Below, in pieces: positions 1-64,000 of a DNA stretch of 64,000 nt. The notes below the pieces were generated by a model. The model was not told the DNA's origin and did no database searches. It saw only the letters and a list, made by a program, of their open reading frames with translations. Within the stretch, counting starts at the first letter, position 1. Each line of letters opens with the position of its first letter. Position numbers and translations under genes: made by a program. This stretch comes from Leptolyngbya ohadii IS1 (GTDB taxonomy: Bacteria; Cyanobacteriota; Cyanobacteriia; Elainellales; Elainellaceae), in NCBI RefSeq assembly GCF_002215035.1, contig NZ_NKFP01000006.1, forward strand, positions 1,872,530 through 1,936,529, given 5' to 3'.

Positions 1-529
1 TCAGGTAGTCCATAAAGCTGAGATTGATGGCATCCCCCACAATAAAGGTTGCCGGATCGCCCACAATAGTCAGCAGTCCGGCACTATTTGCCACAAACAC
101 CATCAGAATTAGCAGCGGCACAAAATCAACCCCAACCTCCTCTGCCATTGGCGGAATTAGCGGAGCCAGCAGCATCACGGTCGTTGCGTTGGGCAGTACG
201 GCACAGATGGGGGTGGTAATCGCCACAATTCCCAGCAGCAGCCGTTTTCCCTGCCCCTTCGCCAGAATTACCATCTGGGTCGCCAGATAATCGAAGATTT
301 TGGTAGGTTCAAAGGCACGAACCAGCACCATGACCCCAAAAAAGAGTGCCAGTGTGGAATAGCTGCCGCCAACATATTCGATCGCCTCTGTCAGGGTCAT
401 AACGTTGGCAAAGACCAGCAGCAGTGCCCCCAAAAAAGCTGCCACCGTCAGGTGAATCCACTCGGTCATGACGAGCAAGATCACGCTCAAAAATGTCGCC
501 CCTGCGACCCACGCCTGCCAATTTTCCAT
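1..529 (-). CDS. SLC13/ArsB-NhaD-type permease, N-terminal part (runs off the window)
   Basis: The minus strand reads from an ATG at 529-527 without a stop to base 1, giving 176 residues of a protein that continues outside the window. It starts MENWQAWVAG and shows hydrophobic segments near residues 8-24, 26-43 and 55-70, then a helix-loop with the motif AVLPNATTVMLLAPL and, near residue 158, TIVGDPATFIVGDAIN. An NA-TTVM loop followed by GDPA is typical of the ion transporter superfamily (ArsB, NhaD, P protein, DASS/SLC13), which moves anions or exchanges Na+/H+ across the cytoplasmic membrane. The substrate cannot be told from this half. The gene diverges from lgt across a 600-bp spacer. Confidence 0.8.
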   Translation of the reverse strand, partial: MENWQAWVAGATFLSVILLVMTEWIHLTVAAFLGALLLVFANVMTLTEAIEYVGGSYSTLALFFGVMVLVRAFEPTKIFDYLATQMVILAKGQGKRLLLGIVAITTPICAVLPNATTVMLLAPLIPPMAEEVGVDFVPLLILMVFVANSAGLLTIVGDPATFIVGDAINLSFMDYL

Positions 530-1018
530 GTTCCTCGCTTCTCCAATAAACAAACCACACCTGGGAAGCTGAGGAGCCAGATCCTTGCAGCCGTCTATTT
601 TCCAGAAAAGCGTTCGAGAAAAGGACGAATAGAACGGTACAAAAATGCTGTCTCTTCAGTCTTCTCCCGCTGCCGACGGAGTTAGCTGACGGGCTAAGGC
701 TGGGAGATGCCCTTCTGCGATCGCTGTACAAACCGGAATTTATCTCCGCTGTACCGCCGCAAATACGCCCCAAGAGATGGTTCCTCCGTTTCGATTGCCC
801 GATTAAGCAGGTTCAGGCGATCGAATTAGGCTGACTTTTTGATGTCACTTTCTATTTCTAACTTTATTCCTTTCAACCCAATTCAGGCGACGCGAAGCCG
901 TTCCCTCTTTGAGGTCATCAGATTGGCGATCGTCCAAATTGGCTTCATCGTACCACTGTCCTCCAAACAGGAGTGTTATCCGCAGATTGAATGCAGATTT
1001 TCCCGTTCCCTGAAATCG

Positions 1019-1105
1019 ATGCACGCAAGTGGATGGAGACAAACCAATGGAGACAAGGTAATCGGGCAAGTCGATCGGGGCAAGTCGATGCAGGCAAGTC
1101 GATTA
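1019..1105. repeat. Degenerate tandem repeats in the permease-lgt spacer
   Basis: The spacer 530-1140 has no convincing gene. Its right part carries reiterated short words: two copies of a TGGAGACAA unit near 1034-1058 and three copies of GCAAGTCGAT near 1067-1105. The units are imperfect and not seen elsewhere in the window. The left part (530-1010) shows nothing I can name. Confidence 0.5.
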
Positions 1106-1140
1106 CAATCAAGGGGATTGCTCTTTCCGCTTGAGGCGTT

Positions 1141-2052
1141 ATGCAATTGAACTGGCACCTAAACTGGCAATTCGACTGGCTCTCGCCAGCTGTTTTTACT
1201 TCCCCCGGTCCCATGGTTGGACCCCTGCCGATCCGCTGGTACGGATTGCTGATTGCCTCTGCTGTCCTGATCGGGGTAACGCTATCGACCTATCTGGCAA
1301 AGAAACGGGGTGTCAATCCTGACTTGATTAGCGATTTAGCGATCTGGCTGGTGGTGGCAGCGATTCCATCGGCGCGGCTCTACTATGTGGCATTTGAGTG
1401 GGACAAGTACGCCAACAATCCAGCGGAGGCTCTGGCGATCTGGCACGGCGGCATTGCGATTCACGGTGCCATTATTGGGGGGGCGATCGCAGCGCTAATT
1501 TTTGCCAAGCTAAATAAGGTTCCCTTCTGGCAGCTGGCGGATCTGGTGGCTCCTTCCCTGATTCTGGGACAGGCGATCGGGCGATGGGGAAATTTCTTTA
1601 ACTCCGAAGCCTTTGGACGACCAACGGATTTGCCCTGGAAGCTCTACATTCCTCTGGCGCAGCGTCCTCCCGGCTACACCCAGTTTGAATATTTCCATCC
1701 GACGTTTCTTTACGAATCGCTGTGGAATTTGGGCGTATTCGCCATCCTGATGGTGCTGTTTTTCCGGGGACTGCGCGGCAAGCCTGCGCTAAAGCTGGGA
1801 ACTCTGTTTCTCACTTATCTGATGTGCTACAGCCTGGGGCGCTTCTGGATTGAGGGGCTGCGAATGGATAGCCTGATGCTGGGTCCGCTGCGAATTGCCC
1901 AGGTGGTGAGTCTGGTGGGCGTGGCGATCGGGGCGATCGGCTTACTGTGGCTCTATGGGCTAAATCGGTTTTTGCCGGATGTGGTGTCGAGCGAGGAAGC
2001 AGAGGCATCTGCCCAATCTAGCTCCGAACGATCCGACAAGACCCAGGTATAA
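1141..2052 (+). CDS. lgt: Prolipoprotein diacylglyceryl transferase Lgt
   Basis: Lgt transfers diacylglycerol from phosphatidylglycerol to the lipobox cysteine of prolipoproteins, the first step of lipoprotein maturation at the cytoplasmic membrane. The 303-residue product has seven likely membrane segments. It shows PIRWYG near residue 30, [13 protein letters not shown] near 101-113 (conserved His) and the Lgt signature [13 protein letters not shown] near 144-156. Its length is normal for the family, apart from a Ser/Glu-rich, probably disordered tail ([16 protein letters not shown]). The ATG at 1141 follows GAGGCG. cobM lies about 190 bp downstream on the same strand. Confidence 0.95.
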
Positions 2053-2085
2053 ATTAATTCCGGAGACTGACGAATTACTGGAAAA

Positions 2086-2114
2086 GAAAAAAGCCCCGAA
2101 GTAACCTTCAGGGC
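2086..2114 (-). terminator. Intrinsic terminator facing left, between two rightward genes
   Basis: On the minus strand a hairpin (GCCCTGAAG, 4-nt loop, CTTCGGGGC; one mismatched pair; 2093-2114) is followed by a run of six T, then CTTTTCC. The T-run is on the minus side only, so it should stop leftward transcription, although both flanking genes point right. It may end an antisense or small RNA starting within or near the cobM leader. Confidence 0.6.
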
Positions 2115-2240
2115 ATGAATCAGGGTGCATCTATCCCTACTTTCACCGATCGCCTAAGCCTTTGTGGGAATTTACGCAGCGAGTTTATCCAGTTTTTACA
2201 GAGGCTCCCCCTTTGTCAAAGTTTTTACAGAGAAAGCAAG

Positions 2241-3095
2241 ATGACGATTCAATTTGACCTGCGCCCTGCTTCAGATCCATCTGAGGATCTGCCCGCGATC
2301 GCACCAGCGGTTTACATAGTGGGAGCAGGACCAGGCGACCCCGAGCTTTTGACGCTGAAGGCATATCGATTGCTGAACCAGGCAGATGTAATTCTGTTTG
2401 CCGATTCCCTGGTGCCAACGCCCGTTCTGCAAATGGTGCGCTCTGATGCGGAGGTGATTCGCACCGCCAACAAAACCCTGGAGGACATTCTGCCCGTGAT
2501 GATCGATCGGGTGCGATCGGGCAAATCAGTCGTGCGCCTCCACTCTGGCGATCCGAGCCTCTATGGTGCGGTACATGAACAAATGCAGGCACTTGCCGCC
2601 GCCGAAGTTCCCTTTGAGGTGATTCCCGGAATTAGCGCGTTTCAGCTTGCTGCCGCCAAACTCAAAGTCGAACTCACCGTGCCGGGACTGGTACAGACGA
2701 TTATTTTGACGCGCATCAGCGGACGCACCCAGGTTCCCGCCACCGAAGAACTTTCTTCCCTTGCCGCCCACCAAGCCAGCCTGTGCCTTTACCTGAGTGC
2801 CCGCCACGTCCGCGAAGCACAGGACAAACTGATGCAGCACTATCCGGCAGATACGCCCGTCGCCATCTGCTTTCGCCTGGGCTGGGCAGACGAGCAGATC
2901 TGGATTACGCCCCTCAGCCAAATGGCAGCCGTGACCGAGGAGAAAGACCTGATCCGCACGACGATGTACGTGATCAGCCCAGCTTTAAAGTCGATCGCTT
3001 CCAAGGAAACGGATGGAGCGGATGGAAACGAAGGGGATTTGTATCGATCGCGCCTCTACAACCCGGAACACAATCATCTGTTTCGCCCCCGATAA
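2241..3095 (+). CDS. cobM: Precorrin-4 C11-methyltransferase CobM
   Basis: CobM is the SAM-dependent methyltransferase that methylates C-11 of precorrin-4 in cobalamin (corrin ring) synthesis in the cytosol. The product shows the tetrapyrrole-methylase features in order: YIVGAGPGDPELLTLKA (SAM-binding GxGPGD), a D..LVP segment, VRLHSGDPSLYGA and EVIPGISAFQLAAAKL. I chose the ATG at 2241 (284 residues, MTIQFDLRP), behind AGAAAGCAAG. A longer in-frame start at 2115 would add 42 residues that do not look like the family. An acidic tail after ISPALKS is non-conserved. A lgt-cobM neighbourhood is, as I recall, common in cyanobacteria. Confidence 0.93.
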   Translation: MTIQFDLRPASDPSEDLPAIAPAVYIVGAGPGDPELLTLKAYRLLNQADVILFADSLVPTPVLQMVRSDAEVIRTANKTLEDILPVMIDRVRSGKSVVRLHSGDPSLYGAVHEQMQALAAAEVPFEVIPGISAFQLAAAKLKVELTVPGLVQTIILTRISGRTQVPATEELSSLAAHQASLCLYLSARHVREAQDKLMQHYPADTPVAICFRLGWADEQIWITPLSQMAAVTEEKDLIRTTMYVISPALKSIASKETDGADGNEGDLYRSRLYNPEHNHLFRPR

Positions 3096-3167
3096 ACCGA
3101 ATGCGGTGTTCCAAGCCAAAGGATTGGGGCGAGAAAAGCTGACCCATCAGCCACAAAAATAAGCGAC

Positions 3168-3199
3168 AAAAAAGGGGGCTTTTGCCCCCAATTGTTTAA
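3168..3199. terminator. Bidirectional terminator between cobM and the convergent membrane-protein gene
   Basis: A perfect 6-bp stem GGGGGC/GCCCCC (3174-3179 and 3184-3189) with a TTTT loop is flanked by A-runs on the left and AT-rich sequence on the right. It lies between the stop of cobM (+) and the stop of the gene at 3244-3657 (-), so it can serve both. Confidence 0.8.
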
Positions 3200-3243
3200 T
3201 TGAATCTTCGGATGAAGGTTCAGATAAATTTCTAACCGGGAAT

Positions 3244-3657
3244 TCAGGACTGCTGATGCATCTGCTGGTCAATGTAAAAATCGAGTGCTTCCTGTCCCAT
3301 CTGCTTGCCAATCCGCGACCAGATCAAGCCACCCACCACGGGAGTTAGGAGCAGAGCGATCGCCCAGGCAAACACCGTTGACACACCGATCGACATGAGT
3401 GCAGCGGCAAACCCAATGCCCAGTCCCAGCACCAGCCCTGCAAAGGGAAAAGCGACCTGAAGGCGCATCCAGCGAGACCCATATTCCATATTCGGATTTT
3501 TATACCAGCGTCCCATTTCCGCACGAACCGAGGCAGCGAAGGCTAAGCCCGATGTCAAACAGATAAATAGACCTGCGGCAAACAGAAAATAGGGCGGCTC
3601 ACTGGGTCTGGCATTAAAGAAGCTTTCAAGCTGATTCGGGTCTACAAAAGTATTCAT
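3244..3657 (-). CDS. Small membrane protein of unknown function
   Basis: This encodes 137 residues that I do not recognise. A hydrophilic N-terminus (MNTFVDPNQLESFFNARPSE) is followed by a first hydrophobic helix near residues 24-43, a basic/aromatic loop with RAEMGRWYKNPNMEYGSRW, and a Gly/Ala-rich hydrophobic stretch near 68-110 that could form one or two helices. The C-terminus is polar (GQEALDFYIDQQMHQQS). It is probably an inner-membrane or thylakoid protein with about three helices. It converges on cobM and is followed upstream by a 267-bp spacer, so it looks monocistronic. Codon use matches the neighbours. Confidence 0.75.
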   Translation of the reverse strand: MNTFVDPNQLESFFNARPSEPPYFLFAAGLFICLTSGLAFAASVRAEMGRWYKNPNMEYGSRWMRLQVAFPFAGLVLGLGIGFAAALMSIGVSTVFAWAIALLLTPVVGGLIWSRIGKQMGQEALDFYIDQQMHQQS

Positions 3658-3924
3658 GATGCTCTACCAACACAGCAAATTAGGGTTTACAAAACTTGGG
3701 TGAAAAAATTATTTCAGGTTCTAAGTCAGGGGGACGGCAGTAAGATAGTTCGCCCTTCTAAGACAAATGAACAATCAAAAATCTCGAAGTTTCAACAGAA
3801 AAGAGGTTCGGAGTTTCGCCCGGTCGATCGAGCTTCTATATAATTTGCAAACCGACCCAAAATCCAGCCTACAAACTAATAGAAACTCGACGAAAAATAG
3901 AGCCTGAATTATCCGATTTCTATT

Positions 3925-4704
3925 CTAGAGTCTGGAACCCGGTCTTGTGCTTTCAGTTTCCCGATAGACGGTTGCCTGCCGAGATTTACGCGTTAAGCCA
4001 ATCAGTCCTAACAGACCCAGTAGACCCAACCATCCCAGGTTATTGTTTCGATCGCCTCTTACATTCCGGTAGGTCGTAGTTGTGGTGGTTGTGGTCGTCG
4101 GACTGGGGCTAACGGTTGCCGCAGGGCTGGGAGAAGCGGGGGTCACGATAACCGTCGTTGAAGAGTTTCCTGGCGTAGTGCTGGTTGTCCCCGTACCAGA
4201 GTTTGTTCCGGTTCCGGTGGTTCCGGTCGTTCCCGTCGTGCCGGTTCCCGTAGTTCCGGTTCCGGTGGTTCCGGTTGTTCCGGTCGTGCCAGTTCCCGTC
4301 GTACCAGTGGTACCGGGGGAGGTCAGCGTCCCAGTGGAGCCAGGGGCGATCGTGCTACCGGTTCCCGTCGTGCCAGTTCCAGTGCTACCAGTTCCGGTGG
4401 TGCCGGTCGTTCCCGTCGTGCCAGTTCCCGCTGTCCCCGTTCCCGTTGTCCCTGCTCCGGTGGTTCCGGTCGTGCCAGTTCCCGTCGTGCCGGTGGTAGT
4501 CGTTCCCGTCGTGCCGGTGGTGCCGGTTCCCGTCGTACCAGTTCCAGTGCTACCGGTTCCCGTAGAAGTTGCGGTACCAGAAGTGCCAGTGCTGCCTGCC
4601 CCGCCTGCGGTTTGCGCCATTCCGGGCGCTGTCAGTGGAGCCGCCAGTAAGCCGATCGCAAACGCACTGACCCAAATTTTATGCTTTAGATTCATCGGAT
4701 TCAT
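3925..4704 (-). CDS. Secreted Thr-Gly-rich repeat protein with WGxxGxxG-type C-terminal anchor
   Basis: The protein starts with a signal peptide ([15 protein letters not shown]...TAPGMAQ). A long low-complexity stretch of TGT, TGTTG and GTTGT units fills about residues 30-165, then comes a Ser/Pro/Thr region. The C-terminus has [20 protein letters not shown], a glycine-rich hydrophobic helix followed by basic residues. That tail fits the WGxxGxxG family, a tripartite membrane-anchor or sorting signal found in bacteria. The product is likely exported and surface exposed. The start is uncertain: ATGs at 4740, 4716, 4704 and 4695 are in frame. I prefer 4704 because AAGGA lies about ten bases upstream. 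An in-frame start at 4851 would bury the signal peptide. Confidence 0.75.
4198..4600. repeat. Coding minisatellite of the Thr-Gly protein
   Basis: About 400 bp is built from 9-bp and 15-bp variants of (GTTCCGGTG)(GTTCCCGTC)(GTGCCAGTT), which encode Thr-Gly units on the minus strand. The array probably changes copy number by slippage. Its complement is open as a Val/Pro-rich reading frame, but that is only a by-product of the repeat. Confidence 0.85.
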
Positions 4705-4740
4705 ATCTGTCTTCATCCTTGTGTCAATCTTGGTGTTCAT

Positions 4741-4830
4741 CCCTGGAGAATTAGCCTCTGGAATTAATTTCAGAAATTGATTTCTGGTACTAACTTCTGG
4801 AACTAATCTCTGGATGAATTGCAGTTCTGC
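4741..4830. repeat. Degenerate repeats upstream of the Thr-Gly protein
   Basis: Five or six imperfect copies of a unit like TTCTGGAACTAAT (plus strand) fill this leader. The rest of the spacer to 5051 contains two HIP1-like CGATCG sites and no gene that I can support. Confidence 0.5.
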
Positions 4831-5051
4831 TAAGCGGTTCGATCGACGCACAAATTCCTGATTCAGGTGAAATCCGCTAACGCCTGATTTCTTACGGTTG
4901 CAATCAAAATAACAAAACCGATCGCCCCATACGTCTACCGTGAGAACAGCATGAAAAAGCGATCGGTTATATCAAAAGGAACACTCCGGGACAATCACAA
5001 GCACATTCGATCGATGTACTAAATGGATGTGCGTAGGAGAGGCAAAACTGC

Positions 5052-5867
5052 CTAAAAAGTATCTGAGGTTCCCTTCACTTCTGGCTCCTGCAAATTGCGC
5101 TCCTCGCTGCGAATTCGCTCATTGTCGCGAAATACCTGGGTTTGGAGAGCAGGCGGAAATTCGGTGCCGAGGGCTGACGCGATTTGTTCTGGTGGCTTGT
5201 TTCGCGTTTCAGACCGCAGGTAGTTGCCGTCATGAATTTCCGGAATTGGCTTCATTTTGTGGCTCGTTGTATAGTAACGATGGGTTTGTCCCTTATAGCC
5301 ACGCTGCTGCAAGGACTCCGCCGAAATCTTTTTCCGCAGTTTGATGATGGCATCCATGATTGCCTCCGGACGGGGCGGGCAACCGGGAATGTAGACATCG
5401 ATCGGCAGAATTTTATCCGCTCCGCGAATCGTGCTGGGCGAATCTGCACTGAACATGCCACCCGTAATCATGCAGGCTCCCATCGCGATCACGTATTTGG
5501 GGTCGGGCATCTGCTCATACAGGCGCAGGGTTGGCTGTGCCATCTTCATGGTGAGCGTGCCTGCCAGGATGATCAGGTCTGCCTGACGCGGAGATGCCCT
5601 CGGAATCAGCCCGTAGCGATCGAAGTCAAACCGAGATCCGATCAGCGCAGCAAATTCAATAAAACAGCAGGCAGTTCCATACAGCAGGGGCCAGAGGCTG
5701 GACAGTCGCGCCCAGTTGTACAGATCATCCACCGTCGTCAAAATCACGTTCTCTGACAACTGAGTGGTGACGCTGGGATAGGTCGCGGGATTAACAATCA
5801 GGTCAGTGGGGGGCAGGTCAGTAGGGAGGTCGCCCGGTTGACCCGATCGAGACGGATTGGTCATCAT
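5052..5867 (-). CDS. ndhK: NAD(P)H-quinone oxidoreductase subunit K, stand-alone copy
   Basis: NdhK is the peripheral-arm subunit of NDH-1 that carries iron-sulfur cluster N2, next to the plastoquinone site at the thylakoid membrane. All four ligand cysteines are present: C67-C68 in the ACCFIE motif, C132 in MGAC and C163 in PGCPPRPE. The product is 271 residues, near the family's usual size, with an extended hydrophilic C-terminus. Cyanobacteria normally carry ndhK between ndhC and ndhJ. Here neither is adjacent: upstream is a 2H phosphoesterase and downstream a Thr-Gly protein. A second, divergent NdhK copy is therefore likely, like psbG2/ndhK2 of some cyanobacteria, but this needs the rest of the genome. 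Confidence 0.92.
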
Positions 5868-6049
5868 AGCTGCTTTAACCGCAGAGAGAGTCGATCGAAA
5901 AATGCAGATGACCCATAGCAGACTCCCGCACAGAGCAGGACTGCTGACAAGGATCGCCTCTTTACCCTATTTGCTACGTCTGCTTTTTACCTTCTACCAA
6001 AAGAAGTACTTCAATTCTGAGATCAAGCCTGAGGTCAAGCCTGGGAAAC

Positions 6050-6640
6050 CTAGCGCTCACTCAGAACTCGACCGCCCCTAAACTCAAATGCTTCTACTCG
6101 TTCCCAGGGTCCGCCTCGGTAAGACCAGAGCAGTAGCCCCTCCCCGTAGCCGTACATTGGTTCCCAGGCGATCGCTTCCTGTTCGTATTCCGCTCTCGCC
6201 ACTTCTGGCGCAACCTTATTTTGAATCGTGACGTGCGGCTTGTACTTTTGCCGATCCTGCGGGGTCAGCCAGGAATGCCAGCCCGTGCTGAGCCGTTGAT
6301 GCAGGTGAATCAGTTCAGGAGCCTCCAGCTCAGCCGCAAATCCCTTACCCAAGAAGCGAAGGCTGGGAAAAGCAAGAGGGAATCGGGCAATGTGGGTACA
6401 GAGCGCTTTTAGCGTCTCCCGAATATCTGACTCGTGTTCACCGGGCAATGCGTGAAACATCGTCACATGGGCGGACAGAAAATTACGATCGTGGGGAAAA
6501 TACTGCTGCCGTAGGGCATTAAGGCGATCGAAGCTGACGGAATCCAGTTTGAGGGTCAGAACCAGCGGTAAGGGCTTGAGGGCAAACTGATCAGCGTTCG
6601 ACAAAGGAGACGTCTGGTAGCGGGTTTGATAATGCGTCAT
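6050..6640 (-). CDS. 2'-5' RNA ligase/2H phosphoesterase family protein
   Basis: The 196-residue product carries the two HxT motifs of the 2H phosphoesterase superfamily, SAHVTMFHAL near residues 57-66 and YKPHVTIQNK near 134-143, about 77 residues apart, as expected for a bilobed LigT/CPDase fold. Such enzymes open 2',3'-cyclic nucleotides or join tRNA halves; the true substrate in cyanobacteria is not known to me. The C-terminal segment is rich in Trp, Tyr and Arg. It precedes ndhK on the same strand with a 180-bp spacer, so a joint transcript is possible but not shown. Confidence 0.85.
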   Translation of the reverse strand: MTHYQTRYQTSPLSNADQFALKPLPLVLTLKLDSVSFDRLNALRQQYFPHDRNFLSAHVTMFHALPGEHESDIRETLKALCTHIARFPLAFPSLRFLGKGFAAELEAPELIHLHQRLSTGWHSWLTPQDRQKYKPHVTIQNKVAPEVARAEYEQEAIAWEPMYGYGEGLLLWSYRGGPWERVEAFEFRGGRVLSER

Positions 6641-6659
6641 ATTATGTTTGCTTCTTATA

Positions 6660-6722
6660 TTCGCTTCGCTGTTCGGATTTGCTGTCCGAATTTACTGTTC
6701 GGGTTTGCTGTTCGGATTTACG
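6660..6722. repeat. Degenerate repeats of TGTTCGGATTTGC
   Basis: Four or five imperfect copies of a 12-13-bp unit (TGTTCGGATTTGC, TGTCCGAATTTAC, TGTTCGGGTTTGC, TGTTCGGATTTAC) stand in tandem just upstream of the 2H phosphoesterase. The rest of the spacer to 7151 is AT-rich and probably holds the promoter of the Hlip gene; no other gene is supported. Confidence 0.65.
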
Positions 6723-7151
6723 GTATTGGCATCAAAAATGGTGGACTGACAAAATACGGTGGACTCACACAGGTTCAAAACCAATTTGCGGTTAAAGAGT
6801 TTCCCCGTCAAAACTTTATTTCTTGTTTATCTTTCACGGATTTTCTATTGAGCTTTTCAGTTTTCTCTTTGCAGGTTTATCTGTGATTGTTTACTAATAC
6901 ATTACCAACACCTTCAGACAATCTACAGAGGTGAATATACCCGATGGATGATGGAATCTCGCCTCTGTAAGCCGGGGGACATTAACGCCAAACATCTCAC
7001 TCTTTAGACCTCTATAAGAACGAGTGCAGGTTAAAACTCCAGACAGACTTCAAGCCCTTCAGCATTGCACTAGGATGAACGCATCAATCGGAAATCGATT
7101 CACCCGATTTCAAGCACTATCAGTTAGCAGAAACAATCAAGGAGTTAAATC

Positions 7152-7346
7152 ATGGAAACTCGTTCTACCGATCTTCCCCCCGTTGCTAAGGCATACAACC
7201 AAATCGATCGCAACGCATTTGTCTTTGGCTGGAATCCCCAGGCAGAACTGTGGAATGGTCGTCTGGCAATGATCGGCTTCGTCGCATACCTGCTGTGGGA
7301 TCTGGGCGGTTACAGTGTTGTGCGCGATCTGTTCCACCTGGTATAG
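7152..7346 (+). CDS. High-light-inducible protein (one-helix chlorophyll a/b-binding family)
   Basis: The 64-residue product has the single conserved helix of Hlip/SCP proteins: FGWNPQAELWNGRLAMIGF at residues 25-43, with the E..NGR.AM chlorophyll- and partner-binding core, continued by a hydrophobic stretch to YLLWDLGG. Hlips dimerise in the thylakoid membrane, bind chlorophyll a and carotenoids, and protect photosystem assembly intermediates under strong light. The ATG at 7152 follows GGAG about seven bases upstream. The gene stands alone between two long spacers. Which Hlip subtype (HliA-D) it is cannot be settled by eye. Confidence 0.9.
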   Translation: METRSTDLPPVAKAYNQIDRNAFVFGWNPQAELWNGRLAMIGFVAYLLWDLGGYSVVRDLFHLV

Positions 7347-7386
7347 GTTTGTCTATCAGGGTGAGCGATCGCCCTGCTAGCAGGAT

Positions 7387-7594
7387 GCACCAGTTTTTCT
7401 AATCCTTAAGCGATTGAAGCGAAAAAGCGCTGCAAAACAGCAGATTACAGAGGCTCGATAGTGATTTAGAGCTAGAGCAATAATGGCAGATAATATCAAG
7501 CCGTTTGCTAGACAAACCGATTAATGCTGACCCTCTAGCTCCCCCCTTTCATCGCTCTTAATAGGTTTGGCAGACTGGATTAGAAAACTGGTGT
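7387..7594. other. Structured inverted-repeat element (candidate ncRNA or MITE-like remnant)
   Basis: Near-perfect arms, GCACCAGTTTTTCTAATCC (7387-7405) and GGATTAGAAAACTGGTG (7577-7593), differ by one T and enclose about 170 bp. Inside, GAGCTAGAG (7469-7477) pairs perfectly with CTCTAGCTC (7533-7541). Folded, this gives a long closing stem, a large internal bubble and an apical stem, about 207 nt in all. No gene is visible in the spacer 7347-8013. The architecture could be a stable RNA or a small non-autonomous element; strand is unknown. Confidence 0.4.
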
Positions 7595-8013
7595 AGCTTC
7601 AAACGAAACCAAACGAAACTGTGAGATTCGGCAGCGTTTTTGACTGCAATCCCTGTTTTCGCTTTCTGAGCGCAAATTGTGGGAACACTTGCCCGAAACA
7701 TCTCCCTAGAGAAACAGAATTTGAGCGGAAAAATCGCCAGTTTGATTGATTGCGATCGCTGGAGGAGTATGCTTAACTGTTGAATGTTAAGTTTTGTAAA
7801 CTAAGTGAGACAGCTTTGTGAGACGGGTTGGAGACGCTCATCAGGCGTAGGTTTCGTCGGATGTGTTCAATGCCGTTCGAGCTGCTGTCTAAAATCAGGT
7901 GCACAAAACCAGGTGACAAGTCAGTAGACGTACAAAAAGCAGGCATACAAAAAACAGGCATATCCACAGGAAAGTGTTCGGTGTCTGTCTCAGTAGAGTG
8001 AAGGAGTAGAAGG

Positions 8014-8790
8014 TTGACTGGCGTAACGTATAAGTATTTGCATCCGAGCGAGATTGAGCAAAAATCGGCATCCGAATCATCTTTGGCTCTCTCGATCGCG
8101 CTTGCAGTGATTGGAATTTGGGCAGTTAGCCTGATTGGTTTACTCTCCCTCGATCTGAGTCAAATTCCGGGCTGGGTTGTTCCGGTGGCAATGCTGTGGC
8201 AGATGTTCCTGTACACGGGACTGTTCATTACTGCCCACGATGCCATGCACGGTGCCATCTTTCCGGCGAACGTCAAGGTAAACAACGCGATCGGCACACT
8301 CTGCGTCCTGCTCTACGGCTTATTCTCCTATAAAAAGATGCTCAAAAAGCACTGGATGCACCACCATCATCCCGCCAGTGAACTTGACCCCGATTTTCAT
8401 GACGGCAAGCACAGGAACCCGGTGGTCTGGTATCTGCACTTCATGCAAAATTACTGGAGCTGGCGACGGCTGTTTGGACTGATGATCATCTTTAATCTCG
8501 TCGAGTTTTTCCTGCACGTTCCGGAGCGCAATCTCGTACTGTTCTGGGTTGTTCCTTCGATCGCAAGCTCCCTCCAGCTTTTCTTTTTCGGCACCTTCCT
8601 GCCCCACCGGGAGCCAAAGGGCGGCTATCCCAGCGTTCACCGCACAAAAACCTTTGCCCTGCCAACTCTCCTGTCGTTCCTCGCCTGCTATCACTTTGGC
8701 TACCACGAAGAACATCACGAGTATCCCCGTGTTCCCTGGTGGCGATTACCGCAAGTGTATCAAGCAAGACTGCAAAAGGTTCCTTCTTAG
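8014..8790 (+). CDS. crtW: Beta-carotene ketolase CrtW
   Basis: CrtW adds 4-keto groups to beta-ionone rings (echinenone, canthaxanthin) and belongs to the membrane fatty-acid-desaturase-like di-iron enzymes. The 258-residue product has the three histidine clusters: HDAMHG near residue 75, HWMHHHHPA near 112-120, and HEEHHEYPRVPWWRLP near 232-247, with hydrophobic helices between them. The length is normal. The start is TTG at 8014, preceded by AAGGAG and AAGG; no ATG fits before the first helix. It looks monocistronic, with a terminator about 115 bp downstream. A hydroxylase such as CrtR is less likely given the HEEHH-YP-VPWW ending. Confidence 0.92.
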   Translation: MTGVTYKYLHPSEIEQKSASESSLALSIALAVIGIWAVSLIGLLSLDLSQIPGWVVPVAMLWQMFLYTGLFITAHDAMHGAIFPANVKVNNAIGTLCVLLYGLFSYKKMLKKHWMHHHHPASELDPDFHDGKHRNPVVWYLHFMQNYWSWRRLFGLMIIFNLVEFFLHVPERNLVLFWVVPSIASSLQLFFFGTFLPHREPKGGYPSVHRTKTFALPTLLSFLACYHFGYHEEHHEYPRVPWWRLPQVYQARLQKVPS

Positions 8791-8904
8791 ATTCTCTGGA
8801 CTTGAATTACGGATTTGAGCAATCGCATCCTGTAGATAATCCTCAATCAAATTTCCAGAAACATCCTCTATTCTACTTTCACACTAACGACAGACAGCTT
8901 CCAG

Positions 8905-8932
8905 GAGTCCGCCAATGCGGGCTCTTTTGTTG
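8905..8932 (+). terminator. Intrinsic terminator after crtW
   Basis: The stem GAGTCCGC/GCGGGCTC (8905-8912 and 8917-8924; one G-T pair) has a CAAT loop and is followed by TTTTGTTGG. It lies 115 bp past the crtW stop. The remaining spacer to 9333 includes two GCGCCTTTTTTC words near 9000-9022 and no supported gene. Confidence 0.75.
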
Positions 8933-9157
8933 GCTTGCTTGCTCAGCATGGGCTTGCAGAATTTCGCTCCAGGTTGAGAGGCTTAAAAATCCTCTGAATG
9001 CGCCTTTTTTCGCGCCTTTTTTCACTCGCCCAAACCCCGTTCCACTTTGTCTATTTCGATACAAGCCCCAAATTTCTTAATAATTCTCCGCAACCTTGAT
9101 AAACTATTTCAAGTGTTGAAAGATTGGTGACAGCTAACGCTCTCATCGCTAGACCTA

Positions 9158-9222
9158 TTTGTCTGAAAATAAATTTGTCTAAGAGCAGATTTATCTAAGA
9201 ACGGATTTATCTGAAGCAGAGA
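9158..9222. repeat. Degenerate ATTTGTCT/ATTTATCT repeats
   Basis: Four spaced imperfect copies of a unit like ATTTGTCTGAA / ATTTATCTAAGA occur upstream of the radical SAM gene. They resemble the locus-specific degenerate tandem blocks in other spacers of this window. Confidence 0.45.
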
Positions 9223-9333
9223 GGTCTGGGTAACGAAAAGATCTGGACATAGAGCGTGATTGACCCCATATCACCGATTGACCTTATCGCTGTCCAATCT
9301 ATCTCCTATCTCTAGAAGTCTACCTGGAAGCCT

Positions 9334-10332
9334 ATGCCACCTCTCGTCGCCAACTACTATCTCACTTACCGCTGCAATGCCCGCTGCCACTTCTGCGATA
9401 TCTGGGCACTGGAACCTAAGCAGGAGGCAAGCCTGGAAACGATCGCCCAAAACCTGCGTGACCTGAGGCGATTGGGTGTAAGGTATGTAGACTTTACGGG
9501 AGGGGAACCACTGCTGCGTCACGACGTGGGCGAGATCTACAAAACCGCCAAGGATCTGGGTTTTGCCACCAGCATGACCACCAATACCATCCTCTACCCC
9601 AAAAAAGCAGAGGAAATTCGGGGACTTATAGACTTCCTCAACTTCTCTCTGGACGGAGGCGATGCCGAAACCCACGACCAGTCCAGAGGCGTCAAGATTT
9701 TTGATACCCTCGTCGAGTCGGTCAAGATTGCCCTGTCGCTGGGCGAGTATCCGGTACTGAACCACACGGTGACGGCGCAAAACTTCGATCGCATCGGGGA
9801 AGTCGCGGAGCTGGGGCAGAAGCTGGGCGTGCGCGTGTGGCTCAATCCGGCATTTACGGCGCACAGCAACTACAACAGCAAGAAAAATCCCACCCCCGAA
9901 ATTGCCCAGGCGATCGAGTCAACTGCCAAACGGTATAAAAATGTTGGCTACAATAGGGCTGCCCTGGCATTTATTGCGGCGGGGGGTAACGATACGCAAA
10001 ATCCGCGATGTAAAGCGGTCGATGCGGTCATTGCCATTTCGCCCCACGATGAGCTATTGCTACCCTGCTACCACTTTGCCCAAACTGGTGTTCCGATCGA
10101 AGGTCGGCTCTATGAGCTGTACCGTGAATCCGAAACGGTTGAGGAATATCGCCAGTCTCAGGGAAAGCTATCCGTATGCGAAGGCTGTACGGTGTGGTGC
10201 TACCTCATCCCTAGCTTCTTTAAGGGCGTCGATAAATACTGGTTCCTCAATCAAATGACCTATGCCGGAGAATTCCTGGCGCGAAAGCGATTCCTTCAGC
10301 GATCCAATAAGAATGAACTCACTCCTGTCTGA
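9334..10332 (+). CDS. Radical SAM protein with C-terminal cysteine cluster
   Basis: The 332-residue product has the radical SAM cluster motif CNARCHFC (CxxxCxxC) at residues 14-21, FTGGEPLL near 55 and a SAM-contacting NFSLDGGD near 106. C-terminal cysteines at NPRCKA, LLPCYH and CEGCTVWCYL resemble the auxiliary-cluster (SPASM/Twitch-like) region of peptide- or substrate-modifying enzymes. The reaction is unknown. Its stop lies inside the next gene, a family-2 glycosyltransferase, so the two are translationally coupled and probably act in one pathway, perhaps in a lipid or surface glycan. The ATG at 9334 follows TGGAAG. Confidence 0.85.
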   Translation: MPPLVANYYLTYRCNARCHFCDIWALEPKQEASLETIAQNLRDLRRLGVRYVDFTGGEPLLRHDVGEIYKTAKDLGFATSMTTNTILYPKKAEEIRGLIDFLNFSLDGGDAETHDQSRGVKIFDTLVESVKIALSLGEYPVLNHTVTAQNFDRIGEVAELGQKLGVRVWLNPAFTAHSNYNSKKNPTPEIAQAIESTAKRYKNVGYNRAALAFIAAGGNDTQNPRCKAVDAVIAISPHDELLLPCYHFAQTGVPIEGRLYELYRESETVEEYRQSQGKLSVCEGCTVWCYLIPSFFKGVDKYWFLNQMTYAGEFLARKRFLQRSNKNELTPV

Positions 10333-11737
10333 TCTGCCTGAACCTCAGGACAATTTAGACGATACCTTTGACGAGTCGGAAGTCATTGAGCCTCTGTTTG
10401 ATCGGGGCATGAGCGGACGAAGACAAAAAGCAGCCGTTGCGCTGACGATGATCTGGGGTAGCACGATCGCCCTCCACTTCATTTCCTGGAGCCTGTGGCT
10501 CATCTGGGGCATTACTGCTCTAATGAGTATTCACGGTCTGCGTGTGCTGCTTGCCCGTCCGCTTCCCCCCGCCAAACTGCTCACCAGCGATGCCCCGGAG
10601 GACTATCCTTATATCTCGCTGCTGGTTGCCGCCAAAAACGAGGAAGCCGTCATTGCTTCTCTGGTGAAGGATCTGTGCAGTCTGGACTACCCGAAGGATC
10701 GCTACGATCTTTGGTTTGTGGATGACAACAGCACCGATCGCACGCCAGAAGTGTTAGCGCAGCTTGCTAAAGAGTATCCGCAGCTTCACATTGTTCGTCG
10801 GGCTGCCAATGCGGGGGGCGGCAAGTCCGGTGCCCTGAATGAAGTTTGGGAACAGACCCAGGGTGAGATCATTGCCGTCTTCGATGCCGATGCCCAGGTG
10901 CCGAAGGAGCTTTTGCGGCGGGTTGCTCCCCTGTTTGAGCGGGAAACCGTGGGAGCTGTTCAGGTGCGGAAGGCGATCGCCAACTCCATGACCAACCTCT
11001 GGACACGCGGACAGACAGCGGAAATGGCGTTCGATAGCTACGTCCAGCAGCAAAGAATTGCGATCGGCGGCATTGGCGAACTGCGGGGCAACGGTCAGTT
11101 TGTGCGGCGGACTGCCCTGGAACACTGCGGCGGCTGGAACGAGGAAACCATTACGGACGACCTGGATCTGACGCTGCGGCTGCATATTAGCCGCTGGGAT
11201 ATCGACCTGCTCATGACTCCTCCCGTTGGCGAAGAGGGCGTGACGACTTCCACTGCACTCTGGCATCAGCGCAACCGCTGGGCGGAGGGTGGCTATCAGC
11301 GCTACCTGGACTACTGGCGACTGCTGGCTCGCAACCGGATGGGCACGGGCAAGTCGATCGACCTTGCAATGTTCATGATGTCCCAGTACATCCTGCCAAC
11401 TGCCTCTATCCCGGATCTGCTGATGGCATTCGTCCGCAGTACGCCTCCCGTGCTGGCTCCCATTACCAGCCTCATGATCACCTTCTCACTGATCAATATG
11501 TTCCTGGGCATCCGGGCAACCCAGAAGGAAACGGTGCGATCGCAAAACGCAGCGGGCATAGCCCGATCACGCAGACTGCCCATCGGCGTAGCCAATGCTA
11601 TGGCGCAAACCCTGTTTGGCACGATCTATATGCTGCACTGGATTCCCGTCATGGCAACCACCACGCTACGAATGGCAATTCGTCCAAAGCGGCTGAAGTG
11701 GGTGAAAACCGTGCATCATGGCTCGACTCACGGCTAG
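10313..11737 (+). CDS. mgdA: Family 2 glycosyltransferase, probable monoglucosyldiacylglycerol synthase
   Basis: The product (474 residues from the ATG at 10313) is a membrane GT2. Two hydrophobic helices lie near the N-terminus. The GT-A core has VDDNSTDRT, the DADAQ nucleotide-sugar/metal site, GNGQFVRR, the TITDDLDL acid segment and QRNRWAEGG (QxxRW), and there are further helices at the C-terminus. This order and size fit the cyanobacterial enzyme that glucosylates diacylglycerol as the first step to thylakoid galactolipids (Synechocystis Sll1377 type). That assignment is from memory of the motif pattern, so it stays probable. An upstream ATG at 10262 would add 17 residues; I prefer the start that overlaps the radical SAM gene by only 20 bp. 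Confidence 0.7.
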   Translation: MNSLLSDLPEPQDNLDDTFDESEVIEPLFDRGMSGRRQKAAVALTMIWGSTIALHFISWSLWLIWGITALMSIHGLRVLLARPLPPAKLLTSDAPEDYPYISLLVAAKNEEAVIASLVKDLCSLDYPKDRYDLWFVDDNSTDRTPEVLAQLAKEYPQLHIVRRAANAGGGKSGALNEVWEQTQGEIIAVFDADAQVPKELLRRVAPLFERETVGAVQVRKAIANSMTNLWTRGQTAEMAFDSYVQQQRIAIGGIGELRGNGQFVRRTALEHCGGWNEETITDDLDLTLRLHISRWDIDLLMTPPVGEEGVTTSTALWHQRNRWAEGGYQRYLDYWRLLARNRMGTGKSIDLAMFMMSQYILPTASIPDLLMAFVRSTPPVLAPITSLMITFSLINMFLGIRATQKETVRSQNAAGIARSRRLPIGVANAMAQTLFGTIYMLHWIPVMATTTLRMAIRPKRLKWVKTVHHGSTHG

Positions 11738-11779
11738 CGATCGCCGGTAGGGTTATCACTACAAACAAATTAAACTTTG

Positions 11780-11809
11780 ACCCTCTGTACATCTCAGAGG
11801 GTTTCGTTA
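11780..11809 (+). terminator. Terminator of the glycosyltransferase transcript
   Basis: A perfect 8-bp stem ACCCTCTG/CAGAGGGT (11780-11787 and 11795-11802) with a 7-nt loop is followed by TTTCGTT. It directly abuts the -10 element of the tmRNA gene. Confidence 0.85.
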
Positions 11810-11813
11810 TAAT
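11808..11813 (+). promoter_or_regulatory. -10 element of ssrA
   Basis: A consensus TATAAT at 11808-11813 lies 18 bases before the mature tmRNA 5' end, leaving a short leader for RNase P processing. A TTGACC word occurs at 11777 but the spacing of 25 bp is too long for a standard -35. Confidence 0.55.
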
Positions 11814-11831
11814 CAGAATAGATAAGGACGC

Positions 11832-12233
11832 GGGGCTGTAACGGTTTCGACGTTTTGGCGAACGTTGCCTTGTGCAGGTCGAGAGTGAGTCTCCTCTCGT
11901 AAATCAAAGGCTCAAAAAAAAGTAAGTGCGAACAACATCGTACCCTTCGCTCGTAAGGCAGTTGCCGTAGCCTAATTAGGCTTGGTCTGTTGAAATAACC
12001 ACTCTTTGGTTCGAGCGTCTACGGTTTGACTCCGTTAAGGACTGTAGACTTAACCCCAACGGATGCCCCGATGCGCTGCCTCTGGTTGGCTAGTCGGGAA
12101 AGACCTTTACCAGAGAATCCCACCGTCAGGGATAAGTGACGGTTCCTGCCTCGCGGATTAGAGAGGCTAAACCTGTGAATGAATAAGGTGCTAATACCCA
12201 GGGCGGACACGGGTTCGACTCCCGTCGGCTCCA
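11832..12233 (+). ncRNA. ssrA: Transfer-messenger RNA (tmRNA)
   Basis: tmRNA frees stalled ribosomes and tags the unfinished protein for proteolysis. The 5' end GGGGCTGTAACGGTTTCGAC and the 3' end GGGTTCGACTCCCGTCGGCTCCA fold into the tRNA-like acceptor and T arm; the acceptor stem is 7 bp with G-U pairs. The CCA is not fully encoded (TCA follows). The tag frame starts at the resume codon GCG (11928) and reads ANNIVPFARKAVAVA, then TAA at 11973-11975, a typical cyanobacterial tag. It is one-piece, about 402 nt long, with pseudoknot-like segments downstream of the tag. Confidence 0.97.
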
Positions 12234-12283
12234 TCAAAAGGTCTCAGGATCGCCTGAATTAAAACTTAATATGTAATGCATGA

Positions 12284-12314
12284 GGGGGACAAATGACGTT
12301 CCCCTTCTTTTTTG
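12284..12314 (+). terminator. Terminator of ssrA
   Basis: The stem GGGGGAC/GTTCCCC (12284-12290 and 12298-12304; one G-T pair) with a 7-nt loop is followed by TTCTTTTTTG, about 50 bp past the tmRNA 3' end. Confidence 0.85.
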
Positions 12315-12461
12315 CGCGGAATTCCCTTAAGGTTTTCTTTAGTTTGTAGCAAGAGGATGAGTGCAGCTGCGGGTTTACTTTGGCACCGGACTCCGTTGCT
12401 ATTTGCCGCCCTTCCAGCATTGTCTATAGCTGCAAAGATTACTCACTTGCAAGAAAATCCG

Positions 12462-12599
12462 ATGAAAACAGGCATAACTTCAAAAAACTACAAAATTTCT
12501 GTGCGTCCCTTACCTGAAGCGATACAATCTACATCCGTTTTGGGAAACATATGGAGAGAGCAGCGAATCTATCTTAAGCAGGATGTTGAAATCGTATAA
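12462..12599 (+). CDS. Possible 45-residue micro-ORF
   Basis: An ATG at 12462 opens a 45-codon frame (MKTGITSKNYKISVRP... ending KQDVEIV) that stops at 12599. It lies between the ssrA terminator and the next small frame. The composition (basic N-terminus, SVLGNIWREQR) looks protein-like, but there is no good ribosome-binding site, only AAGAAAA upstream. I do not recognise it. It could be chance. Confidence 0.25.
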   Translation: MKTGITSKNYKISVRPLPEAIQSTSVLGNIWREQRIYLKQDVEIV

Positions 12600-12644
12600 T
12601 CGTTAAGACGCTGTTCGTCCCGTTATCCTTACACGCAATTCACC

Positions 12645-12821
12645 ATGATCTTTAATCGCAATAATTTCCGGTTCCCGGTTTGGCAGTACCTCAATCAGCA
12701 CGTTTTTGACAGTAACCGTCCGCTGATTCTAAACCCTCACCGCTTCTGGAGACGCCACCATATTCATCATCTGGAGCGTTGCTGGTTTAGTTCCCACCCG
12801 GAAGAGCGTTTTCGTAACTGA
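12645..12821 (+). CDS. Small His/Arg-rich protein of unknown function (58 residues)
   Basis: An ATG at 12645 opens 58 codons with no stop. The product is aromatic- and His/Arg-rich: MIFNRNNFRFPVWQYL, then NPHRFWRRHHIHHLERCW, ending SHPEERFRN. Its codon choice resembles the neighbouring genes, and a strong rho-independent terminator lies 68 bp past the stop, which suggests a real transcript end. No Shine-Dalgarno sequence is clear. The HxHHxxxC pattern could bind metal or nucleic acid, but no known family comes to mind. Confidence 0.45.
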   Translation: MIFNRNNFRFPVWQYLNQHVFDSNRPLILNPHRFWRRHHIHHLERCWFSSHPEERFRN

Positions 12822-12888
12822 TCTGTTCGTGTGAAGATCACCGAGGATCGACAAAATTCATTCACCAACCTAATGATATTGAAACAGA

Positions 12889-12912
12889 AAGGGGCAACCG
12901 CCCCTTATTTTT
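12889..12912 (+). terminator. Intrinsic terminator after the 58-residue ORF
   Basis: A perfect stem AAGGGGC/GCCCCTT (12889-12895 and 12900-12906) with an AACC loop is followed by ATTTTTAT. No annotated-size gene precedes it, so it marks the end of a small transcript. Confidence 0.85.
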
Positions 12913-13132
12913 ATGATTTTCATTCTTTATGCTTTACCGTTCAATGGAGAATTCTGAAAGTCGTTCTCGCAAGCGTTCCAGCAGTTAGCACCTTAGGAAA
13001 CTGTGTTTTCATATACAATTAATCATTTCCTGCATTCCAAAATCTGTATCATCGGAAATCTACGAGCAGGAATTAACACGAATGAACTTAATGCGAATGT
13101 AATTTCTTCCGCTCCGGCAAAGCACGAACAAA

Positions 13133-13195
13133 GTACAAGCAGTGTGGTGCGAACCTCTCCCGCAGGGGCTGCATTCCTGCTCCTCACTTCTTGTA
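13133..13195. repeat. Imperfect inverted repeat in the spacer before tRNA-Gly
   Basis: GTACAAGCAGTG near 13133 pairs imperfectly with CACTTCTTGTAC near 13184, leaving a loop of about 40 bases with a CTCCCGCAGGGGC hairpin inside. The spacer 12913-13221 otherwise holds nothing that I can support. Confidence 0.35.
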
Positions 13196-13221
13196 CGACC
13201 TTAGTCTGAAAAATGCTGTAA

Positions 13222-13292
13222 GCGGGTGATGGGACTCGAACCCACGACGTTCACCTTGGGAAGGTGACATTCTACCACTGAATTACACCCGC
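13222..13292 (-). tRNA. tRNA-Gly (anticodon CCC)
   Basis: The minus strand folds as a 71-nt tRNA. The acceptor stem is GCGGGTG/CACCCGC, the D arm contains TTCAGTGGTAGAA, the anticodon stem TCACC/GGTGA encloses loop TTCCCAA (anticodon CCC, reading GGG), and the T loop is GGTTCGAGTCC. The CCA end is not encoded. Confidence 0.95.
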
Positions 13293-13461
13293 ATTCCTTC
13301 GTACTTTAGCATACCCGATTCTGCTGAGATTCGGTCAGGCTTTACCGTGGTTTTTGTAGGGCGATCGACAAGCAACTCCTCAGGACAGGTGCCAGGAATG
13401 TCTCGATCGCGTTATTTTAGCCTCAGACAAAGGACAGCAGCAAAGAACAGCAGGCAGCAAA

Positions 13462-13920
13462 ATGCAGGTTGGCGTCATTTCGGATACGCATGGGTTAGTT
13501 CGCCCGGAAGCGATCGCCGCTCTGGAAGGCTCGGAGCTAATTCTTCATGCGGGGGATATTGGCAAGCCGGAGGTTTTGGAGCAGCTCAAGACGATCGCCC
13601 CAGTAATTGCCGTGCGGGGCAACAATGATACCGGGGAGTGGGCGAAGGCAATTCCAGACCGGGAGACGATCGCGATCGAGGGGCTGTCGGTTCATTTGCT
13701 GCACATTGCGACGGATTTGGACTTCAATCCGCAAACTGCTGGCGTCCAGATTGTAATTAGCGGACATTCCCATAAGCCCAGCATCAAGGATTTGAACGGC
13801 GTACTGTTCCTCAATCCGGGCAGTGCCGGACCACGACGCTTCAAACTGCCTGTGACGATCGCCCAGCTTCAAATTACGGGGACGTCTGCGAATGCGGAAA
13901 TTGTGCAATTAGCGGTTTAG
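13462..13920 (+). CDS. YfcE/MJ0936-type metallophosphoesterase
   Basis: The 152-residue product has the calcineurin-like metal-binding motifs in order: DTH at residues 8-10, GDIG near 31, GNND near 53, and GHSHKP near 101. This is the compact YfcE/MJ0936 class, cytosolic Mn2+-dependent phosphodiesterases with broad activity in vitro and uncertain natural substrates. Length is normal. It converges on folC with 19 bp between stop codons. The ATG at 13462 follows CAGGCAGC. Confidence 0.88.
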   Translation: MQVGVISDTHGLVRPEAIAALEGSELILHAGDIGKPEVLEQLKTIAPVIAVRGNNDTGEWAKAIPDRETIAIEGLSVHLLHIATDLDFNPQTAGVQIVISGHSHKPSIKDLNGVLFLNPGSAGPRRFKLPVTIAQLQITGTSANAEIVQLAV

Positions 13921-13939
13921 TTTCCCGTTGCCTGCGGGA

Positions 13940-15472
13940 TTAGTCTGTGGAATTTACCTGTGCAAGCAAACTGAAGAAATGCCCAATCAGGTAAAGCGAA
14001 CCACAGAGGATGATCGTGGATTGGGTTGATTCCAACTGGGCAGCGTGCAGTCCAGCAACCATATCGGCGTGCATCTGGCAGTCCTTCAGTTCGGGGCAGA
14101 CCTCCCAGGCAAGTTGAGAGAGCTGAGACAGGCTGACGGGCGTTGAGTTGGGTACGGGCACCAGATAGAGCCGATCGCCCGGACGCAATAGCGCTTTGAA
14201 CACATCTCCGTGATCCTTGCCGCTAATCATGCCCATTACCCAGGCGACTGGTTTGCTAACCGGGGAACTGCTATCGATATACTGGCGCAGCATCATCGCA
14301 CCCGCCGGATTGTGTGCCCCATCAACGAGGAGCGGCTGACCCTGCCAGTCAATCCACTGAAGCCGACCCTGCCAAGTGGTTTTGCCCATTCCGGCAACAA
14401 TTTGCTCGCGGCTGATTTGCCAGCCCTGCTGCTGAAGAATTTGCAGCGTTGCGATCGCCAATGCCGAATTGATCAACTGATGGGCACCGAGCAGCGGTAA
14501 CGGATACTGCATCGATTCCAGCTGAAAGGGTGAACGGTCAGACAAATCGTTTGTATGTTCGTTGAGGGAACGGTTGACAGAATCCTCCTGTAGATTCTCC
14601 CGTGAATTTTCTTCTGAATTATCTTCTGAATTGCCCAGGGAATGCCCCTGCCACTCTGCCCATCGCCCTTGCTGAACATCATTTCCTGACGGGCTGACGA
14701 CCTCGATCGCCGGATTCACCCACACCGCAGGACAGTCTAGCTTCTGAAGTCGCTGCCGCAGAACGATCGCTGCTTCCTCTGGCTGAGGGGCAATCACTGC
14801 CGGACAGTGGGGCTTTAGAATGCCCGCCTTTTCAAAGGCAATGTGTCCGAGAGTAGGTCCAAGCCGCTGCCAGTGTTCCAGGCTGAGGGAAGTAATCACG
14901 CTAACCAAAGGACGATCGCAGACATTCGTAGCGTCCAGCCGTCCCCCTAACCCGACTTCGATTACTGCCAGGTCTACCTGCTGCTGAGCAAAATAAAGCC
15001 ACGCAGCGGCGGTGATTACCTCAAACTGAGTCGGACAAGGTTGATCGGCACGAATTGCCTCCACCACCTGACGCAGGGTTTCCAGCAGCTCGATCGGCGC
15101 GATCGCTTCCCCACTAATCGAAATCCGTTCGCACCAGTTCACCAAATGGGGAGAAGTGTACCGTCCCACCCGATAGCCCGCCTCATGTAAAACGGACGAC
15201 AGATAGGCACAAACCGAGCCTTTGCCATTGCTGCCCGCCACATGGACGATCGGCACCTTCCGCTCCGGATTGCCCAAATTTGCCAGGAGGCATTCGATCC
15301 GCTCCAAGCCCAACTCCACGCCAAAATGCTCGAACTGTTGCAGCAGCGCCTCTACTTCTAGCAGTGCGGGTTCTGTTAGTACAGGATCGATCGCAGCGGA
15401 TTCAGCCGGCGGAAGGGAAGAAAAACTGGACATATCAAAACGGGCGGGTAACGGCAAACGCTTTTTCAGCAT
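13940..15472 (-). CDS. folC: Bifunctional folylpolyglutamate/dihydrofolate synthase FolC
   Basis: FolC adds glutamate to dihydropteroate and to reduced folates with ATP in the cytosol. Visible family marks are VAGSNGKGSV (P-loop) near residue 79, TSPHLVNWCERI, VGLGGRLDATN, AFEKAGILK and VDGAHNPAG in the C-terminal domain. The protein, 510 residues, is longer than the usual 420-450. Part of the excess is a low-complexity Ser/Asn/Glu segment (SEDNSEENSREN...) encoded near 14520-14640 by imperfect repeats. The start at 15472 has CGGAG just upstream; an ATG at 15433 is also in frame. It is last in an ndhL-DUF3007-folC run on the minus strand, 42 bp after DUF3007. Confidence 0.92.
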   Translation of the reverse strand: MLKKRLPLPARFDMSSFSSLPPAESAAIDPVLTEPALLEVEALLQQFEHFGVELGLERIECLLANLGNPERKVPIVHVAGSNGKGSVCAYLSSVLHEAGYRVGRYTSPHLVNWCERISISGEAIAPIELLETLRQVVEAIRADQPCPTQFEVITAAAWLYFAQQQVDLAVIEVGLGGRLDATNVCDRPLVSVITSLSLEHWQRLGPTLGHIAFEKAGILKPHCPAVIAPQPEEAAIVLRQRLQKLDCPAVWVNPAIEVVSPSGNDVQQGRWAEWQGHSLGNSEDNSEENSRENLQEDSVNRSLNEHTNDLSDRSPFQLESMQYPLPLLGAHQLINSALAIATLQILQQQGWQISREQIVAGMGKTTWQGRLQWIDWQGQPLLVDGAHNPAGAMMLRQYIDSSSPVSKPVAWVMGMISGKDHGDVFKALLRPGDRLYLVPVPNSTPVSLSQLSQLAWEVCPELKDCQMHADMVAGLHAAQLESTQSTIILCGSLYLIGHFFSLLAQVNSTD

Positions 15473-15514
15473 ACTCCGAACTCACCCGCCACCGCAGACT
15501 CCTGGGTTTGATGA

Positions 15515-15832
15515 TTAGTTACCAGCCGATTGCCGTTTTTCCTGCTCGACCTCTGCCTGAAGCTTTTCCAACTCTTCGGGCGACATTTCTTCCAGTCGTT
15601 TTTGCAGCACGGCATCTTCATAGTTTCGCATCTGTTCCGCCAGCGTCATGTTTTTCGTCAACACGCGAAACAGATAGGTCAGCAGCCAGCCAACGAGACC
15701 CCCTACCAGTAATGCCTGACTCCAGATCCCCGCACTGATGCTGTCCAGACCTGCGTACTGCAAAATCAGGTAGATGATCCCGCCAGCGGCAAAAATGCCA
15801 AACCCAATTCCAATGACATCAATTCGGCGCAT
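15515..15832 (-). CDS. DUF3007 family membrane protein
   Basis: The 105-residue product has two hydrophobic helices (residues about 5-25 and 35-56), then a charged helix with TKNMTLAEQMRNYEDAV and a Glu/Gln-rich end (EELEKLQAEVEQEKR) likely to form a coiled coil. This layout matches DUF3007, conserved in cyanobacteria and plastids and commonly adjacent to ndhL, so a link with NDH-1 or thylakoid assembly is suspected but not proven. It starts 7 bp after the ndhL stop, so the two are surely cotranscribed. Confidence 0.85.
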   Translation of the reverse strand: MRRIDVIGIGFGIFAAGGIIYLILQYAGLDSISAGIWSQALLVGGLVGWLLTYLFRVLTKNMTLAEQMRNYEDAVLQKRLEEMSPEELEKLQAEVEQEKRQSAGN

Positions 15833-15839
15833 GGGTTAG

Positions 15840-16055
15840 CTAGATCTTCCGGGGTTCTGGGCGGAAGTTGAGGAACGGACTCAGGAGTGCCAGACCGGGG
15901 AAAAAGAAAAATACGCCAAAGTACATCAGCACCCGCTCGATCGAGCTTGCCACATACCAGCGGCTCTTGAGGTACAGGAACAGAAGTGCTGGAATAACCA
16001 CCAGATAAGCCCCACCTAGAGCCAGGTACAGCAGGGGAACAAGAGGAAGTGTCAT
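15840..16055 (-). CDS. ndhL: NAD(P)H-quinone oxidoreductase subunit L
   Basis: NdhL is a small oxygenic-photosynthesis-specific membrane subunit of NDH-1, needed for ferredoxin-driven cyclic electron flow and inorganic carbon uptake. The 71-residue product shows two helices ([21 protein letters not shown] and [18 protein letters not shown]) joined by the conserved basic linker [15 protein letters not shown], and ends NFRPEPRKI. Length and motifs are standard. It is first in the ndhL-DUF3007-folC run. Confidence 0.93.
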
Positions 16056-16061
16056 AGGCTT

Positions 16062-16160
16062 TCGCTTTGAGATGACCTAAAGTTGAGATGACCTAAAGGG
16101 ACTTGCTTGATTTCACCTGTGATTTCACTTGCTGATTTCACCTGTGATTTCACTTGCGCC
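16062..16160. repeat. Two tandem repeat blocks upstream of ndhL
   Basis: GAGATGACCTAAAG occurs twice (16069-16098). Next to it a unit of about 27 bp, roughly TTGCTGATTTCACCTGTGATTTCAC, occurs twice (16103-16156). They lie in the region expected to hold the ndhL leader and promoter. Confidence 0.65.
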
Positions 16161-16298
16161 GGGCGATCGCGAGACGAAAAACCCCGATTGCCTTCGCTGT
16201 TGTCTATCTTACCGCTTTCGATCCCCTGAAATAGGTAACGAGATAGGTCTGAGGGCGATTGATCCCCTAAAAAACTTGATGGTCAAACTCAGAAAAGA

Positions 16299-16600
16299 TT
16301 ATGGGAATCCCAAAAAGAGAAACCCCAGCCGAAGCCGGGGAAGGGTGATCAGGATTGCATCCCATTTAGTCTTGAGTCGTTCGATATAACAGTATCCGTA
16401 CCGCCAGCCTACTCGCGTCTTCCCATTTGTATAAATCTCTAGCGAAAGTTTACGCCCAAAGAAGGATGGACAATCGATCCGGTTCAGGAAGAAGCGCGTC
16501 TGAAGGACTCCTCGACAGAGAAATTTCGCGCAGGGCATGCCCAAATTCTTTCCTGAAAGACTGCCCTTTCCGATTCGGCAACCGTTCAGCGTCACTCAGG
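16299..16600 (-). ncRNA. Candidate minus-strand small transcript ending at a UUCG-loop terminator
   Basis: The spacer 16056-16749 contains an isolated leftward terminator at 16311-16340 but no accepted gene to feed it. A minus-strand transcript from about 16600 could end there before reaching ndhL. The same segment also holds an open frame of 98 codons (16299-16595, with IYTNGKTRVGWRYGYCYIERL), but that frame runs through the terminator stem and I do not recognise it. An ncRNA, a small protein or gene debris are all possible. Confidence 0.35.
16311..16340 (-). terminator. Leftward intrinsic terminator with UUCG tetraloop
   Basis: On the minus strand CCCCGGC-TTCG-GCTGGGG (16340-16323; one G-T pair) is followed by TTTCTCTTTTTGG. 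The stem, tetraloop and T-rich tail are all of high quality. Confidence 0.8.
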
Positions 16601-16749
16601 AACATAAAAAGAACCACAAAGATTTCGATCGTTTTGCCGCAGGATCAGCAAAATGGGAGAAGGAATAGGAAAAATAAATAAAATAGATAATTTTATCTGA
16701 TATTTTTTCGGGTCTGACTCGTACCGTACCCCTCACGATAGGTATTGTC

Positions 16750-17688
16750 ATGACGCAGCACCTTATGCCTTCAGCTGGACAAGACGACTTCAATCCCCTG
16801 TCGCTTCAAGATCAGGTGCAGATTGCGCTAGCGGTTGCCGATGAACCCTCGCTGAAGTCATTGCTGACGGACTGTGTATCCCCGATCGCCCCCGCTCACC
16901 GGATTCGCAGTATCCAAACAAAAGTGAGTGTTCCCCTTGCCGCTCCTGCGATCGAACCTGCTTCCAGGCTCATGGCACAGACGATCGACGGCATCCTGGC
17001 GTTTGAGAAGATTCACTGCGTTCTGGTTCCCTCCGCAGACGAACTGAAGCAGGGCATCGCCGACTATACCCAACGCTACGGCAACGATCGCGGCTATGTG
17101 GATCTGACCCGCTGCGAATCCGAGATGCAGACCCTCGGACAGTCCATTCCCCTATCGCAGGCATTGGCACTGCTGACCCATTCCGGCTTTACGCCACGGC
17201 AAATTCAGAGTATTTTGCATCTGCCCCAGGATGGCTGGTTTCAGTCCTGGTGGTACACCGTCGATGCCCTGGGCGAATTCACGGTGCCGTTTTTGCGGGT
17301 GCTGCGAACCCTTTACTATCCCGACGGCAGGGTCACAATTCAGTACAAAGACTTTTTTGCCAAAGACAAACCCGCCTGCTACATGAGCGAACCCCAGCAG
17401 GTGATTGTAATGCTCAAGCAAGATCGCAGCTTCAGCGAAACCCTGGCACGGATTAACCTGGCACGCCAGCAGCTCAGTATTGATCGCGTCATTCTCGTGG
17501 GCACCCACCTCTCGGAACTGGAGGCAAAAGGCTATATCAATCAGGGCGTTAGCCTCTACATGACGCGATCGCTCCACCTTCCCACTCCGGCAAGCTGTCT
17601 TCAATGCGTTAATTTAGAATGCCCGCTGCATGGGCGATCGGATCCGCCATCAGCCCTATATTCCAGGTTTGGTAGGTTTGATATCTAA
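16750..17688 (+). CDS. Conserved-looking protein of unknown function with C-terminal CxxCx4C motif
   Basis: The 312-residue soluble product does not match a family that I know. The N-terminal half is helical (LQDQVQIALAVADEPSLKSLLTD). A middle segment, LLTHSGFTPRQIQSILHLPQDGWFQSWWY, looks like an HTH-like helix pair followed by aromatic residues. It continues DGRVTIQYKDFFAKDKP and a nucleotide-fold-like stretch SIDRVILVGTHLSELEAKGYI. The end carries CLQCVNLECPLHG, a likely metal or Fe-S site. Codon use is native. It stands alone on the plus strand and converges with the DUF1350 gene. The ATG at 16750 follows AGGTATTGTC. Confidence 0.75.
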   Translation: MTQHLMPSAGQDDFNPLSLQDQVQIALAVADEPSLKSLLTDCVSPIAPAHRIRSIQTKVSVPLAAPAIEPASRLMAQTIDGILAFEKIHCVLVPSADELKQGIADYTQRYGNDRGYVDLTRCESEMQTLGQSIPLSQALALLTHSGFTPRQIQSILHLPQDGWFQSWWYTVDALGEFTVPFLRVLRTLYYPDGRVTIQYKDFFAKDKPACYMSEPQQVIVMLKQDRSFSETLARINLARQQLSIDRVILVGTHLSELEAKGYINQGVSLYMTRSLHLPTPASCLQCVNLECPLHGRSDPPSALYSRFGRFDI

Positions 17689-17784
17689 GGAGGCAGAGCC
17701 TCCAAACGGCATTCCAACGCAGAGCATCGGAACGAGAAGAAAACAACGAGAAAGAGGTTCAGCTCCCCTGCTCCCCGCTCCTTG

Positions 17785-17832
17785 CTTTACTCATCCACTC
17801 ATCCACTCATCTACTCATCCACCCATCCACTC
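17785..17832. repeat. CCACTCAT minisatellite
   Basis: About six tandem copies of an 8-bp unit (CCACTCAT with variants CTACTCAT and CCACCCAT) lie between the convergent genes ending at 17688 and 17834. The same unit makes the arrays at 27059-27300. Confidence 0.8.
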
Positions 17833-17833
17833 C

Positions 17834-18706
17834 CTACTCAGCATCCCGCGAGTAAATCTCATCCGAATAAACCGGATCAAGCCAATAAAGCAGAGTGCGT
17901 TTGAGCTGATTCAGATCGCGGGTGAGTTCCTGGCGGAAGAATTGCCCGATCGCATCGAAGGGGGTGAATTCCTTGCCGGTTTGCCACTGGATATCCTGCC
18001 CGCAGGGGGTGAGGTGGTTGCCGCGCAGGATTTTGAGATAGGTGGTTTCCGGGAAGCGATCGTTCAGGGCTAGCGTCAGGGGTTTGGTCTGGTCGATGTC
18101 GTCGCTGTTAAACTTCACCAGGAGGTTGCGCTTGACCTGATAGTGTTCGGCGATCAGGCGATTGGTTTCTTCGGGGGACGGGGTAAATTCCACGTCAAAA
18201 TTGGCAAGCTGGGGCAGGGACAGGTCCTTGAACTGGGTGGAAAGCTGATTGGTGAATTGGGTGATCCATTGGCTGCCGACTTTCGAGAGTTCGCTGAATT
18301 GCTCCAGCATCGGGATCGATCGCCTTGCCGGATAGTTGTTAAACGAAATTAAAATATTTCCGGCGCGTTCCTGCGGGTATAAACTGCCGATCAGCAAATG
18401 CACTTTGCAGCCCATACTGTGACCCATACCGTAGACGGGCAACTCCTCTTGCAAAATATCCGTTTGCAGATGCTCGATCCCCAAATTGCCAATTCTCAGC
18501 GTCCGTTGGGCGATCGTCGTATGATCCAGCGTATTCACAAACGGCGTTGCCACGATCGCATAGCCCTGGTTTGCCAGGAATTCCAGCAGGGTGCGGTAGG
18601 TGAGCTGGGGAGCGGTTGCCACAAATGCGCCGCCCAAAAAATGAATGATGGCGATGGGCTGGGGCGGGATCAGCACCCAGTTGCCGTAGAGTTCCTGCCA
18701 TTCCAT
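17834..18706 (-). CDS. DUF1350 family alpha/beta-hydrolase-like protein
   Basis: The 290-residue product begins with a beta-strand/turn segment IIHFLGGAFVATAPQLTYR (an oxyanion-hole-like HFLGGAF) and has GMGHSMGCKVHLL near residue 93, the nucleophile elbow GxSxG of alpha/beta hydrolases. A late GNHLTPCGQD segment (near residue 235) could supply the catalytic His. DUF1350 is widespread in cyanobacteria and plants; no substrate is established that I know of. It lies 77 bp after the cupin gene on the same strand and may be cotranscribed with it. Confidence 0.85.
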   Translation of the reverse strand: MEWQELYGNWVLIPPQPIAIIHFLGGAFVATAPQLTYRTLLEFLANQGYAIVATPFVNTLDHTTIAQRTLRIGNLGIEHLQTDILQEELPVYGMGHSMGCKVHLLIGSLYPQERAGNILISFNNYPARRSIPMLEQFSELSKVGSQWITQFTNQLSTQFKDLSLPQLANFDVEFTPSPEETNRLIAEHYQVKRNLLVKFNSDDIDQTKPLTLALNDRFPETTYLKILRGNHLTPCGQDIQWQTGKEFTPFDAIGQFFRQELTRDLNQLKRTLLYWLDPVYSDEIYSRDAE

Positions 18707-18783
18707 AGGGTTGTAATATTGCCTGACTGAATAGAGCCTGCTTCTCTATTGTAGGGATCGGGTCGGGACGGCTATGGGGACGG

Positions 18784-19392
18784 CTAAAAATTCTTCGCCG
18801 TGTGTGCGATCGGATCGTACTCAAATCGGCGGGAATGGTAGGTTTCGCCGTAGAGACTGAAGCTGAAGGTGGGTTCGTCACCGATCGCTTTAACGCTGTG
18901 AATCGCATCTCCCGTAAAGCTAATGATGTCTCCGGGCAGCAGGATAATCTCGCCTACGGCTTCTACCCGCTGGGGAAACTTAGCATCAGGGACGCGCCGC
19001 CAGATCGTATTGCTTTCCTCGCCTTCCAGAATGGCGACAATGCCCCAGTTACCGTGATTGTGAATCGTGGAGACAATGCCCGGTTTGGCAATCGCCGTTT
19101 GCGCCGTCAGCGGATAGCCGATTTCGTCGTAGAGCATTTTTGCCGGAATGCCCGTCTCGGCGAGTTCAGGCTTTTGGGTTTGCAGCCAGTAGGAATTAGT
19201 AATCAGCCGTCGCACGATCGCCCTCAGAATGGCAAGCCGATCGATTTCATCGTGATCTTCGTTCAGGGCATCCTCGACTTCGGTGAGAAAGCGGTGAAAG
19301 TGGTAGGGAGTCCGCAGCAGATCCCAGGCTTTAGGAGGCTTGCAGACCCGCCAGCTTCCATCCCCCGTGACCAGAAAATCTCGGTTTTTCAT
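18784..19392 (-). CDS. Cupin-fold, cysteine-dioxygenase-like protein
   Basis: The 202-residue product has a single cupin core: ISTIHNHGNWG-type motif (STIHNHGNWGIVAILEGEE near residues 107-125) with two metal-binding His, and a second motif LLPGDIISFTGDAIHSVKA near 151-169 with the third His. This is the pattern of cysteine dioxygenase-type and related metal-dependent cupins; the substrate is unknown. Its ATG overlaps the stop of the preceding TPR-like gene (ATGA), and AGGTGA precedes it, so translation is coupled. Confidence 0.78.
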   Translation of the reverse strand: MKNRDFLVTGDGSWRVCKPPKAWDLLRTPYHFHRFLTEVEDALNEDHDEIDRLAILRAIVRRLITNSYWLQTQKPELAETGIPAKMLYDEIGYPLTAQTAIAKPGIVSTIHNHGNWGIVAILEGEESNTIWRRVPDAKFPQRVEAVGEIILLPGDIISFTGDAIHSVKAIGDEPTFSFSLYGETYHSRRFEYDPIAHTAKNF

Positions 19393-20006
19393 GGCTCACC
19401 TGCCCGGTTACGATCGCTACCGTTCGCCATTTCGTTTCTTTGACTATTTCCTTGAATATTCGCTTCAGTATCCTCTTCGTCATCATCAGGATGATCGAGA
19501 ATATCCCGCACTACGTTTCCGCCAAATTCATTGCGAGTCTCAATTTCGCTCACCCGAACGGCAATCCGTCTGGCTAATTCTGTCTCTCCTAAGCGAGCAA
19601 GAATCAGTCCTGATGCAGCATAGGCATTGATATAAAGGCGAATCTGGGGATCTTCCAGACGATCGAGCAGGATGGGTTTAAGCACTGTCCAGTCTTCGGG
19701 CAGCAGTTCCGTTTGCCTCACCTTGTCCAGCACTCGCGTCGTCACTTGCAATGCCAAATCATTGTTGTGGGTGTAAAAGAAATAGCGATAGGCAGACACC
19801 AGCACATCGGGATGATCATCAGCAAGGGCAAGTGCCTGAGCCATATAGCCATTGGCAAGTTCTGGCTGATCCCAATGGGCAGAAACTAGCATCAGCTGTT
19901 GTTTGACGGTTTCGGGAACGTCATACCAGGACAGTCGGTTGGTGGTTAATTGAGGATTCGATCGCTGATGGACAGGGGGCTTGTGCTGGAGATTGAAGGA
20001 AGACAT
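19389..20006 (-). CDS. Helical repeat (TPR-like) protein of unknown function
   Basis: The product is about 205 residues from the ATG at 20006 (an in-frame TTG lies six bases earlier). It has paired amphipathic helices: LSWYDVPETVKQQLMLVSAHW, ELANGYMAQALALADDHPDVLVSAYRY, DLALQVTTRVLDKVR and RLYINAYAASGLILARLGETELA, which resemble TPR/HEAT-like pairs. The C-terminus is acidic and then polar (DDDEEDTEANIQGNSQRNE), probably disordered. Translational coupling with the cupin suggests a shared function, perhaps as a scaffold. I do not recognise a named family. Confidence 0.7.
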   Translation of the reverse strand: MSSFNLQHKPPVHQRSNPQLTTNRLSWYDVPETVKQQLMLVSAHWDQPELANGYMAQALALADDHPDVLVSAYRYFFYTHNNDLALQVTTRVLDKVRQTELLPEDWTVLKPILLDRLEDPQIRLYINAYAASGLILARLGETELARRIAVRVSEIETRNEFGGNVVRDILDHPDDDEEDTEANIQGNSQRNEMANGSDRNRAGEP

Positions 20007-20341
20007 AGCCAAAATGCCGTGGAAGGATTGGCTAGCCGCCCGTTCTGAGATGTCTGGAGCTTCTAGCCAATCAGTTTGTGGTGTGTGCAGATTGTAGAAG
20101 ATGAAAATTGAAAGCTCTGTCCTTCAATTAAGCCTGTACTCAATTCGTGAAGCGCCTGAGCGATCGGCTTTTTAGAGATTGTTTGAGGATAAAGCCCTGG
20201 TATTTTGCGCTAGAGAAATCTTGGGGGGAATGCGAGGCGATCGGCAGATGTTTATCCTGTAGGGCGATGCCTAGCAGATCTTTCTTCGGAGTAGTCGAGT
20301 ATCCGGTGGGGGCGGAGGTTGTAGGTTAGGGTTTGAGATCC

Positions 20342-20625
20342 TGCATTGCCCCCTAAATCCCCCACAAGTGGCTACGGTGTACACAGAAGTCGAGTCTGTG
20401 GGTGTTCGAGTCCTTGCCGCCCCCTAAATCCCCCAATTCTGGGGGACTTCCGATCCTTCTACATCGAACAATTGAGTCAGATGATGAGCAAAAGATAATT
20501 GGGTCAAATTGTTGGAGCTAAAGGGTTTCAAAGTCCCCCAAGCTTGGGGGATTTAGGGGGCGTTAGGCGCTGCGCGACTCGACTGAGGATTTGTGTGTAC
20601 ACGGTAGCCACAAGTGGAGGACTTC
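20342..20625. repeat. Composite palindromic repeat element with CCCCCTAAATCCCCC ends
   Basis: CCCCCTAAATCCCCC occurs at 20349-20363 and 20420-20434 and in inverse orientation at 20546-20560. Outer arms also pair: CCACAAGTGGCTACGGTGTA (starting 20362) with the complement of a segment near 20595-20617. The element is thus nested inverted repeats around about 100 bp of unique DNA, with no coding capacity. It looks like a non-autonomous mobile element or several merged dispersed repeats. No other gene is visible in 20007-20661. Confidence 0.7.
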
Positions 20626-20661
20626 GAGATCGATCGTCAGGTGTATTGCAGCGGAGGTGGA

Positions 20662-21087
20662 TTACACTATGCCGGGACCTCTGCCACGCTTGTCGCGCTC
20701 AACCGTTAAATCTCCGGCACTGTCCTGGTTCACTTCTGCCAGTTCTTCAGCTCGTTCAGCTTCTCTTGCTGCTTCAGCCTGCCGTGCATCTCCCGGTACT
20801 TCGTAGTACATCTCTGGCTCGATCGCGTAGTTGTTCAGCAACCCTTCTTTGTCAACGGTGTAACCGTCTGTCGTGTGAATGCTCTCAGCATCCGTCTGCT
20901 CATCGGTCGCTTCACTGGCTTCCTGCGCTTCGGTTGGATGAGTTTTAAACCGATCGCCTTCTCGCTCCATGCGGGCAGCTGTTTCGGCAGGAATGATATG
21001 GGGATCGTAGGCATTTTCAGCAGCGCGATCGGCAGAATCGGAAGCAGTGTGGTGGGTGCGGTTCTTATTTGTAGTTTCGCTACTCAT
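20662..21087 (-). CDS. Acidic hydrophilic protein of unknown function
   Basis: The 141-residue product has no hydrophobic helix and no cysteine. It is rich in Glu, Ala, Asp and Thr, with an Ala/Glu heptad-like helix (DARQAEAAREAERAEELAEV) that could be a coiled coil and a central ordered-looking patch DGYTVDKEGLLNNYAIEPEM. Such composition resembles stress or desiccation-related hydrophilins, but this is only by analogy. A neighbouring palindromic repeat begins just past its stop. The ATG at 21087 is preceded by an A-rich stretch without a clear ribosome site. Confidence 0.65.
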   Translation of the reverse strand: MSSETTNKNRTHHTASDSADRAAENAYDPHIIPAETAARMEREGDRFKTHPTEAQEASEATDEQTDAESIHTTDGYTVDKEGLLNNYAIEPEMYYEVPGDARQAEAAREAERAEELAEVNQDSAGDLTVERDKRGRGPGIV

Positions 21088-21480
21088 CTAAAAATTCCTT
21101 GTCAAAAATTTGTTTACGTCCCAAGAGTAGCCCGTCTGTAACGACAAACGCACTCTCCCTGAAGCGGAAATCATTGATGTTTAAGCAAGTTTTGGCTCCA
21201 TCGAAAGGAGGAGTTTTAAAGCAACAAAGTACGAAATAGGGAATATTCTATTATTTGCATTTGGCGGAATTTTGGTGCAGCGGCTTGAATTCTATGACTT
21301 GGTTTCCGGATTATGAATTGAAGCAGTTGCTTGATGTGTGGGTGATTTTTAATGGGTCTTTGCGCGATCGTTCCTGCTCAGAACTAAACTACTGCAGATT
21401 CGCATTTCAGCATTTGAGTTCAAAAGGCGATCGTTCCTGTTTTGCAGCCCAACGTCCGAGATTAAAAAGAAATTTTTTGA

Positions 21481-21627
21481 GTTCAAAAGACCTATTCTGT
21501 CAGTCAGATTGAGGAGGCAATTACTTGGTTTGAGCGGGAAGACGATCGCGTTTCCTGTCCGTTTGAACAAGTGTGGAGCAAAAATCTAGCGCAGGAAATT
21601 GTCCGCGAATTACGCAATCAAGCTTAA
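21481..21627 (+). pseudogene. Possible coding remnant (C-terminal fragment)
   Basis: A 48-residue open stretch (ending AITWFEREDDRVSCPFEQVW, then NLAQEIVRELRNQA, TAA at 21625) reads like the tail of a real protein. It begins right after an in-frame TGA and has no start codon or ribosome site. The upstream part to 21200 is broken in all frames. It may be debris of a deleted gene in the repeat-rich spacer 21088-21765. Confidence 0.3.
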
Positions 21628-21635
21628 AGTCAGTT

Positions 21636-21695
21636 CAAAGTCCCCCACCTCGCGCTTCAAGCGCGGTAAATGACAGATGGGGGATTTAGGGGGCT
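21636..21695. repeat. Further copy of the AAAGTCCCCCA...GGGGGATTTAGGGGG repeat
   Basis: AAAGTCCCCCA (21638-21647) and GGGGGATTTAGGGGG (21679-21693) frame a short hairpin-like centre (TCGCGCTTCAAGCGCGGT). It is a one-sided relative of the element at 20342-20625, about 1 kb away. Confidence 0.75.
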
Positions 21696-21765
21696 GCAAG
21701 GGCTAGCACTCAGACAGATTCGCCTAATGTACACCCCACAGCCACTCCTGGATAATCTCCAAACC

Positions 21766-23538
21766 TTAACTCGCTTGAATTTCCCGCAGCTCATGCTGAT
21801 CCCAAAGCTGCCGATACAGCCCCGACTCCGCCAGCAGTTCCGTGTGAGTGCCCGCCTGCACAATTCGTCCGTGATCCATCACCAAAATACGATCGGCGGT
21901 GGCAGCGGCAGAAAGCTGGTGAGAGATAAACAAAACCGTTTTGCGGCGCGTTCCTTCGGAAAGATTGTGCAGAATTTCCGTGGCGGTCTGGTTGTCTACG
22001 CTGGAGAGGGCATCGTCCAGAATCAGCACGGGGGCATCCGTCAGTAAGGCTCTAGCCAGGGCAGTTCGCTGTCTTTGTCCGCCGGAGAGGGTAATGCCTC
22101 GTTCTCCCACGATCGTCTCGTAGTGCTGCGGGAAGTTGAGGATTTCCTGGTGAATTTGCGCCTGTTTTGCGGCGTATTCCACCTCAGGCTGTTCGCTCAG
22201 CGGGTCGCCATAGCGAATGTTGTTCTTAATCGTGGTGCTAAACAAAAAGCTTTCCTGCGGCACATAGGCGATCGCCGATCGCAGATCCTCCAGCCGCAGC
22301 TGCGTGATATCGTATCCGTCCAGAAATAGCTGACCGGGGGCAATCTCCAGCAGACGCGGAATCGCATTTGCCAGCGTACTTTTACCGGAACCAATCGATC
22401 CCACAATGGCGACCGTCTCGCCCGGATGAATCAGAAACTTGACCCGATCGAGGGCAGGCTGCTTCGCATCGGGATAGCTAAAGGTCAGGTTATCCGCCTG
22501 GAGTTCTCCCTGGACTTGCGATCGCGTCAGGCTAATCGCATCGGCTGCATCGTGAATTTTGGGTTCCGTAGAGAGGATCATTTCCAGGCGATCGATACTC
22601 ACTTCTCCCCGCTGGAATGCCGTAATTGTAAAGCCCAGCAAAGCTGTGGGAAACACCAGCCGTTCTGCAAACAGCAGCAGCGCCACAAAATCGCCCACCG
22701 ATAAAGTGTTATTGCCGATCGCCCCCACCCCCAACGCCAGCAGCGCCAGCTGACTCACACTTGCCAATCCGCGCAGCAGCGGAAACAGCGTGTTTTGAGT
22801 TTTAGAAAGCTTCAGGTTTGCCTTCAGCAACTGCTGATTCAACTGGCGGAAAGCCTGTCGCTCGTTTTCCTCCTGGGCGTAGATCTTGATCAGCGCAATG
22901 CCGCTCATGTCCTCCTGGATCAGGTCACTCAGGCTAGAGGTTTCCTGCTGGACGTGCATCTGGTAGTTTCGCAATCGGTGACTGAAAAGCTGCACCAATG
23001 CCAGAATCAGCGGATACACTGCCACCGCCACCAGCGTCAGCCGCACGTTAATCATCAGCATCGCGGGCAGGGTAAGGGCATAGGCGAGGATCAAATTCAC
23101 CGTACTCAGGACGGCAAATCCCACCAGGCGGCGAATATTATCGACATCACTTGTGGCACGGCTGATCAGATCCCCCGGTGTATTAATCGCAAAGTAGCCC
23201 GGTTCCAGCCTCAGCAGATGCCCAAAGATTTTCTGCTTCAGGTCAAACTCCACCTGCCGCCCCATCCCAAACAGCAGAATCCGCGATGACATTCGCACGC
23301 CCCACATAATGGTAGACAGCAGCAGCACCAGCAGCGAATAGTAAATGACGCGATCGAAGTTAAAGTTGCGCTGAAGCTCATCCAGCCCGTCCCGAATCAG
23401 CAGCGGAATCTGCACTGATATCCAGTTGACGACTACTAGAGAGACTATCCCGATCGCCAGTCCCCGCCAGTGAGGACGCATATAGGACAGGAGTTTTTTG
23501 AGCCGACTACGAGAGTCAGTCATGGGGGAGTCAGCCAT
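21766..23538 (-). CDS. ABC exporter, fused membrane and ATPase domains (type IV exporter half-transporter)
   Basis: The 590-residue half-transporter has six helices in residues about 20-300, then an ATPase with Walker A VGSIGSGKST near 378, Q-loop YVPQESFLFS, signature TLSGGQRQRTALARAL and Walker B LILDDALSSVD. The residue after the Walker B Asp is Asp instead of the usual catalytic Glu, as in MdlA/MdlB-type proteins that often form heterodimers. It probably exports a lipid, peptide or drug from the cytoplasm; the substrate is not visible. An alternative ATG five codons in (MTDSRSR) is equally possible. No partner gene is adjacent. Confidence 0.9.
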   Translation of the reverse strand: MADSPMTDSRSRLKKLLSYMRPHWRGLAIGIVSLVVVNWISVQIPLLIRDGLDELQRNFNFDRVIYYSLLVLLLSTIMWGVRMSSRILLFGMGRQVEFDLKQKIFGHLLRLEPGYFAINTPGDLISRATSDVDNIRRLVGFAVLSTVNLILAYALTLPAMLMINVRLTLVAVAVYPLILALVQLFSHRLRNYQMHVQQETSSLSDLIQEDMSGIALIKIYAQEENERQAFRQLNQQLLKANLKLSKTQNTLFPLLRGLASVSQLALLALGVGAIGNNTLSVGDFVALLLFAERLVFPTALLGFTITAFQRGEVSIDRLEMILSTEPKIHDAADAISLTRSQVQGELQADNLTFSYPDAKQPALDRVKFLIHPGETVAIVGSIGSGKSTLANAIPRLLEIAPGQLFLDGYDITQLRLEDLRSAIAYVPQESFLFSTTIKNNIRYGDPLSEQPEVEYAAKQAQIHQEILNFPQHYETIVGERGITLSGGQRQRTALARALLTDAPVLILDDALSSVDNQTATEILHNLSEGTRRKTVLFISHQLSAAATADRILVMDHGRIVQAGTHTELLAESGLYRQLWDQHELREIQAS

Positions 23539-23625
23539 AGTTTAAAGATGGAGAGCCAAATGGGGGAGCCAGTCAGGAACCGGGCATCACACACAGTCTA
23601 TCGTTTTCATTACTCTCCCGGCAGC

Positions 23626-24705
23626 TTAAACGGTCAATGGGTCGGCTAACCAGCCTCGCAGGAAGTAGTAAATGGTTGCCAGATACTCATCGACCACCCG
23701 CGTCGTAATCACCAACGCCTCCGCGCTAGGAATAATGTCCGTGACGGCAGCAAACTGAAGTCCTCGCTCAATCTGAAAAACATAGAAATCTGTCGGTCGG
23801 GCAATCACCCGGAAGTTGAGATTGGTAAACGTGGAGGCAGTTCGCCGGATCGAAAGCGCAGGCGCAACCAGGACGATCGGCACTCGATTGGCTGTCACGG
23901 GAACCGGAACCGGAGAGGCATTGTTATTACAGACCGCAAAGATCTGACAGTTGGCATTCCCCGCTGCACCCGTCAGAATACGCTGAACCGCCTGGGCACT
24001 GCTGCGCGGATCAACCCCATCGCGATCGACCTGAATTCGATCGTTCGGAACGCCGTTTGCCGTTAGCAGTGCCCGAATATTCTGTTCACTGTTGAGCCGT
24101 TCGCCGTTGCCGTCAATACTGCTGACAATCACCAGTGGATTTGTGCCACGCGCCACACGAGTCGCATAAAGCTGAGCTGCATAGAGCAGCCGCGACTGAA
24201 GATTAATGCTCAGCCCTCCTTCTGTATTGCTCACCTGCGATCGAATTCGCGAAGACGGATCGGAAGGGAGTGCCCCATCCCCTAATACAACGATCGCCTG
24301 CCCTTCCGGGGGATTGCTTGCCTCCTGTCGCTGCACGGCTTCTAGCACCGTTCGCTGTTCCGTTTGAGCCGTCAGCGCATAAGCTACCAGCGGCAGACTA
24401 AACACCAGCAAAATGATGAATGCTGTCAGAACCTGTGCCCCAGCAACATTCTTTAGACCCTTGCGCAGGGAAGCTAGCAGAAACGCCAGCGATAGCCCCA
24501 GCGGTCGCAAAAAGAAGGCAATAAACGACCACAGAATCCCCACCGTGCGATTCGTCGGCTCCAAAAATGCCAGCACCAGCAGCAGCACCAGTACAATTCC
24601 GCCTAGCCAGGTGAGGTAGCGGCGATCGATAAAGTTTTGCAGGATATAGCGAACGATAAAAAAGATGGCGGTCAGGAGGATCAGTTGCGTAATCAGTTCA
24701 AACAT
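23626..24705 (-). CDS. YdcF/DUF218-like membrane protein
   Basis: From the ATG at 24705 the product has 359 residues (MFELITQLILL). Four hydrophobic helices lie in the first 120 residues. A periplasmic- or lumen-facing domain starts QAIVVLGDGALPSDPSSRIR, continues SRLLYAAQLYATRVARGTNPLVIVSS and VDRDGVDPRSSAQAV, the order typical of the DUF218/YdcF fold (VLG at the start, a sugar or peptide envelope role suspected). A long insertion with NANCQIFAVCNNN may form a disulfide. A TTG at 24747 would extend it by 14 residues. It diverges from the ferredoxin gene. Confidence 0.72.
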   Translation of the reverse strand: MFELITQLILLTAIFFIVRYILQNFIDRRYLTWLGGIVLVLLLVLAFLEPTNRTVGILWSFIAFFLRPLGLSLAFLLASLRKGLKNVAGAQVLTAFIILLVFSLPLVAYALTAQTEQRTVLEAVQRQEASNPPEGQAIVVLGDGALPSDPSSRIRSQVSNTEGGLSINLQSRLLYAAQLYATRVARGTNPLVIVSSIDGNGERLNSEQNIRALLTANGVPNDRIQVDRDGVDPRSSAQAVQRILTGAAGNANCQIFAVCNNNASPVPVPVTANRVPIVLVAPALSIRRTASTFTNLNFRVIARPTDFYVFQIERGLQFAAVTDIIPSAEALVITTRVVDEYLATIYYFLRGWLADPLTV

Positions 24706-24959
24706 CGGCTTCTTTTGCGGCTGTTTTTGCGGCAGGGCGTGCCCCAACGGGCGATTTCACGGAGCGGCGAATCCATTAAAACCTGTCCCATAATACTGGG
24801 TGATTTGATTTACGCAACGCAATCGCCCAATCGCCACGAGATTCCCGGAAATCGGTACACTAAAAGACGGTGAACAGGAGTGCTGCGGATTGTCCGCTAG
24901 AGGATTTTTGTGTCCGGCAATCCTGACCCAACCCATCCCGCCGATCTTGAGAGAACCCT

Positions 24960-25187
24960 ATGCCGCATACGATCGTAACCAACACCTGCGAGGGCATTGC
25001 TGACTGCGTAGATGCCTGCCCGGTTGCCTGTATTCACGAAGGTCCAGGGAAAAATACCAAAGGCACCGACTGGTACTGGATTGATTTTTCCACCTGCATT
25101 GACTGCGGCATTTGCCTGCAAGTTTGCCCTGTAGAAGGGGCGATCGTCCCGGAAGAACGTCCGGATTTGCAGTCCACGCCGAAATAG
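24960..25187 (+). CDS. Bacterial-type ferredoxin with two Fe-S clusters
   Basis: The 75-residue product carries eight cysteines in two groups: C10, C16, C20, C24 (C-x5-C-x3-CP-x2-C) and C46, C49, C52, C56 (CxxCxxCxxxCP). The pattern fits a 2[4Fe-4S] or 7Fe bacterial-type ferredoxin that transfers electrons in the cytosol. It is not PsaC, whose sequence and 81-residue length differ. The ATG at 24960 lies soon after AGAGAACCCT. It precedes a LivF-type ATPase by 67 bp; a functional link is not evident. Confidence 0.88.
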   Translation: MPHTIVTNTCEGIADCVDACPVACIHEGPGKNTKGTDWYWIDFSTCIDCGICLQVCPVEGAIVPEERPDLQSTPK

Positions 25188-25254
25188 CCACGCTATCCTA
25201 AGTATCTAGGTTCACCGCCCACCCAATTTTCCTAACTTCCCTGTTTTCTCTGCC

Positions 25255-25983
25255 ATGACTCAGACCGCCCCGCTGCTTCAAGTTGAGGACGTTCACGCTG
25301 GATATGTAAAAGACCTGGACATCCTGCAAGGGGTCAACTTCCGCGTCGATCCGGGTGAACTGGTGGTGGTGATTGGTCCCAACGGAGCCGGGAAATCGAC
25401 TCTGGCGAAAACTATCTTCGGGTTGCTGACTCCCCACAAGGGATCGATCGTCTTCCAGGGGCAGAATATTGTCGGTCTGAAGTCGAACCAGATTGTGCAG
25501 CGGGGAATGTGTTACGTCCCACAGATTGCCAACGTCTTCCCGTCACTAACGGTAGAGGAGAATCTGGAGATGGGCGCGTTTGTGCGGAGCGGCTCCCTAA
25601 AGGAACTCAAGGATCAAATCTTTGCCCTGTTTCCCCGACTGGTGGAGCGCCGAAAACAGCGTGCCGGAACCCTATCAGGCGGTGAGCGCCAGCAGCTTGC
25701 AATGGGACGGGCACTGATGCTGCAACCCGAACTCCTGATCCTGGACGAACCCTCTGCCGCCCTCTCGCCCCAGCTGGTCAACAGTGTCTTTGAGATCATT
25801 CAGCAGATTAACGGCGCAGGCACATCAATTATTCTTGTGGAGCAAAACGCCCGGAAAGCCCTGGCAATGGCAGACCGAGGATACGTGCTGGAAACGGGAC
25901 GCGATCGATTTGAGGGACGGGGACAGGATTTGCTCAACGACCCGAAGGTGGGCGAACTTTATTTGGGCGCAGGCAAGCATTAA
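25255..25983 (+). CDS. LivF/NatE-type ABC transporter ATP-binding protein
   Basis: The 242-residue ATPase has Walker A VIGPNGAGKSTLAK near residue 42, Q-loop CYVPQIANVFPSLTV, signature TLSGGERQQLAMGRALM, Walker B LLILDEPSAALSP and the switch His replaced by Gln in ILVEQNARKAL. This last feature and the overall length (about 235-245) are typical of LivF, the second ATPase of branched-chain or neutral amino acid importers (NatE in cyanobacteria). The other components (LivG, LivH, LivM, LivK) are not in the window, so the gene is separated from its partners. Confidence 0.9.
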   Translation: MTQTAPLLQVEDVHAGYVKDLDILQGVNFRVDPGELVVVIGPNGAGKSTLAKTIFGLLTPHKGSIVFQGQNIVGLKSNQIVQRGMCYVPQIANVFPSLTVEENLEMGAFVRSGSLKELKDQIFALFPRLVERRKQRAGTLSGGERQQLAMGRALMLQPELLILDEPSAALSPQLVNSVFEIIQQINGAGTSIILVEQNARKALAMADRGYVLETGRDRFEGRGQDLLNDPKVGELYLGAGKH

Positions 25984-26053
25984 CCGAGCAAACGACTCCA
26001 CAGATTGCCGTGAATTGCTGCCTGACCCAAAAAATAACAGCAATGAACAACAG

Positions 26054-26078
26054 CAAAAACCCGGCTGTTACACCGGGT
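26054..26078 (-). terminator. Terminator downstream of the pentapeptide gene
   Basis: On the minus strand ACCCGG/CCGGGT (26078-26059) with an 8-nt loop is followed by TTTTTGCTG. It lies about 190 bp past the stop of the pentapeptide gene. The stem is short (6 bp), so strength is moderate. Confidence 0.5.
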
Positions 26079-26260
26079 CAAATCGTTCCTCACTTCCTTG
26101 GAGTAGTCATTCCCAAGCTTTAATTAATCGAATTTTCAAAAATATTGGCTTGTCTATCGCGTGGATCTCCTGTCCAGGGCAGGCTTCAAGCCCAGCAAAC
26201 CGCTACCTGATGTTCAGAATAAACTGCCGCTATCCAGAGGGCTTCATCCCCTCGGACGAC

Positions 26261-27031
26261 CTAGTTGGGTGACTCTGCATGAACCTGTTGGGTTCCGTCA
26301 GGTAGAATTGCCCCCGTTAAATCAATATCCGTCAGGATTGTGCCCGTTAAATCGGCTCCCTTTAGATTGGCGTCCCGCAGAATCACCCCCGTCAAATCGG
26401 CATAGCTGAGGTCTGCATTTCGCAGACTGGCACCGCTCAGATCCGTTGCAGAAAGCCCCTGGGGCGATCCGCCTGTGGCGGTTGCGCGGAGCGGTCGGCT
26501 TTGCAGGTGGGCACGACAGAGTTTTGCGCGATCGAGGTTTGCCCCTGCCAGAACCGCGCCGCTGAGTTGGGCATAGCTCAGGTCTACCCCAGTCAGCCTT
26601 GCCTGTCGCAAATCAGTAATTTGATCCGCCGTGGGACGCAAATCCGCCTCAAACAAATTGGCTTCCCGCAAATCCGCCCCAATCAAACTCGCCCCGCCCA
26701 GACTGGCTTTACACAAAATCGCCGATCGCAGCCTTGCCCGCTCCAGCTTTGCGCCGCTGAGGTCTGCTTCCCGCAGAATCGCCTCCTCCAGGTTTGCCTC
26801 CGTCAAAATCGTGCCCCAGAGTAACGCTTCACTTAGATTCGATCGCCGCAAACTCGCATCGTGCAGATTGGTTTTCCCCAGCCGCGCCTGCCGCAAATCC
26901 GCCTCACTCAAATCCGCCTTCGCCAAATCCAGATTCAGCAAATCCATTTCGCGCAGATTCGCCCGTCGGAAGTCCCGCTTGCCGGAGGTGTATTGTTGGA
27001 CGATCGATTCGAGGGTGGTTATTGGGTTCAT
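26261..27031 (-). CDS. Pentapeptide-repeat protein
   Basis: The 256-residue product is nearly all A(D/N)LxX pentapeptides, which wind into a right-handed quadrilateral beta-helix. A short N-terminal module, IVQQYTSGKRDFRRANL, precedes the first repeat. The tandem run is broken near residues 178-195 by RPLRATATGGSPQG, encoded by a dispersed DNA repeat (26464-26498). Roles of such proteins in cyanobacteria are mostly unknown. A close relative with a similar N-terminal module (29427-30266) lies across ilvD. The start ATG at 27031 has no strong ribosome site. Confidence 0.88.
   Translation of the reverse strand: MNPITTLESIVQQYTSGKRDFRRANLREMDLLNLDLAKADLSEADLRQARLGKTNLHDASLRRSNLSEALLWGTILTEANLEEAILREADLSGAKLERARLRSAILCKASLGGASLIGADLREANLFEADLRPTADQITDLRQARLTGVDLSYAQLSGAVLAGANLDRAKLCRAHLQSRPLRATATGGSPQGLSATDLSGASLRNADLSYADLTGVILRDANLKGADLTGTILTDIDLTGAILPDGTQQVHAESPN
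26464..26498. repeat. 35-bp dispersed repeat inside the pentapeptide gene
   Basis: This 35-bp segment (GCGATCCGCCTGTGGCGG followed by TTGCGCGGAGCGGTCGG) matches 31134-31168 at 31 of 35 positions by eye. It contains a CCGCC/GGCGG palindrome. It sits in the reading frame and replaces pentapeptide units without a frameshift. Confidence 0.75.
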
Positions 27032-27058
27032 AGGGGAGTGGGAAGTAGGGGAGTAGCG

Positions 27059-27300
27059 GGAGTGGATGGGTGGGAGGGTGGATGAGTGGATGAGTGGGAG
27101 GGTGGATGAGTGGGTTTAGAGATAGGAGTGATCACCTGATCTAGGATAGCGATGACTTCCAGAACAGGGATCTTGCCCTCCAGGATGGATCATATTCTTG
27201 CCTCACTGACTTACTCACCCACTGACTCATCATCTACCCATCCACCCATCCACTCATCTACCCATCCACCCATCCACTCATCCACTCATCTACCCATCCA
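27059..27300. repeat. Two facing arrays of the CCACTCAT-type unit
   Basis: Array one (27059-27116) reads GTGGATGAGTGGGAGG on the plus strand; array two (27216-27300) reads the complementary CCACTCATCTACCCATCC-type unit. The two face each other across about 100 bp and could pair into a long hairpin. They fill the spacer between the divergent pentapeptide start and the ilvD stop, and share their unit with the array at 17785. Confidence 0.75.
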
Positions 27301-27305
27301 CTTCT

Positions 27306-28991
27306 CTACGGCACATTCAAGTCCGTCACCGCACCCAAACTGCTCGTAGAGACCAGCTTCGCGTATTTCGCCAGAACGCCTCTGGTATAGCGCGGGGCGG
27401 GGGGAGTCCACTGGGCACGACGGGCTGCCAGTTCCTCGTCGGAAACGTGCAGGTGCAGGAGAAGCTGATCGGCATCGATCGTAATTTGATCCCCTTCCTG
27501 AACCAGGGCGATCGTCCCACCCACATAGGCTTCCGGAGCAACGTGACCAACGACCATGCCGTAGGTGCCGCCGGAGAAGCGTCCGTCCGTAATCAGTCCC
27601 ACAGCATCGCCCAAGCCTGCGCCGATAATAGCAGAGGTGGGAGCTAGCATTTCCCGCATTCCGGGTCCGCCTTTGGGTCCTTCGTAGCGGATCACCAGCA
27701 CGTCTCCGGGATTGATTTTGCCCGCCAGAATGGTATCCAGACAGGATTCCTCGGATTCAAACACGCGAGCGGGCCCGGTGATCTTGCGGTTCTTAATGCC
27801 TGTAAGTTTGGCGACCGATCCTTCCGTAGCGAGGTTGCCCTTGAGGATGCCCAGGTGTCCCTGCGGGTACATCGGACGATTCCAGGGGCGAATCACGTCC
27901 TGGTCGGGGCGCGGCTCGTTGGGGATATCCTTCAGCAGTTCTTCGATCGTCTGTCCCGTAATCGTGATGCAGTCACCGTGCAGCAAGCCCTGGTTCAGCA
28001 GCATTTTCATCACCTGCGGGATGCCACCTGCTTTGTGCAGATCGGTTGCCACGTAGCGACCAGAAGGCTTCAAGTCACAAAGGACGGGGACGCGCTTCCG
28101 GATGGCTTCAAAGTCGTCGATTGTCAAAGGTACTCCGGCAGAATGGGCGATCGCCAAAAAGTGCAGGACGGCATTCGTAGAGCCACCCACCGCCATAATC
28201 ACCGAGATCGCATTCTCGATCGACTTGCGGGTAATGATGTCGCGTGGACGACGGTTTGCCCGGATCGCCTCAACCAGGGCTTTGCCTGCCATCAGGGTGT
28301 TGTCTGCCTTTTCGGGGTCTTCCGCCGCCATCGTGGAGGAATACATCAGGCTCATCCCCATCGCCTCGAACGCGGAGGACATGGTGTTTGCCGTGTACAT
28401 CCCGCCGCAGGAACCCGCTCCCGGACAGGCATTGCGTTCCACAGACATCAGACGCACTTCATCAATTCTCCCGGCGCTGTACTGTCCCACCGCTTCAAAG
28501 GAACTCACTACCGTCAGGTCTTCCCCTTCCAGATGTCCGGGCTTGATTGTGCCGCCGTAGACAAAGACTGCCGGAATGTTCATCCGTGCCATCGCAATCA
28601 TGGCTCCCGGCATATTCTTGTCGCAGCCGCCGATCGCCAGCACCCCATCCATACTTTGCGCGTTGCAGGCAGTTTCGATCGAGTCGGCAATCACGTCTCG
28701 CGAGACGAGGGAATACTTCATCCCTTCTGTGCCCATCGAAATCCCGTCGCTGACGGTAATGGTGCCAAAAATCTGAGGCATTCCTCCCGCCGCCCGCACT
28801 CCCTCCTGGGCACGATCGGCAAGGGGTGCAATTCCCATATTGCAGGGGGTAATCGTACTGTAGGCGCTGGCAACCCCCACGATCGGCTTATTAAAGTCCT
28901 CATCGGTGAAGCCTACTGCCCGGAGCATTGCCCGGTTCGGCGATCGCTGCACGCCCTGCGTAATAATTTGACTGCGTAGATTATCAGGCAT
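27306..28991 (-). CDS. ilvD: Dihydroxy-acid dehydratase
   Basis: IlvD dehydrates 2,3-dihydroxy-isovalerate and -methylvalerate in branched-chain amino acid synthesis. It is a cytosolic Fe-S enzyme. The 561-residue product shows the three cluster cysteines in ITPCN (residue 50), GGCDKN (near 123) and [16 protein letters not shown] (near 195), plus [11 protein letters not shown] and [15 protein letters not shown] near the C-terminus. Length is normal. It is flanked by two pentapeptide genes and appears to be monocistronic. CCACTCAT arrays stand just beyond its stop. Confidence 0.96.
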
Positions 28992-29426
28992 TCGCTTTTC
29001 CTTCGCTGTTCACAATAGAAGACAATAAAGATTGAGAGCTGAAACCCATTGAGCCTTCGAGTGTTCCGTTCACGGTAATGCTGTAGCCGGGCGATCGCGT
29101 GAAACCAGAGCAATTTCCCAAAATAGGGAAGAGGTTGCATCGAGGATGACTGCTCCGTGAGGCGATCGCGACCCAGTTTCCACTACAGTTGCCATAGACT
29201 ACAGTTGCCACAGACGATTGCCATCGGGGAAACGCGCAGGTCTGCTTCTCATTTTGTCAACTTCCTATTTTCGCAGACCGGAACAGCTTTTTATCCGCCT
29301 CGCCCTATCCTCAGGAAAAAAGCTAAGATTTGCGACGTTCAGGGCAAGCTAAATCTCATTAAGATTGAAGCTTTACGGTCAATTGTTACGTCTTTGTTTG
29401 AAATCGCCCCATTGAGATGCTGCCCT

Positions 29427-30266
29427 ATGCAAACTGAAGAATTGCTCGATCGCTATGCGGCGGGAGAGCGAGATTTTCGAGAAGTCATGCTGGCAGGAAG
29501 CAGCCTGAGCGGTCGTGATTTGCGCGGAATTAACTTGCGGGGTGCGAATCTGAGCCAGGCGGATCTGGAAGGGGCGGATCTCAGTTCGGCGAACCTGCGG
29601 GAGGCAAAATTAACCGGAACGGATTTCAGTCATGCCACGCTGCTGGATACCAATTTCATCGGGGCAGATCTGGAAGGGGCAAATTTGCTGGAGGCGGATC
29701 TGAGCCGGGCAGGGCTGCGAGGGTCAAAATTGATCGGGGTGAATTTGTGCCGCAGCAATTCTCCAGAAGCCAATTTTGGTGAAGCAAATCTGAGTCAGGC
29801 AAACCTGGTGGAGGCGAATCTGAGCCATGCCAGCTTCCATCGGGCAAAACTGATTTCCTCTGATTTAACCCGTGCCATTCTGGAAGGGGCGAACTTATCG
29901 AACGCCAATCTCAACAGTGCCATTCTGGAAGGTGCCATTTTAAGTGGTGCCGTGCTGCATGGTGCCAGCCTGGAACAAGCCGACCTGCGAGAAGCCGATT
30001 TAACCCGCGCTCAGGCAATGGGTGCCGTGCTGATTAATGCCAACCTGGGACAAGCCAACGGGAGGGGGATCAATCTCAGCTGGACTTCCCTGCGAGGGGC
30101 AAATCTGCGGCGGGCAAATTTGTATCGGGCAAATCTGATCTGGGCAAATTTAAGTGAGGCGGATCTGAGCGAGGCAGTTTTAATCAATGCCAACATCAAT
30201 CGGGTTAACTTACTCAATGCCAACCTGACCGGAACTTTCATGCCCAGCGGCACGACTCACGAATAG
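29427..30266 (+). CDS. Pentapeptide-repeat protein (second paralogue)
   Basis: From the ATG at 29427 the 279-residue product starts MQTEELLDRYAAGERDFREV and then has about 45 pentapeptide units (ANLSQADLEGADL, ANLREA, ANLYRANLIWANL). It ends with TGTFMPSGTTHE, closely like TGAILPDGTQQ at the end of the first paralogue. The same N-terminal Y-x2-G-x-RDFR module is present in both. An upstream GTG at 29157 is also in frame but its translation does not look like protein. The spacer 28992-29426 shows only HIP1 sites and a short CTACAGTTGCCA repeat near 29180-29210. Confidence 0.88.
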   Translation: MQTEELLDRYAAGERDFREVMLAGSSLSGRDLRGINLRGANLSQADLEGADLSSANLREAKLTGTDFSHATLLDTNFIGADLEGANLLEADLSRAGLRGSKLIGVNLCRSNSPEANFGEANLSQANLVEANLSHASFHRAKLISSDLTRAILEGANLSNANLNSAILEGAILSGAVLHGASLEQADLREADLTRAQAMGAVLINANLGQANGRGINLSWTSLRGANLRRANLYRANLIWANLSEADLSEAVLINANINRVNLLNANLTGTFMPSGTTHE

Positions 30267-30429
30267 GAGCAGGTGATTTTTCCTGAACCTTCGCCAAAAC
30301 CTTGCCAGATGCGGCGATCGAGGCTAGTCTTTGAGGAGCGAAACTTTACTAATAGCCAGTACGCCTAGTCAGTACGCCCATTTCTCTACGCACAACCTCT
30401 GTACGCATATCAAGATACCGATTTGACCG

Positions 30430-31146
30430 ATGATGCAGCCCTGTGAATGCCGCAACTGTGACACGCTCCAAGGTAATCCCCTTCAAGGTAAACTGCCGAT
30501 TCCCCAAGAGGATACGGAAAATACAGCCTTCGCCAAGCTACGCCTGTTAACGCTGGGTCTGACGCTAACGGGTTGCTTTGCCCTCGTAGAATACACAATG
30601 GGCTGGTGGAGCAACAGTCTTGCTCTGGTTGCCGATTCGGGTCATTTGCTGTCGGACTGTCTGGCAATGGGTCTGTCGCTGCTGGCTACAGGAATCGCGC
30701 AGTTGGCAAACCGTCATCCCAAATTTCTCGATCGGTTTCTCAATATCCGCCAGGCAGAAGTCATTGCGGCGATCGCTAACGGCATCGGTTTGCTCGTGCT
30801 GGCAGGCTGGATCGCCTGGGAAGCAATCGATCGGTTTCAGAGTCATAGCGCGATCGTCAGTGAGGCAATGCTGATTACGGCGATCGTGGGTTTACTGTTC
30901 AATTTACTAGGGGTTCATCTTTTCCATTCCCACAGCCATTCCGATTTGAATGTGCGCGGCGCTTTTCTGCATATTCTCGCGGATACGATCAGTTCGATCG
31001 CCGTCATTATCTCTGCATTATTAATTCTGGTATTCCACTGGGAATGGGCAGATGCCTGTGTGAGTTTGTTCGCAGCAGGACTGATTGCGATCGGCACCAT
31101 GCCATTTTTGCGCGAAAGCTGGCAGGCACTCCGGCGATCTGCCTAA
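30430..31146 (+). CDS. Cation diffusion facilitator transporter lacking the C-terminal domain
   Basis: CDF proteins exchange Zn2+, Co2+ or other divalent cations for H+ across the membrane. The 238-residue product has six helices, a transport site in helix 2 (ADSGHLLSD) and helix 5 (HILADT), and a His-rich loop HLFHSHSHSD between helices 4 and 5. It stops right after helix 6 at LRESWQALRRSA, where a normal CDF continues for 70-100 residues with a cytosolic metal-sensing domain. The last codons and the stop lie within the dispersed repeat 31134-31168, so the repeat may have cut the gene. An N-terminal CxxC (CECRNCDTL) is unusual. Confidence 0.88.
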   Translation: MMQPCECRNCDTLQGNPLQGKLPIPQEDTENTAFAKLRLLTLGLTLTGCFALVEYTMGWWSNSLALVADSGHLLSDCLAMGLSLLATGIAQLANRHPKFLDRFLNIRQAEVIAAIANGIGLLVLAGWIAWEAIDRFQSHSAIVSEAMLITAIVGLLFNLLGVHLFHSHSHSDLNVRGAFLHILADTISSIAVIISALLILVFHWEWADACVSLFAAGLIAIGTMPFLRESWQALRRSA

Positions 31147-31168
31147 GGCGGTTGCGCGAAGCGGTCGG
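31134..31168. repeat. 35-bp dispersed repeat across the CDF stop codon
   Basis: The segment GCGATCTGCCTAAGGCGG plus TTGCGCGAAGCGGTCGG matches 26464-26498 at 31 of 35 positions by eye. It supplies the final codons and the TAA of the CDF gene. Confidence 0.75.
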
Positions 31169-31299
31169 AGGATGCAGCTTAATCTGTACTGAACGAATTA
31201 ACCCGTTCTGAAGGGTCTGGAAGTTCTCTCCTGGGCAACGCTTAAAAAGCCACCCTGGATGAACTTCCGTTGACTTACTCTTCTCCCAACTCACTTTCG

Positions 31300-32676
31300 C
31301 TAAGACCCAAACGGTCTTGGCTCGATCGCCAGATTTTGCACGATCGCCTCAAAGAACTCCTGCGCTAGCACCTGATTTGCTTCGTCGCTGACGCTGGTGG
31401 GACTCAGGAAGACCTGTCCCTGCTTATCAGCATAGAGATCATGCAGATCCAGGACTCTGGCGTTTGCCGTTCCCTGAGCTGCCTGCTGAGCTGCCGCAAG
31501 GACTTTGGGATGGGCAGTCTGGACTCGCTTGGCGTAGTTATTGCCCAACTCTTCCAAAATCGCCTTTTCTTCCGGCGTCAGAACACTTTGCTGGCGGGTG
31601 CTAATTTCCGGCTGAAGTCCAATCAGGAGGCGCTTCTGGCTTGCCTTTGCCCAGCGAGTCATTTGCAGCAAATGGTTGCGGTAGCGGGCAACTCGCTGAT
31701 CGAGTTCTTTTCCATCACTGGGAAGGCTGTTATCGATCGGACTGGTTGCAGTCAGCAGATTCAGCGGTGCCGTGGAAGCCACTGCCCTGGGGGTCGATTG
31801 CAGCAAAAACTTTTGCACCCCCTGCACCAGATAAAGCTGATTAAACCAGCCCTGAACACTCTCCTGTACCTGAGAACCGATCGGATTGCGATCGCCCTCC
31901 AGCAATTGATCTAATCCGGGAATATCTACACCTGCCTGGGTACTGGGCAACAGCAGATCCTCATAGCTGTTCAGCAAAATCACCAGATCGGGATTGTAGT
32001 TAGCGACCTGCTGCATCAGGCGAGACAGATCGTTACCGGAGGCATAGCCGGGTACTGCCGCATTAATGACGCGATACTGGCGTTCCTGAATTCGGGGCGG
32101 TCGCCTTAAGACCTGATCCACCTGATCGGCACGATAGGGCAGCACGGGAGGCTGAAAATCGCCGGACTTGGTGCGCTGAGCATTCACCCGATCGTTCAGC
32201 AACTTCTCAAGCTGATGGGCAAAGGTCGCCTGGTCACCAGAATTGAGCTGCCCAAACGCCATGCCGCCGCCCAATACAAAAATTCGCATCTCCCCTTCAG
32301 GCTTTTGCAGCGGAACGGGGTCAGAGTCACGAAATCCCTGGGCGTTAATCGTCCAGAACTGACTCTTCTGACTGGGCTGAAGCTGATAGCTCATCAACGG
32401 GTTGCGGAGTGCCCGCAGGCTTCCCTGATTGGGCAAATCCTCGTAGACCTTGCCGCTGGTATCCGCAAAGCCAAGCTGATACGCCTTTACCTGCCGCTCC
32501 CAGGCAGCCGTCTCACTGCCAAACCACTGGTTGGCTCCACCCGTTACCGAGACGATACCGCGCATCAAAAACTCTAAGCCGATCGGCAAGCTAATGATCA
32601 GCAGCGCATAGAGCCACCAGGGGCGAGACTTGGGTTTTCGTTTCCAGGAACTATAGCGAGAGGGACGACGGAACAT
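31300..32676 (-). CDS. SGNH-hydrolase-like protein with degenerate catalytic motifs
   Basis: A basic N-terminus and one membrane helix (WWLYALLIISLPIGLEFLM, residues about 20-38) precede a periplasmic domain of 458 total residues. Layout follows SGNH/GDSL proteins: block I IFVLGGGMAFG, block II NAAVPGYASGNDL, block III LVILLNSYEDLL, and a final region around FLSPTSVSDEANQVLA. In active enzymes block I carries the nucleophile Ser (GGSxxFG) and the last block a DxxH. Here Ser is Gly and the His is absent. It may be a binding protein or an envelope assembly factor. The start ATG at 32676 has no clear ribosome site. Confidence 0.68.
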   Translation of the reverse strand: MFRRPSRYSSWKRKPKSRPWWLYALLIISLPIGLEFLMRGIVSVTGGANQWFGSETAAWERQVKAYQLGFADTSGKVYEDLPNQGSLRALRNPLMSYQLQPSQKSQFWTINAQGFRDSDPVPLQKPEGEMRIFVLGGGMAFGQLNSGDQATFAHQLEKLLNDRVNAQRTKSGDFQPPVLPYRADQVDQVLRRPPRIQERQYRVINAAVPGYASGNDLSRLMQQVANYNPDLVILLNSYEDLLLPSTQAGVDIPGLDQLLEGDRNPIGSQVQESVQGWFNQLYLVQGVQKFLLQSTPRAVASTAPLNLLTATSPIDNSLPSDGKELDQRVARYRNHLLQMTRWAKASQKRLLIGLQPEISTRQQSVLTPEEKAILEELGNNYAKRVQTAHPKVLAAAQQAAQGTANARVLDLHDLYADKQGQVFLSPTSVSDEANQVLAQEFFEAIVQNLAIEPRPFGS

Positions 32677-32739
32677 TACACCAATCCTTACTCACAACTC
32701 AACTGCATCGGCTTCGGAGTTACAGGAGAACGCCAGCCG

Positions 32740-33275
32740 TGAATGAAACAATCCGTGACCTAATGACCTAACTAATTTGTGATCTAGCCAATCCGTGACC
32801 TAACCAACTCCTGACCTAACCAATCCGTAAACTTACAATCATAATGGAAGTATGCGATCGAATTTTTGGTAGCACCCTAACGAAACCCCATCCCCGGTTA
32901 CTCATTCATTGCGAGACGCAGTGCCAGACATATTGCCAAGCGCATTTTGCCAAACATCTTTTGCCAATAGTAATTTCGCCAAATACATTTCGCTAAACAT
33001 CTTTTGCCAAACACATTTCGCCAAATATATTTCGCCAAATACAATGCTAGGCGTCCGATTGGTTTCAGGCATCTATTCAGGCACTCACTTAGTCATCCAG
33101 TGGATTTCTTGACCCGCCCTGAGTCCTTGCATTACATCGTTCCTGCCAGTTGTTTCCTATTAGTTGCCCCCTATTAGTTGCCCCTATCAGTTGTCCAAAT
33201 GATTCAGCGGTCAAGGAATCAGGTTTAAGGTCAACTTTAAGGCTCAGCTTTAAGGCTCAACACGAAGGCTAAACT
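32740..33275. repeat. Four successive blocks of different degenerate tandem repeats
   Basis: The spacer 32677-33268 is built almost wholly of short reiterations. Block A, 32745-32832, has CAATCCGTGACCTAAC-like units. Block B, 32940-33045, has six to seven units like CATTTCGCCAAATA and CATCTTTTGCCAAA. Block C, 33155-33200, has three CCTATTAGTTGCC units. Block D, 33215-33275, has TTAAGGCTCA-like units. Each block uses its own unit. No gene is supported here. Confidence 0.75.
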
Positions 33276-33826
33276 GGACTGGCAGACTCATTGAAATTTT
33301 TACACCTCGCCTGAACTAATAATCGATCGAGAATTGCACCCATGTCCTCTAAAAGCAGCGATCGATTTTTCTCTGTAAGCACTGGGATATGAACAAACAA
33401 ACAGGGATACCTTGAAGATCCGGACGGGTGGGTTGCAGCATACTCCAACATTGCATAATACAGGCTATTGCAAACATACCGTCCGGCATCTTGACTAATT
33501 TCTGTCGTCTGCAAGTCTGAAACCAGTTGGTTCAGGTTGATTGGCGTCTGGTAAGTTTTATTTCTAACGGTTGCTTGCTGCTCTAAACTGAGCCGCGATC
33601 GAGACTCTGCCATCCCACAAAGAACCAACATTTTAGGCTGGAGCTGTTCCAGTTTTGCGATCGTAATCTCCTTCGCCACGGGTAAATTTACAGGCAACTG
33701 CCGCAGCATCCCCACCGAATCCGGCAACCCCCGCTCCTGCAACGCCACCAACAGATCATCCGACGCATTCGATCGCTGGTACTTTCGCCAGGGCGCAAAG
33801 GAAGTCAAAAGCAGTTCAGTTCCCAT
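33269..33826 (-). CDS. Peptidase C15-like protein (pyroglutamyl peptidase family)
   Basis: From the ATG at 33826 the product has 185 residues and begins MGTELLLTSFAPWRKYQRS, the typical start of family C15 (TGFxPF-like). A Glu in CGMAESRSRLSLEQQ, the Cys in GRYVCNSLYY near residue 130 and the His in LFVHIP near 154 match the E-C-H triad order. Such enzymes remove N-terminal pyroglutamate in the cytosol; cyanobacterial versions are distant, so activity is not assured. GGGGGA precedes the start. Three tandem copies of GCTTTTCCAC lie just upstream (33842-33871). It diverges from hisH. Confidence 0.75.
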   Translation of the reverse strand: MGTELLLTSFAPWRKYQRSNASDDLLVALQERGLPDSVGMLRQLPVNLPVAKEITIAKLEQLQPKMLVLCGMAESRSRLSLEQQATVRNKTYQTPINLNQLVSDLQTTEISQDAGRYVCNSLYYAMLEYAATHPSGSSRYPCLFVHIPVLTEKNRSLLLEDMGAILDRLLVQARCKNFNESASPV

Positions 33827-33990
33827 CACAAATCCCCCATTGCTTTTCCACGCTTTTCCACGCTTTTCCACGGTGTCTACACAAATTCTAAGCGGGCTGC
33901 TAAACCCCCTGCTCCCCACTCCCCTGCTCTCCTGCTCTCCCCTCCCCCCATTCCTGCTATAACTAAAAACATCCCCACGGAGAGCGATCG

Positions 33991-34635
33991 ATGGCAACCA
34001 TTGCGGTGATTGATTACGACATGGGCAACCTGCATTCTGCCTGCAAGGGCTTGGAGCAAGCAGGGGCAACGACCCACATCACAGACTCAGCCAAGGATCT
34101 GGAGCAGGCGGATGGCGTTGTACTGCCGGGCGTCGGTGCCTTCGATCCAGCGATTCAGCATCTTCGATCGCGGGATTTGATTCAGCCGATTCGAGACATT
34201 ATTGCCAGCGGCAAGCCGTTTCTAGGCATCTGTCTGGGACTGCAAATTTTGCTGGAGGGCAGCGAGGAAGGCAGCGAGGAAGGGCTAGGCGTAGTATCGG
34301 GCATGGTGCGGCGATTTCGTCCGGAACCTGGACTGACCATTCCCCACATGGGCTGGAATCAGCTTGACTTAACGCAGCCGCAGGCTCCCCTCTGGAAAGA
34401 ATTGCCCAACTCCTGGGTCTACTTCGTTCACTCCTTTTATGCAGACCCGATCGATCCTTCAGTCACAGCCGCAACCATTACCCACGGTAGTCAGACCGTT
34501 ACGGCGTCGATCGTCCAGGGCAACCTGATGGCGGTTCAGTTCCACCCGGAAAAATCCTCTGCTGCCGGACTGCAAATTCTCTCTAACTTTGTTTCCTTTG
34601 TGCGAGAGCAGCAGCCCGTAGGCGCAGCCCATTAG
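33991..34635 (+). CDS. hisH: Imidazole glycerol phosphate synthase subunit HisH
   Basis: HisH is the glutamine amidotransferase that passes ammonia to HisF in histidine and AICAR synthesis. The 214-residue product starts with VIDYDMGNLHS, has PGVGAF, the nucleophile elbow GICLGLQILLEGSEEG near residue 80 (catalytic Cys), the HMGWNQL segment, and the His-Glu pair in AVQFHPEKSS near 188. The start at 33991 follows CGGAG. rsmD starts 15 bp downstream, so the two are cotranscribed; hisF is not in the window. Confidence 0.96.
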   Translation: MATIAVIDYDMGNLHSACKGLEQAGATTHITDSAKDLEQADGVVLPGVGAFDPAIQHLRSRDLIQPIRDIIASGKPFLGICLGLQILLEGSEEGSEEGLGVVSGMVRRFRPEPGLTIPHMGWNQLDLTQPQAPLWKELPNSWVYFVHSFYADPIDPSVTAATITHGSQTVTASIVQGNLMAVQFHPEKSSAAGLQILSNFVSFVREQQPVGAAH

Positions 34636-34650
34636 GCACATTAAGGGATC

Positions 34651-35196
34651 ATGTCGCTCCGAATTTATGGCAATCGCCTGCTGAAAACCCTTCCTGGACA
34701 GGCAACCCGTCCCACGCCTGCACGAGTGCGAGAGGCAGTGTTTAACATCTGGCAGGGAACGATCGCGGGATGTCGCTGGCTCGATCTTTGCTCCGGCAGT
34801 GGGGCAATGGCAGCGGAGGCGCTGTGTCGGGGGGCGGCAGCTGTAGTGGGCATTGAGCAATCTAGTCGGGCTTGCGCGATCGTCCGGCAGAACTGGCAGC
34901 AGGTTGCCAAACCCGATCAGACCTTCCAGTTGCTTAAAGGGGATGTGGTGCAGCGATTGCCCGCCCTGAAGGGACAGCAGTTCGATCGCGTTTACTTTGA
35001 TCCGCCCTACGAAAGCAATTTATACGAGCCTGTGCTGCAAGCGATCGAGCAGTATCAGCTTTTGGCGCTAGAGGGGGAAATTGCGGCGGAGCATAGTCCA
35101 GGGAGAGCTATGCCAGAAGCGATCGGGAAATTAGTGCGCGATCGGCAAAAAAGCTATGGCAATACGGCGGTCAGTTTTTATCGTTGGGCAGAATAG
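34651..35196 (+). CDS. rsmD: 16S rRNA (guanine-966-N2)-methyltransferase RsmD
   Basis: RsmD methylates G966 in the 30S subunit. The 181-residue product begins MSLRIYGNRLLKTLPG, has the family motif RPTPARVREAVFNIW, the SAM-binding LDLCSGSGAMAAEAL near residues 44-58, and the catalytic DPPY at VYFDPPYES near 112. The size is normal. AAGGGA lies two bases before the ATG region. It sits between hisH (15 bp upstream) and larB (71 bp downstream) on the same strand. Confidence 0.94.
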   Translation: MSLRIYGNRLLKTLPGQATRPTPARVREAVFNIWQGTIAGCRWLDLCSGSGAMAAEALCRGAAAVVGIEQSSRACAIVRQNWQQVAKPDQTFQLLKGDVVQRLPALKGQQFDRVYFDPPYESNLYEPVLQAIEQYQLLALEGEIAAEHSPGRAMPEAIGKLVRDRQKSYGNTAVSFYRWAE

Positions 35197-35267
35197 CAGC
35201 GTGGCACGATCGCACTCGCCATTAGAATGGAAAAGAACCGATTTTTCTCAAGGTTTTTCTTAAATTT

Positions 35268-36056
35268 GTGTCTTCTCCTGAAGCTCTGCACCATCTCTTG
35301 CAATCCGTTGCCCAGGGCGCGGTCAGCCCCGAAGCGGCACTAGATAGGCTCAAGCATTTTGATTTTGAACCCGTTGATGAATTCGCCAATCTGGATCACC
35401 ATCGATCGCTGCGAACGGGCTTCCCAGAAGTGATTTGGGGTCCGGGCAAAACGCCAGAACAGATTGTGCAAATCATGCAGACCATGCGCCAGCGGAATGC
35501 GATCGTGATGGCAACCCGGATCGAGCCAGAGGTTTACGGGCAGATCCAGGGGCGCGTCCCGGATTTGCGATACTATCGGCTTGCCCGCATTGCGGCGATC
35601 GCTCCACCCAATATCAAGCCCGTCTACCCCGGTGTCATTACCCTGCTCTCGGCAGGCACAGCGGATCTGGCAGTGGCAGAAGAAGCCGCCGTCACCGCAG
35701 AGCTGTCGGGCTTTCAGGTCAAGCGGCTGTGGGATGTGGGGGTGGCAGGCATCCACCGTTTGCTGAACAATCGTCATGTGATTGGGGATGCAGATGTGCT
35801 GATCGTGGTCGCAGGGATGGAAGGCGCACTGCCAAGCGTGGTGGCGGGATTGGCAGGCTGTCCGGTGATTGCTGTACCGACGAGTATTGGCTACGGAGCC
35901 AGCTTCAATGGACTTGCCCCCCTGCTGACCATGCTGAATTCCTGCGCTGCCGGAGTTGGCGTCGTCAATATTGATAATGGGTTTGGGGCAGCGGTGCTGG
36001 CGGGTCAAATCTTGCGAACTGCCGATCGGCTTCAGCGGCGATCGTCTCAGCCCTGA
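35268..36056 (+). CDS. larB: Nickel-pincer cofactor biosynthesis protein LarB
   Basis: LarB carboxylates and hydrolyses nicotinic acid adenine dinucleotide in the first step of the nickel-pincer nucleotide made for lactate racemase-type enzymes. The 262-residue product shows a PurE-like core: GVITLLSAGTADLAVAEEAAVTAEL-type segment near 120-145, VIVVAGMEGALPSVVAGL, PTSIGYGASFNGLAPLL and NIDNGFGA near the end. The start is GTG at 35268; no better ATG is present. larC and larE are not adjacent, so the pathway must be completed elsewhere if it works. The gene follows rsmD by 71 bp. Confidence 0.92.
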   Translation: MSSPEALHHLLQSVAQGAVSPEAALDRLKHFDFEPVDEFANLDHHRSLRTGFPEVIWGPGKTPEQIVQIMQTMRQRNAIVMATRIEPEVYGQIQGRVPDLRYYRLARIAAIAPPNIKPVYPGVITLLSAGTADLAVAEEAAVTAELSGFQVKRLWDVGVAGIHRLLNNRHVIGDADVLIVVAGMEGALPSVVAGLAGCPVIAVPTSIGYGASFNGLAPLLTMLNSCAAGVGVVNIDNGFGAAVLAGQILRTADRLQRRSSQP

Positions 36057-36134
36057 GCCATTAACTCGCCATCAGGGAATAGTTGATATGTCCGAATGCC
36101 TTGAATGAATCAGGAGTGAATCCAGGAGGTCAAA

Positions 36135-36557
36135 ATGTCCGAATCATCTCATCTTGAATCATCTCATCTGGAGTCCTGTCACCTCATTGTGGAAGGGAAT
36201 CCGGCGATCGTCTATGCTAGCCGCAGAGGTTCGCCCGATAAGGTTCTAGCAATTTTGATGCCCTTCCTGGAAACTTTCTGGCAGGAACGGGATACCTCGG
36301 GTGAAGCCAGCGATACGCCGGAATGCCTGGTAGCGCAGATCGTGGTGCGGTTTGGCTTTGAGATCTGCGAGGATGATTTCTCCAACCTCAAGGTGGGGGT
36401 TGAGTATCACCCGGAGGTCGATTATTTGTACAGCATTGCCGCCGATCGCCGAGTTCACGTCTGGACGCCGGAAGCCAGCTATCGCCAAAATCCTGCTGTG
36501 GGACTGGCGGGCTGTCGAGAAATCTCGGTGCATGAGGTTGAGGCGGCTTCTGTGTAA
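36135..36557 (+). CDS. Conserved-looking protein of unknown function with N-terminal SSHLE repeats
   Basis: The 140-residue soluble product starts MSESSHLESSHLESCHL, encoded by a 15-bp unit repeated two and a half times (36144-36185). A mixed alpha/beta body follows: VLAILMPFLETFWQERD, LVAQIVVRFGFEICEDD and LKVGVEYHPEVDYLYSI. I do not recognise a family. The start is firm: a full AGGAGGT lies five bases before the ATG at 36135. It follows larB by 78 bp and may be in the same transcript. Confidence 0.72.
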   Translation: MSESSHLESSHLESCHLIVEGNPAIVYASRRGSPDKVLAILMPFLETFWQERDTSGEASDTPECLVAQIVVRFGFEICEDDFSNLKVGVEYHPEVDYLYSIAADRRVHVWTPEASYRQNPAVGLAGCREISVHEVEAASV

Positions 36558-36705
36558 AGAAAGGCTCCACTGGCTCCAGGTCTTTCAATAATTCAACAAA
36601 AAATTAAACAAAAAATTACCCGTCTGGGGAGTAGCGTCATCCCTTTCTTTCCGAGATAGAGTGAGGGCAGTCCGTCGCATATCCGTTGCATAGAGGGAAA
36701 CAGCC

Positions 36706-38079
36706 ATGTTCGGTCAACTGCCAAACTGCATTCCCAGCCCGTCCTGGTGGCAGCTGATTCGCTGGATTGCCGATCCGCTTGGATTCCAGGATCAGTACAG
36801 CCGCAAGTATGGCGATATTTTTACCATGTGGCTGAACCCGCTTCGCCCCTATGTTCTGATTAGCAATCCGCAGGCGATTCAGGAAATCTTCAGCCAGGAC
36901 TCCAAGTTCACGATTGGGGGCGGCAATATTCTGGCGGAACCGCTGGTTGGGCAAAATTCGCTGATGCTGCTGGATGGCGATCGGCATCGTCGCGAACGCA
37001 AATTGCTGATGCCGCCGTTTCATGGCGATCGGATGCTGATCTATTCCCAACAGATTTGCCAGGTCGCGGAGCAGGTTGCCAGCCAGTGGCAGGTGGGACA
37101 GGTCTTTGTCGCCCGCACAGCGATGCAGAAGATCAGCCTGGAGATTATTTTGCAGGTGGTTTTTGGCTTGAGCGAGGGCAAACGCTATCGGCAGCTTAAA
37201 CCCCTGCTGACCAACTGGATTAATATGACCGATTCGCCGCTGCGATCGAGTATGCTGTTCCTCCAGGTTTTACAGAAGGACTGGGGCACTTGGACCCCCT
37301 GGGGGCGGATGAAACAGCGGCAGCGCCAGATCCACGAGCTGCTTCAGGCGGAAATTGAGGAGCGCAGAACCCAGGACAGCACGGGACGCACCGATGTTCT
37401 CAATCTCATGATGGCTGTGCGGGATGAAGATGGGCAGGCGATGACCGACACCGAAATCCGTGATGAACTGCTGACGCTGCTGCTTGCCGGACACGAAACC
37501 ACCGCAACCACCCTTGCCTGGGCACTGTATGAAATTCATCGTCAGCCCTATGTGCGCGAGAAGCTATTGCACGAACTCGACAGTTTGGGTAGCGACAGTT
37601 TGGGCGACGACAGTTTGGGCAGCCAGCCCACCCCCCTGCAAATTGCCCAGCTTCCCTATCTGACTGCGGTTTGTCAGGAAACGCTGCGGATGTATCCCGT
37701 GCTGCCTGCGGTGTTTCCTCGGATTGTACAATCGCCTGTCGAGATTGCCGGATACCGCTTTGAGGCGGGTACAACGCTGATGCCCACCATTTACCTGGTG
37801 CATTATCGGGAAGACCTGTATCCCAACCCTCACCAATTCAGACCAGAGCGATTTCTGGAGCGGCAATACTCCGCCTTTGAGTATTTTCCCTTTGGAGGCG
37901 GCAGTCGGCGCTGTTTGGGCTACGCCTTTGCCCAGCTCGAAATGAAGCTCGTTCTTGCTACGATTTTGTCAAAATCTCAGCTTGTTTTAGCAGAGAATAA
38001 ACCCGTGAAGCTGCAACGGCGTGGATTTACGCTGGCTCCGATGGGCGGAGTGCGGCTGGTAATGACCGGGAAACGATAG
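36706..38079 (+). CDS. Cytochrome P450 (CYP110-like)
   Basis: The 457-residue soluble-type P450 has the I-helix oxygen-binding motif AGHETTATT near residue 263, K-helix ETLRMYP, the PERF segment and the heme loop [15 protein letters not shown] with the thiolate Cys near 405. By resemblance it fits CYP110, the cyanobacterial family that hydroxylates fatty acids, alkanes or terpenes. [15 protein letters not shown] insertion (nucleotides 37579-37623, exact 15-bp periodicity) lies between the I and K helices. The start ATG at 36706 follows GAGGGAAACAG. A second P450 follows 98 bp downstream. Confidence 0.92.
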
Positions 38080-38084
38080 AAACT

Positions 38085-38158
38085 ACAGTTCAACCACAGT
38101 CCAAATCCCATTCAAACCACAGTCCGAACTACAGTCCAAACTACAGTCCAAACTATCA
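38085..38158. repeat. Degenerate ACTACAGTCCAA repeats between the two P450 genes
   Basis: Six imperfect copies of a 12-13-bp unit (AACTACAGTCCAA, AACCACAGTCCGA and variants) fill the 98-bp spacer between the tandem P450 genes. Confidence 0.75.
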
Positions 38159-38177
38159 TCTCTGGCAGGAAATTCCG

Positions 38178-39599
38178 ATGCCGCTCCCTCCTGGACCCCA
38201 AACCCCAGCCATCTTGCAGGTGTTTCAGTGGATCATCGATCCCTTCTCCTTCATGCAGAATTGCTATCAAGCCTATGGCGACTGCTTTACGGTACGGCTG
38301 GGCGAGAAGTTTTCTCCGATCGTCTTTATCAGCCAGCCTCAGGCACTACAAACTATCTTGACGAATGACGAGTCCGGTTTGTTTGATGCCCCCGGTGACC
38401 TGAACGGTGTGTTTGAACCCTTTCTAGGGACACAATCTGTGATTGGGTTGAGCGGCGATCGCCACCGCAGAATGCGAAAACTGATGATGCCGCCCTTTCA
38501 TGGCGAAAGAATGCGCTCCTATGGACAGCTCATTAGCGACATTACGGAAAGTGTTATCCGGGATTGGCAGGTGGGCGAGCCTTTCTCGGTACGGGAGCCA
38601 ATGCAGACCATTACCTTCAGGGTCATCCTGGGGGCGGTTTTTGGCTTAACCGATGGACCTCGCTATCGAGAAGTGGAAGCTCTGCTCAAGGGGATGCTGG
38701 AGGAAATGAGCAACCCTTTGGCAGTCAGCCTCCTTTATGTGCCCGTTTTGCAGCGGGATTTTGGCTCCTGGAGCCCGTGGGGTAAGTTTCTGCGGAAACG
38801 TCAGCAGCTCGATCGTCTGATCTACGACGAGATTGCCGAGCGACGCGCCCATCCTGACCCGACCCGGAACGATATCCTAACCCTCTTGATGTCTGCTCGT
38901 GATGAGGCGGGGGAACCGATGACGGATGTAGAACTGCGCGACGAGCTAATGACCCTTCTGGTAGCAGGGCATGATACAACTGCAACGGCGTTGAGCTGGG
39001 CACTCTACTGGATTCACAAATTCCCAGAGGTTCGGGAACGGCTGTTGCAGGAATTTCAGGGACTCCCTGTCCCCACTGATCCCAGCGCACTGCTCAACCT
39101 TCCCTACCTGAATGCGGTCTGCTCTGAGACGCTGCGAATCTATCCGGTGGGAATGCTCACCTTTCCACGGGTTGTCCGATCGCCCATAGAGCTGGCAGGT
39201 CATCGGTTTGAACCGGGTGCAATCCTCAATGGCGTTATTTACCTCACCCATCGTCGCGAGGAAACGTATCCAGAACCGGAACAGTTTAAGCCCGAACGCT
39301 TTTTAGAGCGGCAATTCTCTCCGTTTGAATTTCTGCCCTTCGGTGCGGGAAGCCGTCGCTGTATTGGCATGGCATTCGCCCAGTTTGAAATGAAAGTGGT
39401 GCTGAGCAAAATTCTGTCTGAGCTGGAGCTATCCCTCGCCAGCGATCGTCCTGTGAAGCCCGTTCGTCGGGGGTTAACCTCGGCACCTTCTTCGGTGGAT
39501 CTGGTAGTCAAACGCCGCCATTCCCTTGATTCAATCGCTCAAAAAAACTTAGAACAATCCTCTGAGTTCGCGGCTTCAAACATGAGCGATCGGCAATGA
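38178..39599 (+). CDS. Second cytochrome P450 of the tandem pair
   Basis: The 473-residue product closely parallels its neighbour: DRHRRMRKLMMPPFHG (C-helix region), AGHDTTATAL in the I helix, ETLRIYP in the K helix, and FGAGSRRCIGMAFAQ at the heme. It lacks the DSLG insertion and has a longer polar C-terminus (KNLEQSSEFAASNMSDRQ). Duplication followed by divergence is likely, so substrates may differ. AGGA lies before the ATG at 38178. Its stop is only 3 bp from the stop of the convergent potC. Confidence 0.92.
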   Translation: MPLPPGPQTPAILQVFQWIIDPFSFMQNCYQAYGDCFTVRLGEKFSPIVFISQPQALQTILTNDESGLFDAPGDLNGVFEPFLGTQSVIGLSGDRHRRMRKLMMPPFHGERMRSYGQLISDITESVIRDWQVGEPFSVREPMQTITFRVILGAVFGLTDGPRYREVEALLKGMLEEMSNPLAVSLLYVPVLQRDFGSWSPWGKFLRKRQQLDRLIYDEIAERRAHPDPTRNDILTLLMSARDEAGEPMTDVELRDELMTLLVAGHDTTATALSWALYWIHKFPEVRERLLQEFQGLPVPTDPSALLNLPYLNAVCSETLRIYPVGMLTFPRVVRSPIELAGHRFEPGAILNGVIYLTHRREETYPEPEQFKPERFLERQFSPFEFLPFGAGSRRCIGMAFAQFEMKVVLSKILSELELSLASDRPVKPVRRGLTSAPSSVDLVVKRRHSLDSIAQKNLEQSSEFAASNMSDRQ

Positions 39600-39602
39600 A
39601 GG

Positions 39603-40454
39603 CTAACCCTGTAGTCTGCGCTGCGTACTCTTGTAGCGAATATATTCCGATGCGAACGCCAGCACGCCCGATGCCAGAATTAGGATGACGCTGAGGGCAT
39701 TGATGTCCGGTTTTACGCCCGTTCTGACGCGGCTAAAGATTTCCATGGGCAGGGTATTTGCACCACCCCCAGCCGTGAAACTGGAAATCAGCAGATCGTC
39801 CATACTCAGCACAAACGCCAGCAGACAGCCAGACAGAATACCGGGCATCAGTTCCGGCAGCAGGACTTTGATAAATGCCTGTAAGGGAGTCGCGCCCAGA
39901 TCCAGAGCCGCCTCTTCCAGGTAGGGATTCATGCCCGCCAGACGAGTCGAAACCACGACCGCAATATACGCCAGACAGAAGACAATATGCGCTGCCGTAA
40001 TCGTCCAGAGGCTGAGCGGAATGGCAACCGACACCAGGAAAACCAGCGTGGCAACGGCGATCGCAATATCGGGAATAATCAGCGGCAGGTAAGAAACGCC
40101 CCGATAGAGTCCCTTGCCCGGAAAGCGGAATTTCGCCAGACCCACCGCCATCATCGTCCCCAGCACGGCTGAAATCACGACTGCTGTGATTGCCACCGTC
40201 AAACTATCTGCCAGTGCGCCCTGAATCCGGCTGTCGTTGAGCAAACTGCCGTACCACCGCAGGCTGAATCCGCCCCAGTTTGAGCTAAAGCGGGAGGCAT
40301 TGAAGCTATAAAACGCCAGCACCAGAATTGGAAAATACATGAAGCCGTACATCAGCACGGAAAACAGCATCTGCCAGGAGAGTTTAGGCTTTCCTTGGGG
40401 TTTGGCTTTAGGCGGTTGCGGCACAGGTTCCTCCAGCAGGGTCGGCTCAGACAT
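39603..40454 (-). CDS. potC: Spermidine/putrescine ABC transporter permease PotC
   Basis: This 283-residue inner-membrane permease has six helices and the EAA loop DLGATPLQAFIKVLLPELMPG near residues 183-203 that contacts the ATPase. Its N-terminus starts with a Pro/Lys-rich cytosolic stretch (EEPVPQPPKAKPQG). It is the last gene of the potA-potD-potB-potC cluster, 48 bp after potB, and completes a polyamine importer of the PotABCD type. The helix SMDDLLISSFTAGGGANTLP is characteristic of PotC/YdcV. Confidence 0.9.
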   Translation of the reverse strand: MSEPTLLEEPVPQPPKAKPQGKPKLSWQMLFSVLMYGFMYFPILVLAFYSFNASRFSSNWGGFSLRWYGSLLNDSRIQGALADSLTVAITAVVISAVLGTMMAVGLAKFRFPGKGLYRGVSYLPLIIPDIAIAVATLVFLVSVAIPLSLWTITAAHIVFCLAYIAVVVSTRLAGMNPYLEEAALDLGATPLQAFIKVLLPELMPGILSGCLLAFVLSMDDLLISSFTAGGGANTLPMEIFSRVRTGVKPDINALSVILILASGVLAFASEYIRYKSTQRRLQG

Positions 40455-40502
40455 TTGGCTTAACGTATCTCGCTTAACGGACTGCTCAATGGATTCGATC
40501 GA

Positions 40503-41423
40503 TTACACAGCATCCCGATCGCCATATTTAATCAAAAGCGCGATCGCAACGCTCACGGCAAAAATCAGAATCATACTGAGGCTAGAACCCAGTCCCCAGT
40601 TACGAGTTGCCCCCAAGAATTGATTGAAGATAAACCGGGAAATGGTCATACTCGACGCGCCGCCGAGCAGCTCCGGCACCACAAAATCTCCCAGGCTGGC
40701 AATAAACACCAGCAGTCCCCCCGCAGCAATGCCGGGAAGGGTTTGGGGCACGGTCACTTTCCAGAATGCCTGACGCGGTGTAGCCCCCAGATCTGACGCC
40801 GCCTCCAGTAGCCGCTTGTCCAGCTTTTCCAGCGAGGCATACAGAATCAGCACCATGTAGGGCAGAAAGCTATACGCCATGCCGATAAACACTGCTGGAC
40901 TGCGGTTCAGCCAATCCTGCCCCGGAAGCCCGATCGCCCCTAGAATGCCGTTCAGCAGACCCGTCGGACGCAGAATCGTAATCCAGGCATACGCCCGCAG
41001 CAGCGAGGAGGTCCACAGCGGCAGCACAAACCCCACCAGCAGCAAATTGCGCCACCGCGCCGGAGCCATCACCGCAATCCAGTACGCCACCGGAAAGCCC
41101 AGCAGCAGCGTCAGTGCCGTAGACCCGATCGCAAAATAGAGCGATCGCAAAATGACCTGCAAATAGGGATTTCCTGGACGGAAAATATCCAGATAGTTGC
41201 CCAACCCATAGCCCCCTGCCGATTGCCCTAACCGAAAGCCCGGAATCAGACTCAGTTCCAGAATCAGCAGCGTGGGCAGTACCAGCAGCACCAGCAACCA
41301 CAGACCCGCCGGAGCCAGGAGGACAAGCGGCTGCACCAACTTACCGAGCCTGCGTCCCCAGGAACTCTGAGCCGGGTTTTTCTCAGGCAGGGCAGAGGGG
41401 GAAGGAGGAAGGGTGGTAGACAT
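40503..41423 (-). CDS. potB: Spermidine/putrescine ABC transporter permease PotB
   Basis: This 306-residue permease has six helices and the EAA loop SDLGATPRQAFWKVTVPQTLPG near residues 210-231. GDFVVPELLGGASSMTISRFI in the loop after it is typical of PotB/PotH. It is expected to pair with PotC in the cytoplasmic membrane. The N-terminus is Pro/Ser-rich. The spacing to potD is 35 bp, consistent with one transcript. Confidence 0.92.
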   Translation of the reverse strand: MSTTLPPSPSALPEKNPAQSSWGRRLGKLVQPLVLLAPAGLWLLVLLVLPTLLILELSLIPGFRLGQSAGGYGLGNYLDIFRPGNPYLQVILRSLYFAIGSTALTLLLGFPVAYWIAVMAPARWRNLLLVGFVLPLWTSSLLRAYAWITILRPTGLLNGILGAIGLPGQDWLNRSPAVFIGMAYSFLPYMVLILYASLEKLDKRLLEAASDLGATPRQAFWKVTVPQTLPGIAAGGLLVFIASLGDFVVPELLGGASSMTISRFIFNQFLGATRNWGLGSSLSMILIFAVSVAIALLIKYGDRDAV

Positions 41424-41458
41424 CGCTGCAAACTCTCAGAACTGGATTGAAAGGGGTG

Positions 41459-42625
41459 CTATGCGCTGGTGAGCCGTGTCCAGAAGTTATCGTACAAATC
41501 CGCCGTCTCAGTGGGGACGGGAACGATCGACTCGCACTTCGCCAGGATTGCTTCCGGTGGATACAGATTGGTGTTGTTTTTGTAGTTGGTAGGCAGCTTC
41601 TCAAAAGCGGCTTTATTAGGCGTCGCAAAGTTGAGCCGTTCTACAAGCCCAGCAGCATTGGCAGGGTCGAGCATAAAGTTCATCCAGGCATAAGCCGCTT
41701 CTGGATTGGGAGCCGACTTGGGAATCACCATCGTATCTGTCCAGATCGATGTGCCCGATCGCGGAATCACGTACTTAAGGTCAGGCTTCTCTTCAATCAG
41801 CGTGATCGCATCCGAGGAATACGCCATTGAAACCGACAAATCGCCGCTGGCGAGCTGATCTTCCCAGCCGTTCGTCAGGAAAGAGGCAATGGCAGGCTTC
41901 AGTTCCACCAGTCTGCGGTACGCCTGTTCAATTTGCTTTGGATCTTTGGAGTTGTAGGAAAAGCCGAGCGATCGCAGCGTTGCGCCCATTACTTCTCGGA
42001 CATCGTTAATCAGCGTCACCTGCCGTCCCAGCGACCCTTTGTTCTGCCAGAGGAAATTCCAGTCGGTAATGGTTTTACCGTTCAGCCGCTCCGGGTTATA
42101 AATCAGTCCGGTGGTTCCCCAGGTTGCCGGAACGCTGTGGGCATTGTTGGAATCGTAGGAGGGGTTACTCCACTTGGAATTTAGATTACTCAATCCGGCG
42201 AGACGCGATCGATCGAGCTGCGTCAACAGCCCTTTATCCAGCATTTCTACCACCATATAGTCGGAGGGGTAGATGACGCTGTAGGCATTAGCGCCGCCCG
42301 CTTCGACCTTTGCCAGCATGGATTCGTTGGAGTCAAAAGTATCGACAACCGTACGAATTCCCGTCTTTGCCTCAAAGCTTTTCAGCAGCTCATCATCGGT
42401 ATAGTTTGCCCAGGTATAGACGTAGAGTGTTTTGTCGTTGGCGCTGGGGCTGGGACTGGCTGCCGTTGGGCTGTTTGTCGCAGAAGGATTGGAAAGATTG
42501 CGGGCACAGTTAGTTAGCACCACGCTAGAGGCAGCAGCGGTCAGGGTTTGGAGAAATCGTCTCCGGGAAGAACCTGCAAATGAGCGTCCGTCAGGGTGGG
42601 GAGGTTGGGAATGGGTAGGCGGCAT
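41459..42625 (-). CDS. potD: Polyamine-binding lipoprotein PotD
   Basis: The 388-residue product has a twin-arginine leader (SSRRRFLQTL at residues 19-28) and a probable lipobox ending VVLTNC near residue 40, so it is likely exported folded and lipid-anchored. The mature part has TLYVYTWANYTDDELLKSFE, YPSDYMVVEMLDKGLL and WMNFMLDPANAAGLVE, the usual order of PotD/PotF substrate-binding proteins for spermidine or putrescine. GGAAG precedes the ATG. potA lies 109 bp upstream and potB 35 bp downstream. Confidence 0.92.
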   Translation of the reverse strand: MPPTHSQPPHPDGRSFAGSSRRRFLQTLTAAASSVVLTNCARNLSNPSATNSPTAASPSPSANDKTLYVYTWANYTDDELLKSFEAKTGIRTVVDTFDSNESMLAKVEAGGANAYSVIYPSDYMVVEMLDKGLLTQLDRSRLAGLSNLNSKWSNPSYDSNNAHSVPATWGTTGLIYNPERLNGKTITDWNFLWQNKGSLGRQVTLINDVREVMGATLRSLGFSYNSKDPKQIEQAYRRLVELKPAIASFLTNGWEDQLASGDLSVSMAYSSDAITLIEEKPDLKYVIPRSGTSIWTDTMVIPKSAPNPEAAYAWMNFMLDPANAAGLVERLNFATPNKAAFEKLPTNYKNNTNLYPPEAILAKCESIVPVPTETADLYDNFWTRLTSA

Positions 42626-42734
42626 ATTTTCTTCCTACTGCGATAAATCTGCACCGGAAAAACGTACAAAAAACATACTTAAAACAGCATACGCCAAGCT
42701 TTAAGGAGTCGGCTTTTGGAAACGGCGATCGATT

Positions 42735-43868
42735 CTAAGCAGGCAGAGCGAGACAATCAGCGGCAGACCAGTACAGCTTGACCAAGCTATGCAACTCTAG
42801 AGGGCGATCGCTGCGGTTGGGCAGCAAGACGGTAATTTGATCGCCCGTGGTTAGCTCGATCAGATAATGAACGTGGGTGCCCAGATACATCATGTGGCGC
42901 AGTCTGCCCTCGTAGCTGTTCAGCGGGATCGCGGTGGAATCCCCCGGAAAACCCAGATGGATCTTCTCTGGGCGAACGCTGACCACAATTTCGCTGGGCG
43001 GATTCTGGTGCCAGGAGTCCTGGGGCTTCACCATCACGCGCAGTCCTTTATCCGTCACGGCTTGCAGCATTTCGGGATACACGGTTTCCACTCGCGCCTG
43101 AAACAGGTTTGTATCGCCAATAAAATCCGCGACAAAGGGAGTTTGCGGCATTTCGTAGATCTCATTCGGACTTCCGACCTGCTCCAGTCTGCCTGCATTC
43201 ATTACGGCAATGCGATCGGACAGGCTCAACGCCTCTTCCTGATCGTGCGTCACCATCACAAACGTTACGCCGAGTTCCTGATGCAGATTCGAGAGTTCTA
43301 CCTGCATTTCCTTCCGCAGCTTCAAATCGAGTGCGCCCAGCGGCTCATCTAATAAAACCACGGTGGGGCGATTCACCAGGGCACGGGCAAGGGCAACCCG
43401 CTGCTGCTGACCTCCCGAAAGCTGAGCCGGATAGCGACGCGCAAAGGATTCCATCTTCACGAGCTGCAAGGCTTCTGCCACCCGCTGCTGAGTTTCTGCT
43501 CGACCGCAATTTTTGATCCGTAAGCCAAAGGCAATATTGTCTGCGACCGTCATGTGGTTGAATAGGGCATAGCTCTGAAAGACAGTGTTCACGGGTCGCT
43601 TGTAGGGGGGCACATTAGTCATCAGCTCACCCCGGATGTAAACCTCGCCTCCGGTGGGTTCCTCAAACCCAGCAATCATGCGAAGCGTGGTCGTTTTGCC
43701 GCAGCCCGACGGACCCAAAATACTGAAAAATTCTCCCTGCCGAATATTTAAATCAATGCCGCGAACAGCAGTTTCCCCGTTATAAACCTTGAACACTTTT
43801 CGCAGTTCAACGTCCAGCTTTGTCTCTGTTTGAGCAGCACTCCGGTCTTGAGCAACGGTCTGGGACAT
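42735..43868 (-). CDS. potA: Polyamine ABC transporter ATPase PotA
   Basis: The ATP-binding subunit of the polyamine importer, 377 residues from the ATG at 43868. It has Walker A ILGPSGCGKTTTLR near 60, Q-loop VFQSYALFNHMTV, signature QLSGGQQQRVALARAL, Walker B VVLLDEPLGALDLKLR and the switch His in VMVTHDQEEALSLSD. A C-terminal TOBE region (VSVRPEKIHLG) follows, as in PotA and related importers. AAAGGAA stands about 11 bases before the ATG; a TTG at 43898 would extend it by ten residues. It heads the potADBC cluster. Confidence 0.93.
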   Translation of the reverse strand: MSQTVAQDRSAAQTETKLDVELRKVFKVYNGETAVRGIDLNIRQGEFFSILGPSGCGKTTTLRMIAGFEEPTGGEVYIRGELMTNVPPYKRPVNTVFQSYALFNHMTVADNIAFGLRIKNCGRAETQQRVAEALQLVKMESFARRYPAQLSGGQQQRVALARALVNRPTVVLLDEPLGALDLKLRKEMQVELSNLHQELGVTFVMVTHDQEEALSLSDRIAVMNAGRLEQVGSPNEIYEMPQTPFVADFIGDTNLFQARVETVYPEMLQAVTDKGLRVMVKPQDSWHQNPPSEIVVSVRPEKIHLGFPGDSTAIPLNSYEGRLRHMMYLGTHVHYLIELTTGDQITVLLPNRSDRPLELHSLVKLYWSAADCLALPA

Positions 43869-43889
43869 AATCGGCAAGTTTCCTTTCTC

Positions 43890-44010
43890 TTCCAGCAAAC
43901 CTTTTTTAGCAAACCTATTCCAGCAGACTTATTTCAGCAAACCTATATCCAGTAAACCTATTTCAGCAGATTACTTCTAGCTACTATTTCAGCTCCTATT
44001 TCAATTCACT
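43890..44010. repeat. Degenerate repeats upstream of potA
   Basis: About seven imperfect copies of a unit like TTCAGCAAACCTATT and variants (CCAGCAGACTTATT, CCAGTAAACCTATT) stand in the potA leader. Another short run, AAGCCAAGATCAAGCC, is near 44088-44116. The spacer 43869-44253 otherwise only holds the divergent promoters of potA and the PBP2 gene. Confidence 0.65.
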
Positions 44011-44253
44011 AATGTTCCCGATACACAGTTCTGGAATAGCACAGTTAGACTAAATTCTGATTAACAAATCAGTTAACCCATTGATCAAGCCAAGATCAAG
44101 CCAAGATTAAGCCAATTATTCACCCAATCCTTTGCCTACCCCATCCTTCGTCGAATCCCGACCCAATCTCTCTTAGCAAAACTCCTTAGAACCTAGACCC
44201 TGGTTCGCTTGTCCCCTAGCATAGCTTAAGTACTGTCCCCCTCAATCCTGCGT

Positions 44254-46071
44254 ATGAATCGATCGCCTTTGGCTGCGTCCACCCCCAAATCTCGACAGAG
44301 CGCCCGCACTGTGGGACGACAGTACCAGTCGGTAATTGTGATGCTGCTGGTCAGTCTGATCCTGATCGGGGGGATTGGCACTCGTCTGGCATATCTTCAG
44401 CTCTTTCAGGGCGAACGCAACCGCCAGCTTGCCGACAACAACCGGATTCGCCTGATCCCTCGTCAGCCCGAACGGGGCAAAATCCTCGATCGCCGGGGCA
44501 GAATTCTGGCAGGAAGCCGTTTGTCCTATGCGGTGTTCCTCTGGCCCATCTCCAACTCTAAGCAGGAATGGGCAAAAATTGTGCCGCGTCTGGCAAAGCT
44601 GCTGAAAATTCCCGAAAAGACGATCGAGAGTCGGCTAGACCAGGCAGGCTACGATTCTCCAGAGCTACTGCGGATTGCACGAGGTCTGAGTCCGGCGCAG
44701 GTGACGGCACTGGCAGAGTTCAGCCAGGAACTCAAGGGCGTTCAGGTAGAAGCGGAAGCGGTTCGCAACTACCCCTATGGCGACCTGGCAGCGCACGTTC
44801 TGGGCTACACCGGGGAGATGAGCGACGAAGACCTGAAGGCGAAGCAGTCCCAGGGCTATCGCTTAGGGGATGTGATTGGACAGATGGGCGTCGAGGCGGC
44901 GTTTGAGCGGCAGTTGCGCGGTGAGTGGGGCGGGCAGCAGGTCGAAGTTGATGGGGCAGGGCGGGTACTGGGTGTTTTGGGCGAAAAGCCTGCCAGAGCT
45001 GGAAATGATGTGCAGCTTACGCTGGATCTGGATGTTCAGCGAGCCGCCGAACGGGCACTGGGCAACCGCAAAGGCGCAATTGTGGCGATCGACCCACGGG
45101 ATGGGGCAGTTTTGGCAATGGTGAGCCGTCCTGCCTTTGACCCCAACCTGTTTTCAACTCGCATTACCGACGCGCAGTGGCAGCAGCTTCAAAGCCTCGA
45201 CTATCCATTTGTGAACCGTTCGCTGCAAGGGTATCCACCCGCCAGTACGTTCAAGATCGTGACGACCGTTGCCGCAATTAAGTCAGGTAAGTATCCGATC
45301 GGTACCGTGCTGCCGACCTATCCCTTTGTCGAAGTAGGCGGCATTCAGTTCTGGGACTGGAACCGGGCAGGCTTTGGTCCGCTCGATTTCCCCGGCGCAA
45401 TGGCATGGAGTAGCGATACTTTCTTCTACCAGACGGCGATCGGCATGGGTGAAGATCCGCTAATTCAATGGACACGCCGCTTTGGGTTTGGCGAAAAAAC
45501 CGGGATTGAGATCGGAGGCGAAGAAGCTCCCGGACTGGTGCCCGACCATGCCTGGAAGCAGAAAGCCCTGGATGAACCCTGGTATGTGGGTGATACGGTG
45601 AATATGTCGATCGGGCAGGGCTATATGCAGTCATCGCCGCTTCAGGTGGCAGTCATGTTTGCCGTGGCAGCAAATGGCGGCTATCGAGTGAAGCCCCATC
45701 TGATGATGGACAATCAGATCGATCGCTGGCGGCAGTCCCTCAACATCAGCCCAGAAATTATGCGGGTGCTGGATCAGGGCCTACGACAGGTCATTACTGG
45801 CGGAACCGGAACCGCGCTCAACGTGTCTAACCTGCCCCCCATCTCTGGCAAGAGCGGCACTGCGGAAGATCCGCCTCGTAAATCCCACGCATGGTTTGGA
45901 GCATACGGACCCACCAGCAAACCGGAAATCGTTGTTGTTGCCTTTGCCGAGAATTCGGGCGGAGGCGGAGGCGCAGTAGCAGCTCCTATGGTGCGTCAGG
46001 TGCTGGAAGCTTACTTTAACGGCACGCAGCCCACCGAGGCCGCCCAACCTGCTGCCGTCCCCACGGACTGA
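44254..46071 (+). CDS. mrdA: Penicillin-binding protein 2 (MrdA)
   Basis: PBP2 is the class B peptidoglycan transpeptidase of cell elongation, anchored in the cytoplasmic membrane by one helix (VIVMLLVSLILIGGIGTRLAY region, residues 29-49). The 605-residue product has the RLIPRQPERGKILDRRGRIL motif after the helix, the dimerisation/pedestal domain, and the transpeptidase motifs STFK in YPPASTFKIVT (nucleophile Ser near 333), SSD in AWSSDTFFYQ and KSGT near 539. A Pro/Ala-rich tail is normal. It stands alone and converges with the DRTGG-domain gene. Confidence 0.95.
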   Translation: MNRSPLAASTPKSRQSARTVGRQYQSVIVMLLVSLILIGGIGTRLAYLQLFQGERNRQLADNNRIRLIPRQPERGKILDRRGRILAGSRLSYAVFLWPISNSKQEWAKIVPRLAKLLKIPEKTIESRLDQAGYDSPELLRIARGLSPAQVTALAEFSQELKGVQVEAEAVRNYPYGDLAAHVLGYTGEMSDEDLKAKQSQGYRLGDVIGQMGVEAAFERQLRGEWGGQQVEVDGAGRVLGVLGEKPARAGNDVQLTLDLDVQRAAERALGNRKGAIVAIDPRDGAVLAMVSRPAFDPNLFSTRITDAQWQQLQSLDYPFVNRSLQGYPPASTFKIVTTVAAIKSGKYPIGTVLPTYPFVEVGGIQFWDWNRAGFGPLDFPGAMAWSSDTFFYQTAIGMGEDPLIQWTRRFGFGEKTGIEIGGEEAPGLVPDHAWKQKALDEPWYVGDTVNMSIGQGYMQSSPLQVAVMFAVAANGGYRVKPHLMMDNQIDRWRQSLNISPEIMRVLDQGLRQVITGGTGTALNVSNLPPISGKSGTAEDPPRKSHAWFGAYGPTSKPEIVVVAFAENSGGGGGAVAAPMVRQVLEAYFNGTQPTEAAQPAAVPTD

Positions 46072-46281
46072 CGCTGCTGACTAGGGCATACAACCTCGAA
46101 TTCCTCGCCCACCCAAAATGCTGACCAGCGGGAGAGGAATTTAGGATAAGGACAGTTCTGCAATCGATGCAGGAAGTTGACTAAAATTGACTAAAAACTA
46201 AAAGTTGACTAAAAAAGGTGGACAGTGCCCACCCTAAATTTTGCGATTGCTGAGAATACGCTTGGATTCTGCGAAGTCACG

Positions 46282-47373
46282 CTATACGGTTGCCACTGGA
46301 TCTAGCCCCAGCATCGTCAGCAGTTGATCGATCTTAAAGTGCTTTGCCATCATTTGCTGAATCGCCTGCACCTTAATCGGCTCATGCAGTCTGACTTGCC
46401 CAAAGGCGCGATCGACAATTTCAACGGTGGTCAGCGTATCCAGATCAACAGACAGAATTGGGATTTCCAGATCCTCGGCGCGGCTGAGAATTGTGGGGGA
46501 GGGCGGCATATGTCCCGTCAGGATCAGGCATTGGGTAGAGGTTTCCAGCGCTGCAAGCTGAATATCGGCACGATCGCCTCCGGTCACGATCGCCATATTG
46601 CGTCCTTTGCGGAAATATTCCAGAGCAGAGTTCACGTTCATTGCGCCGATCTTGAGGCTTTCTACCATCAGATCCAGACGATCGGGACGGCATAGCACCT
46701 CTGCTCCGAGCTGATGTACCAGTTCACCCACACTGACACTTCGCAGCAGATCGTTACTGGGCAATAGCCCCAACACCTCAATGCCGTGGCGCAGCAGGAA
46801 GGGCTGAATTTGAGACTCCACGATCGCCATCTGATCCGGCGGGATATCGTTAATCAGGACGCCCATCAGCTGATCACCCAGCCGTGCTTTTGCGGCCAGC
46901 AGACTATCAACCACCAGCGCCGAGCGGAAGCGGCTAACTAGCACCACAGGCAAATCTAACGCCTGCGCCATTTGCGGCACTGCCAGGTCAAATAATTTTC
47001 CTTCTTCCAGGGTTCCTGCCCCCTCAATCAGCACCAGATCGACGCCCGTTGGGGTCGTATAGCTCTGCAAGCGCTGCTGATAGTTCGTTGTATCGCTGCC
47101 CGTAATCCGGCGGCAGATCGTTGCCTCGTTGAGCGGCAGCAGCATCGGCAGCACCCGTTCGTCCGGCAGATTCAGGGTTTGTGCCATAAACTGCACATCT
47201 TCTTCGATCGGCTGATTGGGGACATTCTCACTCAGGCAAGTCCCGATCGGCTTACCGTAGGCAATTTTGAGTCCTTTTTGCTGAAGCTGATGCGCCATAC
47301 CCAGAATCAGGGCTGACTTGCCACTATAAGCTTCAGAAGACCCAATTAACAAAGATTTCGCAGACTTTGGCAC
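46282..47373 (-). CDS. BioD-like/DRTGG domain protein (phosphotransacetylase family annotation)
   Basis: The 363-residue product starts with a P-loop of the dethiobiotin-synthetase type (LLIGSSEAYSGKSALILGMA), then VLIEGAGTLEEG and FRSALVVDSLLAAKARLG, which resemble CobB/BioD amidoligase-type folds. A second half carries the DRTGG-like domain (IGAMNVNSALEYFRKGRNMAIVTGGDRADIQLAAL). This two-domain form, related to the regulatory part of bacterial phosphate acetyltransferase, is common in cyanobacteria but lacks the catalytic acetyltransferase domain. Its function is unclear. The ebsA-like gene lies 251 bp upstream on the same strand. Confidence 0.85.
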   Translation of the reverse strand: MPKSAKSLLIGSSEAYSGKSALILGMAHQLQQKGLKIAYGKPIGTCLSENVPNQPIEEDVQFMAQTLNLPDERVLPMLLPLNEATICRRITGSDTTNYQQRLQSYTTPTGVDLVLIEGAGTLEEGKLFDLAVPQMAQALDLPVVLVSRFRSALVVDSLLAAKARLGDQLMGVLINDIPPDQMAIVESQIQPFLLRHGIEVLGLLPSNDLLRSVSVGELVHQLGAEVLCRPDRLDLMVESLKIGAMNVNSALEYFRKGRNMAIVTGGDRADIQLAALETSTQCLILTGHMPPSPTILSRAEDLEIPILSVDLDTLTTVEIVDRAFGQVRLHEPIKVQAIQQMMAKHFKIDQLLTMLGLDPVATV

Positions 47374-47624
47374 GCCCTAACTCCTGAAAGCGGTCACGAT
47401 GCCCAATAAGGTCAAGGATGGGTGTCAAAGATGCTCTGCGAGTGCCTCCAAGCCGCTACGCGACAGGTCGATTTCCTGGATCGATCCCTCCCAAGCACAC
47501 AGACAGACTCTACGAGTATTCTTCTGACATCCGATTAATTGGACATCCTATTCATTGTATTTAGGTTTGATTCACTTTTCCGTAGGGACTACGTAAATTT
47601 TTGGCAGGCATGCCAGAACAGACC

Positions 47625-47999
47625 TTAGTCGTCGAGCCGCAGCAGCTTGCGGTAGAAGGACTGGGAGAAGTCAGCATTGCGCGAGCTTTTGTAGATAAAC
47701 AGCAGCTCGATCAGGAAATCGACAAACTCAAAATTTGCCAGCATGACCTCGTAACTCAGCTCCGCATTGTTGTCGAATTGGAGCCGACAGCGGGTCAAGT
47801 CTGCCGGAATCGACGAGACACTCCAGCTTGCTACAAAAGGAATACTCTCCCCTCCTTCGATTCGGCGTGCGCCTTCCAGATTGCCCACCTGATAGAGGCT
47901 AATTGCCAGAGGTAGGGCACTCCGCTTGCGCCCCTGATAATAGGGTGCATAGACGGTGACATCACGGGGGTTTGCAGGCTGGAGCTTTTCAAGAGACAT
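47625..47999 (-). CDS. ebsA: EbsA-like type IV pilus assembly protein
   Basis: The 124-residue product resembles EbsA, the cyanobacterial partner of Hfq and PilB needed for type IV pili in Synechococcus: VYAPYYQGRKRSALPLAISLY, ARRIEGGESIPFVASW, and NNAELSYEVMLANFEFVDFLIEL occur in the order I recall. The protein is soluble and probably cytosolic at the pilus base. It stands alone; a DRTGG-type gene follows on the same strand, a neighbourhood I believe to be frequent. The name rests on memory of the motif order. Confidence 0.65.
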   Translation of the reverse strand: MSLEKLQPANPRDVTVYAPYYQGRKRSALPLAISLYQVGNLEGARRIEGGESIPFVASWSVSSIPADLTRCRLQFDNNAELSYEVMLANFEFVDFLIELLFIYKSSRNADFSQSFYRKLLRLDD

Positions 48000-48195
48000 A
48001 CTCGAACCTTCCTTTTCTCTCTTTCAGGTGGATGCTTCAGATGAATGCTTCAGGCGAATGCGAACGGCACGGCGGCAAGAACGCTAGGGTAGAAGATACA
48101 GGCTGAATCAACAGCCCCAGCTACATAGCGAATAGTATTCCCACAACTTTTGCTGAGATTGACATTTTGACTGTGATTTCTACATTTTTCTAAAA

Positions 48196-49500
48196 ATGAT
48201 TTTTCCGAAAATAGTAATGAAGAATCGAGAGAGCCTGGCTGAGCCTCTGGAAATCCGGGTCGTAGGAGGAGGGGCAGGCGGATTTTTTGCGGCGATCGTC
48301 TGTGCAGAAGCCTATCCTCAGGCGCAGGTGTCGCTGTTTGAGGCAGGCTCACAGCTTTTGAGCAAAGTGCGGATTTCGGGCGGTGGGCGCTGCAATGTCA
48401 CCCATTCCTGCTTTGACCCAGCAACTCTGATCCAGTTCTATCCCAGAGGTGGTAAAGCCTTAAGGGGTGCGTTTACCCGCTTCCAGCCCAAGGATACGAT
48501 CGCCTGGTTCGCCAAGCGAGGGGTAACGCTCAAAACCGAGGCAGACGGGCGGATGTTTCCCATTACGGATAGTTCCGAAACGATCGTGGATTGCCTGACC
48601 CAGGCAGCACGAAGGGCGGGCGTTCAGATCTACACTTCGGCACCCGTCAGTCAGGTTCGCAGGGAGGGCGATCGGTTTATCCTCACCCTTAAATCCGGCA
48701 AGGAAATTTGGGGCGATCGGCTTTTGCTGGCAAGCGGCAGCAGTCCGCAGGGATTGCAGTTGGCTCGAAGTCTGGGGCATCAGATCGAATCCGCCGTGCC
48801 GTCGCTGTTTACGTTTAACATTCCAGATTCCCAGCTTCACGAATTGGCGGGTCTGTCGGTGGAGCCTGCCCGCGTTCAGCTGATTCTGCCAGAGCAAAAA
48901 CCGCTGGAGCAAACGGGTGCAGTGCTAATTACCCACTGGGGGTTAAGTGGACCTGCCGTTCTCAAGCTATCTGCCTGGGGGGCAAGGGTGCTACACCAGC
49001 ATCGCTATCAGGCAACAGTGCGGATTCACTGGCTACCCACCGAAACCGCAGAATCTGTACGACAAACCCTGCTCGCGGCTAAAACTGAGTTTCCTAAACG
49101 ATCGATCGCCGCCCATAATCCCTTCAGCCAGTCGCCCCACAACCTGCCCCGCCGCCTCTGGCAATATTTGATTCTTAAGGCGGGCATTGACGAAACCGGA
49201 CGCTGGGCAGACTTCTCCAAGCAGGCGATGAATCGGCTAATCCAGCAGCTCACCCAGACCGAACTGCCCATGCGGGGGAAAGGCGTATTCAAAGAGGAAT
49301 TTGTCACTTGTGGCGGCGTTTCCCTGAAGGAAGTCAATTTTCAGACGATGGAAAGCCGCTGCTGTCCGGGGCTGTATTTCGCGGGAGAAATTCTGGATAT
49401 CGATGGCATCACGGGCGGGTTTAACTTCCAGAGCGCCTGGACAACGGGCTGGCTTGCGGGGCAGGCGATGGGCAAAGTCGTTCACCCTTCGTACACCTGA
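48196..49500 (+). CDS. HI0933/YhiN-family flavoprotein oxidoreductase
   Basis: The 434-residue product starts with a dinucleotide fold (IRVVGGGAGGFFAAIVCAE), followed by the HI0933 mark SGGGRCNVTHS near residue 62, DGRMFPITDSSETIVD, LLASGSSPQGLQLARSLGH and a C-terminal FAGEILDIDGITGGFNFQSAW near 398. It binds FAD and probably a nicotinamide cofactor; biological substrates are mostly unknown (a related BaiN acts on bile acids). The length is normal. An ATG at 48217 is an alternative start. The last 19 bp overlap the stop region of the convergent GGDEF gene. Confidence 0.9.
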   Translation: MIFPKIVMKNRESLAEPLEIRVVGGGAGGFFAAIVCAEAYPQAQVSLFEAGSQLLSKVRISGGGRCNVTHSCFDPATLIQFYPRGGKALRGAFTRFQPKDTIAWFAKRGVTLKTEADGRMFPITDSSETIVDCLTQAARRAGVQIYTSAPVSQVRREGDRFILTLKSGKEIWGDRLLLASGSSPQGLQLARSLGHQIESAVPSLFTFNIPDSQLHELAGLSVEPARVQLILPEQKPLEQTGAVLITHWGLSGPAVLKLSAWGARVLHQHRYQATVRIHWLPTETAESVRQTLLAAKTEFPKRSIAAHNPFSQSPHNLPRRLWQYLILKAGIDETGRWADFSKQAMNRLIQQLTQTELPMRGKGVFKEEFVTCGGVSLKEVNFQTMESRCCPGLYFAGEILDIDGITGGFNFQSAWTTGWLAGQAMGKVVHPSYT

Positions 49501-50342
49501 GTCATCAGCCGATTCTTGCCGGTACTTTTAACGTGATACATGGCGCGGTCTGCTAGTTCAATCGCCCGATCGACCGAGCCAGGAAAGGTATTGAAGGTTA
49601 CGGCTCCGACGCTGAAGCTAATCTGCCAGCCGGACTGCTGCATTTCCTGCGTCAGGGCTTGAAACAGCCGATCCAGGACTGCCTCTGCCTGGGGTGAAGT
49701 CGTTTCGGGCAGGAGCAGGGCAAATTCATCCCCGCCAAGACGGGCAAAAACATCACTGGAACGAATCTGCCGTCGCACCGTGCTGGCGATCGTTGCCAGG
49801 AGCCTATCTCCCGTACTGTGCCCAAACTGGTCGTTGATCTGCTTGAAGTGATCCACATCCAGATACACCAGCGTCATCGTGCGGTGATACCGCTGGAGGC
49901 GATCGAGTTCGATCTGAAGCAGCTCTATGAAATGCCGTCGATTCACCGCATGGGTTAACTCGTCGGTGCGGGCGTGTCGCCATTCCCGTTCGTAGGAACG
50001 CCGCAGGGCTGCAATCAAATACGCGATCGAGCCAAACTTCACAAACCGGACGATGCTATTCCAGTAGAAGACGATCGGGTCAGCATGGGTTGGACAAAAA
50101 CCAGACGCCAGGCAGCCTGAATCCGCGAATAGCCAACCTACTGCGCTCAGCGCCGCAATAAACAGTCCGGCAGCGTAGCCTCCATACCAGGCGGTGAACA
50201 GCACTGCGGGCAAATAGAGGATAGTCGATGATAGCTCTGGGGGAATATAGGAATCGATGACCTTTGCCCCAAGGGTTAGCAGTAGCCCAATTAACAGGGC
50301 ATAGGATCGGGGCACAACTTGGAAGTTGCGGATAAATCGCAC
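49482..50342 (-). CDS. Membrane-bound GGDEF diguanylate cyclase
   Basis: Diguanylate cyclases make cyclic di-GMP from GTP. The 286-residue product has an N-terminal membrane module of about four helices with PAVLFTAWYGGYAAGLFIAALSA-like sequence (DUF4118/MASE-like), then a GGDEF domain: DELTHAVNRRHFIELL, YLDVDHFKQINDQFGHSTGD, ARLGGDEFALLLPE. The active-site motif is intact (GGDEF), and an RxxD inhibitory site is not obvious. The start is GTG at 50342 with GGGAG five bases upstream. It follows gun4 by 32 bp, so the two probably share a transcript. Confidence 0.92.
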   Translation of the reverse strand: MRFIRNFQVVPRSYALLIGLLLTLGAKVIDSYIPPELSSTILYLPAVLFTAWYGGYAAGLFIAALSAVGWLFADSGCLASGFCPTHADPIVFYWNSIVRFVKFGSIAYLIAALRRSYEREWRHARTDELTHAVNRRHFIELLQIELDRLQRYHRTMTLVYLDVDHFKQINDQFGHSTGDRLLATIASTVRRQIRSSDVFARLGGDEFALLLPETTSPQAEAVLDRLFQALTQEMQQSGWQISFSVGAVTFNTFPGSVDRAIELADRAMYHVKSTGKNRLMTQVYEG

Positions 50343-50374
50343 GATTGCTCCCTGAGTGAATAGCAGCGGATTCG

Positions 50375-51175
50375 CTAATTAGTCCAGGCAGGATGGGCAA
50401 GCAGCGCAGCGATAACCCGAACACCTCGCAGCTGGTTGGACAGCGGCAAATGTCCCCTGGGAGCAGACAGATTCCAGGTAAACTCCTGCGGATAGCGAGT
50501 CCAGCTATTGCCGTTTTTCCAGCCAATCTGAAACCACAGCTTTTCCCAATTTTTACTGACGCCCAACCAGATCTCACGCTGTACAGAATACCCAAACTTG
50601 CCTTCGGAATAGACGCGCCAGAGGGTATCGATCGTCTTGAGATCGGTTATGGGAAACTTTTCGACCTCCGTGAAGTAAAGCCATTTGCGCTGAACTGCCA
50701 GCGGTCCCGCCAGTTCGCAAAGTTTTTCCAGGGTGAGGCGATCGGCGGCTTCAAACTGCTGCTCCGCCAAAAGGGTCTGGAGCTGGCTATAGTCTATTCC
50801 GCGCTCGGAGGGGAGGGACAGCAAACCCTGGGCAAAGTGGGTCTGGAGGAATTCCCTGACCTTGGGGGACTCCGACTGCATCAGAATCTGGTAGATTTTA
50901 CCTTCTACCGTTCCGGCTGTATTAGCCGCTGCACCTCCACCTGAATTCGCGAGTGCGCCGAAGTCGGTCAGTTTGGGCTGCTGCTCCAGCAGGTATTTCA
51001 TCAGCGCATCCAGTTCGGTTTCTCCCGCATTGGCAGCCTCCTGAACGAGCTGCAACTGGTTTTTTGGAGATGCGGCTTTGAGGCGATCGATTAAATCAGT
51101 CATATCGGCTGTAACCGAGGGATCAGGGGAACTAAGCTGGGCTGAGGGCTGGAGAAACGGCTGTACGTCGGGCAT
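50375..51175 (-). CDS. gun4: Gun4, porphyrin-binding activator of magnesium chelatase
   Basis: Gun4 binds protoporphyrin and Mg-protoporphyrin and stimulates magnesium chelatase at the start of chlorophyll synthesis. The product, 266 residues from the ATG at 51175, has an N-terminal helical bundle (LIDRLKAASPKNQLQLVQEA) and the GUN4 core: EKLCELAGPLAVQRKWLYF, TEVEKFPITDLKTIDTLWR, SVQREIWL, KLWFQIGWK and LSAPRGHLPLSNQLRGVRV. These agree well with the true cyanobacterial Gun4 (Sll0558). It is not one of the multi-domain GUN4 paralogues. TTG at 51187 and ATG at 51103 are alternative starts. A GGDEF gene follows 32 bp downstream. Confidence 0.93.
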   Translation of the reverse strand: MPDVQPFLQPSAQLSSPDPSVTADMTDLIDRLKAASPKNQLQLVQEAANAGETELDALMKYLLEQQPKLTDFGALANSGGGAAANTAGTVEGKIYQILMQSESPKVREFLQTHFAQGLLSLPSERGIDYSQLQTLLAEQQFEAADRLTLEKLCELAGPLAVQRKWLYFTEVEKFPITDLKTIDTLWRVYSEGKFGYSVQREIWLGVSKNWEKLWFQIGWKNGNSWTRYPQEFTWNLSAPRGHLPLSNQLRGVRVIAALLAHPAWTN

Positions 51176-51264
51176 GGAATGGGTCAACTAAACTCGCGAG
51201 ACAAAAACGGAGACAAAACGGCAAAACAGGATTAGCCACAGGCAAATGAGGTCTTGAACTGTCG

Positions 51265-51312
51265 CCAAGCAACTTCAGCCAAGCAACTTCAGCCAAGCAA
51301 CTTCAGCCAAGC
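51265..51312. repeat. Perfect 14-bp tandem repeat upstream of gun4
   Basis: CCAAGCAACTTCAG occurs three times without a mismatch (51265-51306), plus a partial fourth copy. It lies in the presumed gun4 leader. The remaining spacer to 51473 contains nothing else that I can support. Confidence 0.85.
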
Positions 51313-51473
51313 TATGTTACCTGATTTTTACACCAGGGCTTATTCCACTTTAATACGTTGGTTGGCTCCTAAGCCGGACGCGCCTGAGATCGGTCGATCG
51401 CCTGGGACAATTCCTCGCCCTGATCCGCACTGCTGATCCGCCCTGAAGCAGGCAGGTGACAAGTAGGAAGCAG

Positions 51474-52151
51474 TCAGTCGGACAGCAGATCACCTAACTC
51501 CGCCGGGGGGCGATAACCCCGCTCAAAGGCATATCGAATCAGCTGGGAGCGGCTTTCTAGCTGAAGTTTACTGAGGATGTTGCTGAGATGGGTTTGCACC
51601 GTGCGAGGGCTGACAAATAGCCGATCGCCAATTTGCTTGTTGGTGTAGCCCTGGATGACCTCCCAGAAAACTTTTTCTTCGGCGGGGGTTAGCGGCAGCG
51701 GATTGAGGGTCGGGGCAGGAGGAACCTCAGCGGAGGGAGGCTGAGCCTGTTGCAGGAGCCGCTTAATTTCGGCATGGATGCGGCGCGATCGCTCAAGCTG
51801 GGACTCAATTTTGGCAATCAGTTCTTTGGGATCGAAGGGTTTCACCACGTAATCATCGGCTCCCATCTGGTGTCCCTGGATGCGATCGTCCACGTCTTTC
51901 TTGCTGGAAAGGAAGATAAACGGCACAAGTTGCCCTGCCTGACTCGCCCGCAACCGACGACAGAACTCCAGCCCATCCATTTCCGGCATCACCACATCAG
52001 ATACCACTAAATCGGGCGGATTTTCCTCAAAGCGGCTCATCGCCTCTGCTCCCGATCCGGCATCCTCAACCACATACCCGCGATTTTGCAGGTAGCGAAT
52101 CAGAGCAGTTCTGAGGGTTATATCGTCATCAACAATCAGAATGCGTTTCAT
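51474..52151 (-). CDS. LuxR/NarL-type response regulator
   Basis: The 225-residue regulator has a receiver domain (phospho-acceptor Asp near 52 in LVVSDVVMPEMDG, conserved DDD at 8-10 and Lys in VVKPFDPKE), a Gln/Pro-rich linker and a LuxR-type HTH domain (LTPAEEKVFWEVIQGYTNKQIGDRLFVSPRTVQTHLSNIL). It binds DNA when phosphorylated by a sensor kinase, none of which is nearby. It resembles the cyanobacterial single-copy NarL-type regulators and algal Ycf29, but exact identity is open. Start ATG at 52151. Confidence 0.92.
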   Translation of the reverse strand: MKRILIVDDDITLRTALIRYLQNRGYVVEDAGSGAEAMSRFEENPPDLVVSDVVMPEMDGLEFCRRLRASQAGQLVPFIFLSSKKDVDDRIQGHQMGADDYVVKPFDPKELIAKIESQLERSRRIHAEIKRLLQQAQPPSAEVPPAPTLNPLPLTPAEEKVFWEVIQGYTNKQIGDRLFVSPRTVQTHLSNILSKLQLESRSQLIRYAFERGYRPPAELGDLLSD

Positions 52152-52397
52152 GCAAGCTGAGGAAACTTCTAGTTCGAGTTAGCAGACATGCTATTAGCTT
52201 CCCCTGAAGACCCCTTAAATGTAACTGGTATCTGCAATTTTTTACGATCGGTCCTGAAGCTAAATAGATCCTAACAGCCTTTCTCATCTTTTGCTCTATG
52301 CACTAAGAAACAGCGCAGTTTCCTCCGAAAAACCGCGAATCCGGGCATCGGCTCCTTAATCTATTTTTGCTTCTACCGGGCAGAGGGGACGATCGCC

Positions 52398-54917
52398 TTA
52401 CTGACTCAGCAGCGAATCTGGTTGAAAAAGCTGAACGAGCCAGTTCTCCCTTAGCTCAGTCGTCACCACCTCCAGGGCAGTCAGCAAGTCTAGCTCCAAA
52501 TCCCGGTTCTGGATGTCCACAATGAGACGATACAGCAGCTCAAAATCAATGCGATCGGTTTCTTCCATCAGTCGATAATCGCCGTTTGGTGCATTGTTCA
52601 GCTTCTCAATCTCCTCCAATCCCACCTTGCCTTTAATTCGAGGCTGCCGCCCGTCACGATACAGCAAAAAGTTGGTTTCTTTGTGGGTGACAACTAACTC
52701 ATTAAAGTTCTTGAGGAGACTGGTAAAACTGCTGCCCTCAACCTGAAGAAATCCAATCGCAATTTCTCTCGATCGCGCTGATCCAATGCGAAATAGGCGA
52801 TGTTCCGGCAGTTTCTTTTTGCCCAGTCGGAGACAGTCCATCTCAAAGGGCTGAATGCTCTGGAAGGCTTCGGCGATCGTCATCAGTTTGCCAATGTCAT
52901 CGCTGTCGGTAATAATTTGCAGCTTGTCGTAGTCCTGAATTAACGCCTGCCGCTGCTGTTTCAAATAGTCTAGAACTTGGCGCGTGGCATCGGGATGGAC
53001 GATCAACGACTCGGCTAGCGCAGGGTTGAGAAAATCGGTGTCGCTGTCATGGCAATCCCCTGCACCGTTCAGGAACGATATCGCAACCTGGGAATCGGGA
53101 ATTGTGGGTGTGCCGTAAATAGAACCCAGTGCCGTTGCGATCGTTTGCATTGCCTGATGGAATTTGCGGAATTCCTGCTCCAGACGATCGAGCCGCTGTT
53201 CCACGGTCGTTTGTGCTGCGGGTTGCATTGCTTGATCTGTAGCTGAGGACTCCTGGTTCGAGGCAGGGAGGGGAATTCCGCGCGATTTGTAGCGATAGTA
53301 ATCTGCTGCCCGGTTCAAAGCCGAGCGAATGGGACGATGGCTGAGAATTTGTCCCAGTTCTTCTGGCATAAAGAGCCGATTTAAATCAATCCCAATCGCC
53401 CTCACTTTTAGCCGTAAAATTTCCTCAATCTGCTCATGGGTCGGCTGCTGAAGAAAGATTTTGTGCTGGGAAATGCGATCGATCACCGAACCATCAAAGA
53501 AGGTTTGAAACTGCTGCCAGCGATCGGGAAATAGATTGAGAATGATTAAACTATTGGGCACATAGGTAAAGATTTCTTTGACCGCTTCACCAAATCGTTC
53601 TAACAGCGATCGATTGGATTCCAAACCCAGCCCTTCGAGCTGATCGAACACAATAATCAGCGGCTCATCCAGCAGGGAAAGCTTGCTGAAGACCGAAATG
53701 GCTTCCAGGGAAAAATCCTCTTTGCTCAGGTCGGCGCTCCAGTTCTCCAGCCCAATCAACTCTGCGTCTTCCGGTTCTAGCTCATTTGCTACCAGCCATC
53801 GCGTCGCTAATTCCTTGCGGCGGGGTTCGGTATAGCTGCAAAACTTGATAATTCCTTTAATAATTTGCGCTGAGTAGCCGGACAAACCGTATTGACTCAT
53901 CCACCATTCGTTGGTACGTCGCTCAATGTGCTGCCACAGCTTGCGTTTCAGGTCAGTTCCTTCCCTCGCTAGACTGTAGAGCGCCAGCGGATTGTTACCA
54001 ATTCTCGACAGAATCGTTTCGTCGTTATTGTTCTGCTGAGAGGTTGCCTGAAGGATGCGAACAAAACTATGCGCCAACAAGTTTTCTAGCTGCGTAAAGC
54101 CATTGCCAGGAACGGTTTCGACAAAGGATTTGAGAATGCGCGTGTAGATATGATAGAGAACGGTATCGGCATTGTTGGGCTGACCGATAAACAGCAGTCG
54201 GTTCACCTGCAACAGCTCCTTTGCCAGCCGCATAATCAGGTGGGTTTTGCCCGTCCCCGGCTCTCCTATGATCACTACACCCTGGCTCTGATGGTTGCGA
54301 TCATCCCGAATATCGTCGATTGTTGCTTTTAGTAGCTCAAACTCGTCCTGATAGATTTGCTTTAGATCAGGGTGATCCTGAAAGGGGTTATCGACCTTGC
54401 TGCTGCTAAACGGATTGGGTTTGTCTTTGAGAACGTCTCGCAGGGAAGCGGAGGACTTGAGTTCCATAAGTTTGCAGTAAAGCTGGTAGGTAAACTCAGC
54501 ATCGTAGCGAGCAGAGTGGGCTTGCTGCGGATTGAAGTATTTCTGATTAACTTTTAAGTTTAGTTTCTTACTGAGATATTCGAGCGAATAGCTGGCGAAT
54601 CCCGGCAAATATCGATGGGCGAGTTCATAGGTGCAATCGATCTGAAGCCCTCGTTTCCAGGGCATTCCAGCTTGACGACAGCTTCGTCGCAGCACCTGAA
54701 CGTCGTGATTGGCATGGTGGAAAATGACCTGCTTTTTCTCAGCAAGCCGAAAGAACGTTTGCAGCATTTCCGCCAGCGATCGCTTTTTGAGCCGTCCCGC
54801 ATGGTCAGGGTGGTTTTGCTCAAATGCCTCGTACAGCAGTCGTCCGTCGCGATCGATGATGGCAATTTCGCTAATCGCGTCGCTTCCTTCGGTGTCAACG
54901 ACAATAAACTCTTTCAC
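52398..54917 (-). CDS. DEDDh exonuclease fused to a P-loop ATPase (candidate novel system)
   Basis: The 839-residue product combines three parts. Residues 1-150 form a DEDDh 3'-5' exonuclease domain with all catalytic residues visible: D8 and E10 (VDTEG), D72 (HANHD), H134 and D139 (HSARYDAEF). Residues about 190-560 are a P-loop ATPase with Walker A GEPGTGKT at 218-225 and Walker B LIIVFDQLEG near 420, followed by SLIILNLFPDRW (sensor-like) and RPIRSALNRAADYYR (helical lid). A predicted coiled coil (VEQRLDRLEQEFRKFHQAM, near 595-615) precedes a C-terminal domain of about 200 residues that I cannot identify. The start is GTG at 54917. It stands alone, divergent from a DUF1348 gene. A genome-maintenance or phage-defence role is inference only. 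Confidence 0.85.
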   Translation of the reverse strand: MKEFIVVDTEGSDAISEIAIIDRDGRLLYEAFEQNHPDHAGRLKKRSLAEMLQTFFRLAEKKQVIFHHANHDVQVLRRSCRQAGMPWKRGLQIDCTYELAHRYLPGFASYSLEYLSKKLNLKVNQKYFNPQQAHSARYDAEFTYQLYCKLMELKSSASLRDVLKDKPNPFSSSKVDNPFQDHPDLKQIYQDEFELLKATIDDIRDDRNHQSQGVVIIGEPGTGKTHLIMRLAKELLQVNRLLFIGQPNNADTVLYHIYTRILKSFVETVPGNGFTQLENLLAHSFVRILQATSQQNNNDETILSRIGNNPLALYSLAREGTDLKRKLWQHIERRTNEWWMSQYGLSGYSAQIIKGIIKFCSYTEPRRKELATRWLVANELEPEDAELIGLENWSADLSKEDFSLEAISVFSKLSLLDEPLIIVFDQLEGLGLESNRSLLERFGEAVKEIFTYVPNSLIILNLFPDRWQQFQTFFDGSVIDRISQHKIFLQQPTHEQIEEILRLKVRAIGIDLNRLFMPEELGQILSHRPIRSALNRAADYYRYKSRGIPLPASNQESSATDQAMQPAAQTTVEQRLDRLEQEFRKFHQAMQTIATALGSIYGTPTIPDSQVAISFLNGAGDCHDSDTDFLNPALAESLIVHPDATRQVLDYLKQQRQALIQDYDKLQIITDSDDIGKLMTIAEAFQSIQPFEMDCLRLGKKKLPEHRLFRIGSARSREIAIGFLQVEGSSFTSLLKNFNELVVTHKETNFLLYRDGRQPRIKGKVGLEEIEKLNNAPNGDYRLMEETDRIDFELLYRLIVDIQNRDLELDLLTALEVVTTELRENWLVQLFQPDSLLSQ

Positions 54918-55075
54918 GGGTGACAGCAGATTATTTTGAAGACGCGATCGAAAATAGTGAAACTAGCGTACCCGAATTCATTGTAAACAGGTCGCCTATA
55001 ACAGGTCACATAGGTATAGGTTGCTGGGAGGCGATCGAATCATCGTAGGATGGGTTAGGTTATTGAGATTCCCCC

Positions 55076-55513
55076 ATGGCTAATTCCACCACCCGTCCCC
55101 CCCTGCCGCCTTTTACCCTGGAGACCGCTAAGGCAAAAGTTCAAGCCGCCGAAGATGCCTGGAATACCCGCGATCCTGAACGGGTTGCCCTCGCCTACAC
55201 CGAAGATTCCGAGTGGCGAAACCGGGCTGAGTTTGTGTACGGACGTGCCCAGATTGTAGAATTCCTCAAGCGCAAATGGGCGAAGGAACTGGACTACCGC
55301 CTGAAGAAAGAGCTGTGGTGCTTCATGGACAACAAGATTGCCGTGCGGTTTGAGTACGAGTGGCACGACGATTCCGGCTTCTGGTATCGCTCCTACGGCA
55401 ACGAAAACTGGGAATTTGCCGAAAATGGACTGATGATGCGCCGCTACGCCAGTATTAACGACGTGCCCATCAAAGAATCCGATCGCAAATTCCGCTGGGA
55501 GCGCAAAAGCTAA
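55076..55513 (+). CDS. DUF1348/NTF2-like family protein
   Basis: The 145-residue product has the compact SnoaL/NTF2 fold pattern of DUF1348: helices [21 protein letters not shown], then [61 protein letters not shown], and a Arg-rich end. No active-site assignment can be made. Its stop TAA overlaps the ATG of the next gene (TAATG), so translation is coupled to a PPOX-type flavoprotein. No clear ribosome site precedes the ATG at 55076. Confidence 0.88.
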
Positions 55514-56076
55514 TGGCTAAGGTCTACGATCGCATTACCGACGAACTCACCAGATTTATCCAGTCCCAGCAAATCTTTTTTGTCGCGACGGCTCCCCTCA
55601 GTTCCAGTGGACATATTAATTTGTCGCCCAAAGGACTGGACAGCTTTCGCATTCTCTCCCCCAATCGCGTCGTTTATCTGGATCTGACGGGCAGCGGTAA
55701 TGAAACTTCAGCACACCTGGCAGAAAACCAGCGGATTACCTTCATGTTCTGTGCCTTCCAAGGGAAGCCGATGATTCTCCGGCTCTACGGACAGGGGCAA
55801 GTCCTACTACCAGATTCCCCAGACTGGCAAACTCACTTGGATTTATTTCCTGCCATTCCCGGAACTCGTCAGATTATCGTGGCAGAGATCGATCGTGTCC
55901 AAACTTCCTGCGGCACAGGGGTTCCTCTCTTTCAGTACGAGGGACAGCGATCGGAGATGGTGGAATGGGCAGAGAAGAAGGGCGATCGAGGAATGTGGGA
56001 TTATTGGCAGCTAAAGAATCAAACCAGTGCCGATGGTTTGCCGACTCCGCTATCCGCCTGGATGGAACGGCAGTAA
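55513..56076 (+). CDS. Pyridoxamine 5'-phosphate oxidase-like (PPOX split-barrel) protein
   Basis: The 187-residue product has the FMN-binding split-barrel layout: QIFFVATAPLSSSGHINLSPKG near residues 21-42, RVVYLDLTGSGNETSAHL, RITFMFCAFQGKPMILRLYG, and a later EIDRVQTSCGTGVPLF. The N-terminal KVYDRITDELTRFIQSQ precedes the barrel. PPOX-like proteins reduce or bind diverse substrates such as F420, FMN or heme; the partner is unknown. It is coupled to the DUF1348 gene by a TAATG overlap and converges on the lipoprotein gene with 16 bp between stops. Confidence 0.88.
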   Translation: MAKVYDRITDELTRFIQSQQIFFVATAPLSSSGHINLSPKGLDSFRILSPNRVVYLDLTGSGNETSAHLAENQRITFMFCAFQGKPMILRLYGQGQVLLPDSPDWQTHLDLFPAIPGTRQIIVAEIDRVQTSCGTGVPLFQYEGQRSEMVEWAEKKGDRGMWDYWQLKNQTSADGLPTPLSAWMERQ

Positions 56077-56092
56077 ATTCGCTCTATTTCCC

Positions 56093-56593
56093 TTAGCTGT
56101 CTTCATTGGCGTTAGAAGCAGGAGCAGCACTGGAGTCAAAATAAAGCTCGTACTCGGAGCCACTTTGCTCGATTTCTACCTCGTAGAATGTTCCCGCTTG
56201 GGTTTGCTCAATTTCATGCTTGGTAATGGTAGAGCCGGGGTAGTCTCGTTTGACGCGATCGATCACGGCTTGAGAAAAGTTGACTGCGCTGACTTCATGC
56301 TCTGTTTCCAGCCAACGCCCATCAACAGAAAACTCGGCTTCATACTCTACCCCATTCTGATAAAAAATGCCCTCGTAGCCATAGGGCTGCTTTGTCCAAG
56401 TTGCAGAAGTATTGGGATAGCGGGCAAAAAATTCGTGGGACACCACAGCGGGAGGTTTGAGCGATCGCTCACTACAGCCATATAGTAGGAGAATTACAGC
56501 GGCGATCGCAGTAGCAATTGGTAGGGAATTCTTCCCGCAAGGTCTGTCAGGAATCGCAAAAAAAACCTCGCTGTGCCAAATAGGTTGCCCCAT
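56093..56593 (-). CDS. Lipoprotein with PepSY-like domain
   Basis: From the ATG at 56593 the 166-residue product has a hydrophobic signal (IATAIAAVILLLYGCSERS) with lipobox LLYGC, so it should be lipid-anchored in the periplasm. The mature part has a PepSY/DUF2874-like beta repeat: GIFYQNGVEYEAEFSVDGRWLETEHEV and KRDYPGSTITKHEIEQTQAGTFYEVEIEQ-type segments. Such domains bind or inhibit peptidases or envelope proteins. GGAGA stands ten bases before the ATG; a TTG at 56671 would extend it without sense. Spacer 56594-56853 includes an ATTCAGCTTTG repeat (56693-56740) and the rbcS terminator. Confidence 0.75.
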   Translation of the reverse strand: MGQPIWHSEVFFAIPDRPCGKNSLPIATAIAAVILLLYGCSERSLKPPAVVSHEFFARYPNTSATWTKQPYGYEGIFYQNGVEYEAEFSVDGRWLETEHEVSAVNFSQAVIDRVKRDYPGSTITKHEIEQTQAGTFYEVEIEQSGSEYELYFDSSAAPASNANEDS

Positions 56594-56790
56594 CGGACAA
56601 AATTCTCCATTGCAAGAAAGGTTCCAGATTTCTATCCAATCTGCACCCAACCTAACAGTCCAATAGAACAACTGGCAGCAGTATTTCTTCTGACTTACTC
56701 AAGATTGATTCAGCTTTGATTCAGCATTGGTACAGCTTTACAGAAGCAGAAAGTATCCCCCATCATGCTAACAACCTGATCCTTTCAACA

Positions 56791-56821
56791 GAAAAGAGAT
56801 AGGCGAACCTACCTCTTCTCT
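56791..56821 (-). terminator. Terminator of the rbcL-rbcX-rbcS operon
   Basis: On the minus strand GAGGTAGG-TTCG-CCTATCTC (56815-56796; one G-T pair) is followed by TTTTCTG. It begins 38 bp past the rbcS stop. Confidence 0.85.
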
Positions 56822-56853
56822 AAAAACTATTTAGCTATCGAATCGATCGATTC

Positions 56854-57195
56854 TTAGTAGCGATAGTTGTTGTTGCCGGGCTTGTGAACGATGAAGCTCA
56901 TCACCTGGCACTGCTTGATGTTGTCGAATGCCACAACGCGGATGTAGCAATTGGGGAACTCGGAGCGGCACTGCTGCACTTCGCTCAGAACTTCCTGCGG
57001 GCTGCGAGCGTTGAACAGGGGTAGCTTCCACATCGTCCAGTAGTACATATCAGCGGCAGAGTCCTCGTTGAACTCGATGCAAGGGAAATAGCCCTGGTCG
57101 ATCGTGTACTGGATCTGACGAGCGATTTGAGCATCGCTGAGCGGAGGCAGATAGGAAAAAGTTTCGTAGCGCCGCTCTTTGGATAAAGTCTTCAT
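56854..57195 (-). CDS. rbcS: RuBisCO small subunit (form IB)
   Basis: RbcS caps the L8 core of RuBisCO in the carboxysome. The 113-residue product starts [42 protein letters not shown]-like (split here as the N-terminal domain) and shows [38 protein letters not shown] and SFIVHKPG. Length and sequence are standard for cyanobacterial form IB. It is third in the rbcL-rbcX-rbcS operon, 99 bp after rbcX, and ends 38 bp before the terminator. Confidence 0.96.
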
Positions 57196-57294
57196 GGTTG
57201 ACCTGTTGAGTTAAAGGTTTACACGCGCAGGATTAAAGTCGCTTTCGGCGAACCTTGCTGCTGAGTGGAATTGCTAATCAAGATCTGCCGGACG

Positions 57295-57717
57295 CTAATC
57301 GCCATGCTCACTATCGGGACGGCTCTCTGAACGGGAGGGAGCGGGATCGATCGAACCATCGGGATGGTTGGCTTCGACGCTAACCTGGGTCATGCGCTCT
57401 AGCTGCTGACGACGCTGCTCGATATTTGCCTGCTGGATGGTCGATCGCAGCATTTCGGGCAGCACCTCGGCAATTTCCTCTGCAATATGTTCACGAACGG
57501 TCAGAATCCGAAAAGCCAATTCCTGTCGTTCCCGGAACAGCGATCGCAGAAACGCTTCACCATCCTGAACTCCGACCTGATTGGCAAACTGACGCAGCCA
57601 ATGTGCCCTGGGCGGATCGGTTTCATCGAGTTGGGCAGCCACCGTTCGCATCGCCTGATAGGTGAGGTAGCTACTGAGCGTTTTGGCAGTATCCTTGGCA
57701 ATTTGCCTGAGATCCAT
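57295..57717 (-). CDS. rbcX: RuBisCO assembly chaperone RbcX
   Basis: RbcX binds the C-terminal tail of RbcL and keeps dimers ready for L8 assembly. The 140-residue product has the four-helix fold with RQIAKDTAKTLSSYLTYQAMRTV, RAHWLRQFANQVGVQDGEAFL and ILTVREHIAEEIAEVLPEML, and a polar, probably disordered C-terminus (SIDPAPSRSESRPDSEHGD). It lies between rbcL (125 bp upstream) and rbcS, the common beta-cyanobacterial order. Confidence 0.95.
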   Translation of the reverse strand: MDLRQIAKDTAKTLSSYLTYQAMRTVAAQLDETDPPRAHWLRQFANQVGVQDGEAFLRSLFRERQELAFRILTVREHIAEEIAEVLPEMLRSTIQQANIEQRRQQLERMTQVSVEANHPDGSIDPAPSRSESRPDSEHGD

Positions 57718-57842
57718 AGGCAGCGGGGGAATGAAGGATGAGGCATGAGGTAAGAATAACAGCTAATTCCAGTTTGGCTAGAACGAGACTGCGATCGCCG
57801 CTCCGCCTATCCTCCATTCCTGCTGCGAATTAGATCTGGGAA

Positions 57843-59273
57843 TTAGATGGTGTCCTGAGCTTCAAACTCGAACTTGATTTCCTTCCACAGTTCGCAAGCC
57901 GTTGCCAGTTCAGGAGACCAGCGGCAAGCTTCACGGATGATGTCGCCACCTTCACGCATCAGGTTACGACCTTCGTTCCGGGCTTGAACGCAAGCTTCCA
58001 GAGCCACACGGTTTGCCGTAGCACCAGGCGCGTTACCCCAGGGGTGACCCAGCGTACCACCACCGAACTGAAGCACGGAGTCGTCGCCGAAGATTTCAAC
58101 CAGCGCAGGCATGTGCCACACGTGGATACCACCGGACGCAACTGCCATCACGCCAGGCATGGAAGCCCAGTCTTGAGTGAAGTAAATACCCTTCGAGCGG
58201 TCTTGCTCCACATAGTTCTCACGCAGCAGATCCACGAAACCGAGGGTCACTGCCTGGTCGCCCTCCAGCTTACCCACAACGGTTCCGGTGTGGATGTGGT
58301 CACCACCGGACATCCGCAGACACTTCGCCAGAACGCGGAAGTGCATCCCGTGGTTCTTCTGACGGTCGATCACAGCGTGCATTGCGCGGTGGATGTGCAG
58401 CAGAACGCCATTGTCGCGGCACCACTTAGACAGGGTAGTGTTTGCGGTGAAGCCTGCGGTCAAGAAGTCGTGCATGATGATGGGCATACCGAGTTCTTTC
58501 GCGTACTCAGCCCGCTTCAGCATTTCTTCGCAGGTTGCAGCGGTCACGTTTAAGTAGTGACCCTTGATTTCACCCGTCTCAGCCTGTGCTTTGTGGATGG
58601 CTTCAGCAACAAAGGTGAAACGATCGCGCCAGCGCTGGAACGGCTGGGAGTTGATGTTCTCGTCGTCCTTCGTGAAGTCCAGACCGCCGCGCAGACACTC
58701 ATATACTGCACGACCGTAGTTCTTCGCAGACAGACCGAGCTTCGGCTTAATCGTACAGCCCAGCAGCGGACGACCGTACTTGTTGATCTTGTCGCGCTCA
58801 ACCTGAATTCCGTGGGGAGGTCCCTGGAATGTCTTCAGGTAAGCCACGGGAATCCGCAGGTCTTCCAGACGCAGAGCTTTCAGCGCTTTGAAACCGAACA
58901 CGTTACCCACGATCGAGGTCAGCATGTTGGTGACAGAGCCTTCCTCGAACAGATCCAGAGGATAAGCAATGTACGCGATGAACTGGTTGTCTTCGCCAGG
59001 AACGGGTTCGATATCGTAGCAGCGACCCTTGTAGCGATCGAGATCCGTCAGCAGGTCCGTCCAAACGGTTGTCCAGGTTCCGGTGGAGGATTCAGCGGCA
59101 ACAGCTGCGCCAGCTTCTTCATAAGGAACTCCAGGCTGAGGAGTCACACGGAACGCTGCCAGGATGTCCGTATCCTTCGGCGTGTAGTCAGGCGTGTAAT
59201 AGGTCAAGCGATAGTCTTTTACGCCTGCCTGATACCCAGCTTTGGTCTGGGTTTTAGTTTGAGAGTACGACAT
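57843..59273 (-). CDS. rbcL: RuBisCO large subunit (form IB)
   Basis: RbcL fixes CO2 onto ribulose 1,5-bisphosphate in the carboxysome. The 476-residue product carries the active-site lysine (carbamylated) in the segment [16 protein letters not shown] near 197-212, the [10 protein letters not shown]-like [14 protein letters not shown] loop 6 region, [14 protein letters not shown], and [16 protein letters not shown] near the end. Length is normal. AGGAAGGG precedes the ATG at 59273. It heads the rbcL-rbcX-rbcS operon behind a 550-bp leader/promoter spacer. Confidence 0.98.
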
Positions 59274-59825
59274 GATTTCCCTTCCTGTGAATCACTTCGA
59301 TCCGAACGCGAAATCCGAACTTTGAAAAATCCGAACCTAGAAACCCCGCCCTGCCCAACCGCGACTTGCAAACGCAATTCCTGAGAACACCTCGTAGGAA
59401 CTACGCCAAGCAGGCAACTATTGCATCAAGACACCATCGAGCAAACTAGGTCTGCGTCAATTTGAGCTATCAACAGCCACAAAAGCCACAAAAATTTTGC
59501 TGTGCCGATTCAGTCGGTCTTGAGTCAGGGCAAATCAACTGGCAACTTTAATAATATCTTTATGTCTGCCCTGTTCACGGGTTCATTCAAAAATATATCA
59601 GGAATGTAATAAGTGTATATTTGAATCTTCTTAGTTTACAGATAATGATTATTTATCTATTTGTCGATCGGTAACGCCTAAAACAGGATTAATTTGCTGG
59701 TTCTGTTTGTCTGACTGGCGTTCCGGGTTTTCCGTCTCTATAAGTGTGTTCACTGCGATAAATTTTAAGAAATGTTAAGCAGTCTGCACCACCTTTTTAA
59801 TACAGAGTGTGGTCATCCTGTCAAG
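59274..59825 (-). promoter_or_regulatory. rbcL upstream region (promoter and leader)
   Basis: This 552-bp gene-free spacer lies between the DHNA-CoA thioesterase stop and the rbcL start. Its part near 59550-59680 is very AT-rich, as expected for a promoter region. The direct repeat GCCACAAAAGCCACAAAAATT occurs near 59475-59500. Binding sites for known regulators (such as CcmR/NdhR LysR-type motifs) could not be assigned with certainty. Confidence 0.5.
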
Positions 59826-60245
59826 CTATTCGATCGCCTGAATTAGGCACTGTTTCAAGGCTTCGGGCAATTCGGTTTTCTCCCGCCCATCGGTTTTGAT
59901 GCACACATGAATCGTGTGAGCGGTCGCTGCGATCGGATTGGATTCGGTTTTCTGAGAAAGAAGGATTGTGTAATCTAACCGGAATTTACTGGCTTTAATT
60001 TCAGTCGGTTTAAGCTGCACTTGAATGACATCACCGCAGCGCATCGGGTGCAAAAAGTCAACACTTGCATGAACAATTGGAACGGCGATCGATCGACCGG
60101 AAAAGAATTCTTTTAAGTTCATTCCGCCGAATGCCAGTAATGCCTCATAGCTTTCGTGGCAAATGGATAGGACGTTGGCAAAGTAGACGACTCCGGCGGC
60201 ATCGGTATCGCTGAAGTGAATGGTGCGATCGTAGGTGAAGGGCAT
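59826..60245 (-). CDS. 1,4-dihydroxy-2-naphthoyl-CoA hydrolase
   Basis: This hot-dog-fold thioesterase hydrolyses DHNA-CoA in phylloquinone (photosystem I cofactor) synthesis in the cytosol. The 139-residue product has the 4-HBT-like motif FSDTDAAGVVYFANVLSICHE near residues 11-31 with the catalytic Asp, LHPMRCGDVIQVQL, and a final LPEALKQCLIQ. This pattern agrees with the Synechocystis Slr0204 enzyme that I recall. It diverges from ligA and precedes the rbcL spacer. Confidence 0.88.
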   Translation of the reverse strand: MPFTYDRTIHFSDTDAAGVVYFANVLSICHESYEALLAFGGMNLKEFFSGRSIAVPIVHASVDFLHPMRCGDVIQVQLKPTEIKASKFRLDYTILLSQKTESNPIAATAHTIHVCIKTDGREKTELPEALKQCLIQAIE

Positions 60246-60349
60246 TTTTGGACTCTACCACGCATTTGATCGCCTTCTGGGAAACCTGAGTCAAAATCTG
60301 CTGTAGTACGGAGGTTTCTCGATCGCCTCCGATGCCATACATTAAGTAA

Positions 60350-62584
<2,235 letters not shown>

Positions 62585-62681
62585 TTTTGTTCTTTCTTAG
62601 AGGAATAACGGCTAGAGTTCTGCTAGTCCGCTTCCAGTGAATTCGCTCAGGCAGTTCGTTCAGGCATAGGTATGAAATAAC

Positions 62682-64000
62682 ATGGCGCATTTTCCGGCAT
62701 CGCTTCGTTCCCGCCTGCTGCAAAGAATTGTTGGACTTGCTCTATTTCCGATCGTCCTATCGGCGGGGGCTGCCTGGAGTGCGAATCGGCTGCTGCTGTC
62801 CTATGGACTGTTAGAGCGAGAAATTCCGGTGAGTTCGTTGCGTGCCTATGCGGAGGATGGGACGATCGATGCGGATTTGCGAAGCTATAAGCCTTATCTC
62901 AGCGACGAGCAGCTTCAGCAGTTGCGGCAGGTGCTGAACGCAAAGGCGAACCTGTCTCCCGTAGCGGTGGCGCAGTTCCTCTATACAGAGCAGGGCGAAA
63001 TTTTGCTCGATCGGCTAAGTGCAGTGATTCGGACGGAATCGAATCTGCCGGGATTTTATGCCATTCGATCGGCTCTGATTCTGGCGGCGGCTGATCCAGA
63101 TGGCTTAACGCTGCTGAACGTGCTAGAAAAATTTCCAACCACTGATATTCGGATTGATTTGCCCCAAACGCTGAAGATCGCAGGGGATTTGGAAGCATTG
63201 GTGAGACAAACTCAAGCGGCGATTGCCCTAGTCGATCAGCAGTCTACTCAGGAAGCCAGCACCCAATCCACTGTGCCCTTTGCCGTTCTGCCCGATTTGC
63301 GCCGTCCCGGAGAATTTGCCTGGCAGAAAAACACGCTGGAACTGAACGATCGGAGTCGTAACCGCAATCTTTCGGTGGATGTGTACCTGCCGCTCAATAA
63401 AAATCAAACTGCGGTGGTGGCAGCTCCCCTGATCGTCATTTCCCACGGGCTGGGTTCCGATCGCACCAGCTATGGCTATCTTGCCCGCCAGCTTGCCTCC
63501 TATGGGTTTGCGGTTGCCGTCCCCGAACATCCGGGCAGCAATGCGGAACAGCTTCAGGCGCTCATTAACGGCAGTGCCAGCCAGGTGACTGCGCCGCGAG
63601 AATTTATCGATCGTCCTTTGGATATCAAGTATCTGCTGAATCGGCTGGAGGCACTAACCCGCGACAATGCCCGGTTTAGCGGACGGATTAATGTACAGCA
63701 GGTAGGCATGATTGGGCAATCGCTAGGTGGCTATACGGCTCTGGCGCTGGCAGGCGGACAAATTAATTTCGCTCAACTCCAGCAGGACTGCGGCAAATCC
63801 GGTACGCTCAACCTGTCGCTGCTGCTGCAATGCCGTGCCTCTGAACTGCCTCAGCCCGTGCCTAACCTGAAGGACGATCGCATTAAGGCAATTATCGCGA
63901 TTAATCCGATCGGCAGCAGTTTAATTGGAGCCACGGATTTTGGTGAAATCCGAATTCCCGTGATGCTGATTAGCGGCAGTGCGGACACGGTGAGTCCGGC
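62682..64000 (+). CDS. Secreted alpha/beta hydrolase with DUF1400-like N-terminus (3' end off the window)
   Basis: An ATG at 62682 opens a frame to the end of the window (439 residues, no stop). An N-terminal signal (LFPIVLSAGAAWSANRLLLS) suggests export. A helical DUF1400-like part (VSSLRAYAEDGTIDADLRSY, LSAVIRTESN) is followed by an alpha/beta hydrolase core: VISHGLGSDRTSYGYLARQL, VAVPEHPGSN, the nucleophile elbow GMIGQSLGGYT and IPVMLISGSADTVSP near the cut. It lies 97 bp after ligA. Cyanobacterial relatives are common; the substrate is unknown. Confidence 0.88.
   Translation, partial: MAHFPASLRSRLLQRIVGLALFPIVLSAGAAWSANRLLLSYGLLEREIPVSSLRAYAEDGTIDADLRSYKPYLSDEQLQQLRQVLNAKANLSPVAVAQFLYTEQGEILLDRLSAVIRTESNLPGFYAIRSALILAAADPDGLTLLNVLEKFPTTDIRIDLPQTLKIAGDLEALVRQTQAAIALVDQQSTQEASTQSTVPFAVLPDLRRPGEFAWQKNTLELNDRSRNRNLSVDVYLPLNKNQTAVVAAPLIVISHGLGSDRTSYGYLARQLASYGFAVAVPEHPGSNAEQLQALINGSASQVTAPREFIDRPLDIKYLLNRLEALTRDNARFSGRINVQQVGMIGQSLGGYTALALAGGQINFAQLQQDCGKSGTLNLSLLLQCRASELPQPVPNLKDDRIKAIIAINPIGSSLIGATDFGEIRIPVMLISGSADTVSP

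Follow-up and report, generated by a model that had tools for sequence, protein, structure and literature searches.

In the cyanobacterium Leptolyngbya ohadii IS1, a single gene joins a predicted DEDDh 3′-5′ exonuclease, an AAA+ ATPase of the Orc1/Cdc6/TnsC fold and a C-terminal α/β domain in one chain of 839 residues, and its ATPase is kin to ATPases that are found in nuclease operons. We consider it quite possible, if short of probable, that the product is an ATPase-nuclease directed at DNA and akin to the Orc/CDC6 conflict ATPases, and that it acts as a single protein against invading DNA of phage, plasmid or transforming origin.

The gene and its surroundings in L. ohadii

The window analyzed is a stretch of 64,000 nucleotides (contig NZ_NKFP01000006.1, positions 1,872,530 to 1,936,529 of the forward strand), to which all coordinates refer. 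The gene lies on the minus strand at 52398..54917, from a GTG start to the stop codon at 52398-52400, and the homologues in a first alignment of 23 sequences (A1; the window protein and 22 extracted relatives) start at about the same place. The minus-strand reading frame, together with Pfam matches to RNase_T and AAA_16, confirms the initial annotation in that one gene encodes one 839-residue protein with the proposed order of domains. Structure prediction, which that annotation had suggested as a check, resolved both the exonuclease fold and the Orc1/Cdc6/TnsC ATPase fold; the whole-protein AlphaFold2 model, built from 55 aligned full-length rows, had a pLDDT of 85.8 and a pTM of 0.75.

When compared with a homologue from the same genus (L066), the whole gene gave a dN/dS of 0.13/1.80, and the exonuclease, ATPase and C-terminal domains gave 0.21/1.40, 0.05/1.81 and 0.16/2.14, respectively, with dS near saturation. 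The low ratio in every domain indicates purifying selection. This selection and the 105 relatives described below rule out an orphan or a chance reading frame.

On one side, the gene is neighbored by genes for a response regulator (51474-52151, minus strand) and GUN4 (50375-51187, minus strand). On the other side, it is divergent from a DUF1348 gene (55076-55513, plus strand), which is followed by a PNPOx gene (55513-56076, plus strand) and, beyond it, by what we take from the sequence to be a RuBisCO gene cluster (56854-59273). The earlier description of the gene as standing alone and divergent thus holds for its neighbors and fails for its sequence, which has 105 relatives in GTDB contigs. 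The genome of L. ohadii IS1 contained neither a second copy of the fusion nor a separate ATPase of the kin type described below.

The N-terminal exonuclease domain

Residues 1-160 (54438..54917, minus strand) match Pfam RNase_T with an E-value of 4.6e-9 (37.5 bits against a cutoff of 24). The five residues of the DEDDh active site, D8, E10, D72, H134 and D139, which the initial annotation had read as intact, occur in all 55 aligned full-length rows, of which the window protein is one, with the reservation that relatives were collected using two patterns, one containing DTEG, and were then filtered on that motif, so that two of the five catalytic residues are affected; the conservation of D72, H134 and D139 is independent of this selection. 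Of the 57 loci with sufficient coverage, three (L079, L110 and L132) were excluded for a variant motif, and L110 has DTVG in this position and lacks the glutamate.

VIA fold comparison of this domain gave a Z of 17.5 to a DNA polymerase (9qpc_A), 16-17 to DnaQ and 15-16 to RNase T, and, for the top rows except DinG, the RNase H-like exonuclease fold was matched with a Z of 16-17.5 and an rmsd of 2.4-3.3 over about 150 residues. In the comparison with CRISPR-associated DEDDh and Cas2-DEDDh proteins, the DEDDh profile was the sole match. The catalytic residues and the modeled fold place the domain in the DEDDh 3′-5′ exonuclease class, and exonuclease activity is predicted.

The AAA+ ATPase domain

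Residues 161-555 (53253..54437, minus strand) match Pfam AAA_16 with an E-value of 2.5e-9 (38.3 bits against a cutoff of 32.6). The best VIA matches of the ATPase were 7jgr_G, a Drosophila ORC-Cdc6 entry (Z 15.8), Cdc6 1fnn (15.7) and TnsC 7mcs (15.2), and over residues 162-560 Z was 14.3-15.8 to Orc1/Cdc6 entries and 14.7-15.2 to TnsC. The P-loop proposed earlier was borne out: the Walker A motif GEPGTGKT (residues 218-225; 54243..54266, minus strand) is invariant, with G218, G221, G223, K224 and T225 kept in 55 of 55 rows, and Walker B was located at residues 420-425 (LIIVFD) followed by QLE (420-428 in all; 53634..53660, minus strand).

FDQLE is found in all 55 rows, with Q where E is usual, and the DE ending of Walker B, a feature of the Orc/CDC6 clade, is thus absent. 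At the same position, FDQ or FDN was found in 10 of 10 kin ATPases of one set (A6), and FDE in 2 of 4 of another (A7). By our own reading of position, the sensor residues are N461 (53 of 55 rows) and the sensor 2 arginine R531 (55 of 55). As modeled, the region is predicted to have the AAA+ fold with the Walker A, sensor 1 and sensor 2 arginine of the Orc/CDC6 clade, and no C-terminal winged helix was visible by eye in two predicted structures, either following the ATPase or at the C-terminal end. The glutamine that follows the aspartate of Walker B suggests that the ATPase works as a slow switch and not as a motor, and E428 may serve in place of the usual glutamate.

The linker and the C-terminal domain

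The linker (52998..53252, minus strand) contains one predicted helix (residues 572-600) and is otherwise mostly disordered, with a pLDDT below 50 at residues 556-571 and 601-640. The coiled coil of the initial annotation corresponds to this single helix, and the rest of the linker is of low confidence.

The last domain (residues 641-835; 52413..52997, minus strand) is well defined when folded separately (model m6e203d5f1196, residues 642-833, pLDDT 94.7), and its secondary structure runs α, three strands, α, strand. It had been left unassigned at about 200 residues, which agrees with Pfam in that none of the best 25 of 32 families reaches the last 200 residues; it can now be given a tentative endonuclease-like fold. 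The best VIA matches were SfsA (Z 6.1), 2okf (5.9), Hna (5.7) and, at 5.5, Can2 and the BspD6I nickase. The list is rich in proteins of the restriction-endonuclease fold, namely SfsA, BspD6I, EndoMS, Can2, EcoT38I, BstEII and BamHI and the XisH-type 2okf and 2inb; with Z at or below 6.1 throughout, it also has other folds, for example acetyl-CoA carboxylase, and the defence protein Hna. Foldseek gave nothing at 1e-3 or better, and its rows (best 2e-3) comprise one subunit of a viral RNA polymerase, numerous APOBEC chains and some proteins of endonuclease fold, namely Mus81-Eme1, EcoT38I, EcoO109I, EndoMS and MspJI. By eye, strands two and three in the alignment show no D...ExK of the PD-(D/E)XK signature. 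Because the fold resembles that of restriction endonucleases and D...ExK is lacking, we label the domain, tentatively, as an inactive restriction-endonuclease-type fold. Its profile matched the C-terminal profile of the kin ATPases with a probability of 0.1 and an E-value of 0.46, which is below significance, and common descent of the two domains is therefore not claimed.

Kin ATPases in nuclease operons

The protein also matches cyanobacterial ATPases of 600-800 residues that lack this exonuclease, with 22-28% identity in the longer matches, and hhalign of the ATPase profile against such stand-alone ATPases gave probabilities of 99.3 and 99.4. From these matches, we chose stand-alone ATPases and took 14 regions around them, 13 of which had a blastp match to the query (L181 had none). 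In all 13, the ATPase adjoins a member of one of two small gene families, c1 (nine regions) or c3 (four); sub-threshold Pfam matches were the only sign of a winged helix in their products, in one of five scanned. Four of the nine c1 regions also have a c4-family gene in the operon, and the three c4 proteins scanned contain DNA_pol_A_exo1 (a 3′-5′ exonuclease), PDDEXK_1 (PD-(D/E)XK) and FtsK; both c4 proteins submitted to PADLOC matched SspH (E 6e-67 and 3.9e-65). A c2 gene is present in 4/4 c3 operons, and the two products scanned have DUF1802 and a sub-threshold Mrr_cat match (0.0014 and 0.099).

Rakesh, Aravind and Krishnan (2024) describe in the main text of PMC10853773 operons of Orc/CDC6 with an inactive REase, HerA/FtsK and wHTH ('HerA/FtsK capture') and a second type of Orc/CDC6 with REase-ASCH and wHTH, predict from sequence that they are counter-invader systems, and place a 3′-5′ exonuclease on the HerA/FtsK component. 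By our own matching of that text to the operon contents, we take the kin operons to belong to this class. The same main text has 'exonuclease' once and 'DEDD' zero times, and our literature search found no paper on a DEDDh-Orc fusion and no experiment on the fusion protein. Since the fusion carries RNase_T and the kin operons carry DNA_pol_A_exo1, two families of 3′-5′ exonuclease are coupled to this group of ATPases, and they may have joined it independently.

None of the c1-c4 families had a homologue at 1e-5 among the 1,247 ORFs of 86 fusion loci, a search in which the query as positive control gave 88 hit lines, two loci are the same plasmid, many flanks end with the contig, and fast-evolving wHTH partners could be missed by blastp. 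The fusion thus seems to act without these partners. Because neither a HerA/FtsK partner nor a wHTH was found by these modest means, the fusion is related to the described operon class and is not a member of it; judged from sequence, it appears to be a single-chain relative lacking the wHTH and HerA/FtsK parts.

The same comparison bears on the substrate. Enzymes of the DEDDh fold act on RNA as well as on DNA, and RNase T is close in fold to the exonuclease domain (Z 15-16), as would be expected if a regulatory ATPase were joined to an RNA-processing or RNA-decay enzyme like RNase T or oligoribonuclease. Orc/TnsC-type ATPases bind DNA, however, and the partner domains of the kin, FtsK and PD-(D/E)XK, are DNA-directed, so that we regard such an RNA enzyme as quite improbable.

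Distribution and phylogeny

The full fusion family was found in 11 of 98 genomes (L. ohadii counted), of which G063 has it in more than one frame. At 1e-20, 30 of 386 cyanobacterial genomes (L. ohadii counted) and 20 of 143 genera had a match. In GTDB contigs, 105 candidate stretches encode a relative, and 80 were kept. Under the filter, 79 of these loci matched (L139 did not); 22 were left out for coverage or split ORFs and three for the variant motif, and the remaining 54 rows and the window protein form the alignment (A2) of 55 rows used above. Seven of 42 loci (L005, L035, L036, L039, L041, L044 and L050) yielded no sequence, the motif being too narrow, and were not used.

By record title, the relatives belong to Cyanobacteriota, to Thiotrichales-type sulfur bacteria (Thiomargarita/Beggiatoa relatives, Pseudomonadota) and to Campylobacterota. 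In a tree of 82 rows, whose root region is weak and from which L058 (a double of L084) and others (for coverage) were left out, four changes are needed for the three phyla, and 21 Pseudomonadota rows fall under one fork (support 84) together with four Campylobacterota and one cyanobacterium. Among 72,556 plasmid records, 9 matched, 7 of them over at least 80% of the query, and one copy is carried by a plasmid from Synechococcus elongatus PCC 11801, a species widely used in laboratories. A phage gene was ruled out: there were zero matches at 1e-5 in 50,697 phage records, 0 relatives among 33 pattern stretches checked in viral contigs, and TMq was at most 0.21 among the best 50 matches of a BFVD structure search.

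In 18 of the 79 GTDB loci, the match begins only past residue 10, and some of these are fragments. In L107, L109 and L140, and in nine proteins from a single clade of sulfur bacteria, the chain starts with the ATPase itself, indicating that the exonuclease is dispensable there and is a module that can be absent. Judged by contig prefix, four assemblies have both forms (L069/L143, L076/L120, L078/L129 and L085/L128).

Gene neighborhoods

In the family of L. ohadii IS1, 5 of 36 genomes carry the gene. In all five, it is divergent to the PNPOx gene (in the window with the DUF1348 gene in between), and in the four other carriers what we take to be an aldolase-like gene lies on the far side, either directly or one to two genes off. 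In a genome without the fusion (G011), the aldolase-like and PNPOx genes are side by side, and no remnant was detected in 16 PNPOx regions lacking the gene (best E 1.5). In this family, it is thus a stable, single-copy, dispensable gene.

Most copies on genome contigs sit among genes that read, in our own reading of the sequences, as housekeeping genes. A conserved partner gene was ruled out: among 992 neighbors, the largest clusters (7-10 loci) are at scattered positions, and those that keep a fixed position are made up of four or five loci from related strains, namely Planktothrix-type (four), Nostocales (four) and Nostoc-type with a DUF262 gene (four). The housekeeping-like surroundings on genome contigs and the stable place in the family of L. 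ohadii speak against an anti-invader role.

The six whole plasmid copies viewed, for which there was no control set, have nuclease, methylase, TIR or HerA-NurA genes nearby, and one of them (L059) has, by annotation, a DUF87 and NurA pair upstream. A PADLOC scan at a cutoff of 1e-10 covered 118 of the 134 adjacent neighbor proteins and 120 of the 267 distant ones, and the two sets were similar (102 and 103 families, compared over the best 25 of each), with no clear excess of defence families; the distant neighbors, which include plain defence families, are a weak control, as they may be in the same island. The one excess was HEC-05, found in 6 of 118 adjacent proteins and not among the best 25 of the 103 distant families, which may come from related Nostoc loci. 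The lack of a clear PADLOC excess and the sulfur-bacterial clade without the exonuclease domain are further observations against an anti-invader role.

Transposases occur near two plasmid copies, and TnsC is among the best fold matches of the ATPase (Z 15.2, 7mcs), which would suit a helper of mobile elements or transposition in which a TnsC-like target selector is combined with an end-processing exonuclease. We hold this to be highly improbable, since no transposase or recombinase was at a recurrent position among the 992 neighbors (the one transposase-like cluster, of 5 loci, is scattered) and the place of the gene is stable over several genera.

The neighborhoods bear also on the maintenance of host or plasmid DNA, where the Orc-like ATPase would load at forks, gaps or breaks, with 3′ ends cleaned by the exonuclease in repair, replication restart or recombination. 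Consistent with this are the stable place among housekeeping-like genes in the family of L. ohadii, a ParA gene adjoining the fusion gene on two Synechococcus elongatus plasmids, an ATPase fold that is that of replication initiators, and best exonuclease matches of the polymerase-proofreading and RNase T type, the exonuclease-bearing DinG being listed as well. We regard such a role as less probable than the anti-invader one, but as its main and a serious rival; against it, the gene was not found in about nine in ten of the cyanobacterial genomes examined, no remnant was detected in the 16 PNPOx regions of relatives, and the gene occurs in three phyla and has ATPase kin in nuclease operons that the main text of PMC10853773 predicts to fight invaders.

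Comparison with known systems

The closest described systems are the Orc/CDC6-iREase operons as presented in the main text of PMC10853773, with which the fusion shares a profile-related ATPase (99.3-99.4) and a 3′-5′ exonuclease in the system. An inactive REase after the ATPase, as in those operons, would be a further likeness, with endonuclease-like rows at Z of 6.1 or less and a sequence comparison below significance (E 0.46). Unlike them, the fusion is one chain with a DEDDh RNase_T domain at the N-terminus of the ATPase itself, and it lacks HerA/FtsK and an active PD-(D/E)XK; neither a C-terminal wHTH nor, in the flanks examined, homologues of the kin partner genes were seen.

With SspFGH and DndFGH, the fusion shares the logic of nuclease plus ATPase, and the FtsK part of the large partner of the kin resembles SspH, whereas the fusion protein itself has no F, G or H domain. 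The DndF family had no match in 146 cyanobacterial genomes, a result that says little as the control also matched nowhere.

SaDinG, as described in the available text of PMC12345164, also has a DEDDh domain and an ATPase in one chain, but the DinG ATPase is an SF2 helicase and that of the fusion is an Orc/TnsC-type AAA+. The VIA match to DinG had a Z of 16.4 but an rmsd of 15 over 271 residues, which we read as superposition of the exonuclease part only, and no DinG-type SF2 helicase motor was found, the ATPase region being predicted to fold as an AAA+ domain of the Orc/TnsC kind. The AAA+ fold is shared with TnsC of Tn7-like transposons and with archaeal Orc1/Cdc6 (Z 14-16). To our knowledge, neither of these has this exonuclease or the endonuclease-like C-terminal domain, and, unlike TnsC of Tn7-like transposons, the fusion gene has no recurrent transposase beside it.

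Discussion

We favor an anti-invader role because the ATPase kin are in predicted counter-invader nuclease operons, the gene is patchy, it occurs in three phyla and it has plasmid copies, with defence-like genes around the six whole ones viewed. The idea of a defence module in the initial annotation is thus supported indirectly by these four points, and the mostly housekeeping-like neighbors on genome contigs and the PADLOC scan, in its lack of a clear excess, give it no support. In the mechanism that we infer, the Orc/TnsC-like AAA+ part in its ATP-bound state would assemble on DNA that is foreign or abnormal, together with the C-terminal domain, whose endonuclease fold would serve as a putative non-cutting reader of DNA or of a partner. 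Assembly would bring the N-terminal DEDDh domain to free 3′ ends for trimming. Here DNA as the substrate, the ATP switch, the sequence of steps and the role in defence are all proposals.

A more specific form of the anti-invader reading, which we put forward tentatively as a possibility, is that the protein is a hitherto undescribed one-protein system, which condenses the three genes of the kin into one chain of a DEDDh exonuclease, an ATP switch of the Orc/TnsC type and a reader with a dead endonuclease fold, and which has passed between giant sulfur bacteria and cyanobacteria.

Being a single gene, the fusion can be moved to another strain and tested at once. If the proposal is true, an Orc/Cdc6-like ATPase that directly gates an exonuclease would be a minimal version of the Orc/CDC6 counter-invader systems predicted in the main text of PMC10853773. 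It would also bear on how immunity came to recruit replication-initiator ATPases and on how mat-forming cyanobacteria exchange genes with giant sulfur bacteria.

Distribution and gene neighborhood of the fusion gene

The ATPase occurs without the exonuclease domain in giant sulfur bacteria (loci L120, L124-L126, L128-L131 and L143), and four assemblies of these bacteria also hold an exonuclease-bearing copy, located on a separate contig from the exonuclease-free form. On a plasmid of a lichen-associated Nostoc (L062, 6001-6252), only exonuclease residues 3-85 are matched; this remnant, which is followed by an ISH3 transposase gene, is probably a decayed copy. Inspection of a Tolypothrix plasmid (L059, 6059-12448) revealed a DUF87 (HerA-type) and NurA pair upstream of the fusion gene.

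A DUF262-cluster gene was found downstream of the fusion gene in five Nostoc-type loci (L056, L057, L080, L083 and L134), immediately adjoining it in four of the five, and the region is split by a transposase gene in L057. These five loci likely represent a single lineage.

Other features of the window

A perfect tandem repeat of a 14-base unit (3.5 copies, 51264-51312) lies between the response regulator and GUN4 genes, and a tmRNA gene is located at 11832-12233 (tag ANNIVPFARKAVAVA).

Operons of stand-alone Orc-like ATPases

Two operon types were observed around the stand-alone cyanobacterial kin of the ATPase. In L175, L177, L180 and L182, the ATPase gene is accompanied by a small gene of family c3 and a c2 gene, and both c2 products scanned (L175 and L180) carry DUF1802 together with sub-threshold matches to Mrr_cat. 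In L170-L174, L176, L178, L179 and L183, an Orc-like ATPase shares an operon with a small c1 gene, to which a c4 gene is added in L173, L174, L176 and L179; 3′-5′ exonuclease, PD-(D/E)XK and FtsK domains were found in all three c4 products scanned (L173, L174 and L179). The operons of c1 and Orc-like ATPase, some with c4, fit the class of Orc/CDC6 operons predicted to be counter-invader by Rakesh, Aravind and Krishnan (2024; PMC10853773).
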